DNA from: an archaeon
GTDB taxonomy: Archaea; Thermoproteota; Nitrososphaeria; Nitrososphaerales; Gagatemarchaeaceae
Direction of reading: 5' to 3'
Assembly (NCBI GenBank): GCA_021848045.1
Contig: JAJZNC010000060.1
Location: 62,001 to 126,000, forward strand
DNA length: 64,000 bases
Part shown: positions 1 through 64,000 of the stretch, in pieces
Layout: each line of letters begins with the position of its first letter
How positions within the stretch are numbered: position 1 is the first letter of the stretch
Made by a program: the position numbers and the translations under genes
The notes under the pieces: generated by a model
Database searches by the model: none
Told to the model about the DNA's origin: nothing
What the model saw: the letters and a program-made list of their open reading frames with translations, nothing else

Positions 1-999
1 CTTGTCACGCAGGGCTTCCTCCACCACGCGAAGTACGGGGTCGGGACGGGCAAGGCTGAGGAGGTCGCCGCCGCGGTCAGGGATAGCGGCGCGGGCATCG
101 TCCTTCTCGACTCGGCGCTGAGGGCGTCGCAGGCCTACTCGCTCGCCAAACTCTGCAAGGTCGAGGTCAAGGACAGGGAGAAGCTCATACTCGAGATATT
201 CGCCATGCGGGCGTCGACGGCGGAGGCGAAGCTCCAGGTCCAGCTCGCGGAGCTGGAGTACGAGCTCCCGAGGGCTAGGGAGAGCGTCAAGATGGCCAGG
301 AGGGGGGAGCAGCCAGGGTTCTTCGGGCTCGGCAAGTACGAGGCGGACGTCTACACCAGGATGATGAAGAGCAGGGTCGCCACGCTCAGGAGGAAGGTGG
401 AGGAAGTCGCAAAGAGGAGGGAGATATTCCGCGAACACAGGAGGAGGCTCGCGTTCCCCACCATCGCCCTCGCGGGGTACACCGCCGCGGGGAAGACGAG
501 CCTCTTCAACAAGCTCACCGGGGAGACGAAGAGCGTCGACGCCGGCGTCTTCACCACCCTGGCTCCCACCACGCGGGCGGTGATGGTGGGAGAGAGGAAG
601 ACCCTGCTCACCGACACGGTGGGCTTCATCAGCAACCTCCCGGCGTACCTGATAGAGTCGTTCAAGTCGACGCTGGAGGAGATATCCTATGCTACTGTGG
701 TCTTCCTCCTCCTCGACGCGAGCCAGCCGGCGGAGAAGTTCATCAGGAGCTACGAGAGCTCGGCCCAGGCTCTCTCCCACCTCATGGTCAAGCCCTCTAA
801 GACGATAGCCGTCCTGAACAAGTGCGACCTCGCCCCGGCCGAGCTGATCGAGGAGAGGAAGAGGGAGCTCGGGCCCATCGAAGCTGTGGCGGTCTCCTCG
901 AAGACCGGTCAGGGGATGGACTCGCTCTTGGGGGTCGCCGACGCCAAGCTCACCGAGGTCGCCGAGGAGGAGGGCATGGAAGGGAGGGTGCCGGCCTGA
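1..999 (+). CDS. hflX: GTPase HflX (5' end outside window)
   Basis: Frame open from base 1; GYTAAGKTSLFN (G1), DTVGFI (G3), NKCD (G4); HflX-type N-terminal domain. Confidence 0.9.
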   Translation, partial: LVTQGFLHHAKYGVGTGKAEEVAAAVRDSGAGIVLLDSALRASQAYSLAKLCKVEVKDREKLILEIFAMRASTAEAKLQVQLAELEYELPRARESVKMARRGEQPGFFGLGKYEADVYTRMMKSRVATLRRKVEEVAKRREIFREHRRRLAFPTIALAGYTAAGKTSLFNKLTGETKSVDAGVFTTLAPTTRAVMVGERKTLLTDTVGFISNLPAYLIESFKSTLEEISYATVVFLLLDASQPAEKFIRSYESSAQALSHLMVKPSKTIAVLNKCDLAPAELIEERKRELGPIEAVAVSSKTGQGMDSLLGVADAKLTEVAEEEGMEGRVPA

Positions 1000-1001
1000 G
1001 C

Positions 1002-1532
1002 TTGGGGCTGAAGAGCCTGAAGGTGGTGCGGGTGGGGCATAGGTATGTCAGGGACTATCGCACGCTGACCCACCTGTGCCTCGTCTCTAGGGCGCTCGGG
1101 GCGGAGTGCGTCTATCTCGAGGAGGTGGAGAGCGGGCTCATGGACACGGTCGGGGAGGTGAACAAGGCGTGGGGAGGCGACTTTCCGGTCGTCCAGGCCC
1201 CATGGAAAAAGGTCTTCCGCGAGGCGAAGGGCGAAGGGAGGACCATCGTCCACCTCACCATGTACGGGGACCCTCTCCAGGACAGGGTGGAGGAGCTGAG
1301 GGAGAAGGGGAGCTTCCTGCTCGCGGTTGGCGGGCCGAAGGTCCCGGGGGAGGTCTACCAGCTCGCCGATTACAACGTGGCCGTCACCTCTCAGCCCCAC
1401 TCGGAGATCGCCGCCCTGGCGATCGCCATCCACGACATCCAGAGGGGAGAAGAGCTTAAGAAGGTGTTCAGTGGTTATAAGCTAAGGATAGTCCCTTCGG
1501 CTAGAGGCAAGCAGGTAGAACAGAAAACGTGA
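1002..1532 (+). CDS. tRNA (cytidine-2'-O-)-methyltransferase aTrm56
   Basis: VVRVGHRYVRDYRTLTHLCLVSRALGA... archaeal Trm56 pattern; TTG start just after hflX stop. Confidence 0.8.
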   Translation: MGLKSLKVVRVGHRYVRDYRTLTHLCLVSRALGAECVYLEEVESGLMDTVGEVNKAWGGDFPVVQAPWKKVFREAKGEGRTIVHLTMYGDPLQDRVEELREKGSFLLAVGGPKVPGEVYQLADYNVAVTSQPHSEIAALAIAIHDIQRGEELKKVFSGYKLRIVPSARGKQVEQKT

Positions 1533-2038
1533 AAATAGAGTACGAAGATACTTTCGTAAAGGTCGCAGGTCTAATAGGCGGTCCGGACTACGTCAGGGTA
1601 GCCAGGGCGCTGCTCAACAACGAGAACGCGACGGACGAAGAGATCGCCTCGGCCACCGGGCTAAAGATAAAGACGGTGAGGAAGGCCCTTTACGACCTGT
1701 TCGGGAGGAGCCTCATCTCCGGCGTGAGGGTAAGGGACCCAAAGAGGGGTTGGTTCGTCTACAGGTGGAAGGCGCAGCGCGACCAGACCGATGGGTTCAT
1801 CCAGACGCAGAAGAAGAAGATCCTCGTGAGGCTCAAGCAACGCCTGGAGCACGAGGAGACCCGCGAGTTCTACTTCTGCGGGACCCCGACGTGCGTCACC
1901 CGGACATTCGAGGAGGCCATGGAGACCTTCTTCAAGTGTCCCACCTGCCAACGGCCCCTCAACAGGATCGACAACACGGAGCTCAAGGAGGCCCTCCGGT
2001 GGAAGATCAATCAGCTCGAAGAGGACATCGCGAAGTGA
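1529..2038 (+). CDS. tfe: Transcription initiation factor TFE (alpha subunit)
   Basis: Winged helix plus CGTPTC...CPTC zinc ribbon; overlaps the trm56 stop. Confidence 0.85.
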   Translation: MKIEYEDTFVKVAGLIGGPDYVRVARALLNNENATDEEIASATGLKIKTVRKALYDLFGRSLISGVRVRDPKRGWFVYRWKAQRDQTDGFIQTQKKKILVRLKQRLEHEETREFYFCGTPTCVTRTFEEAMETFFKCPTCQRPLNRIDNTELKEALRWKINQLEEDIAK

Positions 2039-2042
2039 GCCG

Positions 2043-2579
2043 ATGGTCCCCAGCGCCGAGCAGGCGTCTGCCCTGCACAGGAAGTACCACAGCAACGACA
2101 AGATAGTCGAGCACTGCCGCGCCTGCGCGGCCATCTCCCTACGCCTCTGCAGGAGGGCGGCGGCCCAGGGGAACATGGTGGACGAACGCGCGGCCGTCTC
2201 GGCGGCGCTCCTCCACGACATAGGGAGGAGCAGGACGCAGCTCGTGGACCACGGGCACGTGGGGGCGGCCATCCTCGAGGAGGAAGGCGTCGACAAGGAG
2301 GTCGTCGAGATAGTGAGGAAGCACGTGGGCGCGGGGATCTCTACAGAGGAGGCTGCGTCGCTGGGCTTCCCCGCGGGGGACTACGTCCCCAGGACGCTCG
2401 AGCAGAAGATCGTCTGCTTCGCGGACAAGATGCTCGACGGTGACAGGGCGAGGCCGTTCGTGGAGGAGGAGAAGAGGTTCGTCAAGAAGGGCCACGACGT
2501 CGAGAGGCTGAGGCAGCTCAAAAGGGACGTGGACGTGGCCGTGGGCGGCGACGCCGAGTCGCTCGTCCTCTTCGGGTGA
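2043..2579 (+). CDS. HD-domain phosphohydrolase
   Basis: AALLHDIGRSRTQLVDHGHVGAAIL HD motif. Confidence 0.8.
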   Translation: MVPSAEQASALHRKYHSNDKIVEHCRACAAISLRLCRRAAAQGNMVDERAAVSAALLHDIGRSRTQLVDHGHVGAAILEEEGVDKEVVEIVRKHVGAGISTEEAASLGFPAGDYVPRTLEQKIVCFADKMLDGDRARPFVEEEKRFVKKGHDVERLRQLKRDVDVAVGGDAESLVLFG

Positions 2580-2629
2580 CGCTCCACCTTCCGAGAAGGA
2601 TATAAGGGTCAGAAATCAGTCTCCGTCTC

Positions 2630-2790
2630 AGCGAGGTGGGGAAGCCAGGAGGCACCAAAAGTGCCTGGTCGTTATCCCGGCGGGCTCATAAGTCCAGAAA
2701 TGGGCTTGGACACCCGCAGAGCGGTGAACGGGCGCAGCCCGTCCGCAAGTTCAAAGGGGGATGACTCCCCTGAAACTCCACCCCTCGCTA
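2630..2790 (+). tRNA. Initiator tRNA-Met(CAU) with four predicted introns (2651-2670, 2691-2711, 2727-2748, 2756-2776)
   Basis: 7-bp acceptor AGCGAGG/CCTCGCT plus A73, D-stem GGGA/TCCC, anticodon stem GCGGG/CCCGC with CUCAUAA loop, T-stem GGTG+G/CCACC; A1:U72 and three G:C anticodon-stem pairs; TATAAG 27 nt upstream. Confidence 0.88.
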
Positions 2791-2904
2791 CTCAACCACC
2801 CTTTCGCTAGGTGAGCTTTACCCGAATTGACGGTTTCCCATATCGTTCCAGAGAAGTGATCCTTTTGCGCCCTTGCCTGCCGACGCCGTGAAGCTGAGTC
2901 GGTG

Positions 2905-3193
2905 CGGCAGAACCATGACCCGCCGGGGACCGCTTCGACGCTAGCGATCGCTGGCGGGCGGCCTGCTCGTGCTGGCGTTCTCCCTCTTCGTGCCATCGGT
3001 CATGGGCGGCCCCTCGCACGACACCGGGGTGGTCACCCACGGGAGCGTCACCTCCGTGATAGTGAACAACAGCGCGACCTACACGTTCCCGGGCAGCAAC
3101 CACGCCTACAACGGGACCCTTCCCTTCGGAACTTCGCGGGTCCGTGGCAGGGGTCACGAGATTCGTCGGCGGTATGGCCCGGTCTGGGAGTGA
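2905..3193 (+). pseudogene. Degraded exported protein (signal-peptide-like start, in-frame stop, probable frameshift)
   Basis: MTRRGPLRR*RSLAGGLLVLAFSLFVPSVMGG then an extracellular-like stretch that becomes Arg-rich before the stop. Confidence 0.4.
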
Positions 3194-3528
3194 AATTCTT
3201 GTCCTCAGGGACATACTGCGCGCAATCCAAAAGGACAAATGCGGAGACGGGCGAAGGGCGTATGAGACGGGACGTTGGAGAAGTTCAAGGCCCTTCTGAT
3301 GCTGCTCCTTGCGGCCGCCTTCGGGCTGGCCGAGAGAGGCATCGTCAGCGCGGAGAAGCAGGGCAACCCCAACGAGGAGACCGCGGCGGGATGGTTCCGG
3401 GATGGGATGGACGGATGACAGCCTCCGACCTGTCTGGGCGCGCGGACGGGGAGCCGATCGTCGCGCACGGTGCAAGGATGAGCTGGGCGGGAATCCTTCG
3501 CCCGGGCGACGAGTTCCCCAGACCCATC

Positions 3529-4293
3529 ATGTCTCGGATTGGGGTCATGACCGGCGGGTCTGGTCGGGCGCTCAGGCGCTGCTTCGGGAGCTGGTCGGAG
3601 CGCTACCGCAGGTTCACCAGCAACCTCTCCTCCCCAACCCTGAAGGTGAGAGTCTTGGAGCCTGGGGAGAAGCCCTCAGGAGGCATACCCTGCGTCGTCC
3701 ACTGGGTGAAGAGTGAAGACCTCGTCCGCACAGGCAAGGGGAGCGTCTGCAGCGGAGACGGATGGCCGGTCTCGCTCTGGCGAGCGTTCCTCGAGGAGCT
3801 GCCTGACCTCCCCGGAGACACGGTCGCAGGGAAGCTCTCCAGTTTCCTCGACTCGCAAGAGCGGGAGGACGAGCTGGCCGTTTCCTCGTGGCGCAAGGCG
3901 GTGGAAGCCGGGAGGGTGGTCGAGCCCACCGGGGCTAGTTGGCGCGGCTGGCTCCCAGTCCCAGCGAGGCTGGTCGCGGGTGGCAGGTCGGGGACATGCG
4001 TGTTCTCGTGGTCCCCTGAGTCGAACCTCTACGACAGCCTCTCAGAGGCGCTCAGATCTCCGGAGGCGCGGCTGATGAAGCCCGACCCTGAGAGCCAGGC
4101 GAGGTACTACGCGGAGTGCGCCTTGGCAAAGCTGCACGGCGTGAGCTTCGAGGAGACCGGGGACTCGCTCGAGGACGAGAGCTACTCGCGCCGCCCCGCC
4201 GTGGAGAGGGTGCTTGAGTCACTCTCCAGGTTGGAGGCGGAGAGGGTGGCAGACAGGTCGATGGGCACGCTAGACAGGTTCGGAGGTCAGTAG
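3529..4293 (+). CDS. Hypothetical protein (start uncertain)
   Basis: Long ORF with coding-like composition to 4293; N-terminal part of the longer ORF looks non-coding. Confidence 0.5.
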   Translation: MSRIGVMTGGSGRALRRCFGSWSERYRRFTSNLSSPTLKVRVLEPGEKPSGGIPCVVHWVKSEDLVRTGKGSVCSGDGWPVSLWRAFLEELPDLPGDTVAGKLSSFLDSQEREDELAVSSWRKAVEAGRVVEPTGASWRGWLPVPARLVAGGRSGTCVFSWSPESNLYDSLSEALRSPEARLMKPDPESQARYYAECALAKLHGVSFEETGDSLEDESYSRRPAVERVLESLSRLEAERVADRSMGTLDRFGGQ

Positions 4294-4631
4294 ACGTCGA
4301 CCTCCGATGTGGTTATCAGCCCGTTGGTCCCGACCATCTTCTTGACCTCGGTGAGGACCTTCGAGATCCGGTCCGCATCGCTCACGGTCTCGACTATCGT
4401 AGGGAGGTTCACCGAGAGTCCCAGGACGTCCGCCCTCGCGATCCCCCTCGCGCCGTATCCCCGGGCCGCGTGCGTGACGGTCGCACCCGAGACCCCGGCC
4501 TCCATGAGGAGCGAGATGAGGACGTCGACAAGGGGCTTGCCCTTGAAGGCGTCCTTGGCCTTGACCACCACCGTGAGCTTGACCATCCTCTTGGAGGGAG
4601 GCTTCGCCAAGTCGTCACCAGGGCTATGCAA
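4287..4631 (-). CDS. DUF190 family protein (PII-like fold, CrcB-associated)
   Basis: VKLTVVVKAKDAFKGKPLVDVLISLLMEAGVSGATV...ARGYGARG. Confidence 0.85.
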   Translation of the reverse strand: MHSPGDDLAKPPSKRMVKLTVVVKAKDAFKGKPLVDVLISLLMEAGVSGATVTHAARGYGARGIARADVLGLSVNLPTIVETVSDADRISKVLTEVKKMVGTNGLITTSEVDVY

Positions 4632-5004
4632 GTCCGAACACTACGGTGGCCAGCGCCCTTCCTAAAATTATTGCCCCGAGCGAGCCACCGACGTTCAGCA
4701 CGATGTCCGCCCCGGCCGTGGCAAGTTCCCCGACCCCGATGAGGTTGACGGACTCGAAGGCGAACGAGGACATCGTGGTCATGGAGCCGCAGAAGCCTAT
4801 CCCGATGAATATCGTGTAGCGACCGTCCAAGCCGAGGCCTGAGACGGCCGTCGAGCTCGCCCCCAGGATGAAGCTCCCTGCAATGTTGACCAGTAGGACG
4901 GATATTGGGAGGCTCCCGATGAAGAACCCCTCGCCGGTGATCTGGTACCTGACGTAGGCACCGAGGACCGCCCCAACGGCCAGGTAGACCAGGTCATACT
5001 TCAC
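4624..5004 (-). CDS. crcB: Fluoride exporter CrcB/Fluc
   Basis: GAVLGAYVRYQI, LLVNIAGSFILG, GFCGSMTTMSSF Fluc motifs. Confidence 0.92.
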   Translation of the reverse strand: MKYDLVYLAVGAVLGAYVRYQITGEGFFIGSLPISVLLVNIAGSFILGASSTAVSGLGLDGRYTIFIGIGFCGSMTTMSSFAFESVNLIGVGELATAGADIVLNVGGSLGAIILGRALATVVFGLA

Positions 5005-5035
5005 GCTCTCTCACTCCCGCTCGCTGTTGATTTGT

Positions 5036-5096
5036 CTGGTAGGAGCTATCGGCTCACAAGGGTTTGCGAGCGGTTATGGCGAGCCCCACCGCCGAG
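5036..5096 (-). promoter_or_regulatory. Fluoride (crcB) riboswitch
   Basis: Minus strand CGGCGGUGGGGCUCGCCAUAACCGCUCGCAAACCCUUGUGAGCCGAUAGCUCCUACC matches the fluoride aptamer layout (GGCGnUGnnGnnCGCC ... GCUC/GAGC ... GAUnnCnCCUAC); 32 nt upstream of crcB; TATA-like CTTTAAGC just upstream. Confidence 0.88.
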
Positions 5097-5168
5097 GGTT
5101 TTGGACGCTGTCGAGACTTTAAGCTTTTCGAAGGGCCAGGGGTTCGGGCCTACTGGGACGACCCCATC

Positions 5169-6683
5169 CTAGCCCTTGGCGCCGGGACCCTGTGCCAGGA
5201 ATATCCGGTGGTAGAGGTCGTCCCCGTAGCTGGTCGGCAGCGGCTCTCCCGGCAGCACCCTGAAGGTTCGCTCCCCATTCTCGAGCCTCTGCGCGCGGAG
5301 GAAGGCGGCGTTCGGCGTCCCCTTCTCGTAGAGCAGGTGGGCGAACTCGTACTGGTGGGTTACGAAGAACACCTCGACCCTCCTCTCGAGTAGGGCGGCG
5401 ACTATCTGCCTCGAGATCTCCGAGCCTTCCCTCTCGTTTGTGGAGGCGAAGGACTCGTTGAACAGGACCATGCAGTCAGGGGATAGACTGTCGACGATCT
5501 TGCTCATCCTGCCTAGCTCCTCGTCAAGCTTCCCGCTCTTCATCGAGGAGTCCTCCTCGCGGGTGAAGTGCGTGAAGACTCCTGTGCAGATGTCGGCATG
5601 TAGAGACTCCCCCGGGGCGAAGGCGCCCGCCTGCATCAGGAGCTGTGAGATGCCCACGCTCCTGAGGAAGGTCGACTTGCCACCCCTGTTCGCCCCGGTG
5701 ACCACGACCAGGTCCTTGCCCTCCGCCTCGAGGTCGTTACCCACCACCCTCTCGTCCCGCCTAAGGGCGAGGCAGGGGTCGTAGAGACCCTTGAAGGCGC
5801 GCGACCGCCTGCCCCTCTCCGCGGGGGTCGGGAAGCAGACCGGCTCGCCCCTCGCGGCGAGCTGGTCCCTCAAGTTCATGCAAGCTACGTAGAACGCGAG
5901 CTCGTTCCGGAGAGAGACGAAAAAGCCCAGCAGGTGATCGGAGGACTGGGCGAGGGTGTTGGCCAGCCCGTTTATCCCACGGTCCCTCAGCTCGGCCATC
6001 ATCTCGGGCCCGGTCTGGTCGTTGGTGTTGAGCGTGAAGGTGAACTGGCCCGTCTTCCTCCCGAAGAGCCTCCTCCCCTCCTTCCTGTCCTCGGGCTGCC
6101 TGCACAGGGCGTAGCCCGTGCCCTTGTTCCCCTCTCCCAGCTCGGCGCTGATCAGCGTCCCCTCCCCGAGCTCCAGCTCCTTGAGGTGCCCCTCGATGCT
6201 GGCGAGGTAAGAGTCCGAGATCTCGCCCTGGACCATCTCGAATAGCCCCTTGAAGCCGTCTGACTCGAACCTCCCCGCGTGCTGGTCGACAATCGCCCGT
6301 AGTTCCTTGAGCTTGCTGAAGAGCATCTTCAGGAGCCTGACAGACCGCTGGAACGTCTGGTCGGCAGACTTGTACGCGTCGTTCCAGGCCCAATCTTGCT
6401 TCTCCTTGGCGATGGCGTCCGCTGAGAGCTTGAACAACTCGGCCACGACGTCTGGGTTCTTCAGGCAGTCCTTGAGGACGCCTTGCCGGAACAGGATCGA
6501 GTCGACGTCAAGGAGGCTCGTCAGGAGGACCTTCTTCGCGAGGTCGAGGAGGAACTTGTCCTTCCCCGCCATCGCCTTGAAGAGCGTCTCGAGCTGGAGG
6601 TCCCGTGAGAGGTCGTACTCGTTGGCAGGGAGCTTCCCCTCGAGGTCTAAACCCCGGTCCCTGTGCATGAGGAGGACCTTCAC
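5169..6683 (-). CDS. MutS-family ATPase (paralog B)
   Basis: TGANRGGKSTFLRS Walker A, MVLFNESFASTNEREG; MutS core plus ATPase. Confidence 0.8.
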   Translation of the reverse strand: MKVLLMHRDRGLDLEGKLPANEYDLSRDLQLETLFKAMAGKDKFLLDLAKKVLLTSLLDVDSILFRQGVLKDCLKNPDVVAELFKLSADAIAKEKQDWAWNDAYKSADQTFQRSVRLLKMLFSKLKELRAIVDQHAGRFESDGFKGLFEMVQGEISDSYLASIEGHLKELELGEGTLISAELGEGNKGTGYALCRQPEDRKEGRRLFGRKTGQFTFTLNTNDQTGPEMMAELRDRGINGLANTLAQSSDHLLGFFVSLRNELAFYVACMNLRDQLAARGEPVCFPTPAERGRRSRAFKGLYDPCLALRRDERVVGNDLEAEGKDLVVVTGANRGGKSTFLRSVGISQLLMQAGAFAPGESLHADICTGVFTHFTREEDSSMKSGKLDEELGRMSKIVDSLSPDCMVLFNESFASTNEREGSEISRQIVAALLERRVEVFFVTHQYEFAHLLYEKGTPNAAFLRAQRLENGERTFRVLPGEPLPTSYGDDLYHRIFLAQGPGAKG

Positions 6684-8227
6684 TGCCGGATGCGCTCCTT
6701 TATCCGTTCGTAGGAGAGCTGATGCTTGTCGGCTATCGCCATCGCAAACGCCAGGCCGTCGGCAGGCTTCCTCGTTATCTTGAACGTCCTCAGCTCTGGG
6801 TTATCCGGGAGCACCGTGCTCATGACGCTGACCGCCTTGTCCATGGTCGAGAGCTCGTCGATGAAGGTCACGTAGACGCAGAGAGCGTCGAGCTGGATCA
6901 CCCGCTCGAGGACCTTCCTACCCAGGAAGACCGCGTCGCGGAGGGTGCTCGAGCTGAACAGCTCGTTGATTATCACGACGCTCCTCGGGGTGCACGCGTC
7001 GAGGATGGAGTGCACCCTCATCAGGTCGTCCTCGAGCCTGCTCCTGAGGTCGTCGAAGTTCTCCTCCCTCTCGAAGTGTGTGAATATCCTGTCGAACAGG
7101 AACAGCTTCGCGCTCGTGCCAGGCACGGGGAGGCCCAGGCAGGCCAGGTGGTGTAGCTGTCCGAATGCCCTGGCGAAGGTGCTCTTCCCGCCCTGGTTGG
7201 GGCCGTTAACGACGAAGACCCTCTCGTTGTCCTTCAGGAAGAAGTCGTTCGTGACGAGGGGAGACTTTTCTCGGACGAGCTTGTTCGCAAGGGCGAGGTC
7301 GAAGCCGTTGTGGCTCTCCACCTGCTTGCTGTCGGAGACCACAGGATAACAGAACCTGAGCCCGGTGCCCGTGAACTGCGCGACGAACTCGTGGTATGCG
7401 ATGTAGAACTGCACCTCGCGGTCGAAGTCGGCTACGGTCTGGTCCAGGAACTCCTTGTTCCTGGCGCAGTACTCGTCCAGGCTCTGGAAGACCTCGGGAT
7501 AGAGCTTTGCGACGAACTCCAGGGCGGCTTCCTCCACGTGGTTCACCTCCGGGTAGCCGGTGAACCTGATGCGGTAGTCCTTCGCCGCGCCCTCCCTGAA
7601 CTTCTCGAAGGCTTTCTCCACCTCGACGCTGTAGTCCTCCTCCCCCTCGTACTTGCGCACCGTGAACTGGTTGTTGGTCTTCATGAGGAGGCAGTATCTT
7701 GACGCTGCCAGGTCGGCCCTCATCTTCTCGGTCTCGGCGCGGAGTGCCGCAAACCCGGGAGACTCAAGGTAGCTCAGGAGGAACCCCCGGAAAGACAAGA
7801 AGCCCCGGGACTCTAGGTCGAGCGCCGCGAGGTCAGCCCCGAGGCGCGAGACCGCCTCGCAGTATGCCTCGACGCCGTTCAGGAACCAACCCTGCCTGTT
7901 GTACCTGTTGTGGACGTTCTCCGCGAGCTGCCTGGCCCGACGCATGGAGCGCATCCCCTGCGCGAAGGCTTCGATGGCGTCGCGGAGGGACTGGCTCTCC
8001 AGCTCCCTCATCGCCTGGTGACGGTACTCGATTGCCTCGGAGCTGTTCAGGGTGGCCATGAACAGGGTGCCGAGGCGGTACTCCTGTCTGCCGACCAGTA
8101 TCGAGTCGACTATCTGGTCAAGATGAAGGTCGACGACGAAGTCCTGGACTCCCGTCGAGGGCGGCTCGCTGCCGTCCTCCGCCTTCTCGAAGAGGATGCT
8201 GCGGAACGGCCGGGTGGTGTTGCTCAT
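6680..8227 (-). CDS. MutS-family ATPase (paralog A)
   Basis: VNGPNQGGKSTFARAFGQ Walker A, VVIINELFSSSTLRDAV; overlaps both neighbours. Confidence 0.8.
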   Translation of the reverse strand: MSNTTRPFRSILFEKAEDGSEPPSTGVQDFVVDLHLDQIVDSILVGRQEYRLGTLFMATLNSSEAIEYRHQAMRELESQSLRDAIEAFAQGMRSMRRARQLAENVHNRYNRQGWFLNGVEAYCEAVSRLGADLAALDLESRGFLSFRGFLLSYLESPGFAALRAETEKMRADLAASRYCLLMKTNNQFTVRKYEGEEDYSVEVEKAFEKFREGAAKDYRIRFTGYPEVNHVEEAALEFVAKLYPEVFQSLDEYCARNKEFLDQTVADFDREVQFYIAYHEFVAQFTGTGLRFCYPVVSDSKQVESHNGFDLALANKLVREKSPLVTNDFFLKDNERVFVVNGPNQGGKSTFARAFGQLHHLACLGLPVPGTSAKLFLFDRIFTHFEREENFDDLRSRLEDDLMRVHSILDACTPRSVVIINELFSSSTLRDAVFLGRKVLERVIQLDALCVYVTFIDELSTMDKAVSVMSTVLPDNPELRTFKITRKPADGLAFAMAIADKHQLSYERIKERIRQ

Positions 8228-9543
8228 CGCGCGACCCACCCCTCGACGATCTCTCGGTGACCGGCGAGCTCGCGGCCGTACCTGATGAGCTGCTTGGTGA
8301 GGTGTCTCTGCGCCCGCGGGGACGGCAGGTAGGTCCCCGGATGGATGCGGGAGGGGGGTCCGTGCTCGACGCGGAGGGCGGCGGTCCTGTGGCCGCACGT
8401 CCTGCACTGGTATCCCTTGCCTCTTCCCTCTGACTTCATCCCAGAGCTGCAAAGAGCGCATCTTGGCCTGGCTTTAACTGCTTGGTGGAGCGCGAGCACC
8501 TCGATCTTCTCCACGTTCAGGGCTGCGGAGTTCCTGGGCGTCGCCCTCCTCACCCCGCCTGAGACTCGCACAGAATCACCCGTCCTCAGCAGGCGCGCCG
8601 TGCGCTTGAGGTCGCCCGAGGGTTCGTAGACCATGCACCGCAGGTCGGCTCCGGCGACGCGGAGCGCGAGCTCGAGGTGCCCCCCCTCGCGCGCGTCTAG
8701 CGAGACGACCTCTCCCTCCAGCCAGCCCGCCGAGTAGGCCTTGAGCGGGACCGAGAGCCGTGGTTTGAGGTGGGCGTCGGTGCACTGGTTGGTCGCGTAG
8801 ACCATGTGGCCTAGCGGCACCTCCCCGGTCCTTACCCTGCGGAACGCCTCGAGGACCGCCCCCGGTGAGTCCCCCCTCACGCCGGCGAGGACGGGGTCGG
8901 GCCCTGTGGGAGCGAGGAGGACCCGGCCGGACTCGTGGTCGTAGTTGTTGAACGTGTGCGGGAATGTCTCAGCCTCCATCTCGACTACAGACTCCCGAAG
9001 AACCGACCTGAGAGTACCGCACCTCTCAGGCCTCCTGTACGCTATGAGCTCGTAGGTGTGGTCGTCCGAGTCGCAGGAGAACCCTAGGCTCGCGGCCGCC
9101 CCCACCGCCCCCATCCCGTTCCCGAGGAGCGTGTGCCTAAGCCCCATCCTGACCAGCTCGTGGATGACGCCGCGGTAGCTCACCATGCCGCTCAGGGCCC
9201 GGAGGTACAGCTCCCTGAAGTAGGGGGCGGCGGCCTCTTCTTTCGAGGCCATCACCAGCCCGGGGTTCGCGCCGTTGCCGACGTCGGCCTCCTCGTCGAG
9301 GAGGGCCTCGGCTGTGTCGAAGGCCCTGTCCCGCAGCGACTCCGAGGTGGGCTCGAACTCAACGCAGACCGCCGCGTTGCCCCTCGTCTTGAAGGGCACG
9401 TTTGGGTTGAGCCGCACCAGCCGGGGGTAGGACGGGATCCGGCACCCCATCCTGGCCAGCTCGCAGGTTATGAGGTAGCCCAGGTGGGTCGTGCAGTGGC
9501 CGAACCGGGAGTCGGTGTCGTCCATCCCTAGGAGGTACCGCAA
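8224..9543 (-). CDS. tiaS: tRNA(Ile2) 2-agmatinylcytidine synthetase TiaS
   Basis: MRYLLGMDDTDSRFGHCTTHLGYLI...; C-terminal zinc ribbon CALCSSG..CRTCGHRT. Confidence 0.88.
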   Translation of the reverse strand: MRYLLGMDDTDSRFGHCTTHLGYLITCELARMGCRIPSYPRLVRLNPNVPFKTRGNAAVCVEFEPTSESLRDRAFDTAEALLDEEADVGNGANPGLVMASKEEAAAPYFRELYLRALSGMVSYRGVIHELVRMGLRHTLLGNGMGAVGAAASLGFSCDSDDHTYELIAYRRPERCGTLRSVLRESVVEMEAETFPHTFNNYDHESGRVLLAPTGPDPVLAGVRGDSPGAVLEAFRRVRTGEVPLGHMVYATNQCTDAHLKPRLSVPLKAYSAGWLEGEVVSLDAREGGHLELALRVAGADLRCMVYEPSGDLKRTARLLRTGDSVRVSGGVRRATPRNSAALNVEKIEVLALHQAVKARPRCALCSSGMKSEGRGKGYQCRTCGHRTAALRVEHGPPSRIHPGTYLPSPRAQRHLTKQLIRYGRELAGHREIVEGWVAR

Positions 9544-9547
9544 GGTC

Positions 9548-9934
9548 TCACTGCTTTCCGAAGAGCTCGACGTAGATTCCGTTGGGGTCCTTGATGTACG
9601 TCCACCGGCTGGTCTTGGTCTTCATGTCCAGCACGACAGGATAGCCCGCCTTCTCCGCCTCTGCGACCGCCTTCTTCAGGTCGTCGACCTGGAACGCGAG
9701 GTGGTCGAGCGCCTCGCCCACGCCGTACCTCGTGTCGTAGTCGCTCCCTTTGCCATAGTAGTTGAGCTCGAGCAGATGCCCTCCGTCCTCGCTGACCAGA
9801 CCCACCGTCTCCCCCTTGGTCGCCTCCACAATTGTCCTGCCAGTGACCTTCATACCCAGGAGCTTAGTGTAGAAATCTATCGATTTGTCGAGGTCCTTGA
9901 CCCTTATGCCCGTGTAGATGAGCTTGGCCTTCAT
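9548..9934 (-). CDS. VOC/glyoxalase family protein
   Basis: MKAKLIYTGIRVKDLDKSIDFYTKLLGMKVTGRTIVE...DPNGIYVELFGKQ. Confidence 0.85.
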   Translation of the reverse strand: MKAKLIYTGIRVKDLDKSIDFYTKLLGMKVTGRTIVEATKGETVGLVSEDGGHLLELNYYGKGSDYDTRYGVGEALDHLAFQVDDLKKAVAEAEKAGYPVVLDMKTKTSRWTYIKDPNGIYVELFGKQ

Positions 9935-10033
9935 CGTCTCCGCGCGTGGGAACGGGCAAGCGGCCGTAGATAAGTGGTGGGTCGGAGCCAAGACGTCCTT
10001 GCGTGGAGATGCTGGAGGAGCCCCTGAGCCGGA

Positions 10034-10567
10034 GTGGCTGCGGTGGCGTCGATGAGTCGCTGGCCCAGGTCTCCGCGAGGGTCGCCGGTGCGGGCGCCGC
10101 CCGAGGCTGGGAATGCCAGCCAGCCAACGCCAGGGTCGAGGGACGACGGTCCGGCATACGAGTATTGCTTCTTCGCCGCGGCAAAGTGCGCCCCTCCACA
10201 CGACAGGCCCAACGCTAGGGAGTCCGAGAACTGTGGCTACTAGCTGGGCTCGGCCGCGGTTACTGACAGCTTGAAGGCGGTGCTCGCGCTAGGCCGGGCA
10301 GCCTTCGATGCGTACATTGACCGCGCCCCGCGGCTGGGGGCGTCTACGAAGGGGACGGCCTTCGCGCACGGTCGAAGGCGGCGTCCCACCTCCACCCTCT
10401 ACGCGAGCTACCGCCCCAGCCCCCGGAACACGCGCACCGGGAAGCTGACAAGCAAGAGGCTGGTCTCGCTGCTTGAGGCTCGGAAGAAGAGGAGACGGGC
10501 GAGGAAAGTCTATCTGATGCCCGGCCAGAACAGGCGCCATGCTGCCCAGGGGTCACGTGAACGTTGA
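10034..10567 (+). pseudogene. Family-5 uracil-DNA glycosylase (UdgB) remnant
   Basis: ASQPTPGSRDDG..YCFFAAAKCAPPHDRPNARESENCGY(*)LGSAAVTDSLKAVLALGRAAFDAYI...SYRPSPRNTRTGKLT; in-frame TAG and unreadable N-terminus. Confidence 0.75.
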
Positions 10568-10914
10568 TGATCAGGATCGAGAAGAGCATCTACGACAACC
10601 CCGAGCCTTCTGATGGGAAGAGAATCCTGGTCACGAGGCTCTGGCCCCGAGGGATCTCCAAGGACAGGGTCGACCTCTGGATGAAGGACTTGGGTACGGA
10701 AAGGGATCTGATCAAGAAATGGAAGGGAGGCGTGATGTCCTGGGACTCGTTCGCCGCGGAGTACAATGGTAGCCTACGCGGCAAGGAGAGCCTGCTGAGG
10801 GAGCTTGCCAGGCAGTCGAAGGCGGGGACGATCACGCTCCTCTGCACCGACAAGGACCCCCGGCGCTGCCACCGGTCGCTGCTGAAGGCCGCTGTCGAAC
10901 GGCTTGCCCCCTGA
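10564..10914 (+). CDS. DUF488 (YeaO-like) protein
   Basis: KRILVTRLWPRGISKDRVDLWMKDLGTE...TLLCTDKDPRRCHR. Confidence 0.85.
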   Translation: MMIRIEKSIYDNPEPSDGKRILVTRLWPRGISKDRVDLWMKDLGTERDLIKKWKGGVMSWDSFAAEYNGSLRGKESLLRELARQSKAGTITLLCTDKDPRRCHRSLLKAAVERLAP

Positions 10915-10943
10915 CTGCTGCGCACCCGCGCCTAGTGGGTAGT

Positions 10944-11321
10944 TCAGCCCGAAGGCGCCACGCCGATGCTCCGCTCGATCTCCTTCTCCCTGGCGCGGGC
11001 CTCTCTGACCTGCCGCCCGAGCCGCGAGGCGAAGAGGTAGTTCACCACACCGACATAGAGCCAGGCGAAGGTCACCAGGATCAGGACGGCCTCGAGGGCG
11101 AGGAGCGTCGGGTCGAGGAGGTTCACCGTTACCACTCTTGTCCCCGTGGCGAAGGGGGTGATGACCTGGGCGAAGTACGAGGCGAGGAGGAGGAACGCCA
11201 CGCCAATGGTGATTAGGGACAGGACCCGTATCCTCGCCTGGCCGCTCTCTATGTGGTGGACGAACTCCTCATGGGCGTCGAGAATCGCGACCCTGGCCTG
11301 GTCCCGGCTTTCCTCAGCCAC
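10944..11321 (-). CDS. Membrane protein, two TM segments
   Basis: IRVLSLITIGVAFLLLASYFA... and LLALEAVLILVTFAWLYVGVV. Confidence 0.6.
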   Translation of the reverse strand: MAEESRDQARVAILDAHEEFVHHIESGQARIRVLSLITIGVAFLLLASYFAQVITPFATGTRVVTVNLLDPTLLALEAVLILVTFAWLYVGVVNYLFASRLGRQVREARAREKEIERSIGVAPSG

Positions 11322-11353
11322 AAGACCAAGAGGACGCCTTCGGCATAAAACCC

Positions 11354-11372
11354 TTCCTCACCTAAGATAAGT
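11354..11372 (-). promoter_or_regulatory. Shared 19-nt operator next to the TATA box of the 10944-11321 gene
   Basis: ACTTATCTTAGGTGAGGAA (minus strand), identical to 12059-12077 (plus); followed by TTTTATG. Confidence 0.6.
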
Positions 11373-11702
11373 GACCTAGCTCGCCGGCCGGCCCACGCTC
11401 GAGCGCGCTGCGCAGGCGCCAACGGCGAACACCGCCGCCCTGATTAAGAGGAGCGCGGCGCAGAACGGCGAGGACGACCAAGGCAAGAGTTCTGAAGTCG
11501 CCACAGGGTCACCGGGGCGTCCGTCATCGTGGCGGCCGACAATCCACGAAAGCGGTCCTGGCGGTGGACTGATGACGGAATGGCGAAGCACCTTGTCCGC
11601 GCCGAGAGTCACGGCCGACGCCATCAGGCAGCAGAGCCTTGGAGCGCGAGGAGACCAGTCCTTCTCAATGACGTGGGAAGAGTTCTGCCTCCCTTCTATG
11701 GT

Positions 11703-11957
11703 CTAGGGGGCCAGCCTGTTCCAGACCTTCTTCCAGTCCCTGTTGAGGTCGGCGCCCTGCCCGGTTATGAAGTACATCTCGCGTCCCTCCTGTGCCTGGA
11801 CCTTGATCAGCTGCTTGGCTATCAGGAAGGACGCGAACTCCGAGAACTTGTTGAAGTTGAGACCCAGCCCCTGCGCGAGCCTTGTCGGGCCCCTAGGCCC
11901 GTCCAGGAGCAGGTCGAGTATCTCCATGTAGATGAGGACGTTGGGCCTCCTCTTCAA
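11703..11957 (-). CDS. Small winged-helix transcriptional regulator
   Basis: YMEILDLLLDGPRGPTRLAQGLGLNFNKFSEFASFLIAKQLIKVQ; lies between two copies of the shared operator. Confidence 0.7.
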   Translation of the reverse strand: MKRRPNVLIYMEILDLLLDGPRGPTRLAQGLGLNFNKFSEFASFLIAKQLIKVQAQEGREMYFITGQGADLNRDWKKVWNRLAP

Positions 11958-12049
11958 CCGTGTAGAACGCGGTGCCGACGGTAATTAAGGAAGCGCGAGA
12001 GCGCACCCAGACGTCCAACGCCGACTCGTTGCGTGAGGAAGAAGCACTT

Positions 12050-12071
12050 ACCTAAGATACTTATCTTAGGT
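12050..12071. promoter_or_regulatory. Palindromic operator upstream of the HerA-like operon
   Basis: ACCTAAGATA-CT-TATCTTAGGT perfect 10-bp inverted repeat, then TATA-like CTATAAGG at 12081-12088. Confidence 0.65.
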
Positions 12072-12109
12072 GAGGAACTCTCTATAAGGTCGGACCGTCC
12101 TCTTCCGGC

Positions 12110-13333
12110 GTGACTTTCGGGAACTCTGTCTGGTTGGGATTCACCAGGAACGGGGGGAGGTTCGAGGTCAAGCTCGACGACCTCAAGAACGGCATCGCGA
12201 TGATGGGACAGGGCTCCAACCAGCTCGCAGGCATGGCAGCCTGCGCGTGCCACGAGGCGGGGCTCAAGACGCTCCTGGTGGACCTTGACGGCGGCGCGTC
12301 CGACGGGCTCTCCGGATACATCGACGAGTGCGACGTGTCTTATTTCCTCTACGACTCGCTCAGGATCGAAGAGAACCCCGTCGTCCACGCCCAGATGATA
12401 GCGGGCGCGTATTCGACCGCGCTAGAGCTCTCCTTCGAGCAGGAAGCGAGCCTGAACTCCATCGCCCAGATAATCGCCAACGAGCGGGGGGTGGCCAGCC
12501 CCGCGTCCCTCGCAGACCTGATACAGTCGCCCGACTCGGCCAAGGGGCGCGCGGTCGACAGGCTGAGGGTGAGGCTGGATGCCCTCCGGTCGCTCAACCT
12601 CGTCGGCGAGAAGCACGTGGTAAAGCGCCTCGTTCAGAAGAGCGCAATCCTGAGCTTCAGGAACGCCGGGTCGCCCGAGGCGGCGGAGACGGCGGTGGCC
12701 TTGTTCCTGGCGAAGCTAATCGCTGTCGCAGGCTCGGGCGAAGTCGCCGGACCCGACGTGGTTGTGCTCACCGAGGCCAACCGCCTCTTCAAGGAGAGGC
12801 CGGTCTTCAGGAGGAACCCCCGCTTCCTCACCGCGTTCGTCTCTTCCCCGGTGGCGAAGGTACTCGCCTCTGACGAGGCCTACGGGCTCGACAAGGAGTA
12901 CATGGACACCTGCTCGGTGAGGATACTCTCGAGCGCGGCATGGAACGGCTCAGGCAGGGGCGGCCTGGTCCTCACCCCGAACATGTACATGTTCCAGAAC
13001 CCCTCGTACGGCTCTCGCGAGGTCTTTGTCCCGAGGGAGTTCGAGCGGCGGAAGGGAACGACCCTGACGGTGGCCCCCGTCGCGCCTGACGAAGACGCTA
13101 TGCTGGCGCGCAGGATACTCGAGGAGGTCTCCGCTTTCGGCGGAGCGACCCGGGCGTCCCTGCTGTCGTTCCTGGCGTCTGAGTTCGACAGGGACATCCT
13201 CGAGAGGGCGTTCGACCGGCTCCAGAGCGAGGGCTACGTGGCGGTCGAGCGCCAGGAAAGGTCGGGGAGGGCGATCCACACACTCTCGCTCACGGAGAAG
13301 GGTCGCGCAGTTCTCGGGAGGCGGCAGGGTTGA
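12110..13333 (+). CDS. HerA/VirB4-like ATPase with degenerate P-loop and C-terminal winged helix
   Basis: MMGQGSNQLAGMAA in Walker A position, VVVLTEANRLF HerA-like Walker B, C-terminal wHTH. Confidence 0.55.
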   Translation: MTFGNSVWLGFTRNGGRFEVKLDDLKNGIAMMGQGSNQLAGMAACACHEAGLKTLLVDLDGGASDGLSGYIDECDVSYFLYDSLRIEENPVVHAQMIAGAYSTALELSFEQEASLNSIAQIIANERGVASPASLADLIQSPDSAKGRAVDRLRVRLDALRSLNLVGEKHVVKRLVQKSAILSFRNAGSPEAAETAVALFLAKLIAVAGSGEVAGPDVVVLTEANRLFKERPVFRRNPRFLTAFVSSPVAKVLASDEAYGLDKEYMDTCSVRILSSAAWNGSGRGGLVLTPNMYMFQNPSYGSREVFVPREFERRKGTTLTVAPVAPDEDAMLARRILEEVSAFGGATRASLLSFLASEFDRDILERAFDRLQSEGYVAVERQERSGRAIHTLSLTEKGRAVLGRRQG

Positions 13334-14370
13334 TCCCCCAGCTCGAGAGGCTGCAGACGGGCTGCCATGCACTCGACCTCCTCACCGACGGCGGGCTCCC
13401 GACAGGGACGATAACCCAGATCTTCGGGGAGAAGGCCCTCGGCAAGAGCATCCTCTCCCTCCAGGCCGCCTACTCCACCGTCGCGGCAGGGCACAGCGCG
13501 GTGATACTCGACACGGAGCAGTCCTACTTCAGCTACCTGGTGGGCTACCGGAGGCCGGGCTTCGAGCAGAGGTTCGGCGACAAGGTGCAGGTGAAGGAGG
13601 TCAAGCTCCAGAGGACGACGCGCTCGGCGAGGAAGAAGGACATGCCGGTCTCCAGGAGCGAGCTGGTCAATTCCCTGAGCAGTACTCTCGACCGTATCGG
13701 CGTGTCCTACAACGACAACCACCTCGCGGCCATCGCGGAGGTGCTCTCGCCAGACTTCACCATCGACCTAGGAGAGGACGAGAAGGAGCCGGCCATCTTC
13801 GTCGTCCAGCTCCCCGACGTCATCGACCTCCTGGCCCTGCACGGGCACGACGTCCAGAAGATCGTCTCCGAGGGAGGCAGAGTCGAGCTCAGGCTAAAGT
13901 CCAGCCCGGTCTACGAGTCCGCGCTCCACAACATGGTCGAGCAGACCAAGGCCAAGCTCCTGGTCTACGACTCGATCTCCGCCCCGTTCAAGGCGTCGTT
14001 CTTCGGCACGCAGGACCTCCCCGCAAGGAGCGCGGGGATGGCGATATTGCTCGCCCACGCGCAGCGCCTCTGCATCCAGTACGGGATAGCGGTAGTGGTG
14101 ACGAGCCACGCCTCGATCAACCCCACGGCGGCTTGGGACAGGGGCAAGCCCTACGGCGGGATAACCCTGGGGCACGAGGCGAAGTTCAGCTTTGAGCTGA
14201 CCAAGCACATGGCGAAGAGGGGGGAGCTGGTGAAGGAGAACTCTGTCAACCCCGACGAGTGGATTGCCAAGGAGAAGGACGGCAGGGCGCTCTGGGTGCA
14301 CAGGCACCCCGCCCTCGAGGACTGGTCGAAGTTCGGACACGCCTACATCGACGACGAGGGGTTCCACTGA
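13330..14370 (+). CDS. RadA/RadB-like recombinase-family ATPase
   Basis: LQTGCHALDLLTDGGLPTGTITQIFGEKALGKS; AVVVTSHASINP; TTG start overlaps previous stop (TTGA). Confidence 0.7.
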   Translation: MIPQLERLQTGCHALDLLTDGGLPTGTITQIFGEKALGKSILSLQAAYSTVAAGHSAVILDTEQSYFSYLVGYRRPGFEQRFGDKVQVKEVKLQRTTRSARKKDMPVSRSELVNSLSSTLDRIGVSYNDNHLAAIAEVLSPDFTIDLGEDEKEPAIFVVQLPDVIDLLALHGHDVQKIVSEGGRVELRLKSSPVYESALHNMVEQTKAKLLVYDSISAPFKASFFGTQDLPARSAGMAILLAHAQRLCIQYGIAVVVTSHASINPTAAWDRGKPYGGITLGHEAKFSFELTKHMAKRGELVKENSVNPDEWIAKEKDGRALWVHRHPALEDWSKFGHAYIDDEGFH

Positions 14371-15431
14371 TGGGCTGGTTCCTCAAGGTCGTCGCCCTGC
14401 TTCTTGCTTTCGTCCTTGTGGGTGCGGGGACGTGGTCGCTCGCGCTCATCATCTTCGCAGCGCTCCTCCTCCCGCCGGTCTTCAGGCTGCTCCATAGGAG
14501 CAAGCAAGCGCCCCAGACGACCGGGAAGAAGGGCCGGCTCCCCGCCAGGTACCTGCTGGCAGGAACCCTCCTCGTGCTCGCTTTCGCGGGATACCTCGCC
14601 CACGGCAGCTTCTCCCCCCTGGCGTTCGGCACCCTCGGCCTTGTCGTGCTGCTCTGGGGAAGGCTCGCAGTGCTCGCGGTCAGCTCCAGCCTGAAGCCGG
14701 TCAACGAGTCGATCCTTCTGAGGTCGACGCGCCTCCAGGCGTCGTGGGCAGGGGTCGCCAGAGTGACGTCCATCACCCGCGACCTTGGAAGGGCCCTAGC
14801 CGGAGTGTCGGGGACAGTCATCCTTTCGCTCTCCGACGTCCCTGCGGTCTACGTGGTGGTGGAGAGGAAGGCGTGGAGCGAGAAGGCCGCGGAGGAGGAG
14901 GTTCTCTCGGCGTTGAGGGAGCTCACGTGGTCGCTGGCCCCGCGGGGGGCGTATCTCTTGCCCCTCGACTCCCAGCAGGCCTACGCTCTTTTCCAGCCCT
15001 CGTTCGAGGCCGCCAGGTTCGCCGAAGCAGACCTGACCCACACTCTCGCCTCGGGCTCGCACGACCTGATTTCGCTGCGGCAATCCGGGGGCTTCGCACG
15101 GGCCCTCGGCCTGTACAGGAGGACGGGCGGGGTGCACGATGGAAAGGTGAGGATCCCCCTCCCTGAGAGGGACCTCTCCCGTCAGCCTGTCTTCCTGGAG
15201 GTGTTCAAGGCCATCGGGGGCAGGCTGTCGTCGCCATCGCCAGACCAATACACGGCGTTCCTCAGCAGCCTCTATGCCACCAGCGGGGAGCCGGTGGGCA
15301 CGAGGGTCTTCGACGGCGGAACCGCCACCCAGTCAGGCATGATGCTCGTGAAGTCGCAGGGGAGCCCGCCGGTCGAGCTGAGCAAGGCCCAGCTCAGGGC
15401 CGTGGTAAGGATCTACGAGAAAGCGCGGTAG
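14370..15431 (+). CDS. Membrane-anchored hypothetical protein of the same operon
   Basis: N-terminal TM segments; ATG overlaps the previous stop (TGATG). Confidence 0.65.
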   Translation: MGWFLKVVALLLAFVLVGAGTWSLALIIFAALLLPPVFRLLHRSKQAPQTTGKKGRLPARYLLAGTLLVLAFAGYLAHGSFSPLAFGTLGLVVLLWGRLAVLAVSSSLKPVNESILLRSTRLQASWAGVARVTSITRDLGRALAGVSGTVILSLSDVPAVYVVVERKAWSEKAAEEEVLSALRELTWSLAPRGAYLLPLDSQQAYALFQPSFEAARFAEADLTHTLASGSHDLISLRQSGGFARALGLYRRTGGVHDGKVRIPLPERDLSRQPVFLEVFKAIGGRLSSPSPDQYTAFLSSLYATSGEPVGTRVFDGGTATQSGMMLVKSQGSPPVELSKAQLRAVVRIYEKAR

Positions 15432-15956
15432 AGGCAGAGGACGGGAGCCATCGGGGGCATCGCGGAGCTGACTGCGGTCGCGATGATCCTGCTGGTGGAG
15501 ACCACCGTGCACCATGGGAGCTAGACGCCGTCCTTCTCGGAGGAACCGCGGCCCCTCGGCCCTCGTTGGCGTCTTCGCCGCCCCGATCTCGCTCGCCATG
15601 GTCGGGCACGGAGCGGCCTGGATCGAGCACGCGGGGACTTGACGAATTGTGACCTCGAGGAGAAACAGATGGAGCGAAGCAGGGTCCGCCCCCACAACCT
15701 GACGCCGAGCTCTTCCGAGGGGTTAAGGTGATGGAGCGGGGCGTCGACCGAGGCGACTGCATGAAGGCGGCTGTCTTTGAAGAGCCGCACAGTCCGCAGT
15801 TCAAGGGGACGAAAAGAGAGCTCGAGATAAGCTCGTTCGAAGACCTCCTTGGCTAGGTGAAGCCGTTGCGTTGTGCAAGCCGCAGGAGAACCTGAAAGGA
15901 GCAATGGTTATTACCACTGCGCGCCATAAGTAGGACGAGAGGCAGAGATTAGACAG

Positions 15957-16190
15957 TTGCCAATGGCTTTCGTGCTCATAAACGCCGATCTAGGAGCAGA
16001 GGAGGAGCTTTTGAAGAGCCTGAGGGGGATAGAGTTCGTCAAGGACGTTTTTGTCGTGTACGGAGTGTACGACATCATCGCTAGGGTCGAGGCCGACACG
16101 ATGGAGAAGGTCAAGGAGACCATCACCTGGAAGATTCGCAGGCTCGACCGCGTCAGGAGCACCCTGACGATGATAGTCGTCGAAGGCTGA
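15957..16190 (+). CDS. Stand-alone Lrp/AsnC ligand-binding (RAM) domain protein
   Basis: AFVLINADLGAEEELLKSLRGIEFVKDVFVVYGVYDIIARVEA. Confidence 0.85.
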   Translation: MPMAFVLINADLGAEEELLKSLRGIEFVKDVFVVYGVYDIIARVEADTMEKVKETITWKIRRLDRVRSTLTMIVVEG

Positions 16191-16475
16191 ACCCGCCGCC
16201 GAAGCTTCCCGCGCAAATCTCGGTCTTTTCCGAGACGTGTGGTTGCCAGTCCAGCGGCGGGAGAGCTCTGACTGCTCGATAATCGAAAGAGCGCCCCCGT
16301 CGTCGCCTGTTCGTGTCCGGGAACTTCTGACCTCTGACTCGGCAGTGGACCAGGTGGTTGAGAAGGCCCTCAGGGGAAGACGGAAGCCGGGCGAAGAGAA
16401 AGTCTTGGCAGAACCCCTCGATCGGCTGGCCGCAGGCCAGGTGGCGGGTGGTTCGACGAAACTAGGATGGGAGCG

Positions 16476-17264
16476 TCACCCTGGCGAGCTGGCCGCGCCT
16501 ATCAGGTCGAAGTAGGTGTAGCCGACGAGAAGAGGATACGGCAAACCAGGCAGGGTGGCGGCTTTGCAACCGGCTTCCGTCAGGGTGCACGGGCCCGCCG
16601 CCGCCTGGAACGGGTACCCCACGCAGAGCGGCGTCATCGAAGCAGAATAGTCAGGCTGTCCGCTCCCCGCAACCAGAACCCCGTAGGCGCCGCAGGTCTC
16701 CGGCTGGCTCCCGAGCATGAAGTCGTCCAGCGTCCCCGTCAGGAAGCCGATCCAGTAGGTCCCGCTCGCCCCAGGCTTCGCCGTTATGGCATACGCCAGC
16801 ACCACCCCCTCGCTCTCGTTGGTCGGACCTCCAAGGGTGATGAGGGGTTGGCTCGGGGTGATAGTGAAGTTGGCCGAACCGTCGATGGAGCGCACCCCGA
16901 CAGAGAGTAGCTGCGTGACGTTCAGGGTCTCAGTGGCGTTCCCGTTGTAATAGAAGAGTCGGACGCAGAATATGGCCGGCGTTGCGGTCGTGACGTTCAC
17001 GGTCCCGAACCCCACCTCGCCAGCGGGCGGGCACTCTGCGACCAGGGCCGCCCCCGATAGTGGGGGGCCCGTCGACGCGGTGCTCGAGGACGAGGTGTTC
17101 GCGGCTTCCTGGCTGCTAATCCCGTTGGGAGACGGCGTGAGTTGAGACCCAGACGCGCTGCCGGCGGACGAGGCTAGAGATATCGCGCCGAATGAGGCGG
17201 CGACCACTATGACGGTGGCCGCAAAGACCACGGTCGCGGATCGGACCCCCTTCTGGACCTGCAT
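16476..17264 (-). CDS. Secreted/membrane-anchored protein
   Basis: N-terminal TM, Ser/Thr-rich linker, NxS/T sequons. Confidence 0.6.
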   Translation of the reverse strand: MQVQKGVRSATVVFAATVIVVAASFGAISLASSAGSASGSQLTPSPNGISSQEAANTSSSSTASTGPPLSGAALVAECPPAGEVGFGTVNVTTATPAIFCVRLFYYNGNATETLNVTQLLSVGVRSIDGSANFTITPSQPLITLGGPTNESEGVVLAYAITAKPGASGTYWIGFLTGTLDDFMLGSQPETCGAYGVLVAGSGQPDYSASMTPLCVGYPFQAAAGPCTLTEAGCKAATLPGLPYPLLVGYTYFDLIGAASSPG

Positions 17265-17319
17265 CCGGTGCTGCGCGCACGGGTCGAGCCTCTAATACTT
17301 TTGTCCGGCGGGTAATGTT

Positions 17320-17650
17320 CTCACAGGACAAGGCGAAGCCGCCGTAGCCTTGCTGTCGACGGCCTGGATCTCCCTGGCGCTCACCCTCGCCTCGGAGGCC
17401 ATCAGATGGCTGAGCCTCCTCGTCCCCCTGGACCGTGGGTTCCTTGCTCCTTGCGTAGGCGACCTTGCCCTCGCAAACCACGTTGTCGACGACGACGAGG
17501 CTGCCAGGATGCGAGAGCTTCAGCGCCCACCCCGAAGTAGCTTGGGTTGTTCGGCTTCTCGCCATCGATGAAGAAGAGGCGGAAGGAGCCGCTGAACCTG
17601 GGAAGCGACTCGAGCGCCTGCCCGACCCCACCTCCGCCCACTTTCTGTGC
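17320..17650 (-). pseudogene. SAM-dependent O-methyltransferase remnant (frameshifted, N-terminus missing)
   Basis: LESLPRFSGSFRLFFIDGEKPNNPSYF in one frame, WALKLSHPGSLVVVDNVVCEGKVA...VQG...QQGYGGFAL in another. Confidence 0.7.
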
Positions 17651-17755
17651 GCCATCGACGGGCGACCAGTCGTCCCGAGGTAACGAGCGAGCGTCCCGCG
17701 CTCGGGACGTATATTAGCACCCGTCCCGCCAGCTCTCTCGAGGGACGTCCCAGGC

Positions 17756-18286
17756 GTGAACGTGTTCGTCATCGACTACGGGCAGGACGACCCTGCCAAG
17801 TGCACCGCGAAGAAGATGGCCCACATGGAGCTCGCGACCGAGGTGACGAGGAAGTTCCACGCCTCGAACACCACGCTCGTGCTCAACCCCTTCGCCGGCA
17901 CCCTGCTCACGCCCCTCGACGTGGGGGCCAAGTCTATCCTCGCGATCGACTGCTCGTGGAACCAGGCCCAGGAGGTCTTCTTCAGGAAGATCGGCGGGAA
18001 ACATCGGAGGCTCCCCGCGCTCCTGGCCGCGAACCCCACGAACTACGCCAGGCTGGGGATCCTCAGCTCGTTGGAGGCGGTGGCCGCCACGATGTTCATC
18101 CTGGGGGAGAAGGATCAGGGGATGTCCTTCCTCAACCTGTACAAGTGGGGCCCCACTTTCGAGACGCTCAACCACGACCCCCTCGAGGAGTACTCCGGGG
18201 CGCGCTCGGAGACTGAGGTGGAGGAGATAGAACAGAGCTTCTTCCCTCAGCTAGCGCGCCAAGCCGGGGGCAGGGCTACGAGCTGA
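17756..18286 (+). CDS. tsr3: rRNA aminocarboxypropyltransferase Tsr3 (DUF367)
   Basis: IDYGQDDPAKCTAKKMAHMELA...LLAANPTNYA..LSSLEAVAA. Confidence 0.88.
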   Translation: MNVFVIDYGQDDPAKCTAKKMAHMELATEVTRKFHASNTTLVLNPFAGTLLTPLDVGAKSILAIDCSWNQAQEVFFRKIGGKHRRLPALLAANPTNYARLGILSSLEAVAATMFILGEKDQGMSFLNLYKWGPTFETLNHDPLEEYSGARSETEVEEIEQSFFPQLARQAGGRATS

Positions 18287-18932
18287 GGTATGGGAGCTCG
18301 CGGACGTACTTCCCGTCGGCCGCGCAGCTCAGCATGAAGGCCGCCACGTCCGCGCGCGAGACCCTCGACCCGGCCCCCTTCTCCTGCCGCCCTGCGTGAT
18401 ACTTACCTGTAGGAGGGCCGTTGGTGAGGAGGCCGGCGCGGACTATGGTCCAGTCGAGGCCGCTGTCCCTAATCACCTGGGCTTTTGCGAGGGAGTCGTC
18501 ATAGATGTCCTTCCTGAACGTCTTGACCACCCAGCTTGTGAGTCGCTGCCCGAGGGTCGGCTTGTCTGCGGGGTCGGCCACCACGGCGCTGCTGAGGACC
18601 ACCAGCCTCCTCGCCCCTGCCTTCGCCATGGACGAGACGATGTTCCTCATGGCGGTGGCCTCTACGTCCCTCGGCGAGCCCTTCACGTGACCCAGCGCGC
18701 TCAGGACCGCCTCCGACCCTGCGACCGCCTTGTCGACGGCGGCCTGGTCGGCGACGTCGCCTTTCACCACGTCCACCCTTCCTGTGTACTCCCCGAGCCC
18801 GGCCGGGTCGCGGACGAGCACGGACACCGTGATCCCCCGGGCGAGCGCCTGCTCCACTATCTTCCTGCCCGTGGCCCCCGTCCCTCCGAAGACGGTCACT
18901 CGCTTGGGCGCGCCCGAAGAGGTCGTAGACAT
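18276..18932 (-). CDS. NAD(P)-binding Rossmann-fold protein
   Basis: VTVFGGTGATGRKIVEQAL; LDWTIVRAGLLTNGP. Confidence 0.85.
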   Translation of the reverse strand: MSTTSSGAPKRVTVFGGTGATGRKIVEQALARGITVSVLVRDPAGLGEYTGRVDVVKGDVADQAAVDKAVAGSEAVLSALGHVKGSPRDVEATAMRNIVSSMAKAGARRLVVLSSAVVADPADKPTLGQRLTSWVVKTFRKDIYDDSLAKAQVIRDSGLDWTIVRAGLLTNGPPTGKYHAGRQEKGAGSRVSRADVAAFMLSCAADGKYVRELPYLSS

Positions 18933-19033
18933 CGCGTGTACGATGCGGGCTTCGCTGATAACGATTGCGGTCGCCGAGCGGAGGGTGGTCGCCTCAGAAA
19001 GGCTTAACTGCGCTCCCGGAGGTCTTGGAGTCG

Positions 19034-19325
19034 ACGCGAGCCGGTGGGTGGGCCACGGGGATCTCCTGGGGAAGTTCCTCCCTCGATGCAGGATGCACGA
19101 CGCCGAGAGGCGTAACCGGAGACGGTTGGCTACGGAACAGAAACGAGACCCGTCCCGTCAAATGCGATGAAGGAGCGATCCCGAGGTCGATGGGAACGAG
19201 ATGAAACGGCCGACCCGTGCAGAGCAAGGCCGAACGTGGTCTAAGACGCGCCTGCACCAGGCCAAGGTAGGCCGCTGAGCTGAATCCCGCCTAGAACAAA
19301 AGGAGGACTACGGCCGGCACGCGCC
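19034..19325 (+). ncRNA. rnpB: RNase P RNA (archaeal)
   Basis: GGGGAAGUUCCUCC (CR-I), GGAACAGAAACGAGACCCGUC, GAUGAAACGGCC, GCAGAGCAAGGCCGAAC, AGAACAAAAGGAGGACUAC (CR-V); P4 pairs AAG(U)UCCUCC with GGAGGACUA (bulged U); P1 GCG(A)GCCGG/CCGGC(A)CGC; TATA-like GGCTTAA ~27 nt upstream. Confidence 0.87.
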
Positions 19326-19413
19326 GCTGTCCCCGGCAGGGGGGCGCAAGTCCCCCGCCGGGACTCTTGCAGACGCGAGGACGTTCGCGGGCAGTCTGAG
19401 CTGCCCGCCGGCT

Positions 19414-21534
19414 CTAAGCGGCTCCAAGGGGGCCAGCGTCCAGGGCGTTCCTGGCAGAGCCATCGCGCCTCGCCATCTCCTCCGGCGTCAGTGGCGTCTT
19501 GCGCAGCCTCTTCCCGATTATTTTCTCCAGCGACCGGACCGCCGCCGGCGGGACTCCTGTGGTCGGAGCCTCCCCGACGCCCTTCACCAGGCGTGGGCCG
19601 GACGCAGGCTCCTTGGCGAAGGCCACCGTCACATCAGGCATGAGGGAGGCGAGCATCAGCCCGGCGTCCGAGAGGGTCGCTGCAAGCTGCTGGCCGTCCT
19701 CGTTGTAGAGGACCGTCTCGTAGAGGACCTGGCCGATCCCCTGGGCGGTGCCGCCGACGATCTGCGCCTCGGCCATGCTCCGGTTCAGGATCCTACCTGC
19801 GTCGTAGTATGCGAAGCACTCCTCCGCCCTCGCCTGCCCGGTCTCCGCGTCGAGTGACATCTTCACGAGGTTCGCCCCGAACGAATTGGCCTGCTCGGTC
19901 ACTCTGTGGAAGACCGTCACGTCGAGCTCCTGCTTCAGCAACTCCTCCGGCGAAGCCCTGTCGCCCAGCCTCTCCCGCGCCTGCTCCTTCAGCTTCGCGG
20001 CCGCCTCGGTTAGTGCGGCGGTCGCGACTATGGAGGTCCGGCTCCCCCAGCTGCCGATCCCCTTGTCCAGCTGGTCGGTGTCGCCCGACTCCAACTCTAT
20101 TGCGCCCTCAGGGAGACCGAGCTCCTCGCTCAGGATGGTCTTTACGATGGCCGCGAAGTCCTGGCCGGTGTCGCTCCCCCCGAGCCACACCCGCACCCTG
20201 CCCCCACTGATCGCCACCCTGGCGGACTCGCCCGGCTGGGCGGAAGACATCAAGACGAAGGCGGAGAAGCCCACCGGCCCCTCTGCGCTCCTCCTGGCGT
20301 AGCCCAGCTCTGCTACCGCAGACCTCAGGAACGGCTCGAAGGCGTCGAGCTTCACCCCGAGGGGAGAGACTCGGGGCTGGGGGCTCGCGTTCCTCAGCCT
20401 CACTTCCACGGGGTCGAGCTTGAGCTCGTCCGCGAGCAGGTCCATCATCCTCTCGTGCAGGAACGCCGCCTCCGGCCTCCCGGCCCCGCGGTAGGGGCCC
20501 TGGGGAACTTTGTTGGTGTAGACCGCCGTGGCTGTCACGAAGGCCTTGTCGATGGCGTACGGACCGAGCGCCTGGGTGCCGATGAACCTGGGGGTGAAGG
20601 ATCCGATTCCGACGGAGAAAGCCCCGCAGTCTGTCAGGACGTCCGCCTTCATCCCCCGCACGCGGCCGCTCCTCTCCGCGTAGACCTTCACCTTCCCCCT
20701 GGCGCCCCTGCCCTGGTTGGTCGCCAGGAGGTGCTCAGTCCTCCCTTCGACCCACCTCACCGGCCGGCGAGTCTTCATCGCGGCGTAGCACGCGACAACG
20801 TACTCCGGGTAGATTGCGCTCTTGGAGCCGAAAGCGCCTCCGGTGTCCATCTCGATGACGCGCACGGCCTCCGGAGCAAGGCGAAGAGCGGCGCAGAGTC
20901 CGCCCTTCCATGTGTGGACAGACTGGGTGGACGCCCACACGGTCAGCTTCGAGCCATCGTAGCGGGCGACCAACCCCCGCGGCTCCATCGGGTCGGGCGA
21001 TATCCTCGCGTTGAAGAGAGTGTCCTCGAGGACGACCGGCGCGTCATCCGAGAAGTCTCGCCCAAGCTCGACGCTGTTCGCTACATTAGAGCTAGTGCCG
21101 GGGTGGATCGGCTCGAAGGCAAGGGCGTGCTCCGGGTCGACCAGCGGCCTCAGGCTTTCGTAGTCTACCTCGACCGCCTCCGCGAGGTCCTCTGCCTTGT
21201 ACGGGTCGTCGCCGAGTACGGCAGCGACAGGCTGGCCCACGTAGCTGACGTAGCTGCCAGCCAATACGGGATAGGGGGCGCTAGGCGGAGCGCCTCCCAT
21301 GGCCCCCTCGCCCGCGGCCGGGATCACGGCGGTTAGCTCCGAGGCATTGATGCCTCCCCTAACCTTCGTGACCAGAGCCCTTGCGAACGGGCTCCTCACA
21401 AGTTTGAGGTGGAGCATCCCATCTAGGCGCAGATCCCCCACGTACTCTCCGCGGCCGGCGACCAACTCGAGCGTGCCGTCCTTCGTTCTGGCACGCCCAG
21501 ATGAGTCCGAGGTATCGCGGCTCGTCTTGAGCAC
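19414..21534 (-). CDS. Xanthine dehydrogenase/CO dehydrogenase-type Mo-binding large subunit
   Basis: GRGEYVGDLRLDGMLHLKLVRSPFARA; GPYRGAGRPEAAF; GVGEAPTTGVPPA. Confidence 0.85.
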   Translation of the reverse strand: MLKTSRDTSDSSGRARTKDGTLELVAGRGEYVGDLRLDGMLHLKLVRSPFARALVTKVRGGINASELTAVIPAAGEGAMGGAPPSAPYPVLAGSYVSYVGQPVAAVLGDDPYKAEDLAEAVEVDYESLRPLVDPEHALAFEPIHPGTSSNVANSVELGRDFSDDAPVVLEDTLFNARISPDPMEPRGLVARYDGSKLTVWASTQSVHTWKGGLCAALRLAPEAVRVIEMDTGGAFGSKSAIYPEYVVACYAAMKTRRPVRWVEGRTEHLLATNQGRGARGKVKVYAERSGRVRGMKADVLTDCGAFSVGIGSFTPRFIGTQALGPYAIDKAFVTATAVYTNKVPQGPYRGAGRPEAAFLHERMMDLLADELKLDPVEVRLRNASPQPRVSPLGVKLDAFEPFLRSAVAELGYARRSAEGPVGFSAFVLMSSAQPGESARVAISGGRVRVWLGGSDTGQDFAAIVKTILSEELGLPEGAIELESGDTDQLDKGIGSWGSRTSIVATAALTEAAAKLKEQARERLGDRASPEELLKQELDVTVFHRVTEQANSFGANLVKMSLDAETGQARAEECFAYYDAGRILNRSMAEAQIVGGTAQGIGQVLYETVLYNEDGQQLAATLSDAGLMLASLMPDVTVAFAKEPASGPRLVKGVGEAPTTGVPPAAVRSLEKIIGKRLRKTPLTPEEMARRDGSARNALDAGPLGAA

Positions 21535-21782
21535 CCATCGAGCGTTCTCGCCCCGCGCTTAAGAACGTGAGGGAGCCGCGCAGCGACTGCGAAGAGTCCA
21601 TCCCGAGGCTCGAGCGCAGGGAACCCTGGAGAACGACAGCGCTTCGCCTCGTGCCTGGATTCACGCGTTGGTGGACGGGAATGCGGGCGCAGCCCCGCCG
21701 GGGCAGGACTGGCGGAAGATGGAATCGGCAGGTCGCCCCCGATGAGTCCGCCGTTGGTCCCGCGCTTGTCTTGGAGGAGGAC

Positions 21783-22541
21783 CTAGGACGCAGAGAGCGT
21801 TATCTGAGCCTCGGCCTGCTGGCCCACCACCAGGATGGTGTACTGGGTCCCGGACGCGACCCCGGAGCCAATCGGTCCGCTGTACTGGAGCGTCACCGCT
21901 TGGCCGGCCGGGAGCTGCAGCCCGGAACCTGAGAGGTTGCCGAGCATCCCCCTGGGGAAGGCTCCGGAGAAGTTGCCCGGGAACAGCCCGGAGAAGTTGC
22001 CCGAGAAGATCCTAGAGAAGTTCGCGGAGAACGTCCTGGAGAAGTTCGCCGACCTGAACGCGGAGGTGAAATTGGAGGACGCGTTGAAGCGCGGCAAAGA
22101 CAACGGGCTCAGGGTGCTGTTGCTCTGGACTACAAAGAAGTCCTCCTGAGCCAGGCATGCGGGAGGCGTGAACCGGCCGCTCGTCACGTTGCTCGGAAGA
22201 GTCTGGTTGAAGGCGAATGCGCTGCGCGATAGGTTTCCAAGGGCGCACCCGGTCCCCGGAGAGACGGTGATAGCGTCCAACGACACGGGCGCCGACCCCG
22301 TGTTCTGGACGGTGACCAGGAGCGAGCCGTTGGAGAGGTCGGCGTTGCTTATCTGGATGCTCTCGCTGGTGGTAGCGGACGACTGGGCCTGCAGAGAAGA
22401 CCCGGGGGGCTGGCTCTCCGTGGTCGTGCTCGCGTGCTGGCCCGCTGGCGCCAGGTAGACGTATCCGAACAACGCCGCCCCTCCGATGATCACGAGCACG
22501 CCGGCGACGACGGCGACCGCCGCCACCCCTCCTCTGGCCAC
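21783..22541 (-). CDS. Secreted protein with Asn-Phe-Ser tandem repeats
   Basis: N-terminal TM; FSRTFSANFSRIFSGNFSGLFPGNFSGAFP. Confidence 0.65.
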   Translation of the reverse strand: MARGGVAAVAVVAGVLVIIGGAALFGYVYLAPAGQHASTTTESQPPGSSLQAQSSATTSESIQISNADLSNGSLLVTVQNTGSAPVSLDAITVSPGTGCALGNLSRSAFAFNQTLPSNVTSGRFTPPACLAQEDFFVVQSNSTLSPLSLPRFNASSNFTSAFRSANFSRTFSANFSRIFSGNFSGLFPGNFSGAFPRGMLGNLSGSGLQLPAGQAVTLQYSGPIGSGVASGTQYTILVVGQQAEAQITLSAS

Positions 22542-22644
22542 GTCCGCTTTTTTTGGCGCAATCGGATTTAAGTGGATTGGTTCAACTGTCTATTGGCCCC
22601 AGGGGTTACAGAATTAAGTAGCGACTCGGGGCGGCTCACGGCCA

Positions 22645-23919
22645 TTGAGTAAGTTCGTCCACATGTCGGACATCCACCTCGGGGCTCACCGGGAGCCCTC
22701 GCTAAGGGACCTCGAGCGGAAGTGCTTCGGCGAGGCGGTGGATGCCTGCATCAGGGAGGACGTCGACTTCCTGCTGATCTCAGGCGACCTCTTCCACGTT
22801 GGGATACCAGACCTGGGGGTGGTCAACGACGCGGTCAAGAAGATGAGGGAGCTCCGCGACTCGAGGATCCCAATATACGCAATCTACGGGAGCCACGACT
22901 ACACGCCTACGGGGACATCGGTCATCGACATACTCCACACAGCGGGCGTCCTCACGAACATCATGCAGGCCTCGAAGGAGGAGGGGGGCAGGCTCAGGCT
23001 CAAGATGTTCGTCGACCCCGAGACGGGGGCGAAGCTCACAGGGATAGCCGCGCGGAAGGTCGGCCTCGAGAGCCGGCACTACGAGGCCCTCGACAAGGAA
23101 GCGCTCGAGCAGGAGAGGGGGTTCAAGGTCTTCGCGTTCCACAGCGGGATCACCCAGTTCAAGCCCGACTATCTCAGCGAGATGGAGACCATCGAGATCA
23201 CGAGCCTCCCAAAGGGATTCGACTATTACGCTGGCGGGCACATCCACCAGAGGGGCGAGTACAGCGCGCCCGGGTACGCCAAGGTGGTCTTCCCGGGGCC
23301 GCTCTTCACAGGGTACGGGGGCAAGGACATTGAGTCAACAGTAAGGGGCGAGAAGAGGGGGTTCTATGTGGTCGACTTCGACGACAGGCTCAGGTCTGCA
23401 CGGTTCGTCCCTGTAGAGACGTTCGAGGGAACGTACCTCGAGGTCGACGCGGGCGGAAGGAACGCGGCGGAGGTGAACAAGGAGCTCCAGGAGAGGGGGG
23501 GACGACTAGAGGTGGGGGGGCGGGTGGTCGTGGTCAAGGTATTTGGTGAGCTCGCGGGCGGGAAGGCCGGCGAGGTCGACGTCCACGCTGCCAGGAAGGA
23601 GATGGGCGCGAGGGGGGCGCTCTCGGTCTACGTGAACCGGAACGGCCTGAAGTCCAGAGAAGAGGTCCAGGTGAAGGTCGCGGGGGAGGACGCCGCCGCG
23701 ATAGAGCGGAACCTGTTCTCGGCGAACGTCGCGAGGCTCAGGCTCTCCACTAAGGAGCTCACCGGCGCGAGCGGGGCTGAACACGCTTTGGAGCTACTGA
23801 GGCTGACGAGGCAGGGCCAAAAGTCCAACGAGATGAAGAAGGACTATTCCAAGAGAGTGGTCGAGGCGGCGGCTCAGGCTATCCTCGCCAGAGACGTGCT
23901 GGAGGAGAGGGTCGAATGA
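22645..23919 (+). CDS. mre11: DNA double-strand break repair nuclease Mre11
   Basis: HMSDIHLGAHR, SGDLFHVG, YGSHDY, GGHIHQR. Confidence 0.92.
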   Translation: MSKFVHMSDIHLGAHREPSLRDLERKCFGEAVDACIREDVDFLLISGDLFHVGIPDLGVVNDAVKKMRELRDSRIPIYAIYGSHDYTPTGTSVIDILHTAGVLTNIMQASKEEGGRLRLKMFVDPETGAKLTGIAARKVGLESRHYEALDKEALEQERGFKVFAFHSGITQFKPDYLSEMETIEITSLPKGFDYYAGGHIHQRGEYSAPGYAKVVFPGPLFTGYGGKDIESTVRGEKRGFYVVDFDDRLRSARFVPVETFEGTYLEVDAGGRNAAEVNKELQERGGRLEVGGRVVVVKVFGELAGGKAGEVDVHAARKEMGARGALSVYVNRNGLKSREEVQVKVAGEDAAAIERNLFSANVARLRLSTKELTGASGAEHALELLRLTRQGQKSNEMKKDYSKRVVEAAAQAILARDVLEERVE

Positions 23920-25922
23920 TAGTGAGGAGGCTACGGATGGAGAACGTCAGGAGCTACAGGCAGGCCGAGGTAGAGTTCCCGATGGGAAAGACGCTATTCG
24001 AGGGGGACATCGGGTCGGGCAAGTCCACGATACTGATGGCGATCGAGTTCGCGCTCTTCGGTTTGGGGAGCGCAAGGGCGTCGTCCCTCCTAAGGATCGG
24101 GGAGAGCAGAGGGAGCGTCGACCTAGACTTTGAGTCAGGAGGGAGCGAGTACTCCGTGAGACGGGTCCTCGCCAAGAAGGGCGGGTCGATCCAGCAGGTT
24201 GAAGGCAAGTTGAAGGGGCCCGGGGGAGAGGAGGACTACCCGCCCTCAGAGCTCAAGGAGCGCATCCTGGCGATACTCAACTTCCGCGAGCCTACGGACC
24301 CGAGGTCGAGGAGCCTCATCTTCCAGTACGCGATTTACTCCCCCCAGGAGGAGATGAAGCTGATCCTCGCCCTGCCCGCGCGCGACAGGGTCCAGATCCT
24401 CAGGAGGGCGTTCGGGCTTGAGGAGTACAAGGTCGCGATGGAGAACGCCGCTGAACTGCTGCGGAGGGTGCGCGAGAAAAAGTCCCTGCTCGAGTTTGCC
24501 TCCAAGGACGCGTCCAGCCTCAAGAGGGAGGCGGAGGCGCTGGAAGAAAAGGCCAGGAAGGGGGATGAGGAGCTGAGGGGGCTGGAAGGAAATGAGCGGG
24601 CGCAGGAGGAGTCCCTGAGGTCGCTCATGGGCGAGAAAGAGGGGCTCCACGAGTTGGAGGTGCAGCTTGCGAGCGCGCTGCGCGACAGGAAGCACCTGAG
24701 GGAAGAGGCCGACGGAAAGAAGAGAGAGGCGGAAGAGACCGCGATGGAGCTTGACAGGCTCGCGAAGAAGAAGCAGAGCTTGGCCCCCGCTTCGCTGGGG
24801 CCACCCCCCACAGAGATGGGGGTGCCCGAGCTCAGGGCGGCCGTCTCCTCCCTCCGGATCGGCATCGAGAAACACAGGGCATCAGAGGTCGAGATCGGCG
24901 TGAAGGTCAGGCAGTTTGGGAGCATCTCCCAGAACGGGCGCTGCCCCGTCTGCGAGCGCCCGGCAGAGGCCAGGGAGTTCGACGCCAAGGCGAGGAGCCT
25001 GTCGCAGCAGCTTGCCGAGAACTCAATCCACCTGCAGGAGCTCAAGGGTGACCTCGATGAGCTCGAGGGCACGTTGGAGAAGAGGAGGGAGTACGACGCG
25101 GCCCTCGCCAAGGTCAACGAGGAGAGGGAGAGGGCGAGGGAGTACGAGGAGGAGTGGGAGAGGAAGAACGGGCTCCTCGCCAAGACGCGCGATGCGGCCG
25201 CGAAGTCGGAGAAGGACCTCGCCGACCTCGAGGTGAGGATACGCGTCTTAGAGTCCGAGGCGGCAGCCCTCGAGCCGCTCAACAGGAAGATCGAGGCGGC
25301 CCAGAAGGAGCTCGACGCGACCAGGGGGAGGATCGTCGCGCTTGGGGGGGACGCCAGGAGGTGGAGAGAGGACGCCAAGCGGCGCTCCGATTCTGCCGCC
25401 CACAAGGACGGCCTGGCGGCAAAGGCGTCCGCCCTTGGAGAGAGGGAGATCTGGCTCGCGGAGTACTACATCCCGACCGTAGAATCCATCGAGAAACACG
25501 TGATGGTCTCGATCAACCAGGAGTTCGCGCTGAGCTTCCAGAAGTGGTTCGGGATGCTCGTCGAAGACGGAGAGAAGGAGGCCGCCGTGGACGATGAGTT
25601 CACCCCAACGGTCTCTCAGGAGGGGTACGACCAAGATCTCGAGTCCCTGAGCGGCGGGGAGAGGACGAGCGTGGCCCTCGCGTACAGGCTCGCGCTCAGC
25701 CAGATGGTCAGGAGGTTCGCAGAAGGGGCGACTACCCCCCTCATACTCGACGAGCCGACGGACGGATTCAGCAAGGAGCAGCTCGGGAGGGTGAGGGAGA
25801 TCCTCGACGAGATGGCCAACCCCCAGGTTATCATAGTGTCCCACGAGAGGGAGCTCGATAGCATGGCCGACCAGATCTACCGGGTCGCCAAGGTCGGGAA
25901 CGAATCGAAGATATCCCGGTGA
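23916..25922 (+). CDS. rad50: DNA double-strand break repair ATPase Rad50
   Basis: EGDIGSGKSTIL Walker A, CPVC zinc hook, LSGGERTSVALAYRLAL signature, ILDEPTDGF. Confidence 0.93.
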   Translation: MIVRRLRMENVRSYRQAEVEFPMGKTLFEGDIGSGKSTILMAIEFALFGLGSARASSLLRIGESRGSVDLDFESGGSEYSVRRVLAKKGGSIQQVEGKLKGPGGEEDYPPSELKERILAILNFREPTDPRSRSLIFQYAIYSPQEEMKLILALPARDRVQILRRAFGLEEYKVAMENAAELLRRVREKKSLLEFASKDASSLKREAEALEEKARKGDEELRGLEGNERAQEESLRSLMGEKEGLHELEVQLASALRDRKHLREEADGKKREAEETAMELDRLAKKKQSLAPASLGPPPTEMGVPELRAAVSSLRIGIEKHRASEVEIGVKVRQFGSISQNGRCPVCERPAEAREFDAKARSLSQQLAENSIHLQELKGDLDELEGTLEKRREYDAALAKVNEERERAREYEEEWERKNGLLAKTRDAAAKSEKDLADLEVRIRVLESEAAALEPLNRKIEAAQKELDATRGRIVALGGDARRWREDAKRRSDSAAHKDGLAAKASALGEREIWLAEYYIPTVESIEKHVMVSINQEFALSFQKWFGMLVEDGEKEAAVDDEFTPTVSQEGYDQDLESLSGGERTSVALAYRLALSQMVRRFAEGATTPLILDEPTDGFSKEQLGRVREILDEMANPQVIIVSHERELDSMADQIYRVAKVGNESKISR

Positions 25923-26026
25923 CGCTCGGGCGCCTTCCCTCTCCGGCGGACTTCCGGGGAGGGTTTTAAGGCACCAGCGTAGGTCTTGGTGACAAGCTGC
26001 CCCGCAGGATAACTTGGCTCTCAAAT

Positions 26027-27307
26027 GTGATCTCGACCGAGCGGATGGGCTTCGAAAAGGTAGCCCGGTCGATCGAGGTGGTCGAGGAGCCTCCGGCCTG
26101 GATGTGCCTGCAGTGCAGGGGTGCGAAGCTCCTGTGCGGCAAGCCCCGCTGCCCGATAATCGTGAAGGCCGAGGCGATAGGACGTTCAGACCAGTCTTAC
26201 AGCGAGCAGGTCTCCGGCTCGTCCCCGCCAGGCGTCTTCGTCGGCAGGATAGGCTACCCCAAAGTCTCGATAGGCCCGATGGTCCCGCCACGGTACGGCG
26301 ACACCTCGATAATGGACACCCCAGAGCTCTGGCTCGGGAGGCCGCTCGAGTCAATCGTCGACTACCGATACTCCCTCGTGAGAGGGAGCACCGCCGCGAG
26401 GGTGGAGGAGGCGGCCGACCCAGGGAGGACGCTCCAGCAGCTCCAGGAGCTCTCGATGGCCGCCAGGCCGGTCGACTCGGAGCTCCGCCTATCAAAGGCG
26501 CCCAGGAAGGTCCTCACGCTAAGCGAGGACACCCAGCCCTTCGGCCCTTCAGCCCCGATGGAGAAGCTCACGACCTCAAATGTCGTCGTGGAGGGGAAGA
26601 TCGAGAAGCCGTACTACGACCGCGACCTCAAGGCGGAGGAGGCCATCTACTCCCTCTACAGGGAGGGGATCATGGTGACCCGCATCCAGAGGGCGTTGAG
26701 CGTCGGGATGTTCGGCGAGGGCGCGAGGAGGAGGCTGGTCCCCACGAGGTGGGGCATCACCGCGGTGGACAGCACGATAAGCTCCAGGCTCGTGGAGCAG
26801 GTCAAGGGGTTCCAGACCATCGACGAGTACAGAGTGTACAGCTACAGCGTATACGACAACCAGTACGTCGCGGTGCTCCTGCCGCAGCAATGGAGGTTCG
26901 AATGGATAGAGGCATGGTTCCCCAACACCACGTGGAACCAGTTTACCAAGGAGCCTTACGTGGTAGGCGACTACGAGGAGTACTTCGGGAGGCGTACCTA
27001 CGCCAAGGTCGGCGGCTGCTACTACTCGACCCGCCTCGCTGTGGCAGAGGCCCTCGAGAAGGAGCGGAGGCAGGCGGCCGCGATAGTCCTGAGGGAGACG
27101 TATCCAGGCTACATAATGCCGCTGGGCGTCTGGAACGTGAGGGAGAGCATACGCGAGCTGATGCGTCAGAGCCCGGCGAAGTTGGAGACATTCGGAGAGG
27201 CGTTGAACTTGGCGCTCTCCAAGATGAGAATCTCGCCGGAGAGGTGGAAGGGCTCCTCGGTCCTGGTCTCCCGGGAGCTCTCGCAGTCCAAGATAACGAG
27301 CTTCTAG
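26027..27307 (+). CDS. DNA repair protein NreA
   Basis: CLQCRGAKLLCGKPRCPII; C-terminal QSKITSF resembles a PIP box. Confidence 0.82.
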   Translation: MISTERMGFEKVARSIEVVEEPPAWMCLQCRGAKLLCGKPRCPIIVKAEAIGRSDQSYSEQVSGSSPPGVFVGRIGYPKVSIGPMVPPRYGDTSIMDTPELWLGRPLESIVDYRYSLVRGSTAARVEEAADPGRTLQQLQELSMAARPVDSELRLSKAPRKVLTLSEDTQPFGPSAPMEKLTTSNVVVEGKIEKPYYDRDLKAEEAIYSLYREGIMVTRIQRALSVGMFGEGARRRLVPTRWGITAVDSTISSRLVEQVKGFQTIDEYRVYSYSVYDNQYVAVLLPQQWRFEWIEAWFPNTTWNQFTKEPYVVGDYEEYFGRRTYAKVGGCYYSTRLAVAEALEKERRQAAAIVLRETYPGYIMPLGVWNVRESIRELMRQSPAKLETFGEALNLALSKMRISPERWKGSSVLVSRELSQSKITSF

Positions 27308-27798
27308 CCGATGGTCACGGGCGTCCCGACCCTGATCCCGTTGGCGGCAGCGAAGCCCGCCTTCGCCTCGATGACGTAGTTCGCCCTGGCGGCGGGCTGG
27401 TAGGTGGCGCAGACGACGGTGACGTGACAGGGCGGCACGCCCAATGCCAGGTAGACGAATGTGCCGGTACCAGTGCCGGGCGGGACGTAGACCCACATGA
27501 TGTCCAGGCTCGAGTTCATCCCGTACATCCAGAAGCCATAGTAGCTCGCGTTGGGGAAGACGAAGAGCTCGGTGGTGGTGTCGGTGACATTGACGCCCAT
27601 CAGGCCTTTGTAAAGGGCGCTTTCGTTGGTCGCGACGTATGTGAACGGGAAGGTCTTCCCGCCCACGGAGAAGGATTTGAAGTGGGCGCCGGGCGAACTG
27701 CCGATCGGCGCAGAGTCATATAGAAGGACCGCCCCAGTGAAGATCAGGACGGGAATTAGCACGGCGACCAATATCAGCAGCCTAACCCTGTTCACCAA
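27304..27798 (-). CDS. DUF192 protein with signal/TM anchor
   Basis: KGLMGVN...FVFPNASYYGFWMYGMNSSLDIMWV...NYVIEAKAGFAAANGI. Confidence 0.85.
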   Translation of the reverse strand: MVNRVRLLILVAVLIPVLIFTGAVLLYDSAPIGSSPGAHFKSFSVGGKTFPFTYVATNESALYKGLMGVNVTDTTTELFVFPNASYYGFWMYGMNSSLDIMWVYVPPGTGTGTFVYLALGVPPCHVTVVCATYQPAARANYVIEAKAGFAAANGIRVGTPVTIG

Positions 27799-27864
27799 GG
27801 CTTCCGCCTCCGCTCGTAATCCCCCGGATATTTATCCGGGCCTCGGTGGAATCGTGGCGACGAG

Positions 27865-28563
27865 ATGACCGAGCGCATCTTCTGGCAGGACGCGTACGTC
27901 CGCGAGTTCGACGCGAGGGTGGAGTCGGTGGACGAGAGAGGTGTAAGGCTGGACAGAACTGCGTTCAACCCGCGAGGGGGTGGGCTGGTCTCAGACGTCG
28001 GTAGGCTCGATGGGGCAGAGGTCGTCGAGGTGACCAAGGAGGAAGAGGCGATCTACCACGTCCTCGAGCCGGGGAGGACGGTCCGCCAAGGTGACCAGGT
28101 ACACGGGGCCATCGACTGGGACAGGAGGCACAGGGTGATGAGGATGCACACCACCGCCCACATCCTGAGCGCGGTAGTGAACCGAGAGGCGGGCGCCCTG
28201 ATCACGGGCAACCAGATTGCGCCGGTCGAGTCCAGGATCGACTTCTCCCTAGAGGCGTTCGACAGGGAGAGGCTTGCCGACTACGTCAAGACCGCGAACG
28301 AGGCTGCCGCGAGCGGGGCCGAGGTGAGGTCGTTCTTCATGAAGAGGGAGGAGGCCCTCAGGACGCCGGGGTTCGTCAAACTCGCGGGGGCGCTCCCCCC
28401 AGAGGTCGACGAGCTACGCATTGTGGAGATCGGTGAAATCGACACCCAGGCCGACGGAGGAGTCCACGTCAAGGACACGTCGGAGATTGGAGAGATAGTC
28501 GTCAACAGGATAGAGAACAAGGGGAAGAGCAACAGGCGCCTCTACTTCTCGCTGCGTCCGTAG
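27865..28563 (+). CDS. alaX: Alanyl-tRNA editing protein AlaX
   Basis: RTAFNPRGGGLVSDVG, MRMHTTAHILSAV, ADGGVHVKDTSEIG. Confidence 0.87.
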   Translation: MTERIFWQDAYVREFDARVESVDERGVRLDRTAFNPRGGGLVSDVGRLDGAEVVEVTKEEEAIYHVLEPGRTVRQGDQVHGAIDWDRRHRVMRMHTTAHILSAVVNREAGALITGNQIAPVESRIDFSLEAFDRERLADYVKTANEAAASGAEVRSFFMKREEALRTPGFVKLAGALPPEVDELRIVEIGEIDTQADGGVHVKDTSEIGEIVVNRIENKGKSNRRLYFSLRP

Positions 28564-28887
28564 GCAGGGAGAGATTCCCGCCCGCCTCCTCGTTGGGCGC
28601 CTAGAAGCTCCAGGCAGCCTTACCTCCCCTCAAAGATCTCCGTCCTCGGAGAGACCGTTCGAGCCGCAATCGAGGCCGCGACCGGACGCAGGCAGACCGA
28701 CGACCAACCGCTCTTCCAAGGTGAGAAGGTCGGCGGTGACTCTCGGAACGCCGCTGAGATGCGGCGGCCGCCTTGGTCCGAGAGAAAGCAGCCCTCTCGA
28801 CGACGCATCGCCTCTCGACCGGGAGGGTTCGCGAGAAAGGCTTAATCTGGAGGCCTCACTGCTAGGCGGTCGTTCGAGGCGGGATTA

Positions 28888-29328
28888 TTGCGAGAAGGCT
28901 CCTCTGTGGCGGTTGGGAGGGCCGCAGCTGTCGGAATCTTGTTGCTCCTTGTGGCGGGGGCCGCCGCTGTCCTGGTCGTCGTGGCCCCGCGGTCTTCCAG
29001 GAGCGCCGCCAACGACACGGTAACGGCAGAGATGGTCGAGGCCAACGGGGGGCTCACCACGAACGGGACGCTGACCCTAGGCCAGGACATGCTCCTGTCG
29101 GTGATGGTGCCCAACTCTACGAACCCGGTCTCCCTCCACCAGGTCTTCGACGGCCACGTGTACGCGACATTCCCCTGGAACGTGACAGCTACGCACTACG
29201 ACTACATCCTGAACTCCAACCCCGCAGACCCGGCAGACCTGGGCGTTAACACGGTGTACGCGGTGGTCACCTTCGCAGACGGGATCACCGCGAGGTCGAA
29301 CAACGTAACGATGAACGTCGTCCAGTGA
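28888..29328 (+). CDS. Exported hypothetical protein
   Basis: N-terminal TM; beta-rich extracellular-like region. Confidence 0.55.
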   Translation: MREGSSVAVGRAAAVGILLLLVAGAAAVLVVVAPRSSRSAANDTVTAEMVEANGGLTTNGTLTLGQDMLLSVMVPNSTNPVSLHQVFDGHVYATFPWNVTATHYDYILNSNPADPADLGVNTVYAVVTFADGITARSNNVTMNVVQ

Positions 29329-29371
29329 CGGAGGCCGCACGCTCTCCGGCCAGCCGACGCTTGGATGGGCC

Positions 29372-29839
29372 CTAGTGTACGAGGTACTCGTGGAACGAGA
29401 AGGTCAACTGCTTGTCGACGACCCCCCTTACCACGGCGTCCCTCCCGTCCTCCAAGACGACGTGGACTAGTGAGGAGGATGACGGAAGGTCGAGGCTCTC
29501 CAGGTCCTCACGGTCGTCGTACTCGGCGACCTTCACGAGGGCGCCGGTCCCGCACTTGAACTGGTACGCCTTGGAGGGCGATGGGGGTGCGCCTCCGCTC
29601 GACGCCTTCCTGGAGAGTTCCACGACGTAGACGTCGTTCTGACGGTCGAGCCTGCGCAGGTCAATCGGGTGCTCTGCGACGAAGACCCGCTCGCCTTCGC
29701 CCTCGACCAGCTCGGAGAACTCCTTGACCAACCTGGACGAAGTCATGCTGGATGCCATCTCGACCACCTGTGCAAGGCGACCCTCCGCGCTATTTATTCT
29801 CCCCAGGCGATTCTCATGGGTGAGAGCCGGGCTGGGCAT
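29372..29839 (-). CDS. Hypothetical protein
   Basis: Coding-like ORF between converging genes. Confidence 0.45.
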   Translation of the reverse strand: MPSPALTHENRLGRINSAEGRLAQVVEMASSMTSSRLVKEFSELVEGEGERVFVAEHPIDLRRLDRQNDVYVVELSRKASSGGAPPSPSKAYQFKCGTGALVKVAEYDDREDLESLDLPSSSSLVHVVLEDGRDAVVRGVVDKQLTFSFHEYLVH

Positions 29840-29842
29840 CGA

Positions 29843-30721
29843 TCAGGCGGTTAGGTAGAGCAGGGCTGCCACGCTCGTGACGATTACGGCTATCCCCACC
29901 GCGTGGTTGAGCATGACCCTCTCCTTGAGGAGGAGGAGCGCGAACCCCACCGTGAAGACCGCCCCCATCCCCGCGAGCGTGGTGGTTATGGGGAGAGCCG
30001 CGAGGCCAGACGAGTAGAACGAGGCAAGCCCGAAGGCGAACAGCCCGGCGGCCTCCAGTGCGGCCATCGCGAGGAGCCGCACCAGCGGAGGCCCGCGGAA
30101 CGGCCTGAGGTCCTGCCCCGAAGCGGCCCCCGCGAGCAGCCCTACGAGCGCCCCGCCTGCCCTGGCTGAGATCGGGGGGAGGAGGTAGCCCATCCTCGAG
30201 TAGCCGTCACCCAGTGACGTCAGGGCGACCGCGAAGAGGACAGATGCGGCCAGGGCCTCGGGGACCCCGGGGGTGAGCGTCCTGCGCGCGGAGCCTAACA
30301 CAGACATGTCGGTGGAGACAAGAAGGACGCCAAGGATCACCCCCGTGAGCGCCAAGAGGACGCCCCCCGAAATGCGGACCCCGAGGACCAGGACCGAGAA
30401 GCCGACCGAGAATATCGGGAAGGAGTTGACGACCGGCGAGACTACAGATAGGTTGCCCCGCTGGTAGCCTCGGTACATGAACGCGAACGCGGCGAAGGTG
30501 GAGCAAGCGATCACCCCTAAAATCGCGCCGTCGGCGTAGGTGGTGCGTCGCGCCTCCCCAAGGAAGAGCGAGGGCACAGCCACCAACGCGCCGCTCGTCG
30601 CCAGAGTGTAGACAGTGGCGCGGTATGACCCGACCTTCCCGACCAGCCCCTTTGAGAGGTAGTCGGAGGTCCCGAAGCAGAACGCCAGGGCGAGGCCCAG
30701 GACTATTGCCGCTGCGACCAT
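29843..30721 (-). CDS. EamA/DMT-family transporter
   Basis: About ten TM segments, EamA-like halves. Confidence 0.82.
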   Translation of the reverse strand: MVAAAIVLGLALAFCFGTSDYLSKGLVGKVGSYRATVYTLATSGALVAVPSLFLGEARRTTYADGAILGVIACSTFAAFAFMYRGYQRGNLSVVSPVVNSFPIFSVGFSVLVLGVRISGGVLLALTGVILGVLLVSTDMSVLGSARRTLTPGVPEALAASVLFAVALTSLGDGYSRMGYLLPPISARAGGALVGLLAGAASGQDLRPFRGPPLVRLLAMAALEAAGLFAFGLASFYSSGLAALPITTTLAGMGAVFTVGFALLLLKERVMLNHAVGIAVIVTSVAALLYLTA

Positions 30722-31392
30722 CGTTTCACGCCTCCTGCGCCCCTGTTCCAGTACTCCTGGAGGATGCTCTGGACCTCCTCGTCGGTAACCGGACGGAAGT
30801 CGTCGTAGAAGGCGCCGATAGCGTAGAACGGCTCGACTGCGTTCGGGCAGACGACGCGGTCTGCCTCGCCCTTCAGGCGCTCGACCGTAGACGGCGGGGC
30901 CACCGGGGCGGCAGCAACCACCTCGGCGGGTCTCTGGGACCTCACCCACCTGAGCGCGACCGTCATGGTCGCGCCGGTGGCAATCCCGTCGTCGACCACC
31001 ACGACAGACCTTCCCTTGACGACAGGCTCGGGACGGCCCGCGCGGTATGCCCGGAGGCGCCTGGACGCCTCCTCCATCTCCCTGGCCTTCTCGGCTTCGA
31101 TGTACTCTGGCCTCGACCCTGTCATGGCGACCGCCGCTGGGTCGAGGTAGAGCGTGCCGTCGGGCATCACTGCGCCTATGCCATATTCAGGGTTGGCCGC
31201 GGCCCCGATTTTTCTCGGAACCACGAGGTCTAGCTCGGCGCCCAGGGCGGCGGCCACGTCCCGTCCGACGGGCACGCCGCCCCGCGGGATCGCAAGGACG
31301 AGCGGCTCGTTGTGGATTCCGCGCGTGAACTCCATCCTGACCACGACGGCGAGTGCCCTCCCCGCGTCCCTCCGATCGGCGAACAACGTCAC
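30703..31392 (-). CDS. Phosphoribosyltransferase family protein
   Basis: LAIPRGGVPVGRDVAAALG; VVVVDDGIATGATM. Confidence 0.88.
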   Translation of the reverse strand: MTLFADRRDAGRALAVVVRMEFTRGIHNEPLVLAIPRGGVPVGRDVAAALGAELDLVVPRKIGAAANPEYGIGAVMPDGTLYLDPAAVAMTGSRPEYIEAEKAREMEEASRRLRAYRAGRPEPVVKGRSVVVVDDGIATGATMTVALRWVRSQRPAEVVAAAPVAPPSTVERLKGEADRVVCPNAVEPFYAIGAFYDDFRPVTDEEVQSILQEYWNRGAGGVKRWSQRQ

Positions 31393-31459
31393 GGGCGACC
31401 GTCCTCGTAAGGCTCGTCGCCCGTCTAGGCTTTAAGGGCTCGAGCGCTTCTCATGGGGC

Positions 31460-31999
31460 GTGGCCAGGCACCTTCACGTCTCGGTGGTCGGGTACAACGA
31501 AGACTCGTGCACGGAGACGGCCAGAGACGCGGCGTACCAGGTAGGGAGGGCCGTGGCGGAGGGGGGCGGGATAGTCGTGTGTGGGGGACTCGGAGGGGTG
31601 ATGGAAGCAGCCTGCAGGGGGGCGAGCGATGGCGGCGGCATCTCCGTGGGGGTGGTCCCTTCGGAGGAGCCGGGCAGCGCCAACGCGTTCTGCGACGTGG
31701 TGGTCGCCACGGGAATCGGCGGCTCTAGGAACTTCCTCGTGGCGTACTCCGGGGACGCCATGGTCGTCGTGGGAGGAGGGGCAGGCACCCTCATCGAGAT
31801 GGCAGCGGCGTACCAGGCCGCGAGGCCGATCGTTGCGGTGAGAGGGACGGGCGGAGCGGCCGACGAGTGGGCGGGCAGGTACATCGACCAGAGGAGTACC
31901 GTGAAGGTGCTTGCAGGCGCCAGTCCAAAGGACGCGGTCAGGAGGGCCCTGCGCGCGGCGAAGGGCGTGAGGGTCAGGGCGCGGCCTATCCACGACTGA
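31460..31999 (+). CDS. LOG-family protein (TIGR00725-like)
   Basis: GGGIVVCGGLGGVMEAACRGA; GGAGTLIEMAAAYQ. Confidence 0.82.
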   Translation: MARHLHVSVVGYNEDSCTETARDAAYQVGRAVAEGGGIVVCGGLGGVMEAACRGASDGGGISVGVVPSEEPGSANAFCDVVVATGIGGSRNFLVAYSGDAMVVVGGGAGTLIEMAAAYQAARPIVAVRGTGGAADEWAGRYIDQRSTVKVLAGASPKDAVRRALRAAKGVRVRARPIHD

Positions 32000-33026
32000 G
32001 CGCGGATGCGAGTCGCTCGGCCGTCCGCAGGGCGCCGGGATAGCGAGCGGGCACCCCCCTTTTCCCCAGCATCTTGGGCATCAGCTCCTCCAGGCGGTCG
32101 ATGTCGCCGGGTGCGAACCCGAGCTCGGAGGCGTTCCTTTCCTGCTCCGCGTGGTTCTTGACAGGGATGGCGATTATGGGGGTCCCGCTGCTCACAGCCT
32201 CGTCTATGGTACTCTTCCCAGCGGTGGAGATTACCAGGTCGGCCGCGGCGACGAGGTCCTGGTTGTCGCGGACGGTCCCGAGCTCCCTGACCCTCCCGGC
32301 CCCCGGGCTGGCCTCCCCGAGACCGACCGTGACGAAGACCTCGGATCCGGTGCAGACATTGGAGAACGCCTCCAGCGACCTCCTGAGGAGGAACCTCCCG
32401 ATCCCGCTCCCGCTCGCGCTGAAGAGGACGAGGCTCGAGCTGCTTGGGAGCCCGTACTGGGCCATTGTCGCTTCGCGCGGCTTGGTCACCTCCCTCACGA
32501 CAGGCCCCACGTAGTGCACGTTGGAATGGTCTTTCCCAAAGTCCGGGACGATGAGGTCTGAGACCCGCCCCTGCAGGTCGGAGTACCAAGCGCCCACGCG
32601 CGCCTCAACCCTCCTCGCGACCGCGCCCCTCGCGAAGCCCAGCTCCAGCTCGTCGGATATCATGGCGTGCCTCACCCCCCTCTCGAGAGCGAGGGAGACG
32701 GAGGTGAACTCCTCGTCCCCCACCACCAACTCGGGCGAGAGCCTGTCCAGGAGGGCGGCCATCCTCTTCCTTGTCGACCGGTAGCCGAGCCAGTACCTCA
32801 GGTACCAGAGCGCGGCCATCTTCATCTCGCCACCAGACTCGGAGGGGATGGGTTCGGTCACGACGTCGTGGACCTTGAAGCCGTAGGAGGCGAGGAACCT
32901 TGCGGCGGGGCCCCCGGTCGCGAACTCCGGCTCCAGGGACATCTCCTTCAGCTTGAGCCCCACCGCGGCCGAGCGGGAAGCGTGCCCGAACCCGATCGGG
33001 CTCACTCCGTAGAGGACCGTCGTCAT
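31986..33026 (-). CDS. Glycosyltransferase (GT-B, UDP-GlcNAc transferase-like)
   Basis: YGVSPIGFGHASRSAAVGLKL; VISTAGKSTIDEAVSSGTPIIAIPVKNHAEQERNA. Confidence 0.8.
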   Translation of the reverse strand: MTTVLYGVSPIGFGHASRSAAVGLKLKEMSLEPEFATGGPAARFLASYGFKVHDVVTEPIPSESGGEMKMAALWYLRYWLGYRSTRKRMAALLDRLSPELVVGDEEFTSVSLALERGVRHAMISDELELGFARGAVARRVEARVGAWYSDLQGRVSDLIVPDFGKDHSNVHYVGPVVREVTKPREATMAQYGLPSSSSLVLFSASGSGIGRFLLRRSLEAFSNVCTGSEVFVTVGLGEASPGAGRVRELGTVRDNQDLVAAADLVISTAGKSTIDEAVSSGTPIIAIPVKNHAEQERNASELGFAPGDIDRLEELMPKMLGKRGVPARYPGALRTAERLASALSRG

Positions 33027-33164
33027 CGTAACCTCGACGCTCCCGCTCGAGGGCGCACGACGTAATAAGGCTCAGGGACTTGTCTAATCTAGTGAAGCCA
33101 GGGGCGAAGCCTTTCGGGCTGGGCGGGTTAAACCGGCCTCCTCGGAGAAGTGCAGCGAGATCTG

Positions 33165-33305
33165 ATGGTGACAGGATATTGTGTGCGCTGCAAGGCGAAA
33201 CAAGAGATCAAGAACCCCCAGAACATAGTGATGAAGAACGGGAGGAAGGCGGTCCAAGGCGTATGCCCGAAATGCGGGACTAAGATCTTCAAGATCGGCG
33301 GCTGA
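33165..33305 (+). CDS. 46-aa zinc-ribbon protein (DUF5679-like)
   Basis: MVTGYCVRCKAKQEIKNPQNIVMKNGRKAVQGVCPKCGTKIFKIGG; below the ORF-track cutoff. Confidence 0.8.
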   Translation: MVTGYCVRCKAKQEIKNPQNIVMKNGRKAVQGVCPKCGTKIFKIGG

Positions 33306-33342
33306 GCCCGGACACCTGTCCGCGCTCGCCTCCTACTTTTCC

Positions 33343-36207
33343 TCACTCCAGGTAGAACGACGGCTTGAACGGGAGCGCATCCTTGGCCTTGTTGGCGGGG
33401 TCCTCCGTCCCCTTCGCCCCGGCCTTGAAGACCCTCACGTCGATTCCAACCTCGCCCGAGAGGAAGGGCGCGGCACCGCTTAGGACCGCGTGCTCATCTA
33501 GCGAGCCGAGCGCGGCGAGCCTCGAGACGAGCTCCCCGCCGAGCTCGTGTTGGAGCTTGATGACCCGCTCGGGTCTTATCCCGGAGGAGGCGTGCTTCCT
33601 GATGACGTCCCCGCGGTTGCCTTCACCACGTTCCGCCTTTGCGAGCTCGAGGAAGTAGCTCGACGCCTGGTCCGAGGCGGCGTATATCGTCAGTCGGCCT
33701 TTCCGTTCTTTGATTATGCGCAGGAGGTTCCTGGCGTCCTCTATCACCTTGGTGACTAGCAACTCGGACAGCTCCGCGGACTCGTCGATTGGTAAGTCCA
33801 CGGCCGACGGCCAGTCGGCAGTCGCGATCAGCCCCTTGTTGCCCAGCCTCTTGTTGAGCTCCTCTGAGGCAAAGGGGGTGAAGGGGGCGATGAGGCGGAT
33901 CCATGTCTCGAAGGCGGTGCGCAGGGTGTCGTACCTGGGTTCGCCCGTCCTCCTGAGGTACCACCGGATGTCGTTCCAGACGTCGAGGAGACCCACCGAG
34001 ATCGCCTTCCTGATCTTCATCTCCTCGAGCGAGGAGGTCACAGCCTCGACCCTCCGGTGCAGGACGGAGAGCAACCAACGGTCTGACAGGTCGGCTGGGC
34101 GCTCGGCAGCTCCAGCGAGGTTCTTCTCAACGAAGGAGAAGAGAGAGCCGATCTTTGAGCTGATGTCTTCCGCGTTCTTCGCCTTCCAGTCGGCATCGTC
34201 CATCCCATCCGCGGCCAGGGCGAGCGTGGCGCGTAGGCCGTCCGCGCCGTACTGGTCGAGGGCACGCCTCCAGGTGACGAAGACGTTCCTCGACTTGCTC
34301 ATCTTCTGGCCCTCTATCTGAATCATCCCGTTGACGCTGAACCCCCGCGGCCAGTGCTTGGGCTCGAAGAGCGCGGCGTGCTGGAAGGCGAAGAAGGTGA
34401 GGTGGTTGGGGATAAGCTCCTTCGCAGAGTTCCTGAGGTCTACGGGGTACCAATAGAGGAACGAGCTCCGCATCGCCTTCAGGTGCCTGAGCTCTATGCC
34501 CGAGAGCTTCGAGACGTGCGCCTCGGAGCCCCTCCCCAGGAGGACGTAGTCGAAGACCTCCGGGAGGAGCTGGTCGAACCTCACGGTCTCGGAATTCACG
34601 TACTGGGAGATCGTGTAGAACGCCATGTAGATGGTCGAGTCTGAGAGCGTCTCCACGATCCAGTCCTTGTCCCACGGGAGCCGCGTACCCATCCCCGACT
34701 TGCGCGCGCAGGGCCAGTTTCTGAGCCAGTCGATCGTGGAGAAGTACCACTCTAGGGACTGTTCGGGGAAGACGCTCGCCGCCCTGATCAGGTCTTTCGT
34801 CCTCTCCTTCCAGGCGGGGTCGGAATAGTTGAGGAACCACTGGTTCTCGAGTATCTTGACGTAGCACCTCGTAGCGCACTTGCAGACCACCTTCTGGGGG
34901 AGCTCGCCCATCACCGAGAGGATGCCCTCGGCCTTCATGTCCGCGATGACCTTGTCCTTCGCCTCGCTCACCTTCGCCCCCCGGTACGGGCCCGTGTTCT
35001 CCTTCATGACGCCGCGGTGGAACTCCGCCTTGTAGAGCTCAGCGGTCGCTTCCTCGAGCCTCGGGTCGTCGGACCCATTGATCCCGCGCCTCTTGACCTC
35101 GTCCTCGGCGGGGACCGCGGAATATCCCTGGACGGAGATTATCGGGATCGGCTTCAGGGCAAGTGCGAGCGCGCGGACCGCCGGGGCGGCCTTGACCCTC
35201 CCCTCTTGGACGTCGACCAGCGCCATGTAATCGTAGGGTGCGTGGGCCGGGACGCTGTAGACGACCCCGGTGACAAGCTCGGTGTCAACGAAAGTCCCCG
35301 GAAGGACGGGGAGGTCCTTCCCTGTGATTGGTGCCCTCACAGTCAGCCCGAGGAGCTCCGAGCCCTCGAGCTCGTTCAGCACCTTCACCCTGCGCTGCTG
35401 CTCTGATAGCCTCTGGACCGCGGAGAGACTGACTATCCACGTCTCGCCATCGACGTCGGCCACGGCGTATCGCCCGTGTGGGTGCACCCAGACGTTGGTC
35501 GCCCCGAAGATGGTCTCCGGTCGGAGCGTCCCGGCGACGAGGAACTTCCTCATGACCGTCGGCTGGTCCTTCGCGGCGGGCTCGTCAACCTCGAACCTGA
35601 GGAGGTCGAACTCCTCGGGGGAGACACCCTCGCCCTCCATCCTGTCGTGGTCGCCCGTCGGACTCTGGTCGTGGGGGCACCAGACCACGGGGTGGGTCCC
35701 CTGGACGACGTAGCCCAGCTCCCTGAGTCTCTGGTACTGCCAGTCGATGAACTTCTTGAAGGCGGGGTCGACCGTCCTGAACTCGCGCCTCCAATCTATG
35801 GAGAAGCCCGTGTCCTTGACGGCTTCGCGGCTCACCCTCGTGTAGTATGAGGCGAGGTACTCTGGGTCGACGAAGCGCTCGACCTCGCTCTCGGGGACCC
35901 CGTCTATCTCCATGAAGGCCCTCTTGACACCCTCGTCTCCCTGTGAGAGCCTGTAGCTCATCCCCGGGATGCTCTCCCCCGTCCAGTGCCAGGCCCACGG
36001 GAAGAGGACGTTGTAGCCCTGCATCCGCTTGAACCGTGCATAGATGTCGACCCTCGTCGCGGTGAAGCAGTGGCCGATGTGGAGGGGGCCGTTCATGTAG
36101 GGGAACGGGAAGGTCACGAAGGCCTTCTTCTTGTTGGGGACGGCCTCGGACTCGAAGACCCTCCGCTCGTTCCACACCTTGAGCCAGTATCTCTCGTAGG
36201 ACGCCAA
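33343..36207 (-). CDS. leuS: Leucyl-tRNA synthetase
   Basis: FPFPYMNGPLHIGHCFTA (HIGH), KMSKSRN. Confidence 0.94.
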   Translation of the reverse strand: MASYERYWLKVWNERRVFESEAVPNKKKAFVTFPFPYMNGPLHIGHCFTATRVDIYARFKRMQGYNVLFPWAWHWTGESIPGMSYRLSQGDEGVKRAFMEIDGVPESEVERFVDPEYLASYYTRVSREAVKDTGFSIDWRREFRTVDPAFKKFIDWQYQRLRELGYVVQGTHPVVWCPHDQSPTGDHDRMEGEGVSPEEFDLLRFEVDEPAAKDQPTVMRKFLVAGTLRPETIFGATNVWVHPHGRYAVADVDGETWIVSLSAVQRLSEQQRRVKVLNELEGSELLGLTVRAPITGKDLPVLPGTFVDTELVTGVVYSVPAHAPYDYMALVDVQEGRVKAAPAVRALALALKPIPIISVQGYSAVPAEDEVKRRGINGSDDPRLEEATAELYKAEFHRGVMKENTGPYRGAKVSEAKDKVIADMKAEGILSVMGELPQKVVCKCATRCYVKILENQWFLNYSDPAWKERTKDLIRAASVFPEQSLEWYFSTIDWLRNWPCARKSGMGTRLPWDKDWIVETLSDSTIYMAFYTISQYVNSETVRFDQLLPEVFDYVLLGRGSEAHVSKLSGIELRHLKAMRSSFLYWYPVDLRNSAKELIPNHLTFFAFQHAALFEPKHWPRGFSVNGMIQIEGQKMSKSRNVFVTWRRALDQYGADGLRATLALAADGMDDADWKAKNAEDISSKIGSLFSFVEKNLAGAAERPADLSDRWLLSVLHRRVEAVTSSLEEMKIRKAISVGLLDVWNDIRWYLRRTGEPRYDTLRTAFETWIRLIAPFTPFASEELNKRLGNKGLIATADWPSAVDLPIDESAELSELLVTKVIEDARNLLRIIKERKGRLTIYAASDQASSYFLELAKAERGEGNRGDVIRKHASSGIRPERVIKLQHELGGELVSRLAALGSLDEHAVLSGAAPFLSGEVGIDVRVFKAGAKGTEDPANKAKDALPFKPSFYLE

Positions 36208-36210
36208 GGC

Positions 36211-38964
36211 CTATTCCTGCTTCCCAAGCATGGTGGAGACTGAGCGGGCGACCGTCTCTCTAGCGGCAGCCTCCTCGATGGGCTTGGGCCCGCCCCCCTG
36301 GGCAAAGTCCCTGCTACCGCCCCCTGACCCCCCGAGCACCTTGGCGAGCTCCCTCACGAGGGCGTCCGCGGCGACCCCGGATTCTTTGGCCTTCGCCCCG
36401 ACGAAGCAGACCAGCCTCGTAGACGCCCCCCTCGGCGAGAAACTGACCTCGACCAGCGAGGGCTCCGCCTTTACGAGCTTCTCGCCGCGGCTAACAATAA
36501 GTTCGTCGCTCATGTCGGGGTCGGCGGACACATAAATCATTGCCCTGCCCTTGGGGCCCTCGACCGTGGTCGCCGAGGCTAGGATCTTGGGCACGGACGC
36601 CTCGATGAGCTTCTCCCCGAGGAGCCTCTCCCTCTTGGCGTGGTCCTCGAGCCCCTGTTTCATCCCCGAGACGACCTTCACCACGTTCTCCCTCTGGACG
36701 CCGAGCATGGAGGAGATCTGCTCGACGGTCAAGTCAACGTTCTGGACGTAGTCCACAGCGGGGTATCCGGCTACGAAGACGATCCTCTCGACCCCGTCCT
36801 GGATCCTCTCGGTACGCACGATCTTGATGAAGCCTACCTGTCCGGTCGTCTCGGTGTGGGTGCCACCGCAAGCCTCCACGTCCCAGTCGTTGATGTTGAC
36901 TATCCTGAGAGTCCTCGATGGGACGACCCCTCCCTGGAAGAGCCTGAACCCGTACCTGGCCTCTGCCTCCTTCCTGGGGAGCCACGAGACGTTGACCGGG
37001 TAGTTCTTCATCACGACGTCGTTGGCGACGTTCTCGATATTCCTCACCTGCTCGTCGGTCAGCTTGGCGAAATGGGTGATGTCCAGGCGGCCGTAGTCCT
37101 CCTCCTTGAAGGCGGAGTGCTGCCAGACCCACGGGCCTACCACCTGCCTGGAGGCACCGTTGACGATGTGGGTGGCGGTGTGGATGCGGCGTATCCTCTG
37201 CCTCCTCCTGGAGTCGACCTTCCCGACGACCTTCGAGCCCTCCCTGGGGAGGAGGCCCTCGAGCTTGTGGACTATCACCCCGCTGTCCTTCTCGATGTCG
37301 ACGACCTTCCTGTCCGCAATCGTCCCGTGGTCGGGCTCCTGACCCCCGCCCCGGGGGTAGAAGGCCGTCTGGTCGAGGACGACGTAACCGCCCTGGAAGG
37401 CCTTCAGCACTGTGGCTTCGAACTCGAACCGCTCCCCGTCCTCGTAGTAGATCGGCTTGGTCTCTGGGAGGCCGGTGACGTCGAACTCGGGCCGCTTCTC
37501 CTCGACCTTCTGAGAGACGTGCTTGGCGACGACCCGTTGGTAGAAGTCCTCGGGGACGGCGACCCTCGCCCCACCCTCGACCAGCTGCTCGGGGGTTATC
37601 CCGTCGGACTCGTAGAGCCTGACGAGGTCGTCGACGGTGACCTCCTTCCGGGAGGACGCGAGGGACGAGACAGTCCGTTGGACGCGCTGGACAGTGGTCG
37701 AGTAGCGGACGGACTCCACCTCGAGTACCTTGGACACGTCGTCCCTGTGGTCCTTCAGCTCGGGGTACATCGCCTTGAGCTGGTCGATGTGCCAGTTGAC
37801 CACGTCTACGAGCCTGAACTTGAAGCCGTGGTAGTCGATGAACGACTGGGCCCTCCTGAATAGGACACGGAGATTGTATCCACCCCCCACGTTTGAGGGC
37901 GGTAGGCCGTCAGTGATGGCGAAGAGGAGCGTCCTCGCGTGGTCCGCCACCGCGTACATGGCCTGCACCGGGCCGAGAGACCTCGCCAGGGCGTCAGGGT
38001 CAGCCCCGAGGCTCTCGGCAATCACCTTCCTCGCCGCTGAGAGAGTCGGGTACTCGTCGAGGTTCATCGCCCCGGCGAGCTTCGAGTAGCGCTCGAAGAG
38101 CTCCTGGTCGTAGCTTACCTTTGCCTCCTGCCTCATCATGGAAAGGACCTGCGAGAAGGTGGAGTCGTAGCAGGTGGGGGTGCCCTGGGTCATCCAGGCG
38201 AGCCTCTCGAGCCCCGCGCCCATGTCTACCACCTTCTCGGGGAGTTCCGTGTAGCTCGCAGGGTCCCCCTGGAAGGCCGTGAAGACCGCGTTGCCCAGCT
38301 CGAGGCCCCTCGCGTAGTACTCGAGCGAGTAGCCGAATGCCCCCGCGCCGACCCACACATCCTCGATGAAGGTGATCTCGTCTTCGGGGATTCCGAACTC
38401 CTCGGTGAGGAGCTCAAAGTCCAGATCCATGCACCTGTCCTTCCAGTATCCCTGCTTGTCGGCTATGGCGGTCTGGCCCACCATACAGAACGAGGTGAAG
38501 TGCTTCCCGCTCACGCCTACGCTGGGGACGTCATTGAACCTCAGGCACATCTGAGGAACGACGAGGGGGTTGGTCGGTAGCTCGAAGACCACCTTCCCGT
38601 TCTCGATCCTCTGGAAGTCGACGATCGAGGCCACAGTGAAGAAGAGATCGGGCCTCCACCGGCTCACTACGGGGTAGCGGGGGACGCTGGCGTGGCCGTT
38701 CCTGACGAAGAACTTCTCGACGACGCTCCACGCCTGGGTGTACTCGAACCGTTTCATTGTCGGGGGGTCCCCGATGAACGTATAGGGCGAGCAGGTCGAG
38801 TCGTCGCAAACGTCCCTTTCCGGCCTGAGGGTCCAGAAGTGCTTCCCGCACTTTTGGCACTTCTTCCTGATGAAGCCCCTGCGCCTGAAGAGGTCTACGA
38901 GATAGTACCTCTCGTGGTCTCCGGAGAACTTCTCCCGGAGGACTTCCTTGGGGGTCCTCGACAT
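36211..38964 (-). CDS. alaS: Alanyl-tRNA synthetase (start approximate)
   Basis: Archaeal N-terminus CQKCGKHFWTL, editing domain RRIHTATHIV and CGGTHTETTG. Confidence 0.93.
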   Translation of the reverse strand: MSRTPKEVLREKFSGDHERYYLVDLFRRRGFIRKKCQKCGKHFWTLRPERDVCDDSTCSPYTFIGDPPTMKRFEYTQAWSVVEKFFVRNGHASVPRYPVVSRWRPDLFFTVASIVDFQRIENGKVVFELPTNPLVVPQMCLRFNDVPSVGVSGKHFTSFCMVGQTAIADKQGYWKDRCMDLDFELLTEEFGIPEDEITFIEDVWVGAGAFGYSLEYYARGLELGNAVFTAFQGDPASYTELPEKVVDMGAGLERLAWMTQGTPTCYDSTFSQVLSMMRQEAKVSYDQELFERYSKLAGAMNLDEYPTLSAARKVIAESLGADPDALARSLGPVQAMYAVADHARTLLFAITDGLPPSNVGGGYNLRVLFRRAQSFIDYHGFKFRLVDVVNWHIDQLKAMYPELKDHRDDVSKVLEVESVRYSTTVQRVQRTVSSLASSRKEVTVDDLVRLYESDGITPEQLVEGGARVAVPEDFYQRVVAKHVSQKVEEKRPEFDVTGLPETKPIYYEDGERFEFEATVLKAFQGGYVVLDQTAFYPRGGGQEPDHGTIADRKVVDIEKDSGVIVHKLEGLLPREGSKVVGKVDSRRRQRIRRIHTATHIVNGASRQVVGPWVWQHSAFKEEDYGRLDITHFAKLTDEQVRNIENVANDVVMKNYPVNVSWLPRKEAEARYGFRLFQGGVVPSRTLRIVNINDWDVEACGGTHTETTGQVGFIKIVRTERIQDGVERIVFVAGYPAVDYVQNVDLTVEQISSMLGVQRENVVKVVSGMKQGLEDHAKRERLLGEKLIEASVPKILASATTVEGPKGRAMIYVSADPDMSDELIVSRGEKLVKAEPSLVEVSFSPRGASTRLVCFVGAKAKESGVAADALVRELAKVLGGSGGGSRDFAQGGGPKPIEEAAARETVARSVSTMLGKQE

Positions 38965-39155
38965 GCGCCTTCCCCGCTGCCGCAGCCTGAAGGTAATAAA
39001 CGAATTCGGGCCCCCCGGCCCGCGACGGGAACCACCGTCCTGTCGCATACCCCAGACGGGGTGGGCGCTTCCTGGGGTCCCGCCGCGGACGCAGTCAGCA
39101 GCCTTCCGGCAAAAACTATAAAAGCGGTAGAAAGCTGGCGCGTCTGGAATCAGCG

Positions 39156-39467
39156 ATGACGGACTCGTACATGTATGGCGCTTTGATGCTTCACAAGGCT
39201 GGGAAGAAGGTCGATGAAGCCAGCCTCACTAGCGTGGTAAAGGCCGCCGGCGTAGAGGTCGATCAGGTGAAGGTAAAGGCCCTCGCCTCTGCCTTGAGCG
39301 AGATCAACATCGACGAGGCCCTCAAGAACGCCGCCTCGATGGCGGTTGCTGCGGCAGCGCCCGCGGCGGCGGCACCTGCAGCTGCAGGCAAGGCGGAAGA
39401 GAAGCCAAAGCAGGACGAGAAGAAGGAAGAAGAGGCCCTGGCAGGGCTCGCCTCGCTCTTCGGCTAG
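39156..39467 (+). CDS. Ribosomal stalk protein P1/L12
   Basis: [31 protein letters not shown]...Ala-rich hinge...LAGLASLFG; own TATA (ACTATAAAAG). Confidence 0.92.
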
Positions 39468-39534
39468 AAGAACCGTTCTCCGTGGCCCGCAGGGACGTCT
39501 GCCTGGCCAGCGCGCTCAGGTTCGACAGTAAGCT

Positions 39535-39745
39535 GAACGGCAGGGAGCGGATACTTTGCGGGCGTCTTCAGCGCTCACGCGGTCTGGGGGAACTCGAACT
39601 CGACCTCAGCGAACATCGACCTGCTATCGTTCTTCCCTCTCGGGGCGATAGGGGAGAACGTGAACGGGTCTTGCTCTGCGCCCGCAGAGGGTGGCTTCAC
39701 GAACCTCCCCTGGTACCTCACCGGGCTGGACCCTTCGGGATGGTA
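39535..39745 (+). pseudogene. Fragment of an exported protein
   Basis: TAGSGYFAGVFSAHAVWGNSNSTSANIDLLSFFPLGAIGENVNGSCSAPAEGGFTNLPWYLTGLDPSGW* preceded by an in-frame stop. Confidence 0.4.
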
Positions 39746-39759
39746 GCGCCGGAGAGGGT

Positions 39760-40641
39760 CTAGGCGGCGTAGCCCTTTTCCTTGGCCTTGGCGAGCACGG
39801 CGTTAGCCTCGGCCTCTGCCTTCGCGAGTATCGCAGGGGCGCTCTCCTTCGTGACCTCGCCGGCTTCGACGGCTAGTGCGAGGGCTTCACGGTACGCTTT
39901 TGCGATTATCTCAGGCCCGCTCTCCTTGGTGACGTAGCCCAGTATCACCGCCAGCCCCCTGGCAGAGGAGAAGCCACCGGTGAGGTCTGAGCGGTACTTT
40001 TCCAGGTCTATCGCTACAGCATCAGCCCCATAGATGAGGCCGGCCTCGTAGGCGAGCGCTATCGCGAGGCCCGCACGGATGGGCTTGATCCCGAGCCTGG
40101 AGAGGAGGCTGGCCAGCTTTGGGGAGATGACTGCGCCGGGCTTGGCGACCACCGAGTCCTCTACCACCTGGATGCTCCCGGCGTCTATCTTGGTCTTGAT
40201 GCCCGCCTCCCTGAACTCGCTGAGGACGGGCCCGGCCTGCTGGCCTGTGTTCCCCGCTGGGACCACGATGTCGGTCGGTGCGACGTCCCCGGCTCTGGCC
40301 GCGAGGTTTACCCTGTTCTTCTCCAAGAGAAGGAAGAGCTTGAACGGGTCGAGCTTTGAGAATATCAACGCGTTCTGCCCCTCGAGGTTCTTTAGTAGCT
40401 CGTCGGCGTTCTTCAGGCCGGACCTCTTGAGCCCGAGTATGGCGAGCTTGTTCTTGACAACGACGACCTCCGCGTTCCCCCTCAGTACCTTCCTCACTGC
40501 CATCAGCTGCGCGGACCTCACCTTGGAGAGCCTGGTGACCGCCAGGACGGGATACTGCTTGGAGAGCTTCGCTATGCGCTCTACGACCGCGACCTTCTCT
40601 GGGCTCGGCTCCCTCTTGTGGACCTGGACCTGCTTGCTCAA
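39760..40641 (-). CDS. Ribosomal protein L10 (P0)
   Basis: Archaeal L10 pattern; overlaps L1. Confidence 0.92.
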   Translation of the reverse strand: MSKQVQVHKREPSPEKVAVVERIAKLSKQYPVLAVTRLSKVRSAQLMAVRKVLRGNAEVVVVKNKLAILGLKRSGLKNADELLKNLEGQNALIFSKLDPFKLFLLLEKNRVNLAARAGDVAPTDIVVPAGNTGQQAGPVLSEFREAGIKTKIDAGSIQVVEDSVVAKPGAVISPKLASLLSRLGIKPIRAGLAIALAYEAGLIYGADAVAIDLEKYRSDLTGGFSSARGLAVILGYVTKESGPEIIAKAYREALALAVEAGEVTKESAPAILAKAEAEANAVLAKAKEKGYAA

Positions 40642-41291
40642 TTCTCCTCGGCCTTGCCCTTTACCAGCTTCCCCATGCTCGTCTTCAAGGAGACGGTCCT
40701 GATGTTCTTGTCGCCGTTGGGGAGCTTCTTCTGGACGGCGGCTATCACGGCGGTCACGTTTTCAGCGATATCAGAGTCGGAGAGCTTCTTGTCCCCTACC
40801 TTGGCGCCCACTCCCAGCGAGCCCCTGCTCCTAACCCGTACGGCGGTCCTCGTCCTGCTAATCATGGCCTCGATTGGGGCGTTGGGCGGTACGGGCTGCG
40901 GGATCTTCCCCCGGGGGCCGAGGTACTGGCCGAGTATGCGGCCTATCCTGGGCATCAGCGCCGTGTCCGCGAGGAAGAAATCGTACTGCTTGGCGAGGCT
41001 CTTCGCCTCCTTCTTGTTCCCTGCGTAGCTTTCGAGCTGCGCCGGCTCGATCGCGCCGTCGACCTTGGCGTTCTTTGCCCTCAGGAGGAGGTCGCCCGAG
41101 CCCACGAAGCAGACGGTGGCACGGTGAGCGCCAGGGTGAGGGAGGTAGACGGTCTCGTTGATGTTGAGGTCGTTCTTCTTGGGGTCGACGTCCCTGAAGG
41201 TGAGAAATGCTTCCATGGACTCGGCGAACTTGCGGTCCTTGGACTCCTTACCCTTCTTGACCAACTCGGCGATCTGGGCGTTCGACGGCAT
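40638..41291 (-). CDS. Ribosomal protein L1
   Basis: RNFxE-type N-terminus, LGPRGKIPQPVPPNA. Confidence 0.93.
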   Translation of the reverse strand: MPSNAQIAELVKKGKESKDRKFAESMEAFLTFRDVDPKKNDLNINETVYLPHPGAHRATVCFVGSGDLLLRAKNAKVDGAIEPAQLESYAGNKKEAKSLAKQYDFFLADTALMPRIGRILGQYLGPRGKIPQPVPPNAPIEAMISRTRTAVRVRSRGSLGVGAKVGDKKLSDSDIAENVTAVIAAVQKKLPNGDKNIRTVSLKTSMGKLVKGKAEEN

Positions 41292-41364
41292 GGGTTCTAC
41301 CTTGGAGCTTTGACGAGCCTCTAAATTCTTCTTAAAAGACTTTCTATCTGGCGCGGGCTTCCGG

Positions 41365-41865
41365 TCACTTGTCCGACTCGAATGCGGCGATCTGCTTGTC
41401 CCACTTTCCGCCCTCGACCTCCTTCTGGAAGGCGCGCGGGTCCTGGTTCTCCACCTTGACCCCCATGCTCACGCAGCTCCCCACGACCTCCTTGACCGCT
41501 GACCTTATCGACTTCGCGTACGAGTCGCCCATCTTGACCTTCGCTATCGTTAGGACCTTGTCGAAGGTGACGTTCCCGACCAGGTCGGTGTTCGGCTTCC
41601 CAGAGCCCTTTGGCACCCCCGCCTCCTTGACCACGAGGGCTGACGTGGTCGGGGTCCCCACGGACACCCCGAAGCCCTTCGTCTCCGTGTCTACCTCGAT
41701 CTTCACAGGGACGCGCATCCCCTTGAAGTCGCCGGTGACCTTGTTGATCTCGTTCACGATGGCCAGTACGTTCACGCCGAGGGGTCCGAGCTGAGGACCC
41801 AGGGGGGCTCCCGCCGTCGCCTCTCCGCCCATAACCAGTACCGAGACCACTTTCTTGTCGGTCAT
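41365..41865 (-). CDS. Ribosomal protein L11
   Basis: GGEATAGAPLGPQLGPLGVNVLAIVNEINK. Confidence 0.95.
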   Translation of the reverse strand: MTDKKVVSVLVMGGEATAGAPLGPQLGPLGVNVLAIVNEINKVTGDFKGMRVPVKIEVDTETKGFGVSVGTPTTSALVVKEAGVPKGSGKPNTDLVGNVTFDKVLTIAKVKMGDSYAKSIRSAVKEVVGSCVSMGVKVENQDPRAFQKEVEGGKWDKQIAAFESDK

Positions 41866-41904
41866 CTGCTCTACCTTGTTCAGTCCGCCCGAATTGCAAC
41901 CTGA

Positions 41905-43152
41905 TTAAAGCCTTTGCGCGGCCCCTCGGGCTCGGACCCGTCCGGCGGCGACCGCCCCGAGCGGGGGCACCTCTCGGACACCCGAGTAGGCGCGCATCCG
42001 CTCGGCGATCCACTCGTTTATGGTTCGGGCGACGCGCTTGTACCCGCGGGCCACTACCGGCCAGAGCCTGAACCTCCAGAAGATCAGGACGATTACCACT
42101 GCCAGTAGCGCCCCCACCGCGAGCTCAAAGGCGTACCAGACACCCCCGACTCCCGCCAGGGTGACCGTGAATCTTGAGACAGAGGCGCCCGCCGCTGACG
42201 AGTAGGTTCCGCAGTTCACGCTGAACGGGACACCCAGGATTGACACCGTGGCCACCGCCGTGTAGCGGCCGGGCGGCAGCGCGAACGTCACGTTCGAGTG
42301 TGGCCTGACCAAGGCGGCCGCCGCGACCGAGGAGCCCGACATGACCTTTACAGCTCCGTAGGTGAAGACGGGCGCGAACCCTGCGTCGGGTAGCGCCCCG
42401 ATCGGTCCTATCCTGGTCTGGAGGAGCGAAGTCGAGTTCCCCTTCCACCCGACTCCGTAGGTGGACAAGGCGAAGGTCTCGCAGCTCGACCCCGTGAGGT
42501 CGGTCGAGCCCCTCACGACGATGGCCTTGACCGGGACGCTCACAACGATGTAGCCGACCCGCTGCAGGGACCCAGACGACTGCTGGCTCTGCGCCCAGAC
42601 CGAGTAGGTCGTGACGTTGTAGGTCATCCCGGTCATGTGGTAGGTGATGTTCCCCTCCTGGTCGAAGGCCCCCACCAGCACCGTGATGGAGACGGTCTCG
42701 GGGGGCCTTACGGCGTTAAGGGCATCCACCAACCCCGAGGCCTGCGCGCTGGATAGGGGCCCGCTAACGCTCTCCCCTACGGCCGTCTCGAACCGCTTCG
42801 AGACGGTGGGACCGTGGCCGATGCAGTAGAACTCGACGATGAACTCGTTGGTGCTCTGGTTGACGAAAGAGCTCGAGTCCCTGACGAGGCTTATCCCTCC
42901 CGAGAATGAGCTCGTCCCCTGGAGCGCCCCCGCCCGGATATTGGACGGGGAGCTCCGGTCTGGGGGGCTCGGGAGCGTGAGGCCCATCGCCTGCGATGAC
43001 GAGAGTATCAGGAGGACGAGCAGCCCCAACGCCGCAGCCCTGCCATGTGTTCGCTCTTGCAAGTGCCGAGCGTCGGATGGAGGATTCTTATGAACTCGTC
43101 GTTCGCGGTGCCATAATGGCCGGGCAAGGCCTGGACGAATGTTGTGAACCAC
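41905..43152 (-). CDS. Exported/membrane protein (start uncertain)
   Basis: Signal-like N-terminus, extracellular domain, C-terminal TM plus basic tail. Confidence 0.6.
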   Translation of the reverse strand: MVHNIRPGLARPLWHRERRVHKNPPSDARHLQERTHGRAAALGLLVLLILSSSQAMGLTLPSPPDRSSPSNIRAGALQGTSSFSGGISLVRDSSSFVNQSTNEFIVEFYCIGHGPTVSKRFETAVGESVSGPLSSAQASGLVDALNAVRPPETVSITVLVGAFDQEGNITYHMTGMTYNVTTYSVWAQSQQSSGSLQRVGYIVVSVPVKAIVVRGSTDLTGSSCETFALSTYGVGWKGNSTSLLQTRIGPIGALPDAGFAPVFTYGAVKVMSGSSVAAAALVRPHSNVTFALPPGRYTAVATVSILGVPFSVNCGTYSSAAGASVSRFTVTLAGVGGVWYAFELAVGALLAVVIVLIFWRFRLWPVVARGYKRVARTINEWIAERMRAYSGVREVPPLGAVAAGRVRARGAAQRL

Positions 43153-43185
43153 CTGACGGATGACCCGGAGCGGGCCTGCGGCCGG

Positions 43186-43677
43186 CTAGGCCTTCTCTTC
43201 GGACGGATGCTTGGCCTTTTCCACTATCTTCGTGTAGCCGGCGTTCAGAGTGATGGGCATCTGGTAGGGCGTGTCGACGAGGACCACGGTGATCTCCTGC
43301 TTCGCCTGCTCAATCCTCGAGATCTTGGCGCGCATCCCCTTGAACGGGCCCGCGACTATCTCCACGGTGTCTCCCTCTCCAAGCTCCGCCACCAGGGACT
43401 TTGTGATGAGGAACTTCTCGATGTCCGAGAACTGCATCATACCAGGGATCTTGCTCCTGATGTGCTTGAATCCCTGGATGCTCTCGTCGACCACCTGCGA
43501 GTTGGGAGCCTCGAATAGGACGTAGCCCTTCCAGGTGTCCAGCGCTAGTATCGAGTAGATGGGCTTGCTCTTCTGCTTGGCCCTCTCGGCCACGAAGGTG
43601 GCAACCGTCCTCTCCTGCCCGCCCGTAGTCTTGACCGGGTATATCGAGGTCTGCTTCTGCTCTGTTGTTGACGACAT
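43186..43677 (-). CDS. spt5: Transcription elongation factor Spt5/NusG
   Basis: NGN domain, GDTVEIVAGPFKGMRAKI KOW motif. Confidence 0.93.
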   Translation of the reverse strand: MSSTTEQKQTSIYPVKTTGGQERTVATFVAERAKQKSKPIYSILALDTWKGYVLFEAPNSQVVDESIQGFKHIRSKIPGMMQFSDIEKFLITKSLVAELGEGDTVEIVAGPFKGMRAKISRIEQAKQEITVVLVDTPYQMPITLNAGYTKIVEKAKHPSEEKA

Positions 43678-43693
43678 GCTAATCTCAAACTCC

Positions 43694-43870
43694 TCAGCCG
43701 AATATGTGTGGCAGGGCGGTCGAGACGAGCTTCACGAAGAAGCCTATCACACCCACGACGCCGAGGCCTAGGAGGACCAGCTTCAGGTAAAGGAAGAACT
43801 CCTCCGTGTCGCTCTTCCTCGACATCCTGAGGACTGCGCCCATCGACCGCAGAAAGTCACGCCAGGCCAA
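43694..43870 (-). CDS. secE: Preprotein translocase SecE/Sec61-gamma (TTG start; alternative ATG 43843)
   Basis: RMSRKSDTEEFFLYLKLVLLGLGVVGVIGFFVKLVSTALPHIFG upstream of Spt5. Confidence 0.82.
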   Translation of the reverse strand: MAWRDFLRSMGAVLRMSRKSDTEEFFLYLKLVLLGLGVVGVIGFFVKLVSTALPHIFG

Positions 43871-43985
43871 TCGCTAAACTGGAACCCGATGCCCTAGACG
43901 TCTTTATATGGCTTGTTGAAGCCTTTGCAATTCCGCCCCTCCGCCTCGGCGAACCTTTTTGCGCGAGCACCCTGGGGCGGCTTCG

Positions 43986-44822
43986 ATGGCCGCGCCCTCT
44001 CCGACGAGCAGCCCGACCTTCGTTCTGGTCGCCTCCTCCCGGAACATGGCCTCGATGACCATCAGGTCCGCCCTCATTGAGGGGCACGGGTTCGAGTCGA
44101 CGGGGATAGCCTTCGGATCGTCCCCCCTCTACCAGAAAGGTTCGACGATCCTGGCGACGATCGACACCGAGATTATAGAGCCGCCCGACCTCGATGCCTA
44201 CTTCCGCCCTCAGGCGTACGTCTTCCTCTCGACGCACAGGGCCGAGTCGGGGATCCCCTCGCTCACCGTCCACACGACGGGCAACTTCACCGACAGGGTC
44301 GTCCTCGGCGCAAGGCCCAGGGAAGTGGGGGTCATCGACCCTGACCTGCAGAAGAACTACCTTATCGCCCTGAACGAGAGGAGGTCGCGCCTCGACGGCT
44401 ACGAGATGACCATCGAGGCCACCCACCACGGCCCCACCTCGCTGAGGAGACCAGTGCTGTTCGTGGAGCTGGGCTCGACGGAGAGGCAGTGGGGAGACGA
44501 GCGTGCGGCGGGGGTGATAGCGGACGCGCTGATGGCCTCGCTCGCTTCGGGCAAGAGGTGGGAGAAGGTCGCCCTGGCGTTCGGGGGGACCCACTACCCG
44601 CAGAAGTTCAACAGTGCTCTCCTGGGAGGGGAGTACGCGCTTTCTGCGGTGGTAGCAAAGCACTACCTCGAGTGGATAGACGAGGCCATCTTCGGGCAGA
44701 TCATCCAGAAGACCACCCAGTTCCCCAGGTATGTCCTTATCGACTGGAAGGGCGCAGGGCCTCACAGGGAAAAGATAATATCACTCTCCAGGCAATTCGC
44801 GCTCGAAGTGATAAGGGCTTGA
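43986..44822 (+). CDS. D-aminoacyl-tRNA deacylase DTD2
   Basis: HRAESGIPSLTVHTTGNF; EATHHGPTSLRRPVLFVELGS; GGTHYPQKF. Confidence 0.9.
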   Translation: MAAPSPTSSPTFVLVASSRNMASMTIRSALIEGHGFESTGIAFGSSPLYQKGSTILATIDTEIIEPPDLDAYFRPQAYVFLSTHRAESGIPSLTVHTTGNFTDRVVLGARPREVGVIDPDLQKNYLIALNERRSRLDGYEMTIEATHHGPTSLRRPVLFVELGSTERQWGDERAAGVIADALMASLASGKRWEKVALAFGGTHYPQKFNSALLGGEYALSAVVAKHYLEWIDEAIFGQIIQKTTQFPRYVLIDWKGAGPHREKIISLSRQFALEVIRA

Positions 44823-45133
44823 AACCAGAGAGATTCAGCGACTCCGTCTACACGATGACCTCGAGGATTCCCATGGGCAAGGTCAGCACCTACGGTGCGA
44901 TAGCGAAGGCCATCGGATTCCCCGGCGCGGCTCAGGCCGTCGGGCAGGCGCTGGGGGCGAACCCCAACCCCATCGTCGTACCGTGCCACAGGGTGGTGAG
45001 GGCGGACGGCGCCCTCGGGGGATACTCAGGAGGGAGGGGGCAGGTCACCAAGCGGAGGCTCCTCTCCAGGGAGGGGGTCAAGGTCTCCGCCGGCATGGTA
45101 GACCTCAGTGTCTACCTCTTCTCAGACTTTTAG
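44819..45133 (+). CDS. Minimal methylated-DNA--protein-cysteine methyltransferase (MGMT)
   Basis: RIPMGKVSTYGAIAKAIG..AQAVGQALGANPNPIVVPCHRVVRADGALGGYSGG. Confidence 0.85.
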   Translation: MKPERFSDSVYTMTSRIPMGKVSTYGAIAKAIGFPGAAQAVGQALGANPNPIVVPCHRVVRADGALGGYSGGRGQVTKRRLLSREGVKVSAGMVDLSVYLFSDF

Positions 45134-46035
45134 CCGACGAGCGAGTCGGCGAACGAACTGGCGTCGAACGTCTTCAGGTCGTCGTAGCCCTGGCCCACAC
45201 CAAGGAAGAGGATGGGTCGTTTCGTGGTGAACGCGATCGATAGTGCCGCGCCGCCCTTGGCGTCGGCGTCGACCTTGGTGAGTATCGCGCCGTCGAACCC
45301 GGTGTACTTGCTGAACAGCTCCGCCTGGGAGACGGCGTCGTTCCCAGCGAGAGAGTCCCCGATGAATATCTTGAGGTCGGGGCTCACGACCCGGACGATC
45401 TTTGCCATCTCCTCCATCAGGTTCTGGTTGGTCTGCATCCTCCCCGCCGAGTCTATCAGGACGACGTCCACGTGGTGGGCCTTTGCGTAGAGTACGCCGT
45501 CGCGCGCCACTGCTGCCGGGTCGGCCCCGTATCTCTGCGCGACCACCTTGACCGAGATGCGCTCGGCGTGCTCTGAGACCTGCTCAATGGCACCCGCCCT
45601 GTGCGTGTCGCCGGCCGCGATCACCACGGAGAACCCGCTCTTCTTCATGAAGTTGGCGAACTTGGCCACGGTGGTGGTCTTGCCCGTCCCGTTTATCCCG
45701 AGGAAGAGCACCTTGAGCGGCTCCCCCTTCGCCTTGCTCGCCTTCACCCTCTCTATGACGTCGACCTCCCCCGGCTGGGAGAAGACCTTGAGGACCTCCT
45801 CGCGGAGCTTCTCCTTCACGAAGGCCTGGACGTCCTTAGACCGCTCGAGGGAGATGCCCAGCAGCTGCTTCTTGAGGTCGTCTGTGACCGCCTCGACGAC
45901 GTTCTGCGCGACGTCGCTCTCCATCAGCGCCATCTGGAACTCGTAGAGCGCCTCGTCGAGGTCCTTCTCGGAGAGCCTCTTCTCGGAGACGGCCTTTGCC
46001 AGCGAGGAGAAGGCTCCCCTGAGCTTCTCGAACAT
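45130..46035 (-). CDS. ftsY: Signal recognition particle receptor FtsY
   Basis: FLGINGTGKTTTVAKFA; DSAGRMQTNQNLMEEM; TKVDADAKGGAAL. Confidence 0.93.
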   Translation of the reverse strand: MFEKLRGAFSSLAKAVSEKRLSEKDLDEALYEFQMALMESDVAQNVVEAVTDDLKKQLLGISLERSKDVQAFVKEKLREEVLKVFSQPGEVDVIERVKASKAKGEPLKVLFLGINGTGKTTTVAKFANFMKKSGFSVVIAAGDTHRAGAIEQVSEHAERISVKVVAQRYGADPAAVARDGVLYAKAHHVDVVLIDSAGRMQTNQNLMEEMAKIVRVVSPDLKIFIGDSLAGNDAVSQAELFSKYTGFDGAILTKVDADAKGGAALSIAFTTKRPILFLGVGQGYDDLKTFDASSFADSLVG

Positions 46036-46487
46036 TACCCTGACTGTCCCGGCCGCTGCTGCTGCTCGAGCTCCTGCCTGTCGATGTACGCCTGGAGGGT
46101 CCTTCTGTCGGCCTCAAGCCTCTGTGCTATCTGGTTCCTTTGCGAGAGGATCGTCACGATGTTCTCCTCGATGTCCTTGGACCTCGCCTCGAGCATCTTC
46201 TCGGCGTCCTCCTTTTTCTTCTCCAGCACCACGCTCGCACCAACGCTCACCAGGACCTTGTCTGCCTTTGGCGGCGAAGCTCGCAGGAGGACGCCTGCGC
46301 CCACCGGGACGAGCACTTCGTCCGTGACCGCCGTCCCTATCCCCCGGAGGGTGTCCAGGGAGGCGCGGCTCTCTATGAGCATCCGCTCGAGCATGCTCTG
46401 CCTGCTGGTCAGCTCGTTGTACGTGGCCTCGAGCATCCTGGACTCGACGATGAGCTGGTTCATCCTCTCTTCTTCGGAGCTCAAACC
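46035..46487 (-). CDS. pfdA: Prefoldin alpha subunit
   Basis: Coiled-coil with VPVGAGVLLRA; between ftsY and eif6. Confidence 0.83.
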   Translation of the reverse strand, partial: GLSSEEERMNQLIVESRMLEATYNELTSRQSMLERMLIESRASLDTLRGIGTAVTDEVLVPVGAGVLLRASPPKADKVLVSVGASVVLEKKKEDAEKMLEARSKDIEENIVTILSQRNQIAQRLEADRRTLQAYIDRQELEQQQRPGQSG

Positions 46488-46756
46488 GGGGTGCGGACAC
46501 AGTCGGGGCTTTTTAAGAGTAAGTGGCCGTTCCGTTGGCAGGGACCTGGCGGCACCCCGCAACCGTCGCCCTGCTGCCTCCACCACGCCCCTCCTGCCGC
46601 ATGGAAGTGGACGACTCCGGTGAAGTGAACGAAGGAGGGCGACGAGAGCTACGTTATAGGCGGAGGTCGGTCTGGGAGCCGGCGGCCACGACGGGGCAGC
46701 AGAAACGGGCCCGGGCGGGGCGCTCATGCTGAAGGGTTTGTCAGGGCAATACCTGC

Positions 46757-47422
46757 TCAGACATTGAGCGCGCGGGTCAAGAAGACCAACTCGGGGCCGG
46801 TTGTGAGGTAGCCGGCTATCGCGTTCTCGGAGTTGGCCACCACGCCCGAAGCAGGGTAGGGGATCCCTCCGTTGACCGAGGATGCGGAGACCTCTACCTT
46901 GAGGACCTTCGCGATCTCTTGCGCCTCCTGCTCGCGCGCAGCGGGGGAGACCGCTGCACCCCTGTTGGTCGCTACTATCATCGCGCCCACCTGGGCGTAC
47001 CCTGCGACGTCCATCGTGACGCTCGGCGTCCCGAGAGCGGTCTCGATCTGCTCGACCGCGTGGCGCTCGAGGAGGGGCGAGACTATCGCGCCGTTGTCGT
47101 TGGCGGCGACGAGGTTCCCAACGGCGGTGAAATTGGACTCGAGCCTGGACACCTTGAGCCCGGTGCCCGCGGCTATCTCGTCCAACTCGTAGTCCTCCAC
47201 CATCCGGGAGACCAGCACCCCCCTGTTGTTCATGGCGACCAGCGGGCCGAGGAGCCTGGTGCCCCCCACAGAGGCGTGGCACGGCGGGACGCCCAGGTCG
47301 GCCGAGACCCGCTCCGACTTGGAGCCAGCGATGCCCTTGGGGACCAGGACCGCGCTGTCGTTGGCCCTTAGGAAGATGCCGATGTTCGGGCTTCTGTAAA
47401 GATCGACTAGGTGGAGTCCCAA
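46757..47422 (-). CDS. eif6: Translation initiation factor 6
   Basis: Repeated pentein-fold aIF6 segments. Confidence 0.92.
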   Translation of the reverse strand: MGLHLVDLYRSPNIGIFLRANDSAVLVPKGIAGSKSERVSADLGVPPCHASVGGTRLLGPLVAMNNRGVLVSRMVEDYELDEIAAGTGLKVSRLESNFTAVGNLVAANDNGAIVSPLLERHAVEQIETALGTPSVTMDVAGYAQVGAMIVATNRGAAVSPAAREQEAQEIAKVLKVEVSASSVNGGIPYPASGVVANSENAIAGYLTTGPELVFLTRALNV

Positions 47423-47701
47423 TTAGGATGACTCTTCGGCAGGCAGCCGGACCTCGACCACTCCGTCCTCGTCCCTCTCCATCTCGAGCTTGATGCGCCT
47501 GGGCGGATTCCCGATCCCCCGCGTCCAGAGGAGCTCGTTGACCTCCTTGTCTATCTTCACCTCGTTGGCCTTCATGTGGCGTGTGGTGAACTCGCGAATC
47601 AGCCTGACCGCGACCTTAGTCCGCCTATACTTTGGGGCCTCGAACGCCCGCCTAAGGGGGACCATGTGGACCCGGGTGAGTGGCTCTGCGTTGGTGGACA
47701 T
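47423..47701 (-). CDS. Ribosomal protein L31e
   Basis: VPLRRAFEAPKYRRTKVAVRLIREFTTRHMK...LWTRGIGNPPRRIKL. Confidence 0.93.
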   Translation of the reverse strand: MSTNAEPLTRVHMVPLRRAFEAPKYRRTKVAVRLIREFTTRHMKANEVKIDKEVNELLWTRGIGNPPRRIKLEMERDEDGVVEVRLPAEESS

Positions 47702-47716
47702 CCGCGCTCGCTCTCC

Positions 47717-47875
47717 CTACTTGTACCCCAGCTTCGTCCTTCTCCAGGGCCTGTGCTTGGAGTTCGACCTGACCTTCCTGTTGGTCCTGGCAATCACCCA
47801 GGTGGGGACCGAGGCGTTGGTCTTCCTTGCCTTCATCAGGCGGTTCTTCTTGGACGCGTCCTTGTTTCTTCCCAC
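47717..47875 (-). CDS. Ribosomal protein L39e
   Basis: [54 protein letters not shown] start; absent from ORF track. Confidence 0.9.
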
Positions 47876-47878
47876 GGC

Positions 47879-48175
47879 TCATATCCTCCTAATCTTGAAC
47901 TCCCTCTTCGCCGTCCCCTGGATGCTCGAGAGGAGCTCCTTGAGCTGGTCGTCGTCGATGGTCCTCTTCAGCCTCCCGGACGAGACGAGCTGGACGATGT
48001 ACTCCTCGATGGCGTGGGCGACGTCGGGCTTCACCATCTTGACGTTGGCTAGCCGCTGCCTGGCTTCGGAGGTAAGCGCCACGCGCATGACGTTCTCCCG
48101 CATCGCGCGCCTGGCCTGCTCGTCCTGCGAAGCACCCCTCGGTTGGGCCTCCTTGTGCTGCTGCTCGTCCATCAT
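47879..48175 (-). CDS. PDCD5-family DNA-binding protein
   Basis: LTSEARQRLANVKMVKPDVAHAIEEYIVQL. Confidence 0.9.
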   Translation of the reverse strand: MMDEQQHKEAQPRGASQDEQARRAMRENVMRVALTSEARQRLANVKMVKPDVAHAIEEYIVQLVSSGRLKRTIDDDQLKELLSSIQGTAKREFKIRRI

Positions 48176-48179
48176 AGAA

Positions 48180-48632
48180 TCAACTGTACCTTTCCAGCGC
48201 TGGGTTCTGCTTCACGAGTTCCTTAAAAATCTCTTTGCTGACCTTGTCCATCAAGGCGACCCCCTTCGGGGTGAGGACCCTCCCGCTCTGCTGCTTCGAG
48301 ACGAGCTCGGCCTTTTCCAGACCCTTCAAGAGGTTCCTGATAGAGGAGCTCCCGGCGTCTCTGTGGTGCTTGGGGAAGTATGCGAGCTGCTTGCTGCCGC
48401 CGTAGGCGCTCTCGAGCTTCTCTATCCCTACTGGGCCTCTCATGTAGACCTTCCTCATGATAGAGGCGGCCCTCACGTACCACCAGTCCTGCCTCTGGGG
48501 CGGACGGTCGGCGTGGGAGCCTGTCTTGACGAACGACGCCCAGGTGGGGGGCTCGATCTCGGGCACCCTCCTTAGGTGCTGGGCGAGCTCCTCTATCAGC
48601 CTATCCGCGGGCACGTCGTAGACCTTGACCAT
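48180..48632 (-). CDS. Ribosomal protein S19e
   Basis: VYDVPADRLIEELAQHLRR...DWWYVRAASIMRKVYMRGPVGIEKL. Confidence 0.93.
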   Translation of the reverse strand: MVKVYDVPADRLIEELAQHLRRVPEIEPPTWASFVKTGSHADRPPQRQDWWYVRAASIMRKVYMRGPVGIEKLESAYGGSKQLAYFPKHHRDAGSSSIRNLLKGLEKAELVSKQQSGRVLTPKGVALMDKVSKEIFKELVKQNPALERYS

Positions 48633-48748
48633 TCGCTCTCTAGCTCCGTTGGGGGATGTCCGGCCCTTCCATTTGGATATTTAAGCCTGCGCCAAGGAAT
48701 CCGTGTCCCGCCGACGTTCAGGAGGAAGGGTTGGGGGCGCCGCAAGAC

Positions 48749-49027
48749 TCAGTCCTTTGGGCGGGTACCTATCTTCAGGAGGATGACCCCGAAGAGGATC
48801 AAGAATACCGACGGTATTGTCGGCCCGACGACCGAGACCGGGCTGACGAGCCCACCTCCGGCTATCCCCGCCGCCATGGTCACGGCTCCAAGGGACAAGA
48901 AGAGCACTCCGCCGGTCAGCCAGGGGTTGGGCCGCCTCATCTCGCCTGGTCTGGCGTCCGCTTGTTTACAACCATTCCGAAGCGTTGCCGTCTCCTCATC
49001 AGCCCTGGGACGAGGGACCGCCGCCAT
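48749..49027 (-). CDS. Small two-TM membrane protein
   Basis: LTGGVLFLSLGAVTMAAGIAGGG...VFLILFGVILL. Confidence 0.6.
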   Translation of the reverse strand: MAAVPRPRADEETATLRNGCKQADARPGEMRRPNPWLTGGVLFLSLGAVTMAAGIAGGGLVSPVSVVGPTIPSVFLILFGVILLKIGTRPKD

Positions 49028-49223
49028 GCGCCTCGAATTGACGCTTGGAGGGTTGCGCGGAGAGCGACTTTTTGTTCACTCTGCCGCAGCCTGCACAGGT
49101 GGTTAGGAGCATGCCGCCTGCTACCCTCACCCTGGCGTTTACCCCTGGGACAATCAAGCCCTTGCAGCCGTGGCAGTAGAACCGCCTGAGGTCGTACCCG
49201 AACCTGACGTTGTATTTCAGCAT
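48999..49223 (-). CDS. RNase P protein component 4 (Rpr2/Rpp21); homology extends upstream to ~49345
   Basis: KYNVRFGYDLRRFYCHGCKGLIVPGVNARVRVAGGMLLTTCAGCGRVNK. Confidence 0.82.
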   Translation of the reverse strand: MLKYNVRFGYDLRRFYCHGCKGLIVPGVNARVRVAGGMLLTTCAGCGRVNKKSLSAQPSKRQFEAHGGGPSSQG

Positions 49224-49745
49224 GAGACGCCTCGCGAGGGCTGCTTGCCTCTTGGCCAGGCCGGGGTCATCGGCGGCAGTGGAGACAGAGAGCTCGATGA
49301 GAGCCCTCGCGGTGGTGGTAGCCTGCCTCCTGGCTTCCTTCCTGTTGACCGGTGGGATTCTCTCGCCCGCTCGCGCAAACTGGCGACTTGCCCACTGCTA
49401 AAGCTTGTGGGCGCCCTGCCTTGCGCGAACCAGGTGTCCGGACGAGCAGAGGTCTGATTGCCACAGGCGATGACTCGGGCACGCTGTTCCCTCCCTTCGA
49501 GTCTCCATCTGATGACCGCTGTCGACGCGGTGTCGACCGCGGCCGATGCACTCGATCTGTCTAACGTCTGTGGAGTTGTGATCCTCGCACCGAGGTAAGC
49601 TTCCCTTGCTCGGCGTTTGGAAAGCCGGAACGCAGGGCTTCCAAAGCATGAAATTCTAGTCGTGTTCTTCGTCAGAGCGGCCAGCTCGCTGCTCGCTTTC
49701 ACCGAAGCAACTGATAAATCGCGAGGCGAAAGTCTTGCCAGGCCA

Positions 49746-50429
49746 TTGAAGCTCCACTTTGTGATAGGGGAGGCCGCGCTCGAGCTCGTCCCCAAACCCC
49801 TCTGGAGGGAACCCTCGGTGAGGAGAGACGCCGAGCGGCGAGGAGTCGAGCCTGGAAGGATCCTCCTCGACAGGAGCGTGCACCACTCCGCGATGCTGAA
49901 GCTCGAGGACGGGTACAGGAGAGGGAGGCCTGACCTCGTGCACCTTACGCTGCTCAGTGTCACCAGCACGCCCCTGCACCAGGAGGGAAAGGCCAGGACG
50001 TACATCCATACGCTCGGCGACTCGGTGCTCGAGTTTGGGGAAGTTGCAAGGCCCCCGAAGAGCTACGCTAGGTTCCGCAACCTCATGGAGAAGGTGCTGG
50101 CGGAACGGCCCCGAGAGGGCCTTGTGAGGGTACGCGATGCGGACATTCCGCGGCTGCTAGAGTCTACAGGGTTAGACCTCTCTATAGGGCTCTCGGTGCA
50201 GGGTGCGCCAGCGTCTTTTGAGGCCCTCTCGAACGACATCACGGCGACGAAGGATCCGGCGGTCGTCGTAGGCGGGTTCCCCCGGGGGCACTTCCTGGCC
50301 AGCAGCATGAGGGCGTTCGACCGCTTGGCGAGGATCCACGAGAGGCCGCTGGACGCGCACGTTGTCGCCGCGCGCATCGTCTACGAGGTAGAGAAGTCGC
50401 TCGGGAAGGTCGAGCGAGACCAACGGTAA
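49746..50429 (+). CDS. nep1: 16S rRNA pseudouridine N1-methyltransferase Nep1 (TTG start)
   Basis: LKLHFVIGEAALELVPK...ILLDRSVHHSAM...GRPDLVHLTLLSVTSTPL; TATA-like upstream. Confidence 0.88.
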   Translation: MKLHFVIGEAALELVPKPLWREPSVRRDAERRGVEPGRILLDRSVHHSAMLKLEDGYRRGRPDLVHLTLLSVTSTPLHQEGKARTYIHTLGDSVLEFGEVARPPKSYARFRNLMEKVLAERPREGLVRVRDADIPRLLESTGLDLSIGLSVQGAPASFEALSNDITATKDPAVVVGGFPRGHFLASSMRAFDRLARIHERPLDAHVVAARIVYEVEKSLGKVERDQR

Positions 50430-50459
50430 AAAAGGGGGTAGTTGGAGGTGCAAGCTCGC

Positions 50460-50606
50460 GCGGTCGTCGTCCAGAGCACGCCCAAAACGTGTGGAGAGTC
50501 TGGTCTAGAGTCCACCGGACGGAAAAGACTTCAGCCCTCCAAGCTGGCAATTCGCGTCCCCATAAGGCGCGGACCAGAGACCAGGGTTCAAATCCCTGCG
50601 ACCGCA
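50460..50606 (+). tRNA. tRNA-Gly(UCC)-like gene with three inferred introns (about 50475-50498, 50509-50526, 50551-50578)
   Basis: Acceptor GCGGTCG/CGACCGC plus A73; T-arm CAGGG-TTCAAAT-CCCTG; anticodon arm TCAGC-CCTCCAA-GCTGG; D-arm GTCC..TCTGGTCTA-G+GAC after removing inserts; TATA-like A-rich box ~27 nt upstream. Confidence 0.65.
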
Positions 50607-50656
50607 CTCTTATCTACGTTTAAATACGTTCCTCACATCTGTCATTTCGAAGGAAA

Positions 50657-51940
50657 TTGGCCCGTCCAAGGCACAAGCAGCTCCTAAGGGACCCGGATGT
50701 GGAGAGATGGTTCAACAACCTGGCGCGAGGAAGCGTAATCACTGCGGAGGAGCGGCTCCGGCGGCTGGGGCGTTTCTGCAACGCGACAGGCTACACGCCG
50801 CAGACGGTCGTCGATTTCAAGTGGAAGGACCCGGAGGGCTTCGACAAGTTCATGATGGACTATGTTGACGACTCCTTGAAGAAGGGGGAGAAGCCGGCCC
50901 AGGTGAAGAACAACCTCGTCACCATGAGATCGTGGCTGGGTCACTTTGGGCTGAAGATAGAAAGGAGGATCAAGCTGCCTGTCTCGGACTATGTAGACGA
51001 GGTCGTCCCCACAAAGGAACAGCTCGCCCAGCTCCTCAGACATTGCGACACAAGGGCCAGAGCGATTGCTGCGCTAATGGCCTTCTCTGGATTGCGACCG
51101 GAGAGCCTGGGGAACTACTTGGGCAACGACGGCTTGAGGCTGAGCGATCTCCGCGAGCTGGAAGTCAAGAAGAAAGATGGTGCGGTGGAGTTCTCCAAAG
51201 TCCCGACGATTGTTGTAGTCAGGAAGACGCTCAGCAAGGCCCGGCACCAATACTTCTCTTTCCTGCCGGAGGAGGGATGCCAGTACCTGAAGGAGTACCT
51301 CGAGGCGAGATTGAGGGACGGTGAGAAGCTGCAGCCTGACAGCCCATTGATTAGCCACACAAGGGCGAGCAGCAGGCTTTCATTCCTCAGGACTACGAAG
51401 CTCGCTTGGGAGGTGAAACTGGCGATCAAGGCGACGGGGTTCACATGGAGGCCTTACGTGCTGCGGTCGTACTGCGACACAGCCTTTGATATCGCGGAGT
51501 CGAAGGGGTTCATCTCCCACCCCTGGCGGCAGTTCTTCATGGGACACAAGGGCGACATCGAGGCGAGGTACTCGACCAACAAGACGAGGTTGCCACCCGA
51601 CATGATAGAGGAGATGCGAGGAGCCTACAAGCGGTGCGAGGAGCTTCTTCAGACCTCCAAGGGAGAGGCGAGCAGCGAGAAGATTAAGGAGACCTTCAAG
51701 GAACAGCTACTGCTGGTCGCCGGGTTCAAGCCGGAGGAAGTAGAGAAGATGGACCTGACGCAGATAACCAACGAACAGCTCCAGGATATAGTGAGGCAGC
51801 GCTTGCTGGGGGCGATGGTCAACAACGGCTCGAGGCAGAGGGTCATCAACACGGGGGAGGTGGAGCACTACATCCAGCAAGGATGGGAGTACGTTGCCCC
51901 GCTCTCGAACGACAGAGTGATTCTCAAACTCCCAATCTGA
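50657..51940 (+). CDS. Tyrosine recombinase/integrase
   Basis: MAFSGLRPESLGN (catalytic Arg), YVLRSYCDT, FFMGHKGDIEARYST; TATA GTTTAAATAC upstream. Confidence 0.87.
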   Translation: MARPRHKQLLRDPDVERWFNNLARGSVITAEERLRRLGRFCNATGYTPQTVVDFKWKDPEGFDKFMMDYVDDSLKKGEKPAQVKNNLVTMRSWLGHFGLKIERRIKLPVSDYVDEVVPTKEQLAQLLRHCDTRARAIAALMAFSGLRPESLGNYLGNDGLRLSDLRELEVKKKDGAVEFSKVPTIVVVRKTLSKARHQYFSFLPEEGCQYLKEYLEARLRDGEKLQPDSPLISHTRASSRLSFLRTTKLAWEVKLAIKATGFTWRPYVLRSYCDTAFDIAESKGFISHPWRQFFMGHKGDIEARYSTNKTRLPPDMIEEMRGAYKRCEELLQTSKGEASSEKIKETFKEQLLLVAGFKPEEVEKMDLTQITNEQLQDIVRQRLLGAMVNNGSRQRVINTGEVEHYIQQGWEYVAPLSNDRVILKLPI

Positions 51941-51969
51941 GTCGTGTGAAAGAACGACGAGGCGATCCA

Positions 51970-52443
51970 ATGACCAATCGGCCACGGCTGAGCGACAGGA
52001 TAAGACTGCCCGAAGGCTTCAGGTTGATCCAGCGAACAGACATCGAACAGGAATTCAGCTGCGGCGAGCCGCGCATGGACAAGTACCCTCTCCGCCAGTA
52101 CTACGAGTGGAGCCTTGAACCTGAAGCCTTGGTCATTGTCCGAGAGGTCGAAAGTCGAGTCGCCGGCGTTCAATATCTGATGGTGCACGGTGGCTACATC
52201 ATGCTGGAGATGCTCGCGCGGAACAAGCTGCTGCAGTACCCTGGAGCCGGCGGCGACCTCGTGAGGGTCGTCGAGCGCGTCGTAGCTCCCCAGCTAGGAA
52301 TCACCGAAATTCGAATGGAGGCCCTGCAGCATGTTGTGAGGTATTATGACGACGTATTGGGATACGAGGAGAGTGGGAAGTCCTACAGGGATCCTGAGTG
52401 GGGCTTGCTCACGCCTAAGAGGAAATTTTTGCCTCGACCTTAG
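51970..52443 (+). CDS. GNAT-like acetyltransferase
   Basis: LIQRTDIEQEFSCGEPRMDKYPLRQYYEWSLEPEALVIVREVESRVAG. Confidence 0.55.
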   Translation: MTNRPRLSDRIRLPEGFRLIQRTDIEQEFSCGEPRMDKYPLRQYYEWSLEPEALVIVREVESRVAGVQYLMVHGGYIMLEMLARNKLLQYPGAGGDLVRVVERVVAPQLGITEIRMEALQHVVRYYDDVLGYEESGKSYRDPEWGLLTPKRKFLPRP

Positions 52444-52645
52444 ACTTTGAGCGCAACGTCTTCGGGTTGACCAGGTGAGCGCCTTGGTCGGGCTCTGCGC
52501 GCACCTCTGCGATGTACTTCTGGATGTAGGTGCTCTCCCTAAGGTGAGTCTCGATTTCTCTGGACACATTGGTGCCGCTGTCGAGCGCGGCCCGGGTCAG
52601 AGCGGAATAGAGCTCCGGAGTCATCGAGATTGTCGTTTTTATCAT
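52415..52645 (-). CDS. Ribbon-helix-helix protein
   Basis: MIKTTISMTPELYSALTRAALDSGTNVSREIETHLRES. Confidence 0.65.
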   Translation of the reverse strand: MIKTTISMTPELYSALTRAALDSGTNVSREIETHLRESTYIQKYIAEVRAEPDQGAHLVNPKTLRSKSKVEAKISS

Positions 52646-52759
52646 ACTCTAGCCTTACCCTAGTATTCTTATAAACATGCCTGCATTTCATTATCCCGAG
52701 CAAAAGGCTGCGAAGACCGCCTTTGGGGGAAGAATAATACCTGAGACGTCGGAAGCCCC

Positions 52760-53449
52760 TCACGCAGATCGCTCTGCCGGAGGCTCCAATCCCGCTAGAC
52801 TATTGTCCACTTTCCGCGCAGCCTCTCTAAACAAGGCTAGGGAACTGAGTATTTCCTCCTTCACCGGACCCTCGGGTAGTTCCTTCGCTAGATCGAGTAG
52901 ATGGCGATAACGATCTTTCATCCCCCATTTGATGAACCTCTTCTCCCAAAGAATTCCCCCAGTGAGCAATTCAGTAAGTCGGATTTCAGTCCCTTTGCTC
53001 TCACCTTTTTCGAGGTCCTCCCGCATCAGCGACGGGTTGTACTTCAACAACAGATTCCGGATGACCTCCAGCTTCTCGTTCACCTCTCTTTTGTCCTTGC
53101 CATCCAATCGCCTGAAGGTCCTCAGAAGAAGATAGCGGAGGTCGAAGAGTAGATCATAACAGCGGCCCAGTGCTATCGCAATCCGCGTGTTAGTTATGAT
53201 TTCGAGGTCGTCTTCCTCTTCCGCGAGCCTAATGAATCTGATTCGCTCCAGTTCCCGCCTTCCTGCATCGGTAAGTACGTAACGACCTTCTTCGTCTTTT
53301 GAGATGAATTCCGATTCACCAAGCCTCGCCAGCGTGACATAGATTGTTTTGTCGGGCCTTCTTGATTCCCTGACCAGGTCGGAGTAACGTGTTGGCCCCT
53401 TCTTGAGCAATTCTAGAATTGAACCCTTCACTGTGCCGTCTGGCATCAA
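52760..53449 (-). CDS. Winged-helix transcriptional regulator
   Basis: GSILELLKKGPTRYSDLVRESRRPDKTIYVTLARLGESEFISKDEEGRYVLTDAGRREL. Confidence 0.78.
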   Translation of the reverse strand: MMPDGTVKGSILELLKKGPTRYSDLVRESRRPDKTIYVTLARLGESEFISKDEEGRYVLTDAGRRELERIRFIRLAEEEDDLEIITNTRIAIALGRCYDLLFDLRYLLLRTFRRLDGKDKREVNEKLEVIRNLLLKYNPSLMREDLEKGESKGTEIRLTELLTGGILWEKRFIKWGMKDRYRHLLDLAKELPEGPVKEEILSSLALFREAARKVDNSLAGLEPPAERSA

Positions 53450-53453
53450 CCTA

Positions 53454-53510
53454 CCTACGCGTAGGAAGGCTTATAAGGATAACTCTACGCAGTCCCTACC
53501 CATAGGTAGG
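53454..53510. promoter_or_regulatory. Divergent promoter with palindromic TATA flanked by CCTAC-type operators
   Basis: CCTACGCGTAGG (53454-53465), CTTATAAG (53470-53477), CCTACCCATAGGTAGG (53495-53510). Confidence 0.6.
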
Positions 53511-53514
53511 TAAG

Positions 53515-53724
53515 ATGGAACTGCAGCACGAAGAATCCGCGCTAGTCAAAATTCGCTGCGTAAAATCGTGGGCGATCGCGAGCCTAAGGGCTGATTCCCC
53601 GCTAAGAAAAGTGCTAGAACGCGAACTTGACGTCATACGAGTCGACGAGTTTGTTGTAAAATTAGGAGTATGGCTGCAGCTCTTGGAGGTAGAAGAGGAG
53701 GAGAGAGACAATGGCCGGTACTGA
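53515..53724 (+). CDS. Small hypothetical protein
   Basis: 69-aa ORF downstream of divergent promoter. Confidence 0.45.
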   Translation: MELQHEESALVKIRCVKSWAIASLRADSPLRKVLERELDVIRVDEFVVKLGVWLQLLEVEEEERDNGRY

Positions 53725-54016
53725 CCTGCTCCTGGACTGGACTATCCTGTTCGAAGTTGGCTACCTCATCCTCGACGCGTTTGTGAACTTCGACAAGAAG
53801 AATCGGGAAATGACTGCGAGACGGATCGTGGTGGTCTCCCTGCTGTCTCTTCTTGGGTCGTCAATCCTGTTGGTACTCGTCGGACAGGTCAATCAGGACC
53901 TTCCTGCGTTCACGGGCCCTCTTCTAAGCGCCGTCTGGATTGCGTTGCTCTTCTTGGTCTTCCGCGGCTCCTGGATGCTCTATCATTCCATGCTCGCCTA
54001 TTCTGGGCGTCTCTAG
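53711..54016 (+). CDS. Multi-TM membrane protein
   Basis: Three hydrophobic segments; overlaps previous ORF. Confidence 0.6.
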   Translation: MAGTDLLLDWTILFEVGYLILDAFVNFDKKNREMTARRIVVVSLLSLLGSSILLVLVGQVNQDLPAFTGPLLSAVWIALLFLVFRGSWMLYHSMLAYSGRL

Positions 54017-54025
54017 TCGGAGCGA

Positions 54026-54976
54026 GTGGACACCGTGGAGCTGGTGGAAAAGCGGACCTCCGAGACACTCGCTCCGATGGGTGAGAAAGTCGGAAAAATC
54101 GAAGCCATCGCGGACGCCCTGAGGGCTTCCGTCGAGCAGTGGGACAAGAAGGCACCTCAGACTCTTGATGCGATAAAGAAGGCGAGCGACGCAACGAGCA
54201 GGTCTAACGAGTGGATCTTCAACTGGGTGGAGATGGCGAAGAAGGACATGAACCACATCGCCAGCCGGTACGAGGAGATGGCCGAGGCGCACCGAAATGG
54301 CGCGGCGACAATCTACCTGGTTTCAAACAAGCTGGAGTCGCTGGTCGAGAGGGCCTCGATTCTCGAGGAGGCCATAGACGAGCTCCTGGCCGACCGCGCT
54401 GGGGCACCAAAGGAGGATGGGAACGTTGACGGCCCCGGCAGCAAAAGCTTGGTACAAGCGGGGGTGGCGGAATCGAGTCTGGTCGTTGCAGCGGAGAAAG
54501 AGGGTACCGCAACAGGGCGCAAGCAGCTGACCAGGGAGGACGGGCTGGCAAACAGGGAGCGGGGCAACAACGCCCAGCTGATGTTCTGCGAGCAGATTCT
54601 TCGTGGGGCAGGGAAGCTGGTGGACAACAGCATAAAGGAGGGGACCCCGGACTACGTCTTCTACGCTCCCGGGACGCGCAACCCCAGGGGCGTAGGCGCG
54701 TTCAAGGCACTGACGTTAAGAGAGGACGGGACTAGGCAGAGGTGGATACCGAGGAGGAAGGTGCTCGCGGAGCAGCGCATGGCCCTGAAGTTGGGCGTCC
54801 CGCTCATCCTGTTCGTCCTTAATTTCGCGAACGGAAGGATTTGGTCCAAGGTCGTAGCGGTGGGGGAGCTGAAGGAGTTCAGCGGGCTCACCACGCCTCT
54901 GATGATGGTGGAAAACGACACGCAAGCAGAGAAGGCGTGCAAGGAGACGCTGGAGATGGCCCTCCAGCTGCTCTGA
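54026..54976 (+). CDS. Coiled-coil protein with C-terminal nuclease-like domain
   Basis: Helical N-terminus; EGTPDYVFYAPGTRNPRGVGAFKALTLREDGTRQRWIPRRKVLAEQRMALKLGVPLILFVLN resembles PD-(D/E)xK architecture. Confidence 0.5.
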   Translation: MDTVELVEKRTSETLAPMGEKVGKIEAIADALRASVEQWDKKAPQTLDAIKKASDATSRSNEWIFNWVEMAKKDMNHIASRYEEMAEAHRNGAATIYLVSNKLESLVERASILEEAIDELLADRAGAPKEDGNVDGPGSKSLVQAGVAESSLVVAAEKEGTATGRKQLTREDGLANRERGNNAQLMFCEQILRGAGKLVDNSIKEGTPDYVFYAPGTRNPRGVGAFKALTLREDGTRQRWIPRRKVLAEQRMALKLGVPLILFVLNFANGRIWSKVVAVGELKEFSGLTTPLMMVENDTQAEKACKETLEMALQLL

Positions 54977-55271
54977 TGCGCGGACGTGCTTCCGCTGTCA
55001 CGCATTGTCGCGACAGTCTCGCCTGTCCAGCGGTGCTCGCCCGCACACGGCGCCGCACCCTTTTTTATTACTAAGCAAGCCCCTAATCTTGACCATCAGC
55101 ACATCGCGACAACCCGTGCACCCGCACCTCCCAACCCCCTTTGACAGTCCGCCTGTCGCCGGCCGACCGCAGTCGGATAGTTCCGCGTTGCTAGAGTGTT
55201 TTCGTTCAACCCGTCCCTAGAGGCATCCGTTGGCTTCGGCTCGAATAGTCTCCTGAGACACAGCGCGTACG

Positions 55272-55628
55272 TTACCCCCTACGCCTCTCTATCACGACTC
55301 GCTTGCCGTCTATCCTCGCGACCAGCTCCTCGAGTGGCTTGAAGGGGAAGGCGCTGTCACTCACGAACTCGCTGGGGAGGTTGATGCTGTGCCTCCCCTT
55401 TGACACGTAGATCTTGACCTTTGCTTGCGCCGTCGCAGGATTATTACTCGGTAGCTTCAAAAGGTATCCCTGCTTCAATATCTCGAGGTGCCGCCTCGCA
55501 TACAGAGAGGTGCTCGTCTCCTTCATCGAGGTCGTCATGAGGGTGAGCAGGAAACGCGAGAACGACGCAGAGAGGATAGCCTCCCTGATGCTGTCGTCCA
55601 GGGCTAGACTGGGAGCGGATTCTGCCAA
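55272..55628 (-). CDS. Hypothetical protein
   Basis: Coding-like 118-aa ORF. Confidence 0.4.
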   Translation of the reverse strand: MAESAPSLALDDSIREAILSASFSRFLLTLMTTSMKETSTSLYARRHLEILKQGYLLKLPSNNPATAQAKVKIYVSKGRHSINLPSEFVSDSAFPFKPLEELVARIDGKRVVIERRRG

Positions 55629-55830
55629 AGTTTAGATTATTAGTTGCCACTACTCTAACCAGTTTTTCGAGCGGATTAGCCGTGCAGGAGACCGTGAAGT
55701 TGCCCTCGGGAAGGGCGGCGCTTCCGTCTGCAGGGCACCTACCTGGATGAAGAAGCACACCCCCAATTCTCTTGTGATTCGGTGCAAAAGATAAATCGAG
55801 GACCCTCATCCAAAATGTAAGCAGAAGTCT

Positions 55831-56097
55831 ATGAAATCGATACTAGTGGCCGGCGTTTTCCTAGTGGTCGGTCTGGCCTTCTTCTTTCTTGCTCCCGTCT
55901 ATCAAGTTTCGTACCATAACCCTCCGGTCTGCAATTCGGCCAACGCGGTGATATATTGTGGTGCGGTGGTCCCTCCTTCAATCTGGAAGTCACTGAGCTG
56001 CGTTGTCGGCATCGGAGCAGGAGTGATATATGTCACCGGTCCCTTTCCCTCACCTCGGTATCGTTTAGGCGATTTCCTTCTTTATTGTCCCCTTTGA
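55831..56097 (+). CDS. Small membrane protein
   Basis: MKSILVAGVFLVVGLAFFFLAPVYQVS. Confidence 0.45.
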   Translation: MKSILVAGVFLVVGLAFFFLAPVYQVSYHNPPVCNSANAVIYCGAVVPPSIWKSLSCVVGIGAGVIYVTGPFPSPRYRLGDFLLYCPL

Positions 56098-56503
56098 ACC
56101 AAGTCAGCCGATGAATCCTGACAGGCCTTCAAAATTGCCAAAGCCGACATCAACTCGACAGGGAGTTTATGGGGAGCTTTTTGCCCCTATTGCGAGGACG
56201 TTTTGAGAAAATACGTTATCTGACAGACTGAATGAGAATCAGGTCATTGCTGTTGCAACATTCTTGAAGGCACAATGATTGCCACTAACTAACGTTAGTG
56301 AGAAGCGAATCGACATCAAAGACATTTGTCCCGACAAAGTAACGGAACTACTCATTGAAGCGAAAGGCGAGATTGGTTCGAAGGGTCGGACTGAGCGTTA
56401 CAAGGAGAGTTTCTCTCTTGGACAGAAGAAGGGACCGTTTAGGCAAGCAGCTACTATGGGCGGCTCATGCTTTCAGCACTGCCCCCTCGTCTCGAATGCT
56501 TGA

Positions 56504-57439
56504 TTAGGAATCCTTCCAACCGAGGGTGAGGGTCGTGGCGCCGCTATTCCAGCCAGCGGTTGGAGTGCAGAAGGTATCGGGCGTCGATGCGCTCGTAGTA
56601 GCGGTACCGCCACTGGGGCTCGTTGTGTAGGAGACCGAGCCAAAGGCATCTGAGGTCGTTCCGGGCATCTGCGTACAGGTGCTCAAATTGATGGGTTCGA
56701 GGGCGCCCGCATAAGCCAAGGGATACTGGTCAGAAGTGCACTGGTACAGAATTGAATGTGTGCCCGCGGAGGTATCCTTGGCGTTTATCCCGTACCCCGG
56801 TCCGTTATTGATGCAACCGGATATACTTGAGTAGTATGTCATCACCCCTTGAATGGTGTCACCGTTACTTGTGCTCACAGGGGTGGCATAATCGACGATG
56901 CTTCCGATAAGGGCATACGCCGTAAGCCTAAAGCTATTGGAGCAGTCAGTTGAGGTGATGCAGCCATAGGTCAGAAGGGGCTGTATTATGTCCGGGTTGT
57001 TCTGGGTCGAGTAGTACACAAGAGCGTCGAACAGTCCTACTCCTTGGTTCGAACCAAATGATCCGCTTGAGGGATTTGGAGGACGGGTCCATTGATCCTG
57101 GAAGCTGGCAAAATATTGGTTGAGGTTCAACCCACCCTCCGTTCCGAGAGCCTCAGGTCCGCCGGAGCAGCAGGAATAAACCACACTCGTCATAGAGCAC
57201 GGGATAGCCGCGTTCGCCACGACGCTGCCGTTCGGAAAAATAATCGTGCCAGCTGCAGAATTCACAATCGAACCCGACGGTACTTCACGGGCGCAGAACG
57301 ATCCTCCGTCCTGCGAGGATACCGCAGAAGTCGAAAGGGGTGCCGCGATTGCGGTCGACAATCCGCCTGATGTGATTAGGACCGCTAATAGTGCAAACAT
57401 ACCTATGACCTCCAGTTTGGATATTGCCCGGCGCATCAT
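56504..57439 (-). CDS. Exported hypothetical protein
   Basis: N-terminal signal/TM, Thr/Ser/Gly-rich body with Cys. Confidence 0.6.
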   Translation of the reverse strand: MMRRAISKLEVIGMFALLAVLITSGGLSTAIAAPLSTSAVSSQDGGSFCAREVPSGSIVNSAAGTIIFPNGSVVANAAIPCSMTSVVYSCCSGGPEALGTEGGLNLNQYFASFQDQWTRPPNPSSGSFGSNQGVGLFDALVYYSTQNNPDIIQPLLTYGCITSTDCSNSFRLTAYALIGSIVDYATPVSTSNGDTIQGVMTYYSSISGCINNGPGYGINAKDTSAGTHSILYQCTSDQYPLAYAGALEPINLSTCTQMPGTTSDAFGSVSYTTSPSGGTATTSASTPDTFCTPTAGWNSGATTLTLGWKDS

Positions 57440-57559
57440 TGCGTCCGAAAGTCATTGGCCCGGACCTAAAAAGGAAGATTCACAACTGATAACTCAATTG
57501 AATAATCAACTGATAACAATGTTCTGTAAAATCACAGGCAAGCCGCCTCTACTATCTTC

Positions 57560-57946
57560 CTAGGCCTCTCCTGTCTGCCGGTATCCCTTCAAAGTATCTT
57601 CTATGTACCTGAGCAGGATCGGGTCACTACAGGTGAACTTGTAGGTCTTATGCGTTCTATCTCCATGACCTTTTGTGGTGACCTCGGCCACGAGATGAAG
57701 TCGTAGCGACGAATACTGGGGCTCGTACGAGCCTGGTTGGCCGCGAATGGCTCCGATGACTTCACTTGGGTAGAGACGTGTCTTGTGACAAATCTCGGAG
57801 ACAGAAAGCGGGTCCAGGCTGTTCATGAGAGTCCAAAGCACGAGACGCCGCACCCGTCCTCGCAATGCCATGTTAAGCAAGCGACGATCGACATTAGGGT
57901 CGCGCGTGGCATCAGCCATGACAAACCCAGAAGATTGTTCTACCAT
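57560..57946 (-). CDS. Winged-helix regulator
   Basis: RRLVLWTLMNSLDPLSVSEICHKTRLYPSEVIGAIRG. Confidence 0.6.
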   Translation of the reverse strand: MVEQSSGFVMADATRDPNVDRRLLNMALRGRVRRLVLWTLMNSLDPLSVSEICHKTRLYPSEVIGAIRGQPGSYEPQYSSLRLHLVAEVTTKGHGDRTHKTYKFTCSDPILLRYIEDTLKGYRQTGEA

Positions 57947-57972
57947 CCTCGTATTTACGCATTTTCACGAAA

Positions 57973-58443
57973 CTAAAAGCCGAAAAGTCGTGTTATGACT
58001 AACATTGATGAATTTGAACGTAATTGGGTGTGCGAACCTGCCTTGTCGCTGGAGCGGATTATCTCGCGCTTCCTCTTCGAGGGCTCTATCCAGTCCAGCG
58101 CGCGATAGACCCTCTGCACCTTCTTCCTGTTGACGGGCGTGCCGAGCACCCTGGTGAGCTGCGCCGCTATCCTCCTCGTCCCGTAGGTGGGCCTCTTGAC
58201 GGCTATCTCTCTTGCCTTCTCCGTGACAACGGGGTCGAGCGAGACCGTACGCCTCGTCTTCGCGTAGTAGTAGAGGTTCCTGCTCGCGCCTGCGTGGAGG
58301 AGCGCCTTCCCGAGGCTCATTCCAGAGTCAGGCATCGCCCTGATCACCAAGAGCCTCTCCCCCTTTGTCTGCTCCAAAATGTTGGACGAATCGGTTGGAA
58401 CGGCACTAGCATAGCTGGATCGTTGGAAGCACGCTCGAACCAT
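57973..58443 (-). pseudogene. IS3-family transposase OrfB remnant
   Basis: ERLLVIRAMPDSGMSLGKALLHAGASRNLYYY...KRPTYGTRRIAAQLTRVLGTPVNRKKVQRVYRALD; catalytic DDE part absent. Confidence 0.7.
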
Positions 58444-60130
58444 TGAATATGTGCAGCGTCACGCATACCCCGTACCCAGCTATCCAACCTCCCGCGGCCG
58501 CCCAAATTGGCCCGCTTGCTGACCCCGCCACCTGGGTAAGGGAAGGTATTGAAAACGCGATAATAGCGGTGCCGTTATAACCAACCAATTCCGCTTGGTT
58601 GGTGGGGTACTCACCACCGAAGAGAACCGCCGAGTCAGTCTGTATCACGGCAACAGGATTACCTGACACCCTCGCGAAGCTATAGTTCCATAGTAGATTC
58701 CCTGCTGAGTCAAGCAACATGACTCCTGTATCATCTCCAATGGCGATGTGGGAACCGTCCGAAGACATGACCACAGGCTGCACCTCCGTGAAGAGCTGCC
58801 GTTGCCAGAGCAAGGCCCCCCGGGTCCCGTCAAAGTAGAGCAGACTGCCGTTGTCGGCACCGGATACGGTTCCCACCGCCACGCGGGACCCATTGCTCGA
58901 CATTTGGATGAATTTGACATTCGGTTCTTCAGTGTAATTCCAGACCTGCTGCCCTTGTGAATTCAGATAGAACACCCCCTTGTCAGCGTATGTAATCGCG
59001 CTCCCATCGTTCGACATTGCGAATTGACCGATTGAGCCTCGAGTAGGGGAGGTGTAGTTCCAGAGATCGAGTCCATCGCTGTTGAAGCAGATTATCCCGC
59101 TTTGGCCGTTCCCGTTTGTGTATGCCACGACGACTTTCGACCCGTTACCTGACATGGCGACATTCTGCAGGTACGTCCCCTGCGCCGCCGTGAAGTTCCA
59201 GAGCGCCGCACCCCCTCTATTGAAGACCAACAGTTGGCTGCTGCCATTTACTGGGCACAAGCATGGACCCTCCCCGAACGCCTGTCCGTTTCCTGCTGTC
59301 CCGGTGGCAGCGACATAAGAGCCATTGCCTGAAATTGCCACCGAGCCGACGGTACTGCCGTTTGTCACGTGCCTCCAGACCACTCTTGGTTGCCCCTTCA
59401 GGGCTACAAGATACACAGAGCCGTTATACCCACCCGTATCTGACGTTCCGGCCGCGGCGTAGGTTCCGTCAGGGCTTACGCTGAGTGCGTCAACTGTTTG
59501 GATTCCTGATAGATTGGTTGGCGCGGTATTCGGAAACTCGATGCTGAAGTTAAGATAGTTCCAAATCTCCCGATAAATCAGCCAGGTTTCATTCGCGACA
59601 GAGTATGAGTAGAAATCCTGTGCGGTGACAGTGCCCCTGAAATTACCGAGGAAGGGGTTTTCTCCGTAAAAGCTGAAGTTCGAGTTAACCACCGCTGACT
59701 TCTCTGATGTCACAGTTACGCTCTGAGTTAGGTTCGCTATGGTGGAGGGACTTCTCCAAGGTGCGAATGTGCTGTTCACCAGTGAGAGTATCTCTTTCGG
59801 ACCGGTGTAGACGCCCTTAAGTCCTGCCAGGTTGCCCAAACCCAACCAAATCAGGGTCGCATTTCCAGCGTACTGGCCAGCGATTCCTGACACATTGCCG
59901 TCGGAAAGGAGCTGCATATGGTGGGTGAAGTCGCTGAGCACAATGTCCGTCATTGACGTGCTCGCTGACGTAGTCGCGGTTTGAGACTGGGATGATCTCG
60001 GTGACGAATTCGAACTAGAAGGTCGTGACTGCAACAGTAATCCATAACCCGCGAAAGCCACGACAATCAACACGACCATTGCTAGGGTTACCAGCTTTGT
60101 TGAGACTCCAGACCGCCCTCCACGCTTCAA
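58406..60130 (-). CDS. Exported beta-propeller/WD-like repeat protein
   Basis: TM anchor; repeated SxDGSxxAxG...LLWNYS blades. Confidence 0.65.
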   Translation of the reverse strand: MKRGGRSGVSTKLVTLAMVVLIVVAFAGYGLLLQSRPSSSNSSPRSSQSQTATTSASTSMTDIVLSDFTHHMQLLSDGNVSGIAGQYAGNATLIWLGLGNLAGLKGVYTGPKEILSLVNSTFAPWRSPSTIANLTQSVTVTSEKSAVVNSNFSFYGENPFLGNFRGTVTAQDFYSYSVANETWLIYREIWNYLNFSIEFPNTAPTNLSGIQTVDALSVSPDGTYAAAGTSDTGGYNGSVYLVALKGQPRVVWRHVTNGSTVGSVAISGNGSYVAATGTAGNGQAFGEGPCLCPVNGSSQLLVFNRGGAALWNFTAAQGTYLQNVAMSGNGSKVVVAYTNGNGQSGIICFNSDGLDLWNYTSPTRGSIGQFAMSNDGSAITYADKGVFYLNSQGQQVWNYTEEPNVKFIQMSSNGSRVAVGTVSGADNGSLLYFDGTRGALLWQRQLFTEVQPVVMSSDGSHIAIGDDTGVMLLDSAGNLLWNYSFARVSGNPVAVIQTDSAVLFGGEYPTNQAELVGYNGTAIIAFSIPSLTQVAGSASGPIWAAAGGWIAGYGVCVTLHIFNGSSVLPTIQLC

Positions 60131-60571
60131 GAGGAATTCCCCCTAATTTTTAGATGACGAGTCTTTTAGAGATATTGGAGGAATGTTCTCAGTCGGGAGG
60201 TCGGGAGACGCAAAAAGCTTACCGAGAGCAATGAAGGAGTAAGGAGTCGCTTTTCGCATAATCTCAGCGCGGACTCAGCATGCGTGTACATTTTCCATCA
60301 GACGCTCATTACGTCTGTAGCAAACAGGGCAGAAATGAGCCGTTCTCGATACGCGGAGCGGCATTTTCACCCACTTTTGGGAATCTCTGGTTAGTCTGAA
60401 CATGATTGCGTTTCCTGAAATGTTTCGTCGCCACCAGAGGACAATCAAACTATCTTGTGGCAGATCCGGTCGGTTCAGATTCGTTCCCCAATTTTCCAGT
60501 AGGGCGCTTGTTCCGAAAGAAACCAGATAGGATGAGACGGCCCAACTTTCGCGCGTGATGTTCCTTCCTTC

Positions 60572-61816
60572 TCAGGCTCCATCGCTTGTATCCCAATGAA
60601 TTAGGAAGGTTCCGTACCCGTTCCCAACTTTGCTCATTGCGTCTGTTGTTGTCTGTTGATAATTGTTGTTGTACATATAGACCCCGTATCCATCCCCTGC
60701 GCTGTAGTACGAATAGACCCCAGTGTAGTCTCCGGTCAATCCGCCGGGGTTGAAGGCTACGTCTGTGAAATTCCAATCCGAGAATCCAGCCAGTTGATAT
60801 ACGGTATTCCACTCTCCCATGAACGCGGCGTATACAGGCGTGAATGGGTTCGTTGAGTCCCCTATGCTCACCGGGTTCCCGTTCGGCTGGGCGTCGCATA
60901 GTTCGCTTGACGTCCAGTCATTGAGGAATATGTAGTAGCCGTTTCCGCTGTAACCCGTGTATGGCAATTCATTCTCCTCGGTTGATTCCATTTCGTCGCC
61001 TGGATTGACTTCGCCATTAGCATACTGCATGTTAGGACAGTACTGGACGCTGGATTGACACCATGTGTCACTGTATCCCTTACAATAGATTTCAGTCCAT
61101 CCTTCATAGTCAACATAATCATTAGGAGGCGGATTTACGTTGGGAAAAATCGTTGAAATGATGCCCGCCTGGACTATTGTGGCATCACTCTGGGACGCCG
61201 TCTTTTGGTCCGTGAGCCCAACCCACTCGGACAGGTCACACTTGTAGGAAGACGTGCAGGTTATCGTACCTCCTGGCTCCTTTAGTTGAGGAATATACCA
61301 TATCGCATCAGACTCGTAGACTTGCTGACTCGCTCCTGAGTTTCCGGCTATTGCGTAGCCACTCCACTGACAGGAAGAGGAGCAACTTGGGGATATTGAC
61401 TCGGACACAGCAGGAGAAATGTGAGCCCAATTTACCACGTCAGTCGTTGGATTTTCCGAAATCGTGAGAGTATAGTCCGACCCATTAGCGCTTCGAGCGA
61501 GGAAGTTCACAGCTACGCCAGTCCAAGAGACAGTGCAATCCGATCCATACGACCATCCATCGTCGGAACCTGTGTACGTTACACTGAAGCCAGCTGCAAG
61601 TTGTTGGTACTGCGGTGTGGAAACGGCGAAAGAAATCGCCGCTTGAGAGGATACCGCTTCTGGTGCTCTAGTCACCTGGGCTTCTAGAGTCCCCATTGTG
61701 CAATCGACAGACGTCTGCGCATGAACAATCGACATGGAGCTCACTATGCCAATGACAATTGTGACCATTGTGACCGCTGCAAAGAATCTAAGGCCGCTTG
61801 ATGTCGATCCTCTCAT
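60572..61816 (-). CDS. Exported hypothetical protein (peptidase-G1-like look, unverified)
   Basis: Signal-like N-terminus; GWSYGSDCTVSWTGVAVNF...WVGLTDQKTASQSDATIVQAGI. Confidence 0.55.
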   Translation of the reverse strand: MRGSTSSGLRFFAAVTMVTIVIGIVSSMSIVHAQTSVDCTMGTLEAQVTRAPEAVSSQAAISFAVSTPQYQQLAAGFSVTYTGSDDGWSYGSDCTVSWTGVAVNFLARSANGSDYTLTISENPTTDVVNWAHISPAVSESISPSCSSSCQWSGYAIAGNSGASQQVYESDAIWYIPQLKEPGGTITCTSSYKCDLSEWVGLTDQKTASQSDATIVQAGIISTIFPNVNPPPNDYVDYEGWTEIYCKGYSDTWCQSSVQYCPNMQYANGEVNPGDEMESTEENELPYTGYSGNGYYIFLNDWTSSELCDAQPNGNPVSIGDSTNPFTPVYAAFMGEWNTVYQLAGFSDWNFTDVAFNPGGLTGDYTGVYSYYSAGDGYGVYMYNNNYQQTTTDAMSKVGNGYGTFLIHWDTSDGA

Positions 61817-61985
61817 TTCCAGAGTGTTGCTAATGAAATCATTAGGATATAACTCATGCAGAATCTAACATCAGGGATTAATCATCCCTGATTTGTAATC
61901 CGGGATTACAGATACTGGTTTCAGAAGATTCCTCCGGATTGCGCTCGTGCCGAGACACAAAGACAGTCGTCGACTGCTACTGAGC

Positions 61986-62279
61986 TCAGTGACCGTATCC
62001 TTCCAAGGTTACCAACGTCTTGTAGGCTCTCAACCATTCTCTCCCCTTGACCGTCATGGAGTATTTCTTGCGGCCTTTGGACTCGTCTATGACTTGAACA
62101 AATCCCCAAGAAAGCAACTGTCTGAGATAACTGCGTGCAACGTCGACGTTGAGATTGGTGGAGGTCACTATCCTGTTCTGGGTGGCATTACCATGGGTCA
62201 GGATTTCCAGAATCGACGCGAGCATATCTCGCCAAGTTCGTCGCCATGATCTTTGGGCCAACCCGTATACCGGATTCAC
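61986..62279 (-). CDS. Winged-helix regulator
   Basis: MLASILEILTHGNATQNRIVTSTNLNVDVARSYLRQLLSWGFVQV. Confidence 0.65.
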   Translation of the reverse strand: MNPVYGLAQRSWRRTWRDMLASILEILTHGNATQNRIVTSTNLNVDVARSYLRQLLSWGFVQVIDESKGRKKYSMTVKGREWLRAYKTLVTLEGYGH

Positions 62280-62451
62280 AAATTGTAGGCCTGAACTTAT
62301 GGGTTGTGAAATAAATCATTCAGGCTAGGTTGGCCAAGTCACCATTAAGATCTTGTCGTAGTCGGGTGGCGGTGTCGCTTCGTATCATGACGACCCTCTT
62401 TTGGCGACTTTTCGTGCGGGAAAAACGCCTCAATTACGAGCTGTCATGCCA

Positions 62452-62601
62452 TCAAGCGAAATCGCCTACCTTCCTTTGCACCACAATAGCAGCGAACTTG
62501 AACGCAACTACGTCTAAGAACCCTGCGACCGCAACCCTTCCTCTCTCTTTTGCTCCACTTCCAGCAGTACCAGCAACGCGCTCTACCACCATCGTGCTCA
62601 T
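62452..62601 (-). CDS. Small 49-aa hypothetical protein
   Basis: MSTMVVERVAGTAGSGAKERGRVAVAGFLDVVAFKFAAIVVQRKVGDFA. Confidence 0.35.
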   Translation of the reverse strand: MSTMVVERVAGTAGSGAKERGRVAVAGFLDVVAFKFAAIVVQRKVGDFA

Positions 62602-62693
62602 ACGCACGCCTCCTGTCCCCGGCCCGATGACACGTCTTAAGTAGCGAACAGCATTAGACCGAGATTCACTCCGATGGCCCTGAGGCTTGTCAT

Positions 62694-62828
62694 ATGGCGC
62701 TGCCAGTAGAACAGAGGGCTCTTCTTATTGTCGGCCTGACTGTAATCGTGATTGTCGTGGTGTCCCTGATACGCTTCTTGAGAGGCAGACCTATCTCCAA
62801 CTTCTCATCCTCACCCAGGAAACAGTAG
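62694..62828 (+). CDS. Single-TM microprotein (44 aa)
   Basis: MALPVEQRALLIVGLTVIVIVVVSLIRFLRGRPISNFSSSPRKQ. Confidence 0.45.
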   Translation: MALPVEQRALLIVGLTVIVIVVVSLIRFLRGRPISNFSSSPRKQ

Positions 62829-63111
62829 GCTTTGGAGTTAGCTAGCCTAGTCGCCCTAGCACTTGCCACCATCCGGACGATCGTCTGTCACATCATAGGC
62901 ATGCGAGAAGCGTGAGGTCTATGGCATGTCCACGGTTTGCGATTGACTTTTCAACTCGCTGCGACCGGACTCCTAGACTCCCCCCATTCCCGCTTGCGAT
63001 GGCGCTGGGCCACGATCGCTGGTCGCGCTGGGAAGCGGACCGCGCCGTTCGGGGGCGGGTTCTCAACAGCGAGAAACGACCACCGGTAATAAATACGGCG
63101 GGGCATGACTA

Positions 63112-63350
63112 CCGGCTGCCATCCGGCAAAGAGGGATGAATTCGTGGAATCAGAAACAGCGTGGAGGGAAGCCTCGACGTTTGGTACCAATTCACGACCG
63201 CCTAGGCGAGGAGAGTACGAAAGGACGAAAGTCCGGACTTCAGGCTGCGTCGAGGCGAGGGCGAACCGGGACGACGGTAATGAAGGAAAGTAGCTCGACC
63301 GGCTCCAAAGGAAAGCCACATCCATCCTGAGAGCCGGATGGCAGAATCCC
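63112..63350 (+). ncRNA. Structured RNA of unknown family
   Basis: 12-bp terminal helix CTGCCATCCGGC/GCCGGATGGCAG, 9-bp helix GCCTCGACG/CGTCGAGGC, GGAC-GAAA-GTCC hairpin; TATA-like AATAAATAC ~25 nt upstream. Confidence 0.6.
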
Positions 63351-63473
63351 ACCGGCGCGGGGCCGTCTTCCAGTGAAGGGAGATGCGCCGTTCTCATGCG
63401 TGAAAACCGTGCCCGCATCTTAAATCTCTCGTCGACTTCACTCCTGAGCGTGTAACACAGAGGTCGCAGAGAG

Positions 63474-63893
63474 ATGGACTCCTCGAAGATCAAGGCAATC
63501 GCCGATGAGATAGTCATGGCGACCACCGGGCTGCCTTCAGCGGGTGCAGTCAGGGAGCTGTTGGCCGAGTACGTCTCACAGCCGTCTCAGGAGAGACGGA
63601 TAGTCATACTGGCCGACGTCTACTCGTGCGTGTTGCAGGACCTTGAGTCGCCTGCCCCGGCCCTAGAGGCGGGAGAACCGCGGGACGACCCGCCACAGGA
63701 ATACACAGGCGTTCGGGACAGGGCGACCTTGGACGGGCAGCTCAACCAGCAGAACACAGCGTGCTCGTTCTGCGAGCTCATCCACGAGTTCTACCCGGGG
63801 GGAACGGCAGGGAGACACACCAGGAGGATGATTGCCAATCACCTCGAGCGGGAGCACGGGGTCGACCTCATCCACAGTAGAATCGCGAGATGA
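63474..63893 (+). CDS. Hypothetical protein with zinc-finger-like motif
   Basis: CSFCELIHEFYPGGTAGRHTRRMIANHLEREH. Confidence 0.6.
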   Translation: MDSSKIKAIADEIVMATTGLPSAGAVRELLAEYVSQPSQERRIVILADVYSCVLQDLESPAPALEAGEPRDDPPQEYTGVRDRATLDGQLNQQNTACSFCELIHEFYPGGTAGRHTRRMIANHLEREHGVDLIHSRIAR

Positions 63894-64000
63894 GGTAGAG
63901 GCCTGCGAGAGCAGGTGCCCCAGCGTCTAGGGCTCAGGCTATCCGCGCGTTCACGTTGATTACGTGGGTCATGCTGTAGACCGCCGGGCAGCGCTCTTCA

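What the first reader, a model, noticed from the sequence alone, without database searches (positions are those of the whole stretch)
2727..2776. Nested dependency between T-stem and T-loop introns implies ordered splicing
Introns 3 and 4 are separated by a 7-nt exon (GUUCAAA). The outer helix of intron 4's motif is the T-stem GGUGG/CCACC, which exists only after intron 3 is removed. The central helix of intron 4 is formed by exon T-loop UUCA with intron UGAA. This predicts that intron 3 is excised before intron 4.
Basis: inference. Interest (0 to 1): 0.75.

Follow-up and report, generated by a model that had tools for sequence, protein, structure and literature searches.

The report
Four-intron initiator tRNA with nested introns
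In a soil archaeon, the only start-codon tRNA gene found is interrupted by four tiny introns, and the last one can form its full cutting signal only after the third is gone; this makes a splicing order likely but does not force it, and the principle was already known from other archaea.

Summary
Window 2630-2789 (+) is an initiator tRNA-Met gene with four introns: D-loop 2650-2671, 37/38 2691-2711, T-stem 52/53 2727-2748 (intron 3), T-loop 59/60 2756-2776 (intron 4). Introns 3 and 4 flank the 7-nt exon GUUCAAA. Removing all four gives a 74-nt tRNA identical to the spliced orthologues L108 and L054. Relatives in Gagatemarchaeaceae and other Nitrososphaerota carry every combination of introns 3 and 4.

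The dependency is real and one-way. Intron 3's motif is unaffected by intron 4. Intron 4's full motif costs 14.0 kcal/mol while intron 3 is present and 2.8 after its removal. But 'implies ordered splicing' is too strong. Intron 3 itself has only a 2-bp outer helix in all 21 intron-3 genes examined in detail, and the genome encodes two endonuclease paralogues (predicted lenient alpha2beta2 type). Intron 4's relaxed motif, which exists without the T-stem, could therefore be cut first. In one relative, intron 3's 3' end replaces the T-stem.

Nested archaeal tRNA introns are already described. The additions here are four introns (papers found say at most three), a mesophilic lineage, and a series of orthologues suited to testing.

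The parts
2630..2789 (+). Initiator tRNA-Met(CAU) gene with four introns (160 nt unspliced, 74 nt mature)
   Evidence: Exons identical to L108 and L054 spliced tRNAs; only copy of CGGCGGGCTCATA in the genome assembly
2650..2671 (+). Intron 1, D-loop, 22 nt; H = GCCA/UGGU, inner GGCAC/GUGCC
   Evidence: Register set by identity of mature D-loop to intronless orthologues; similar to D-loop intron of L054 (2000 shuffles)
2691..2711 (+). Intron 2, canonical 37/38, 21 nt; H = CUCA/UUGG (one mismatch), inner GUCC/GGGC
   Evidence: Same site occupied in many orthologues; helix read from sequence
2727..2748 (+). Intron 3, T-stem 52/53, 22 nt; H3 = G47 C48 G49 G50 with intron CCGC, inner ACGGGC/GCCCGU, bulges UG|A and AA|G, outer helix only A46-U54 and G45.U55
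   Evidence: (covariation at position 47)
2749..2755 (+). 7-nt exon GUUCAAA (G53 and T-loop 54-59) between introns 3 and 4
2756..2776 (+). Intron 4, T-loop 59/60, 21 nt; H4 = exon UUCA / intron UGAA, inner GGGGA/UCCCC, bulges AA|G and AC|U, outer helix = T-stem 49-53/61-65
   Evidence: similar to T-loop intron of nearest relative L053
2601..2608 (+). TATA-like element (TATAAGGG) 29 nt upstream of the tRNA, probable promoter
   Evidence: Sequence reading only; not tested

Best explanation
This is a functional single-copy initiator tRNA-Met gene whose transcript carries four bulge-helix-bulge (BHB) introns. Introns 1, 2 and 3 each have a motif that can form in the unspliced RNA. Intron 3 is cut from a relaxed motif: central helix 47-50 with the intron, a strong 6-bp inner hairpin and almost no outer helix. 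Its removal and ligation joins G49-G52 to G53, so the T-stem forms and gives intron 4 a complete hBHBh' motif, which is then cut. Shown by computation: exon and intron boundaries, the helices, one-way dependency, and conservation in relatives. Inferred: splicing by the alpha2beta2 endonuclease and an archaeal ligase, and intron 3 before intron 4 as the usual but not obligatory order.
For: Mature sequence identical to orthologues with other intron sets. H3 covariation, 21 of 21 paired with five pair types. Intron 3 motif cost in the window precursor is 1.66 kcal/mol with intron 4 present and 1.59 without; intron 4 full motif costs 14.0 with intron 3 and 2.8 without; its relaxed motif costs 4.95 with intron 3. 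In all 9 genes with both introns the intron 4 full motif costs 9.5-16.6 kcal/mol before and 0.6-3.5 after intron 3 removal, and the intron 3 motif is cheaper than the relaxed intron 4 motif in 9 of 9 whole precursors, but 7 of 9 in local folds. Two endonuclease paralogues, one with the HAPYLV histidine and one without.
Against: No RNA data. The relaxed intron 4 motif is available before intron 3 is removed, and intron 3 shows that this enzyme cuts motifs with hardly any outer helix. In L029 intron 3's GGGG end can replace the T-stem. In local folds two of nine genes (L025, L029) favour the relaxed intron 4 motif over the intron 3 motif. Secondary-structure energies ignore tertiary folding, protein binding and transcription.
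Confidence: 0.68

Rival explanations
1. No fixed order: the lenient alpha2beta2 endonuclease cuts intron 4 from its relaxed motif (central helix, 5' bulge, inner helix) regardless of intron 3, so both intermediates occur.
For: Intron 3 itself has only a 2-bp outer helix in all 21 intron-3 genes analysed; two endonuclease paralogues in the genome; alpha2beta2 enzymes are described as lenient toward hBH and HBh' motifs (PMC4090602).
Against: The relaxed intron 4 motif is 3.3 kcal/mol less favourable than the intron 3 motif in the window precursor, and less favourable in 9 of 9 whole precursors. Random cutting of both introns before ligation would release and lose the 7-nt exon (inference).
Confidence: 0.2
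2. The order intron 3 then intron 4 exists, but it is set by transcription: intron 3 is complete and cut while the polymerase is still making intron 4 and the acceptor strand, and motif dependency is only incidental.
For: Intron 3 lies upstream and its motif needs nothing downstream of position 2749 except two weak pairs.
Against: tRNA transcripts are short, and in the alga C. merolae the order of removal follows motif stability rather than 5'-to-3' position (PMC3978253).
Confidence: 0.08
3. Intron 4 is normally removed first, in its relaxed form, and intron 3 second.
For: Freeing U54 and U55 from the intron 4 central helix would allow intron 3's two outer pairs A46-U54 and G45.U55.
Against: Intron 4 removal hardly makes the intron 3 motif cheaper (window 1.66 to 1.59 kcal/mol; at most 0.1 in the nine double genes with introns 1 and 2 kept, at most 0.6 with them removed, L026), while intron 3 removal completes intron 4's motif.
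Confidence: 0.03
4. The gene is a decayed copy or an assembly error and is not spliced to a working tRNA.
For: Draft metagenome assembly, 88 percent complete in 61 contigs; ARAGORN finds no tRNA.
Against: Exons are identical over 74 nt to the spliced orthologues L108 and L054, it is the only initiator tRNA found in the assembly, and two relatives (L024, L025) also have four introns at the same sites.
Confidence: 0.01

Closest known systems
Nested multiple-intron archaeal pre-tRNAs (Sugahara et al. 2007; Tocchini-Valentini et al. 2009, as cited in PMC3978253)
   Same: The last intron's BHB motif forms only after another intron is processed; tRNAscan-SE 2.0 searches iteratively because of such cases (PMC8450103).
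   Different: Here four introns instead of the stated maximum of three, in a mesophilic soil Nitrososphaerota family, and the dependent pair flanks a 7-nt exon in the T-arm of the initiator tRNA. The primary papers could not be read here.
Cyanidioschyzon merolae tRNA-Ile(UAU) with D-arm, anticodon and T-arm introns (PMC9602550)
   Same: Several BHB introns in one tRNA; D- and T-arm introns are removed before the anticodon intron by RT-PCR evidence.
   Different: There the motifs fold independently, and the order follows stability or site (PMC3978253).
Noncanonical tRNA introns of Thaumarchaeota covered by the thaumarchaeal BHB model of tRNAscan-SE 2.0 (PMC8450103)
   Same: Same phylum, same intron class, noncanonical sites.
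   Different: That survey reports up to three introns per tRNA gene in 217 archaeal genomes.

Membership tests
Archaeal BHB tRNA introns | Two 3-nt bulges separated by a 4-bp central helix, cut between bulge nucleotides 2 and 3 | tested here: met
   H3 4 bp in 20 of 21 genes; H4 4 bp in all but the GGAA type, which has 3; window has both at 4 bp. Cut sites inferred, not observed
Archaeal BHB tRNA introns | Removal restores a normal tRNA | tested here: met
   74-nt tRNA-Met(CAT), 0 mismatches to the spliced orthologues L108 and L054
Strict hBHBh' motif, intron 4 | Outer exon helix next to the bulges in the unspliced precursor | tested here: not met
   1 bp in the precursor, 5 bp only after intron 3 removal
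Strict hBHBh' motif, intron 3 | Outer exon helix of at least 3 bp | tested here: not met
   2 bp (A46-U54, G45.U55) in all 21 intron-3 genes analysed; relaxed HBh' type
Nested multiple-intron pre-tRNA | One intron's full motif needs prior removal of another | tested here: met
   Full motif cost 14.0 to 2.8 kcal/mol in the window; 9 of 9 double genes show a large drop
Nested multiple-intron pre-tRNA | Ordered excision observed in RNA or in vitro | not testable with these tools
   No RNA data or enzyme assay available
alpha2beta2 tRNA splicing endonuclease | Two diverged paralogues, one catalytic | tested here: met
   PF01974 and PF02778 matches for two genes; HAPYLV histidine only in the C42/C60 copy, absent in C32. 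The catalytic gene is split over two contigs. Subunit assembly not tested

The most novel reading that the evidence does not exclude
The one-way dependency acts as a checkpoint: intron 4 cannot be cut efficiently until intron 3 has been cut and its exons ligated, which stops the 7-nt T-loop exon from being cut free and lost. Such coupling would be what makes very short exons in multi-intron tRNAs tolerable, and could go with a weak shortage of genes with both introns in the Gagatemarchaeaceae part of the tree (odds ratio 0.16, P = 0.03, not corrected for kinship).
Probability: 0.2. Interest if true: 0.6.

Novelty: new member of a known kind. Interest (0 to 1): 0.36.

Why it matters
The principle is known, but this gene is a clean test case. 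The same tRNA occurs in close relatives with intron 3 alone, intron 4 alone, both or neither, so the effect of nesting on splicing order and rate could be measured with natural controls. The window's nearest relative (98 percent identical in the neighbouring TFE protein) has intron 4 but not intron 3. It also extends multi-intron tRNAs to four introns in a mesophilic acid-soil archaeal family, and shows that automatic annotation can miss the only initiator tRNA of a genome.

Tried and rejected
Metagenome scan: no quota. Primary papers Sugahara 2007 and Tocchini-Valentini 2009: not held, so their content is cited through PMC3978253. Search for 'four introns' in archaeal tRNA: only unrelated papers. 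An earlier register for intron 1 (cut after CCAGGA) was rejected because it gives a longer D-loop than the orthologues; the register used restores an identical D-loop. A further hit of the two-intron pattern (L134, L135, L140) was rejected as the same arrangement: its T-stem CUGGG is intact and its upstream intron lies before the T-stem. Excision of introns 3 and 4 as one 50-nt unit was rejected because it would delete the T-loop exon. A rough scan for two-intron tRNAs elsewhere in the genome gave ambiguous sets and is not relied on.

Full report
What is there. Window 2630-2789 (+) is a tRNA gene that ARAGORN and the Rfam scan both miss in the window. Read with four introns removed it gives AGCGAGGTGGGGAAGCCAGGTTATCCCGGCGGGCTCATAACCCGCAGAGCGGTGGTTCAAATCCACCCCTCGCT, 74 nt, which ARAGORN calls tRNA-Met(CAT) and which is identical to the spliced tRNAs of L108 and L054. 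The A1-U72 acceptor pair fits the archaeal initiator tRNA (general knowledge). The anticodon-arm string CGGCGGGCTCATA occurs once in the 1.6-Mb assembly, so this is the only initiator tRNA seen. The genome is a Nitrososphaerota metagenome assembly; the neighbouring TFE protein places it with Gagatemarchaeaceae, a family of acid soils inside a clade predicted to be mesophilic (PMC10640624).

Coordinates. Intron 1 2650-2671 (D-loop), intron 2 2691-2711 (37/38), intron 3 2727-2748 (52/53), 7-nt exon 2749-2755, intron 4 2756-2776 (59/60). The finding's span 2727-2776 is exact.

Natural variation. 49 distinct orthologous gene sequences were recovered, most of them just downstream of the TFE gene. 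They carry introns at the same four sites in many combinations: introns 3 and 4 both in 9, intron 3 only in 15, intron 4 only in 15, neither in 10. Four introns occur in the window gene and in two other distinct genes (L024 = L074, L025 = L075). A pattern search of 400 genomes of the order found the two-intron T-arm pattern in 11 genomes and its reversed control in none; ten of the 11 have it in the initiator tRNA and one has only a different tRNA that does not share the arrangement. On a TFE tree the state changes often; the nearest relative, 98 percent identical in TFE, has intron 4 without intron 3, and the next has neither. Intron 4 of the window and of L053, and intron 1 of the window and of L054, are similar beyond shuffling. 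So intron 3 was gained in, or lost around, this lineage recently; the data do not say which.

Structure. Intron 3: positions 47-50 (GCGG) pair with intron CCGC, bulges UG|A and AA|G, 6-bp inner helix. Across 21 genes the position-47 pair is always standard with five pair types (G-C, G-U, U-A, U-G, C-G); shuffled partners give a mean of 10.7 and never 21 in 100,000 trials. This is strong support for the helix, though the sequences are related. The outer helix of intron 3 is never more than two pairs, A46-U54 and G45.U55. Intron 4: UUCA with UGAA (UGAG and GGAA in some relatives), inner helix, and the T-stem as outer helix. With intron 3 present the outer helix falls from 5 bp to 1 bp in the window and to 1-2 bp in 8 of 9 double genes; in L029 the GGGG end of intron 3 gives 5 bp instead. 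Since G49 and G50 belong to both the intron 3 central helix and the T-stem, the intron 3 motif and the full intron 4 motif exclude each other.

Energies. ViennaRNA, constrained ensembles at 37 C. Window, all introns kept: intron 3 motif 1.66 kcal/mol, relaxed intron 4 motif 4.95, full intron 4 motif 14.0. Intron 3 removed: full intron 4 motif 2.80. Intron 4 removed: intron 3 motif 1.59. In all nine double genes the full intron 4 motif costs 9.5-16.6 before and 0.6-3.5 after intron 3 removal; single-intron genes set the scale (intron 3 alone median 2.56, intron 4 alone median 2.35). The intron 3 motif is cheaper than the relaxed intron 4 motif in 9 of 9 whole precursors and 7 of 9 local folds. 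The dependency is therefore one-way and favours intron 3 first.

Why the order is not strictly implied. Intron 3 must be cut from a motif with hardly any outer helix, in every gene analysed that has it. The enzyme therefore accepts such motifs, and the unspliced precursor presents intron 4 in just such a form. The genome has two endonuclease paralogues (PF01974 and PF02778), one with the HAPYLV histidine and one without, as in alpha2beta2 enzymes (related solved structures), and these are described as lenient toward hBH and HBh' motifs (PMC4090602). The order is best called preferred. I put 0.68 on intron 3 first as the usual route through motif completion, 0.2 on no fixed order.

Known or new. 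That nested archaeal tRNA introns can form the last motif only after others are processed is stated in PMC3978253 (citing Sugahara 2007 and Tocchini-Valentini 2009), and tRNAscan-SE 2.0 iterates for this reason (PMC8450103). The papers found give three introns as the maximum per archaeal tRNA (PMC8450103; PMC4033280; PMC3218864), so four is beyond what I could find, within a library that lacks many papers. I file it as a new member of a known kind with an unusually high intron count and an unusually good set of natural controls.

Noticed in passing
window 2630-2789; L024 and L025 (locus position about 1462-1652): Four introns in one tRNA gene, in three distinct genes of the family; papers found state a maximum of three for archaea.
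   Followed up: yes
window 5033-5102 (-) and 4624-5004 (-): Fluoride riboswitch (Rfam RF01734, 42 bits) directly upstream of a CrcB fluoride exporter gene (PF02537), followed by a DUF190 gene at 4287-4631 (-).
   Followed up: partly
window 5169-8461 (-): Two adjacent, slightly overlapping genes for MutS domain V proteins for which Pfam finds no other MutS domain (PF00488).
   Followed up: no
window 19036-19322 (+): Archaeal RNase P RNA gene (RF00373, 191 bits).
   Followed up: no
L135 (G017:C1:1299947-1300018), L134, L140: Another tRNA in relatives with an apparent intron before the T-stem and one in the T-loop (GTTCAAA ... GGAAAG); isotype not settled, possibly a further intron in the anticodon arm.
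   Followed up: partly
L021 and other tRNA loci of G000: Several other tRNA genes of this genome look intron-bearing, some with two introns; ARAGORN misses 6 of the 22 that the covariance search finds.
   Followed up: partly
L143 (G000:C42) and L145 (G000:C60): The catalytic endonuclease subunit gene is split across two contig ends that share an overlapping stretch.
   Followed up: partly
L029, L036 intron 3: Intron 3 ends in GGGG here and can itself pair with C61-C65 (5 bp in L029, 2 bp in L036), a natural bypass of the nested dependency.
   Followed up: partly

Follow-up and report, generated by a model that had tools for sequence, protein, structure and literature searches.

What does an archaeal operon do in which relatives of two kinds of DNA-associated ATPase are encoded together with a membrane protein? 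ATPases that pump, of the HerA/FtsK type, normally belong to other machines than those of the RadA type. In the window analyzed here (the whole stretch of 64,000 nucleotides), members of both groups are encoded side by side. The genome is a MAG of Thaumarchaeota group I.1c from the Ca. Gagatemarchaeum clade (1.6 Mb, 88% complete), and the hosts of the trio belong to a group of archaea from soils and hot springs about which little is known. Gagatemarchaeaceae, group I.1c and f_UBA183 in GTDB are the same group (PMC10640624).

The P1-P2-P3 operon

12110-13333, plus strand: P1, GTG start, 407 aa; HerA/VirB4-like domain, predicted to be catalytically dead, with a C-terminal PadR-like winged helix
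13330-14370, plus strand: P2, TTG start, 346 aa; RadA-family ATPase
14370-15431, plus strand: P3, ATG start, 353 aa; predicted membrane protein

All three ORFs are open, with an overlap of 4 nt at the P1/P2 junction (TTGA) and of 1 nt at the P2/P3 junction (TGATG). The original prediction, made for this locus before the present analysis, had emphasized these stop/start overlaps; they are real, the coordinates given for them were correct, and they recur across relatives. It had also matched the trio to no known system, in agreement with comparisons against Pfam, NCBIfam, PADLOC and PHROG, and no earlier description of the trio was found among open-licence PMC papers.

Two further regions of the window were noted.

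50657-51940: 427-aa ORF, tyrosine recombinase-like by eye, where G+C drops from about 63% to 53-56%
6680-9543, minus strand: ORFs, of which one has a MutS-like ATPase at its end (motif NGPNQGGKST) and the adjoining one resembles the tRNA(Ile2) agmatinyl synthetase family (GMDDTDS motif at its start), both by eye

The former suggests an integrated element that would extend from about 50 kb to the end of the window (64000).

P1 has the fold of a HerA-type ATPase and is predicted to be inactive

About aa 1-320, plus strand: HerA/VirB4-like domain (AlphaFold, Foldseek)
12206-12232, plus strand: lost P-loop site (GQGSNQLAG, aa 33-41)
13082-13330, plus strand: PadR-like winged helix (about aa 325-405)

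The AlphaFold model of P1 (pLDDT 86, 12 homologues supplied) shows a HerA fold and not an unrelated one. Against the PDB, Foldseek placed HerA at the top (9x1m, E 7.7e-10; 4d2i, E 8.5e-9) and also matched the C-domain of DndH, VirB4 and TrwB (VirB4/TrwB E 1e-6 to 3e-5). Within its own genome, P1 is closest to an intact HerA-like ATPase of 589-599 aa with a DUF87 domain, to which it was connected by profile-profile comparison (E 1.8e-7 over about 200-270 columns), while the controls (RadA, RadB-like, KaiC-like, T2SSE, two other DUF87 proteins and a reversed control) gave 0.03 or worse. As judged from these profiles, P1 has a specific kinship with the intact HerA-like ATPase that these genomes encode; a derivation from one of the genome's other DUF87 proteins (L002, L003) was rejected, the profile comparison not being significant. 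Model, structural best match and profile match together uphold the earlier view of P1 as a degenerate HerA-like protein.

Both motifs that had been singled out in P1, GQGSNQLAG and VVVLTEANRLF, are present in the sequence. The second had been read as a retained HerA-like Walker B, but this part has to be withdrawn, since Thr occupies the position of the first acidic residue and the relatives carry PQAG, SEAH, SDAH or TGAH. GK[ST] is absent from the P-loop site in 19 of 19 relatives aligned. Both Walker A and Walker B are lost in these 19 P1 sequences, which cover three families and possess neither a P-loop Lys nor a consistent Walker B acid. On its sequence, P1 is thus predicted to be HerA-like but without catalytic activity, and ATP-driven translocation by P1 alone, without a P-loop, appears implausible. 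If P1 cannot be the motor, a machine driven by ATP must have P2 as its ATPase, a protein of the RadA type and not of the HerA pump type.

Searches of P1 with Pfam and NCBIfam returned nothing beyond a weak C-terminal winged helix. The winged helix proposed earlier is indeed C-terminal and PadR-like, as indicated by weak profile matches (best PadR E 0.0012, in 6 of 12 members; PDB PadR E 0.034) and by the AlphaFold model, in which helices and two strands are predicted in the expected order.

P2 is an intact RadA-family ATPase with a private insertion

13543-13926, plus strand: insertion of ~125 residues (about aa 72-199), placed after the DTE strand and before Walker B

P2 matched Pfam Rad51 at 6e-18 and RadA in the PDB by profile, and it carries a Walker A (GEKALGKS), the DTE glutamate and a Walker B (LLVYDS). 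Pfam, alignments and tree concur with the original prediction of a RadA-like protein with a GEKALGKS P-loop and a long insertion. No aligned P2 sequence has lost Walker A, the DTE glutamate or Walker B; GK, the D/S of Walker B and the DTE glutamate are invariant, and in family f19 Walker A reads GPYQAGKT. On these motifs, P2 is predicted to be the only member of the trio that binds and hydrolyzes ATP.

The insertion, which includes the conserved stretch DLLxLHG...VSxGGRVELRL, is kept in all P2 and is absent from RadA, RadB and KaiC-like proteins. It is flanked by the two regions that known models recognize, i.e., aa 6-71 (KaiC/RadB models) and aa 200-293 (best match of the Rad51 HMM). P2 starts about 10 residues before the core and lacks the N-terminal domain of RadA. 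In a tree with RadA, RadB-like and KaiC-like proteins, in which the comparators came from the same archaeal family and two of them from the genome of the window, P2 formed its own clade with moderate support (89/88) and did not group with RadA. The L1 region reads TQDLPAR versus GRGxLxxR, and DNA binding by P2 is uncertain because the residue aligned to the DNA-binding Arg of Rad51 is not conserved; the L2 region is partly like that of Rad51, with a near-invariant YGG and an invariant Lys. P2 carries His where RadA has Gln (TNQ).

P3 is a predicted membrane anchor

aa 3-104, plus strand: TM region of P3, four predicted N-terminal helices (AlphaFold, pLDDT 81)

The proposed membrane anchoring of P3 is in line with the AlphaFold model, in which the N-terminal TM helices are followed by a cytoplasmic alpha/beta domain. 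The C-terminal end carries a motif conserved in the alignment, V-x-L-S-x-x-Q-L-R-x4-I-Y, of which V-x-L-S-x-x-Q-L-R is common to family f18; the protein at the P3 position in f19 is a TM protein of 124-130 aa only. No significant fold match to P3 was found in the PDB (Foldseek) or among viral folds, and no family in Pfam. The idea that P3 corresponds to the N-terminal domain found in VirB4 or in the pilus HerA described below was discarded (Foldseek VirB4 chains E 0.03-0.17, no profile match).

Conservation and distribution

Strong matches to P2 occur in 37 of the 46 genomes of the window's family (f1), plus one fragment at a contig edge. The order P1-P2-P3, usually with overlapping stop and start codons, is found in the window and in 25 further loci of the family, a count in which a few entries are the same record twice and one locus (L032) stops before P3. 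Beyond this family, the class contains P2 orthologues in four others (f18, f20 and f24 with E < 1e-70; f19 weaker, 1e-26 to 1e-30). The gene order recurs in f18 and f20, where the gene upstream of P2 is P1-like over its full length (profile E 6e-8 and 7e-14), and more weakly in f19, where that gene is P1-like by its winged helix only (E 2e-4). Family f24 has the P2-P3 pair, with no P1-like ORF recognized upstream of P2 in its single locus (L155). A multi-TM product is encoded downstream of P2 in all four families. Since the order of the genes and the coupling of stops and starts are seen again in 25 family loci and in other families, the arrangement is not a matter of chance.

The expectation that the triple would be conserved across archaea held within the family and in f18 and f20, more weakly in f19, and for the P2-P3 pair in f24. 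With the P2 profile and the P2 insertion as queries, samples of ~350-400 genomes from the phylum at large yielded nothing outside the class; these samples apparently missed the divergent f18-f24 genomes too, so that rare or weak homologues elsewhere are possible. IMG/VR contained no relatives according to the P1 and P2 profiles; together with the absence of PHROG matches (P1, P3) and of a viral fold (P3), this led to the rejection of a viral origin of the trio.

A few MAGs hold two or three copies of the triple; mostly there is one copy in the same setting. Locus L105 (G033:C66, 8793-11868) is a third, diverged copy in which P1 is split into two ORFs and P2 contains a stop. It is apparently a decaying duplicate, in a MAG with 6% contamination. 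Such multiple copies, one of them decayed, could be expected of an anti-virus defense system built on a HerA-like protein, and HerA-like proteins do occur in several defense systems, solved examples of which are among the Foldseek matches of P1. This reading is nevertheless the least probable of those considered here and was set aside, since PADLOC matches were no better than noise; the predominance of single copies in the same setting and the lack of a nuclease, another effector or any recognized defense neighbor also speak against it.

Upstream region and neighboring genes

10944-11321, minus strand: divergent gene for a two-TM protein (125 aa)
11703-11957, minus strand: divergent gene for an HTH_45 winged-helix protein (84 aa; Pfam HTH_45 8.1e-10)
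12050-12071: 22-bp perfect palindrome ACCTAAGATACTTATCTTAGGT, putative operator directly upstream of the TATA-like box
12082-12089, plus strand: TATA-like box CTATAAGG, about 21-28 nt upstream of the start codon of P1

The HTH_45 and two-TM genes accompany the trio in all family loci examined, usually in divergent orientation and sometimes with 2-5 kb between them and the trio. Comparable A/T-rich boxes lie at a similar distance from P1 in many relatives. The palindrome is unique in the genome, with one other site at 3 mismatches, and none of 2000 shuffled versions of the intergenic region reached it. Three relatives carry an identical or related palindrome at the same distance, whereas the remaining ones show other dyads or no perfect one, and the upstream regions in f18 contain no clear dyad. 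In f20 (L153, L154, L156), P1 is preceded by a conserved element of its own, roughly TTAGCTAA followed by GTTCGAA or TTTCGAA, which replaces the window-type palindrome. A palindrome shared with the HTH_45 gene was considered and rejected: in locus L112, where the genes are 2 kb apart, it stays with P1 and is absent from the HTH_45 promoter. The palindrome therefore belongs to the P1 operon, which probably has its own regulator.

That regulator might be P1 itself. In a membrane-linked device for transcription control, the winged helix of P1 would bind the palindrome that precedes its own genes and might bind further sites, P2 would serve as an ATP switch, and P3 would sense or tether. The winged helix, the unique palindrome just upstream of the promoter and the dyads at similar positions in some relatives fit this explanation; yet one strong site in the genome would mean pure autoregulation, f18 has no clear dyad, and the separate HTH_45 gene beside the family operon could encode the regulator. 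We consider such a device improbable.

Co-distribution with a pilus-linked HerA-like ATPase

The gene of the intact HerA-like ATPase to which P1 is related lies ~2 kb from the gene of a T2SSE (pilus/secretion) ATPase in 13 of the 15 genomes checked. Among 355 genomes of the class, this pilus HerA was found only in f1, f18, f19, f20 and f24, the same five families that possess P2. Five genomes from other families of the same order have neither P2 nor the pilus HerA, and both are missing from the nearly complete family member G018. Within the family, G020, G021 and G025 carry the triple without a detected pilus HerA, and the reverse applies to G001, G003 and G027. The co-distribution may reflect few evolutionary (loss) events and is a lead, not proof. 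At L176 and L178 (G024, G023) and in G000:C54:4292-8517, single-TM pilin-like ORFs and a TFIIB-like ORF are located near the HerA-like/T2SSE locus, which could encode an undescribed pilus for DNA exchange or secretion.

The kinship of P1 with the pilus HerA and the shared families also suit a regulator of type IV pilus or secretion assembly or gating rather than a DNA machine, in which P2 would act as an ArlH-like RecA-fold ATP switch, P1, as a dead paralogue of the motor, would dock on or cap the live HerA-type ATPase, and P3 would be the membrane platform. RecA/KaiC-fold ATPases are known to regulate archaeal T4P and archaella (PMC4858521). Against this stand the position of the trio outside the pilus locus, with no pilus genes adjacent, and the nature of P2, which is nearer to RadA than to ArlH/KaiC (profile matches to the latter were far below the cut-off); moreover, the winged helix of P1 would be left unexplained. 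A pilus regulator is a rather unlikely explanation, but the most probable of the rivals to the reading preferred below.

A tentative model of the trio

The reading that we prefer, with reservations and at somewhat less than even confidence, is that P1, P2 and P3 form one membrane-anchored complex with the dead P1 as scaffold and P2 as ATPase, most likely engaged in DNA handling at the membrane, e.g., in connection with a pilus. The complex itself, its DNA binding, the direction of the process and the pilus link are what we infer. P3 would fasten the complex to the membrane on its cytoplasmic side, and P1 would be a scaffold that has kept the HerA fold, its winged helix binding or recognizing DNA. 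With P1 as its platform, P2 might work as a switch or loader powered by ATP; it would not build RadA-type filaments because it lacks the RadA N-terminal domain. The likeliest task would then be found with DNA at the membrane, which could be received there or prepared for recombination, in conjunction with the type IV pilus of HerA type that the same families possess. DNA exchange with this pilus is the most attractive task by analogy with the Ced and Ted systems, where proteins like HerA occur alongside recombination functions (PMC9905601).

To our knowledge, no DNA-uptake system has been described for Nitrososphaeria outside the ammonia oxidizers. A bolder proposal, which we regard as rather doubtful, is an undescribed membrane-bound DNA machine of non-ammonia-oxidizing Nitrososphaeria, in which a RadA-type ATPase would drive or gate a dead HerA-type protein on a four-helix anchor for DNA exchange. 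That a conserved operon in several archaeal families joins a dead HerA to a working RadA relative and to a membrane anchor of its own suggests a new way of dividing the work between scaffold and engine at the archaeal membrane. For a clade about which little is known, it offers a concrete set of genes in which to look for a part in DNA uptake, in tethering the chromosome or in controlling pili.

Comparison with known systems

HerA, which acts with NurA and translocates dsDNA as a hexamer, shares the HerA/FtsK-type ATPase fold with P1, but P1 lacks Walker A and B as well as the N-terminal barrel domain and has an additional winged helix; no NurA or other nuclease gene was found beside the trio, where P1 is accompanied by P2, P3 and, in f1, the HTH_45 and two-TM genes. 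The pilus-locus HerA-like ATPase resembles P1 by its significant profile match and its family distribution; in contrast to P1, it has an intact P-loop, an extra N-terminal domain and T2SSE nearby. VirB4, CedB and TedB (T4SS, Ced, Ted) are comparable in that P1 matches VirB4/TrwB structures and has a membrane partner in its operon. They are, however, active ATPases that work with a VirB6/CedA channel and a VirB2/CedA1 pilin, whereas P1 is predicted to be dead, P3 matches no PDB fold significantly and no pilin gene was recognized beside the trio.

RadA/Rad51 has the same core as P2, including Walker A/B and the DTE glutamate. It differs by an N-terminal HhH domain and an FxxA polymerization motif, both missing in P2, which in turn has the ~125-residue insertion, His for the Gln of TNQ, an altered L1 and a separate clade. 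The PolB2-iRadA-PPB2 mutasome is likewise encoded by an archaeal operon with a short RadA-like protein that lacks the N-terminal domain (PMC4104785, PMC11791011), and the trio might on these grounds be a divergent DNA-damage complex with P2 as its RadA-like subunit. Such a complex is very unlikely and is contradicted by gene content and by the intact P2 site: no PolB2 or PPB2 genes lie beside P2 at the loci examined, the operon has no polymerase, a membrane protein is always present, and P2 keeps the ATPase site that iRadA has lost. PADLOC models gave noise-level matches only. The trio also differs in its protein families from the ArlH/ArlI/ArlJ archaellum motor, is free of archaellins and has a HerA-type partner that is predicted to be inactive; the two nevertheless form a loose parallel, in that a RecA-fold ATP protein is combined with a motor-fold protein and a membrane platform.

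What the first reader, a model, noticed from the sequence alone, without database searches (positions are those of the whole stretch)
50460..50606. Three-intron tRNA-Gly(UCC) with no canonical intron
147-nt locus with perfect acceptor and T arms typical of tRNA-Gly, plus inserts in the D-loop, at the D-stem 3' strand, and in the variable loop. Inserts carry small GC helices (CACG/CGUG, GUCC/GGAC, CGCG/CGCG) flanked by BHB-like bulges. The D-stem insert 50509-50526 restores G22 and a 4-bp D-stem exactly. The exact ends of the first and third inserts are ambiguous by a few nt, and the anticodon loop reads CCUCCAA (C33 rather than U33), so a pseudo-tRNA remains possible. With the Met gene it suggests this lineage tolerates introns throughout tRNA bodies.
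Basis: partly seen in the sequence, partly recalled or inferred. Interest (0 to 1): 0.82.

Follow-up and report, generated by a model that had tools for sequence, protein, structure and literature searches.

The report
Three-intron glycine tRNA gene, archaeal
A soil archaeon's only detected glycine tRNA gene for GGA codons is interrupted by three tiny introns, none at the usual site; comparison with relatives shows exactly where they are cut out, making this a real gene and a good new example of a known archaeal oddity.

Summary
Window 50460-50606 (+) is a tRNA-Gly(UCC) gene with three introns: 50475-50498 (24 nt, position 15/16), 50509-50526 (18 nt, 22/23) and 50550-50579 (30 nt, 45/46). The anticodon loop is uninterrupted. 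Removing them leaves a 75-nt tRNA identical, base for base, to the spliced product of the same-position gene in a same-genus genome (G007) that has only the 15/16 intron. The gene follows EMG1/Nep1 in relatives across the order, and each intron is missing in some of them, which fixes the junctions. All three fit the bulge-helix-bulge rule (3-4 of 4 central pairs; shuffle P 0.004, 0.0007, 0.001). The genome encodes catalytic and structural splicing-endonuclease subunits. No second Gly(UCC) gene was found in the held 88%-complete assembly. C33 is not a pseudogene mark: 34 of 43 distinct orthologous sequences have it. The organism belongs with Ca. Gagatemarchaeum (Thaumarchaeota group I.1c). Three-intron tRNAs are known from Pyrobaculum, so this is a new member of a known kind, with fast intron turnover and clade-wide C33 as the notable points. 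A 12-kb element with a tyrosine recombinase appears integrated at the gene's 3' end. No RNA evidence was available.

The parts
50460..50474 (+). exon 1 of tRNA-Gly(UCC), positions 1-15 (acceptor 5' strand, T8 C9, D-stem GTCC, A14 G15)
   Evidence: identical in G007 and most orthologues
50475..50498 (+). intron 1, 24 nt, position 15/16 (D-loop); TCC/GGA + bulge AG|A + GCACG/CGTGT
   Evidence: absent in G010, G012, G004; other introns at the same site in many relatives; BHB score P=0.004
50499..50508 (+). exon 2, positions 16-22 (TCTGGTCTAG, holds G18 G19, A21, G22)
50509..50526 (+). intron 2, 18 nt, position 22/23 (D-stem 3' strand); TCT/GGA + bulge AG|A + GTCC/GGAC
   Evidence: found only in this genome among 43 distinct Gly(UCC) sequences; junctions have no sliding ambiguity, P=0.0007
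50527..50549 (+). exon 3, positions 23-45 (anticodon arm TCAGC CCTCCAA GCTGG, C33, anticodon TCC)
50550..50579 (+). intron 3, 30 nt, position 45/46 (variable loop); CTGG/CCAG + bulges CA|A and AG|A + TTCGCG/CGCGGA
   Evidence: 45/46 introns also in G004, G005, G006, G008, G012; absent in G007, G010; P=0.001
50580..50606 (+). exon 4, positions 46-73 (T arm, acceptor 3' strand, A73; no encoded CCA)
49617..50429 (+). EMG1/Nep1 rRNA methyltransferase gene (start codon uncertain); conserved upstream neighbour of the tRNA
   Evidence: PF03587 E=1e-39; synteny in relatives
50594..50606 (+). proposed attachment core CCCTGCGACCGCA at the tRNA 3' end
   Evidence: exact 13-nt copy at 62521-62533
50657..51940 (+). 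tyrosine recombinase-like gene of the proposed integrated element
   Evidence: weak PF00589 match, below cut-off; relatives 68-81% identical lie beside the same tRNA in G056 and G041
62521..62533 (+). second copy of the tRNA 3' end: proposed far end of a ~11.9-kb integrated element

Best explanation
This is the organism's working tRNA-Gly(UCC) gene, interrupted by three archaeal bulge-helix-bulge (BHB) introns at 15/16, 22/23 and 45/46. The transcript folds so that the tRNA strand 5' of each site pairs with the 3' part of the intron, leaving 3-nt bulges that the (alpha-beta)2 splicing endonuclease cuts after the second base. The exons are then joined by the archaeal ligase RtcB, giving a 75-nt tRNA that reads GGA. 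Gene, junctions, motif and endonuclease subunits are shown by sequence. Transcription, cutting, joining and charging are inferred.
For: Spliced exons equal those of the G007 orthologue 75/75. Orthologues behind EMG1 exist with none, one or two introns, including an intronless 75-mer in G010. At junctions set by alignment alone, 40 of 54 introns score 6 or more of 8 for BHB pairing, against 4.1% of shuffled and 3.2% of shifted controls; the three window introns score 7, 7 and 8. The full precursor's lowest-energy fold shows the three motifs at once. A catalytic endonuclease subunit with the Tyr/His/Lys pattern and a second subunit lacking the His are present. No other match to the mature sequence looks like a Gly(UCC) gene, while Gly(CCC) and Gly(GCC) are present separately.
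Against: No RNA data. The central helix in introns 1 and 2 is 3 of 4 pairs, so these are relaxed motifs. C33 breaks the near-universal U33 and is a possible handicap in decoding. The assembly is 88% complete, so a second copy could be in the missing part. RtcB was not searched for.
Confidence: 0.93

Rival explanations
1. A decayed pseudo-tRNA: insertions and C33 have destroyed the gene, and a second intact gene does the work.
For: C33 and three insertions; the assembly is incomplete.
Against: Exons identical to a relative's, all stems intact; C33 shared by 34 of 43 orthologous sequences; no second copy found; inserts obey the BHB rule.
Confidence: 0.03
2. The interruptions arose with, or are kept by, the integrated element: the element's attachment site brought in intron-bearing tRNA sequence, as proposed for Caldiarchaeum tRNA-Thr, or the introns shield the gene from integration. 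(This concerns origin, and is compatible with the gene working as in the best explanation.)
For: A recombinase gene starts 51 nt after the tRNA and the tRNA 3' end is repeated 11.9 kb on; recombinases lie beside this tRNA in other genomes too; published model (PMC3293823).
Against: The repeated core is only the last 13 nt of the tRNA (50594-50606) and includes no intron; the element did integrate despite the introns, unless they came later; relatives carry introns at the same positions in varied contexts.
Confidence: 0.1
3. Assembly or binning artefact joining unrelated pieces.
For: It is a metagenome assembly in 61 contigs.
Against: The locus lies inside a 179-kb contig, with the conserved EMG1 neighbour and S19e nearby; genus-mate G004 has a 90% identical counterpart over the 3' half, with the same 45/46 intron site.
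Confidence: 0.01

Closest known systems
Three-intron pre-tRNAs of Pyrobaculum (tRNA-Glu(UUC) of P. calidifontis, tRNA-Pro(UGG) of P. islandicum), cited in PMC4390854
   Same: three short BHB introns at several positions in one tRNA gene; (alpha-beta)2 endonuclease lineage
   Different: those are hyperthermophilic Thermoproteales; this is a soil thaumarchaeote of group I.1c, a different tRNA, and none of its introns is at 37/38
Caldiarchaeum subterraneum tRNA-Thr(GGU) with introns at 24/25 and 45/46 beside a putative recombinase (PMC3293823)
   Same: multiple noncanonical introns, one at the same 45/46 position, and a recombinase next to the tRNA
   Different: two introns, not three; there the proposed element brought the intron in at the 5' side, here the repeat is at the 3' end and holds no intron
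Noncanonical tRNA introns of Thaumarchaeota as modelled in tRNAscan-SE 2.0 (PMC8450103)
   Same: same phylum and same class of intron
   Different: no three-intron Gly gene from this family was found described in the papers read
tRNA-integrated mobile elements of Thaumarchaeota (PMC6563490)
   Same: integration at the tRNA 3' end with short direct repeats, also in intron-containing tRNA genes
   Different: concerns the neighbouring element, not the introns; the passages read do not name this family

Membership tests
archaeal BHB tRNA intron | removal restores a complete tRNA | tested here: met
   ARAGORN Gly(tcc) only after splicing; 75/75 identity with G007 exons
archaeal BHB tRNA intron | 4-bp central helix between two 3-nt bulges, cut after the second bulge base | tested here: met
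   intron 3: 4 of 4; introns 1 and 2: 3 of 4 (relaxed); all with inner helix of at least 4 bp; shuffle P 0.004, 0.0007, 0.001
archaeal BHB tRNA intron | intronless or differently interrupted orthologues | tested here: met
archaeal BHB tRNA intron | heteromeric splicing endonuclease that accepts relaxed motifs | tested here: met
   only presence tested: catalytic-type (C60/C42, split over two contig ends) and structural-type (C32) subunit genes; activity not testable
archaeal BHB tRNA intron | spliced RNA observed | not testable with these tools
   no transcript data
functional tRNA-Gly(UCC) | acceptor, D, anticodon and T arms intact; A73; anticodon UCC | tested here: met
functional tRNA-Gly(UCC) | U33 (near-universal, not strictly defining) | tested here: not met
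   C33, but shared by 34 of 43 orthologous sequences; C33 is also reported for Sulfolobales tRNA-Cys(GCA) (PMC7668247)
tRNA-targeting integrated element (neighbouring) | direct repeat of tRNA 3' end plus adjacent recombinase | tested here: met
   the recombinase Pfam match is below the curated cut-off
tRNA-targeting integrated element (neighbouring) | empty site in a close relative | tested here: inconclusive
   genes beyond 62533 did not match the relatives' flanks held here

The most novel reading that the evidence does not exclude
C33 in tRNA-Gly(UCC) is the rule across this family and several others of the order, so these archaea either decode GGA with a C33 anticodon loop or convert C33 to U after transcription. 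Together with seven intron positions in one orthologous gene, this would be a clade with unusually heavy tRNA repair at the RNA level.
Probability: 0.1. Interest if true: 0.65.

Novelty: new member of a known kind. Interest (0 to 1): 0.42.

Why it matters
It gives one orthologous tRNA gene, anchored by a conserved neighbour, in which introns at seven positions come and go within a family and even within a genus. That makes intron gain and loss directly traceable, and it places three-intron tRNA genes in a soil lineage rather than only in hyperthermophiles. Standard tRNA finders such as ARAGORN and the Rfam model miss the gene, so tRNA sets of such genomes can look incomplete. The conserved C33 is an open decoding question that sequencing of the tRNA could answer.

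Tried and rejected
My first reading of the BHB motif, from memory, had the bulges on the wrong side of the central helix and matched nothing; the canonical geometry (helix, then bulge, on each strand) fits and was then tested against shuffled and shifted controls. A 15-nt match between intron 3 and another place in the genome (around C51:142012-142025) lies inside an aminotransferase-like reading frame and is taken as chance. A 15-nt match to exon 1 at C32:74919 has no tRNA continuation and is not a tRNA fragment. In the automatic alignment four Gly(GCC) loci were forced to look like Gly(UCC); they are left out of the final counts, but they remain in the 54 introns of the BHB control test, which makes that test conservative. 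No shared words of 11 nt or more link introns 1 and 2 to the own-genome tRNA loci held, so recent copying from those was not seen.

Full report
Identity of the genome. The window is bases 62001-126000 of contig C51 (179 kb) of a 1.6-Mb, 88.5% complete archaeal assembly. Its EMG1 protein is closest (71-74% identity) to those of Thaumarchaeota MAGs AcS1-13 and palsa_1368, then Ca. Gagatemarchaeum stordalenia bog_1369 (61%). AcS1-13 and bog_1369 are members of Gagatemarchaeum in PMC10640624. The organism is therefore a Gagatemarchaeum or very near it (Gagatemarchaeaceae, group I.1c, acidic soils).

The gene. The unspliced 147 nt is missed by ARAGORN and scores only 15.8 bits with the Rfam tRNA model, below the 29-bit cut-off. 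The exons 50460-50474, 50499-50508, 50527-50549 and 50580-50606 make a 75-nt tRNA-Gly(tcc). EMG1 lies 30 nt upstream, and the same EMG1-tRNA pair is found through the genus, family and order. The orthologue of G007 has one insert, at 15/16, and its remaining 75 nt are identical to the window's exons; G010 has no insert at all.

Junctions and motif. Sequence comparison alone fixes intron 2 exactly and leaves three equivalent placements for intron 1 and two for intron 3. The BHB rule picks one of each: AG|A...AG|T for intron 1, AG|A...AA|G for intron 2, CA|A...AG|A for intron 3. Scoring central (4) plus inner (up to 4) pairs, the window introns reach 7, 7 and 8; shuffling each intron reaches these in 0.4%, 0.07% and 0.1% of trials. 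Over 54 introns of the orthologues the mean is 6.1, against 2.8 (shuffled) and 2.2 (shifted). The precursor's minimum-energy fold shows UCC-AGA-GCACG, UCU-AGA-GUCC and CUGG-CAA-UUCGCG arrangements together.

Variation among relatives. Among 43 distinct Gly(UCC) sequences, 8 have no intron, 25 one, 9 two and 1 (this one) three; positions seen are 15/16, 19/20, 20b/21, 22/23, 29/30, 37/38 and 45/46 (one distant sequence has an insert with an unassigned placement near 29). In the genus: G001 and G003 have 15/16 and 37/38; G004 has 19/20 and 45/46; G005 and G006 have 15/16 and 45/46; G007 has 15/16 only (G005 read by eye). The 22/23 intron is unique to this genome in the sample. Three-intron genes recur for Gly(GCC) in G010 and G005, and this genome's own Gly(GCC) gene has two, read by eye at 29/30 and 45/46 (L021).

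C33. Position 33 is C in 34 and T in 9 of the 43 sequences; the T cases are in other families of the order or more distant groups. C33 is thus an inherited feature of this tRNA here. A C33 tRNA-Cys is reported in Sulfolobales (PMC7668247). How it decodes is unknown.

Necessity. Gly(CCC) (C6:35387) and Gly(GCC) (C11:24443) genes exist, and the mature sequence finds no other Gly(UCC). A rough count over long open frames of the window gives 268 GGA among 1446 Gly codons, some of those frames being spurious. By ordinary archaeal wobble rules (established knowledge) GGA needs a UCC anticodon.

Machinery. The catalytic endonuclease subunit is split between contig ends C60 and C42 and aligns well to solved archaeal splicing endonucleases (best 3p1z chain B), keeping the Tyr, His and Lys expected in the active site; the C32 subunit has no His at that place (the assignment of the three residues rests on my knowledge of the family). 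This matches the alpha2-beta2 type reported for Thaumarchaeota, the group rich in unusual tRNA introns (PMC4090602).

Neighbouring element. The last 13 nt of the tRNA recur at 62521-62533, a recombinase-like gene begins 51 nt after the tRNA, and G+C falls from about 0.62 to 0.51-0.58 over the first few kilobases. Homologues of this recombinase stand beside the same tRNA in G056 and G041, and G007 has a different recombinase there. Integration into intron-containing thaumarchaeal tRNA genes is known (PMC6563490). Because the repeated core holds no intron, it gives no support to intron delivery by this element.

Known or new. Up to three introns per archaeal tRNA is established (PMC8450103, PMC4390854). 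The find is a new member of that kind in a new lineage. Of the papers seen here, the Gagatemarchaeaceae genome paper does not mention introns in its main text; that no one has described it elsewhere is not established.

Noticed in passing
50594-62533: Likely integrated mobile element of about 11.9 kb bounded by a 13-nt repeat of the tRNA-Gly 3' end, with a tyrosine recombinase at the tRNA side; contents include an HTH_21-type protein (57973-58443), a PQQ-like beta-propeller protein (58406-60130) and several proteins with no Pfam match.
   Followed up: partly
L031, L035, L111: Recombinase genes sit directly beside the same tRNA-Gly(UCC) in other genomes (two homologous to the window's, one different), so this tRNA looks like a recurrent integration target in the order.
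   Followed up: partly
5033-5102: Fluoride riboswitch (crcB motif) on the minus strand, 42.4 bits.
   Followed up: no
19036-19322: Archaeal RNase P RNA gene, 191 bits.
   Followed up: no
L021 1501-1613: Own tRNA-Gly(GCC) gene appears to carry two noncanonical introns, at 29/30 and 45/46; ARAGORN misreads it as Gly(CCC) with an intron.
   Followed up: partly
L068 1406-1535, L069 1384-1531: Three-intron tRNA-Gly(GCC) genes in two relatives (G010, G005).
   Followed up: partly
L001 1501-1593: Own tRNA-Ile(GAT) appears to have an 18-nt D-loop intron (AG|AGTCAATCTGACGGGCAG|CT); several other own tRNA hits are also longer than normal.
   Followed up: no
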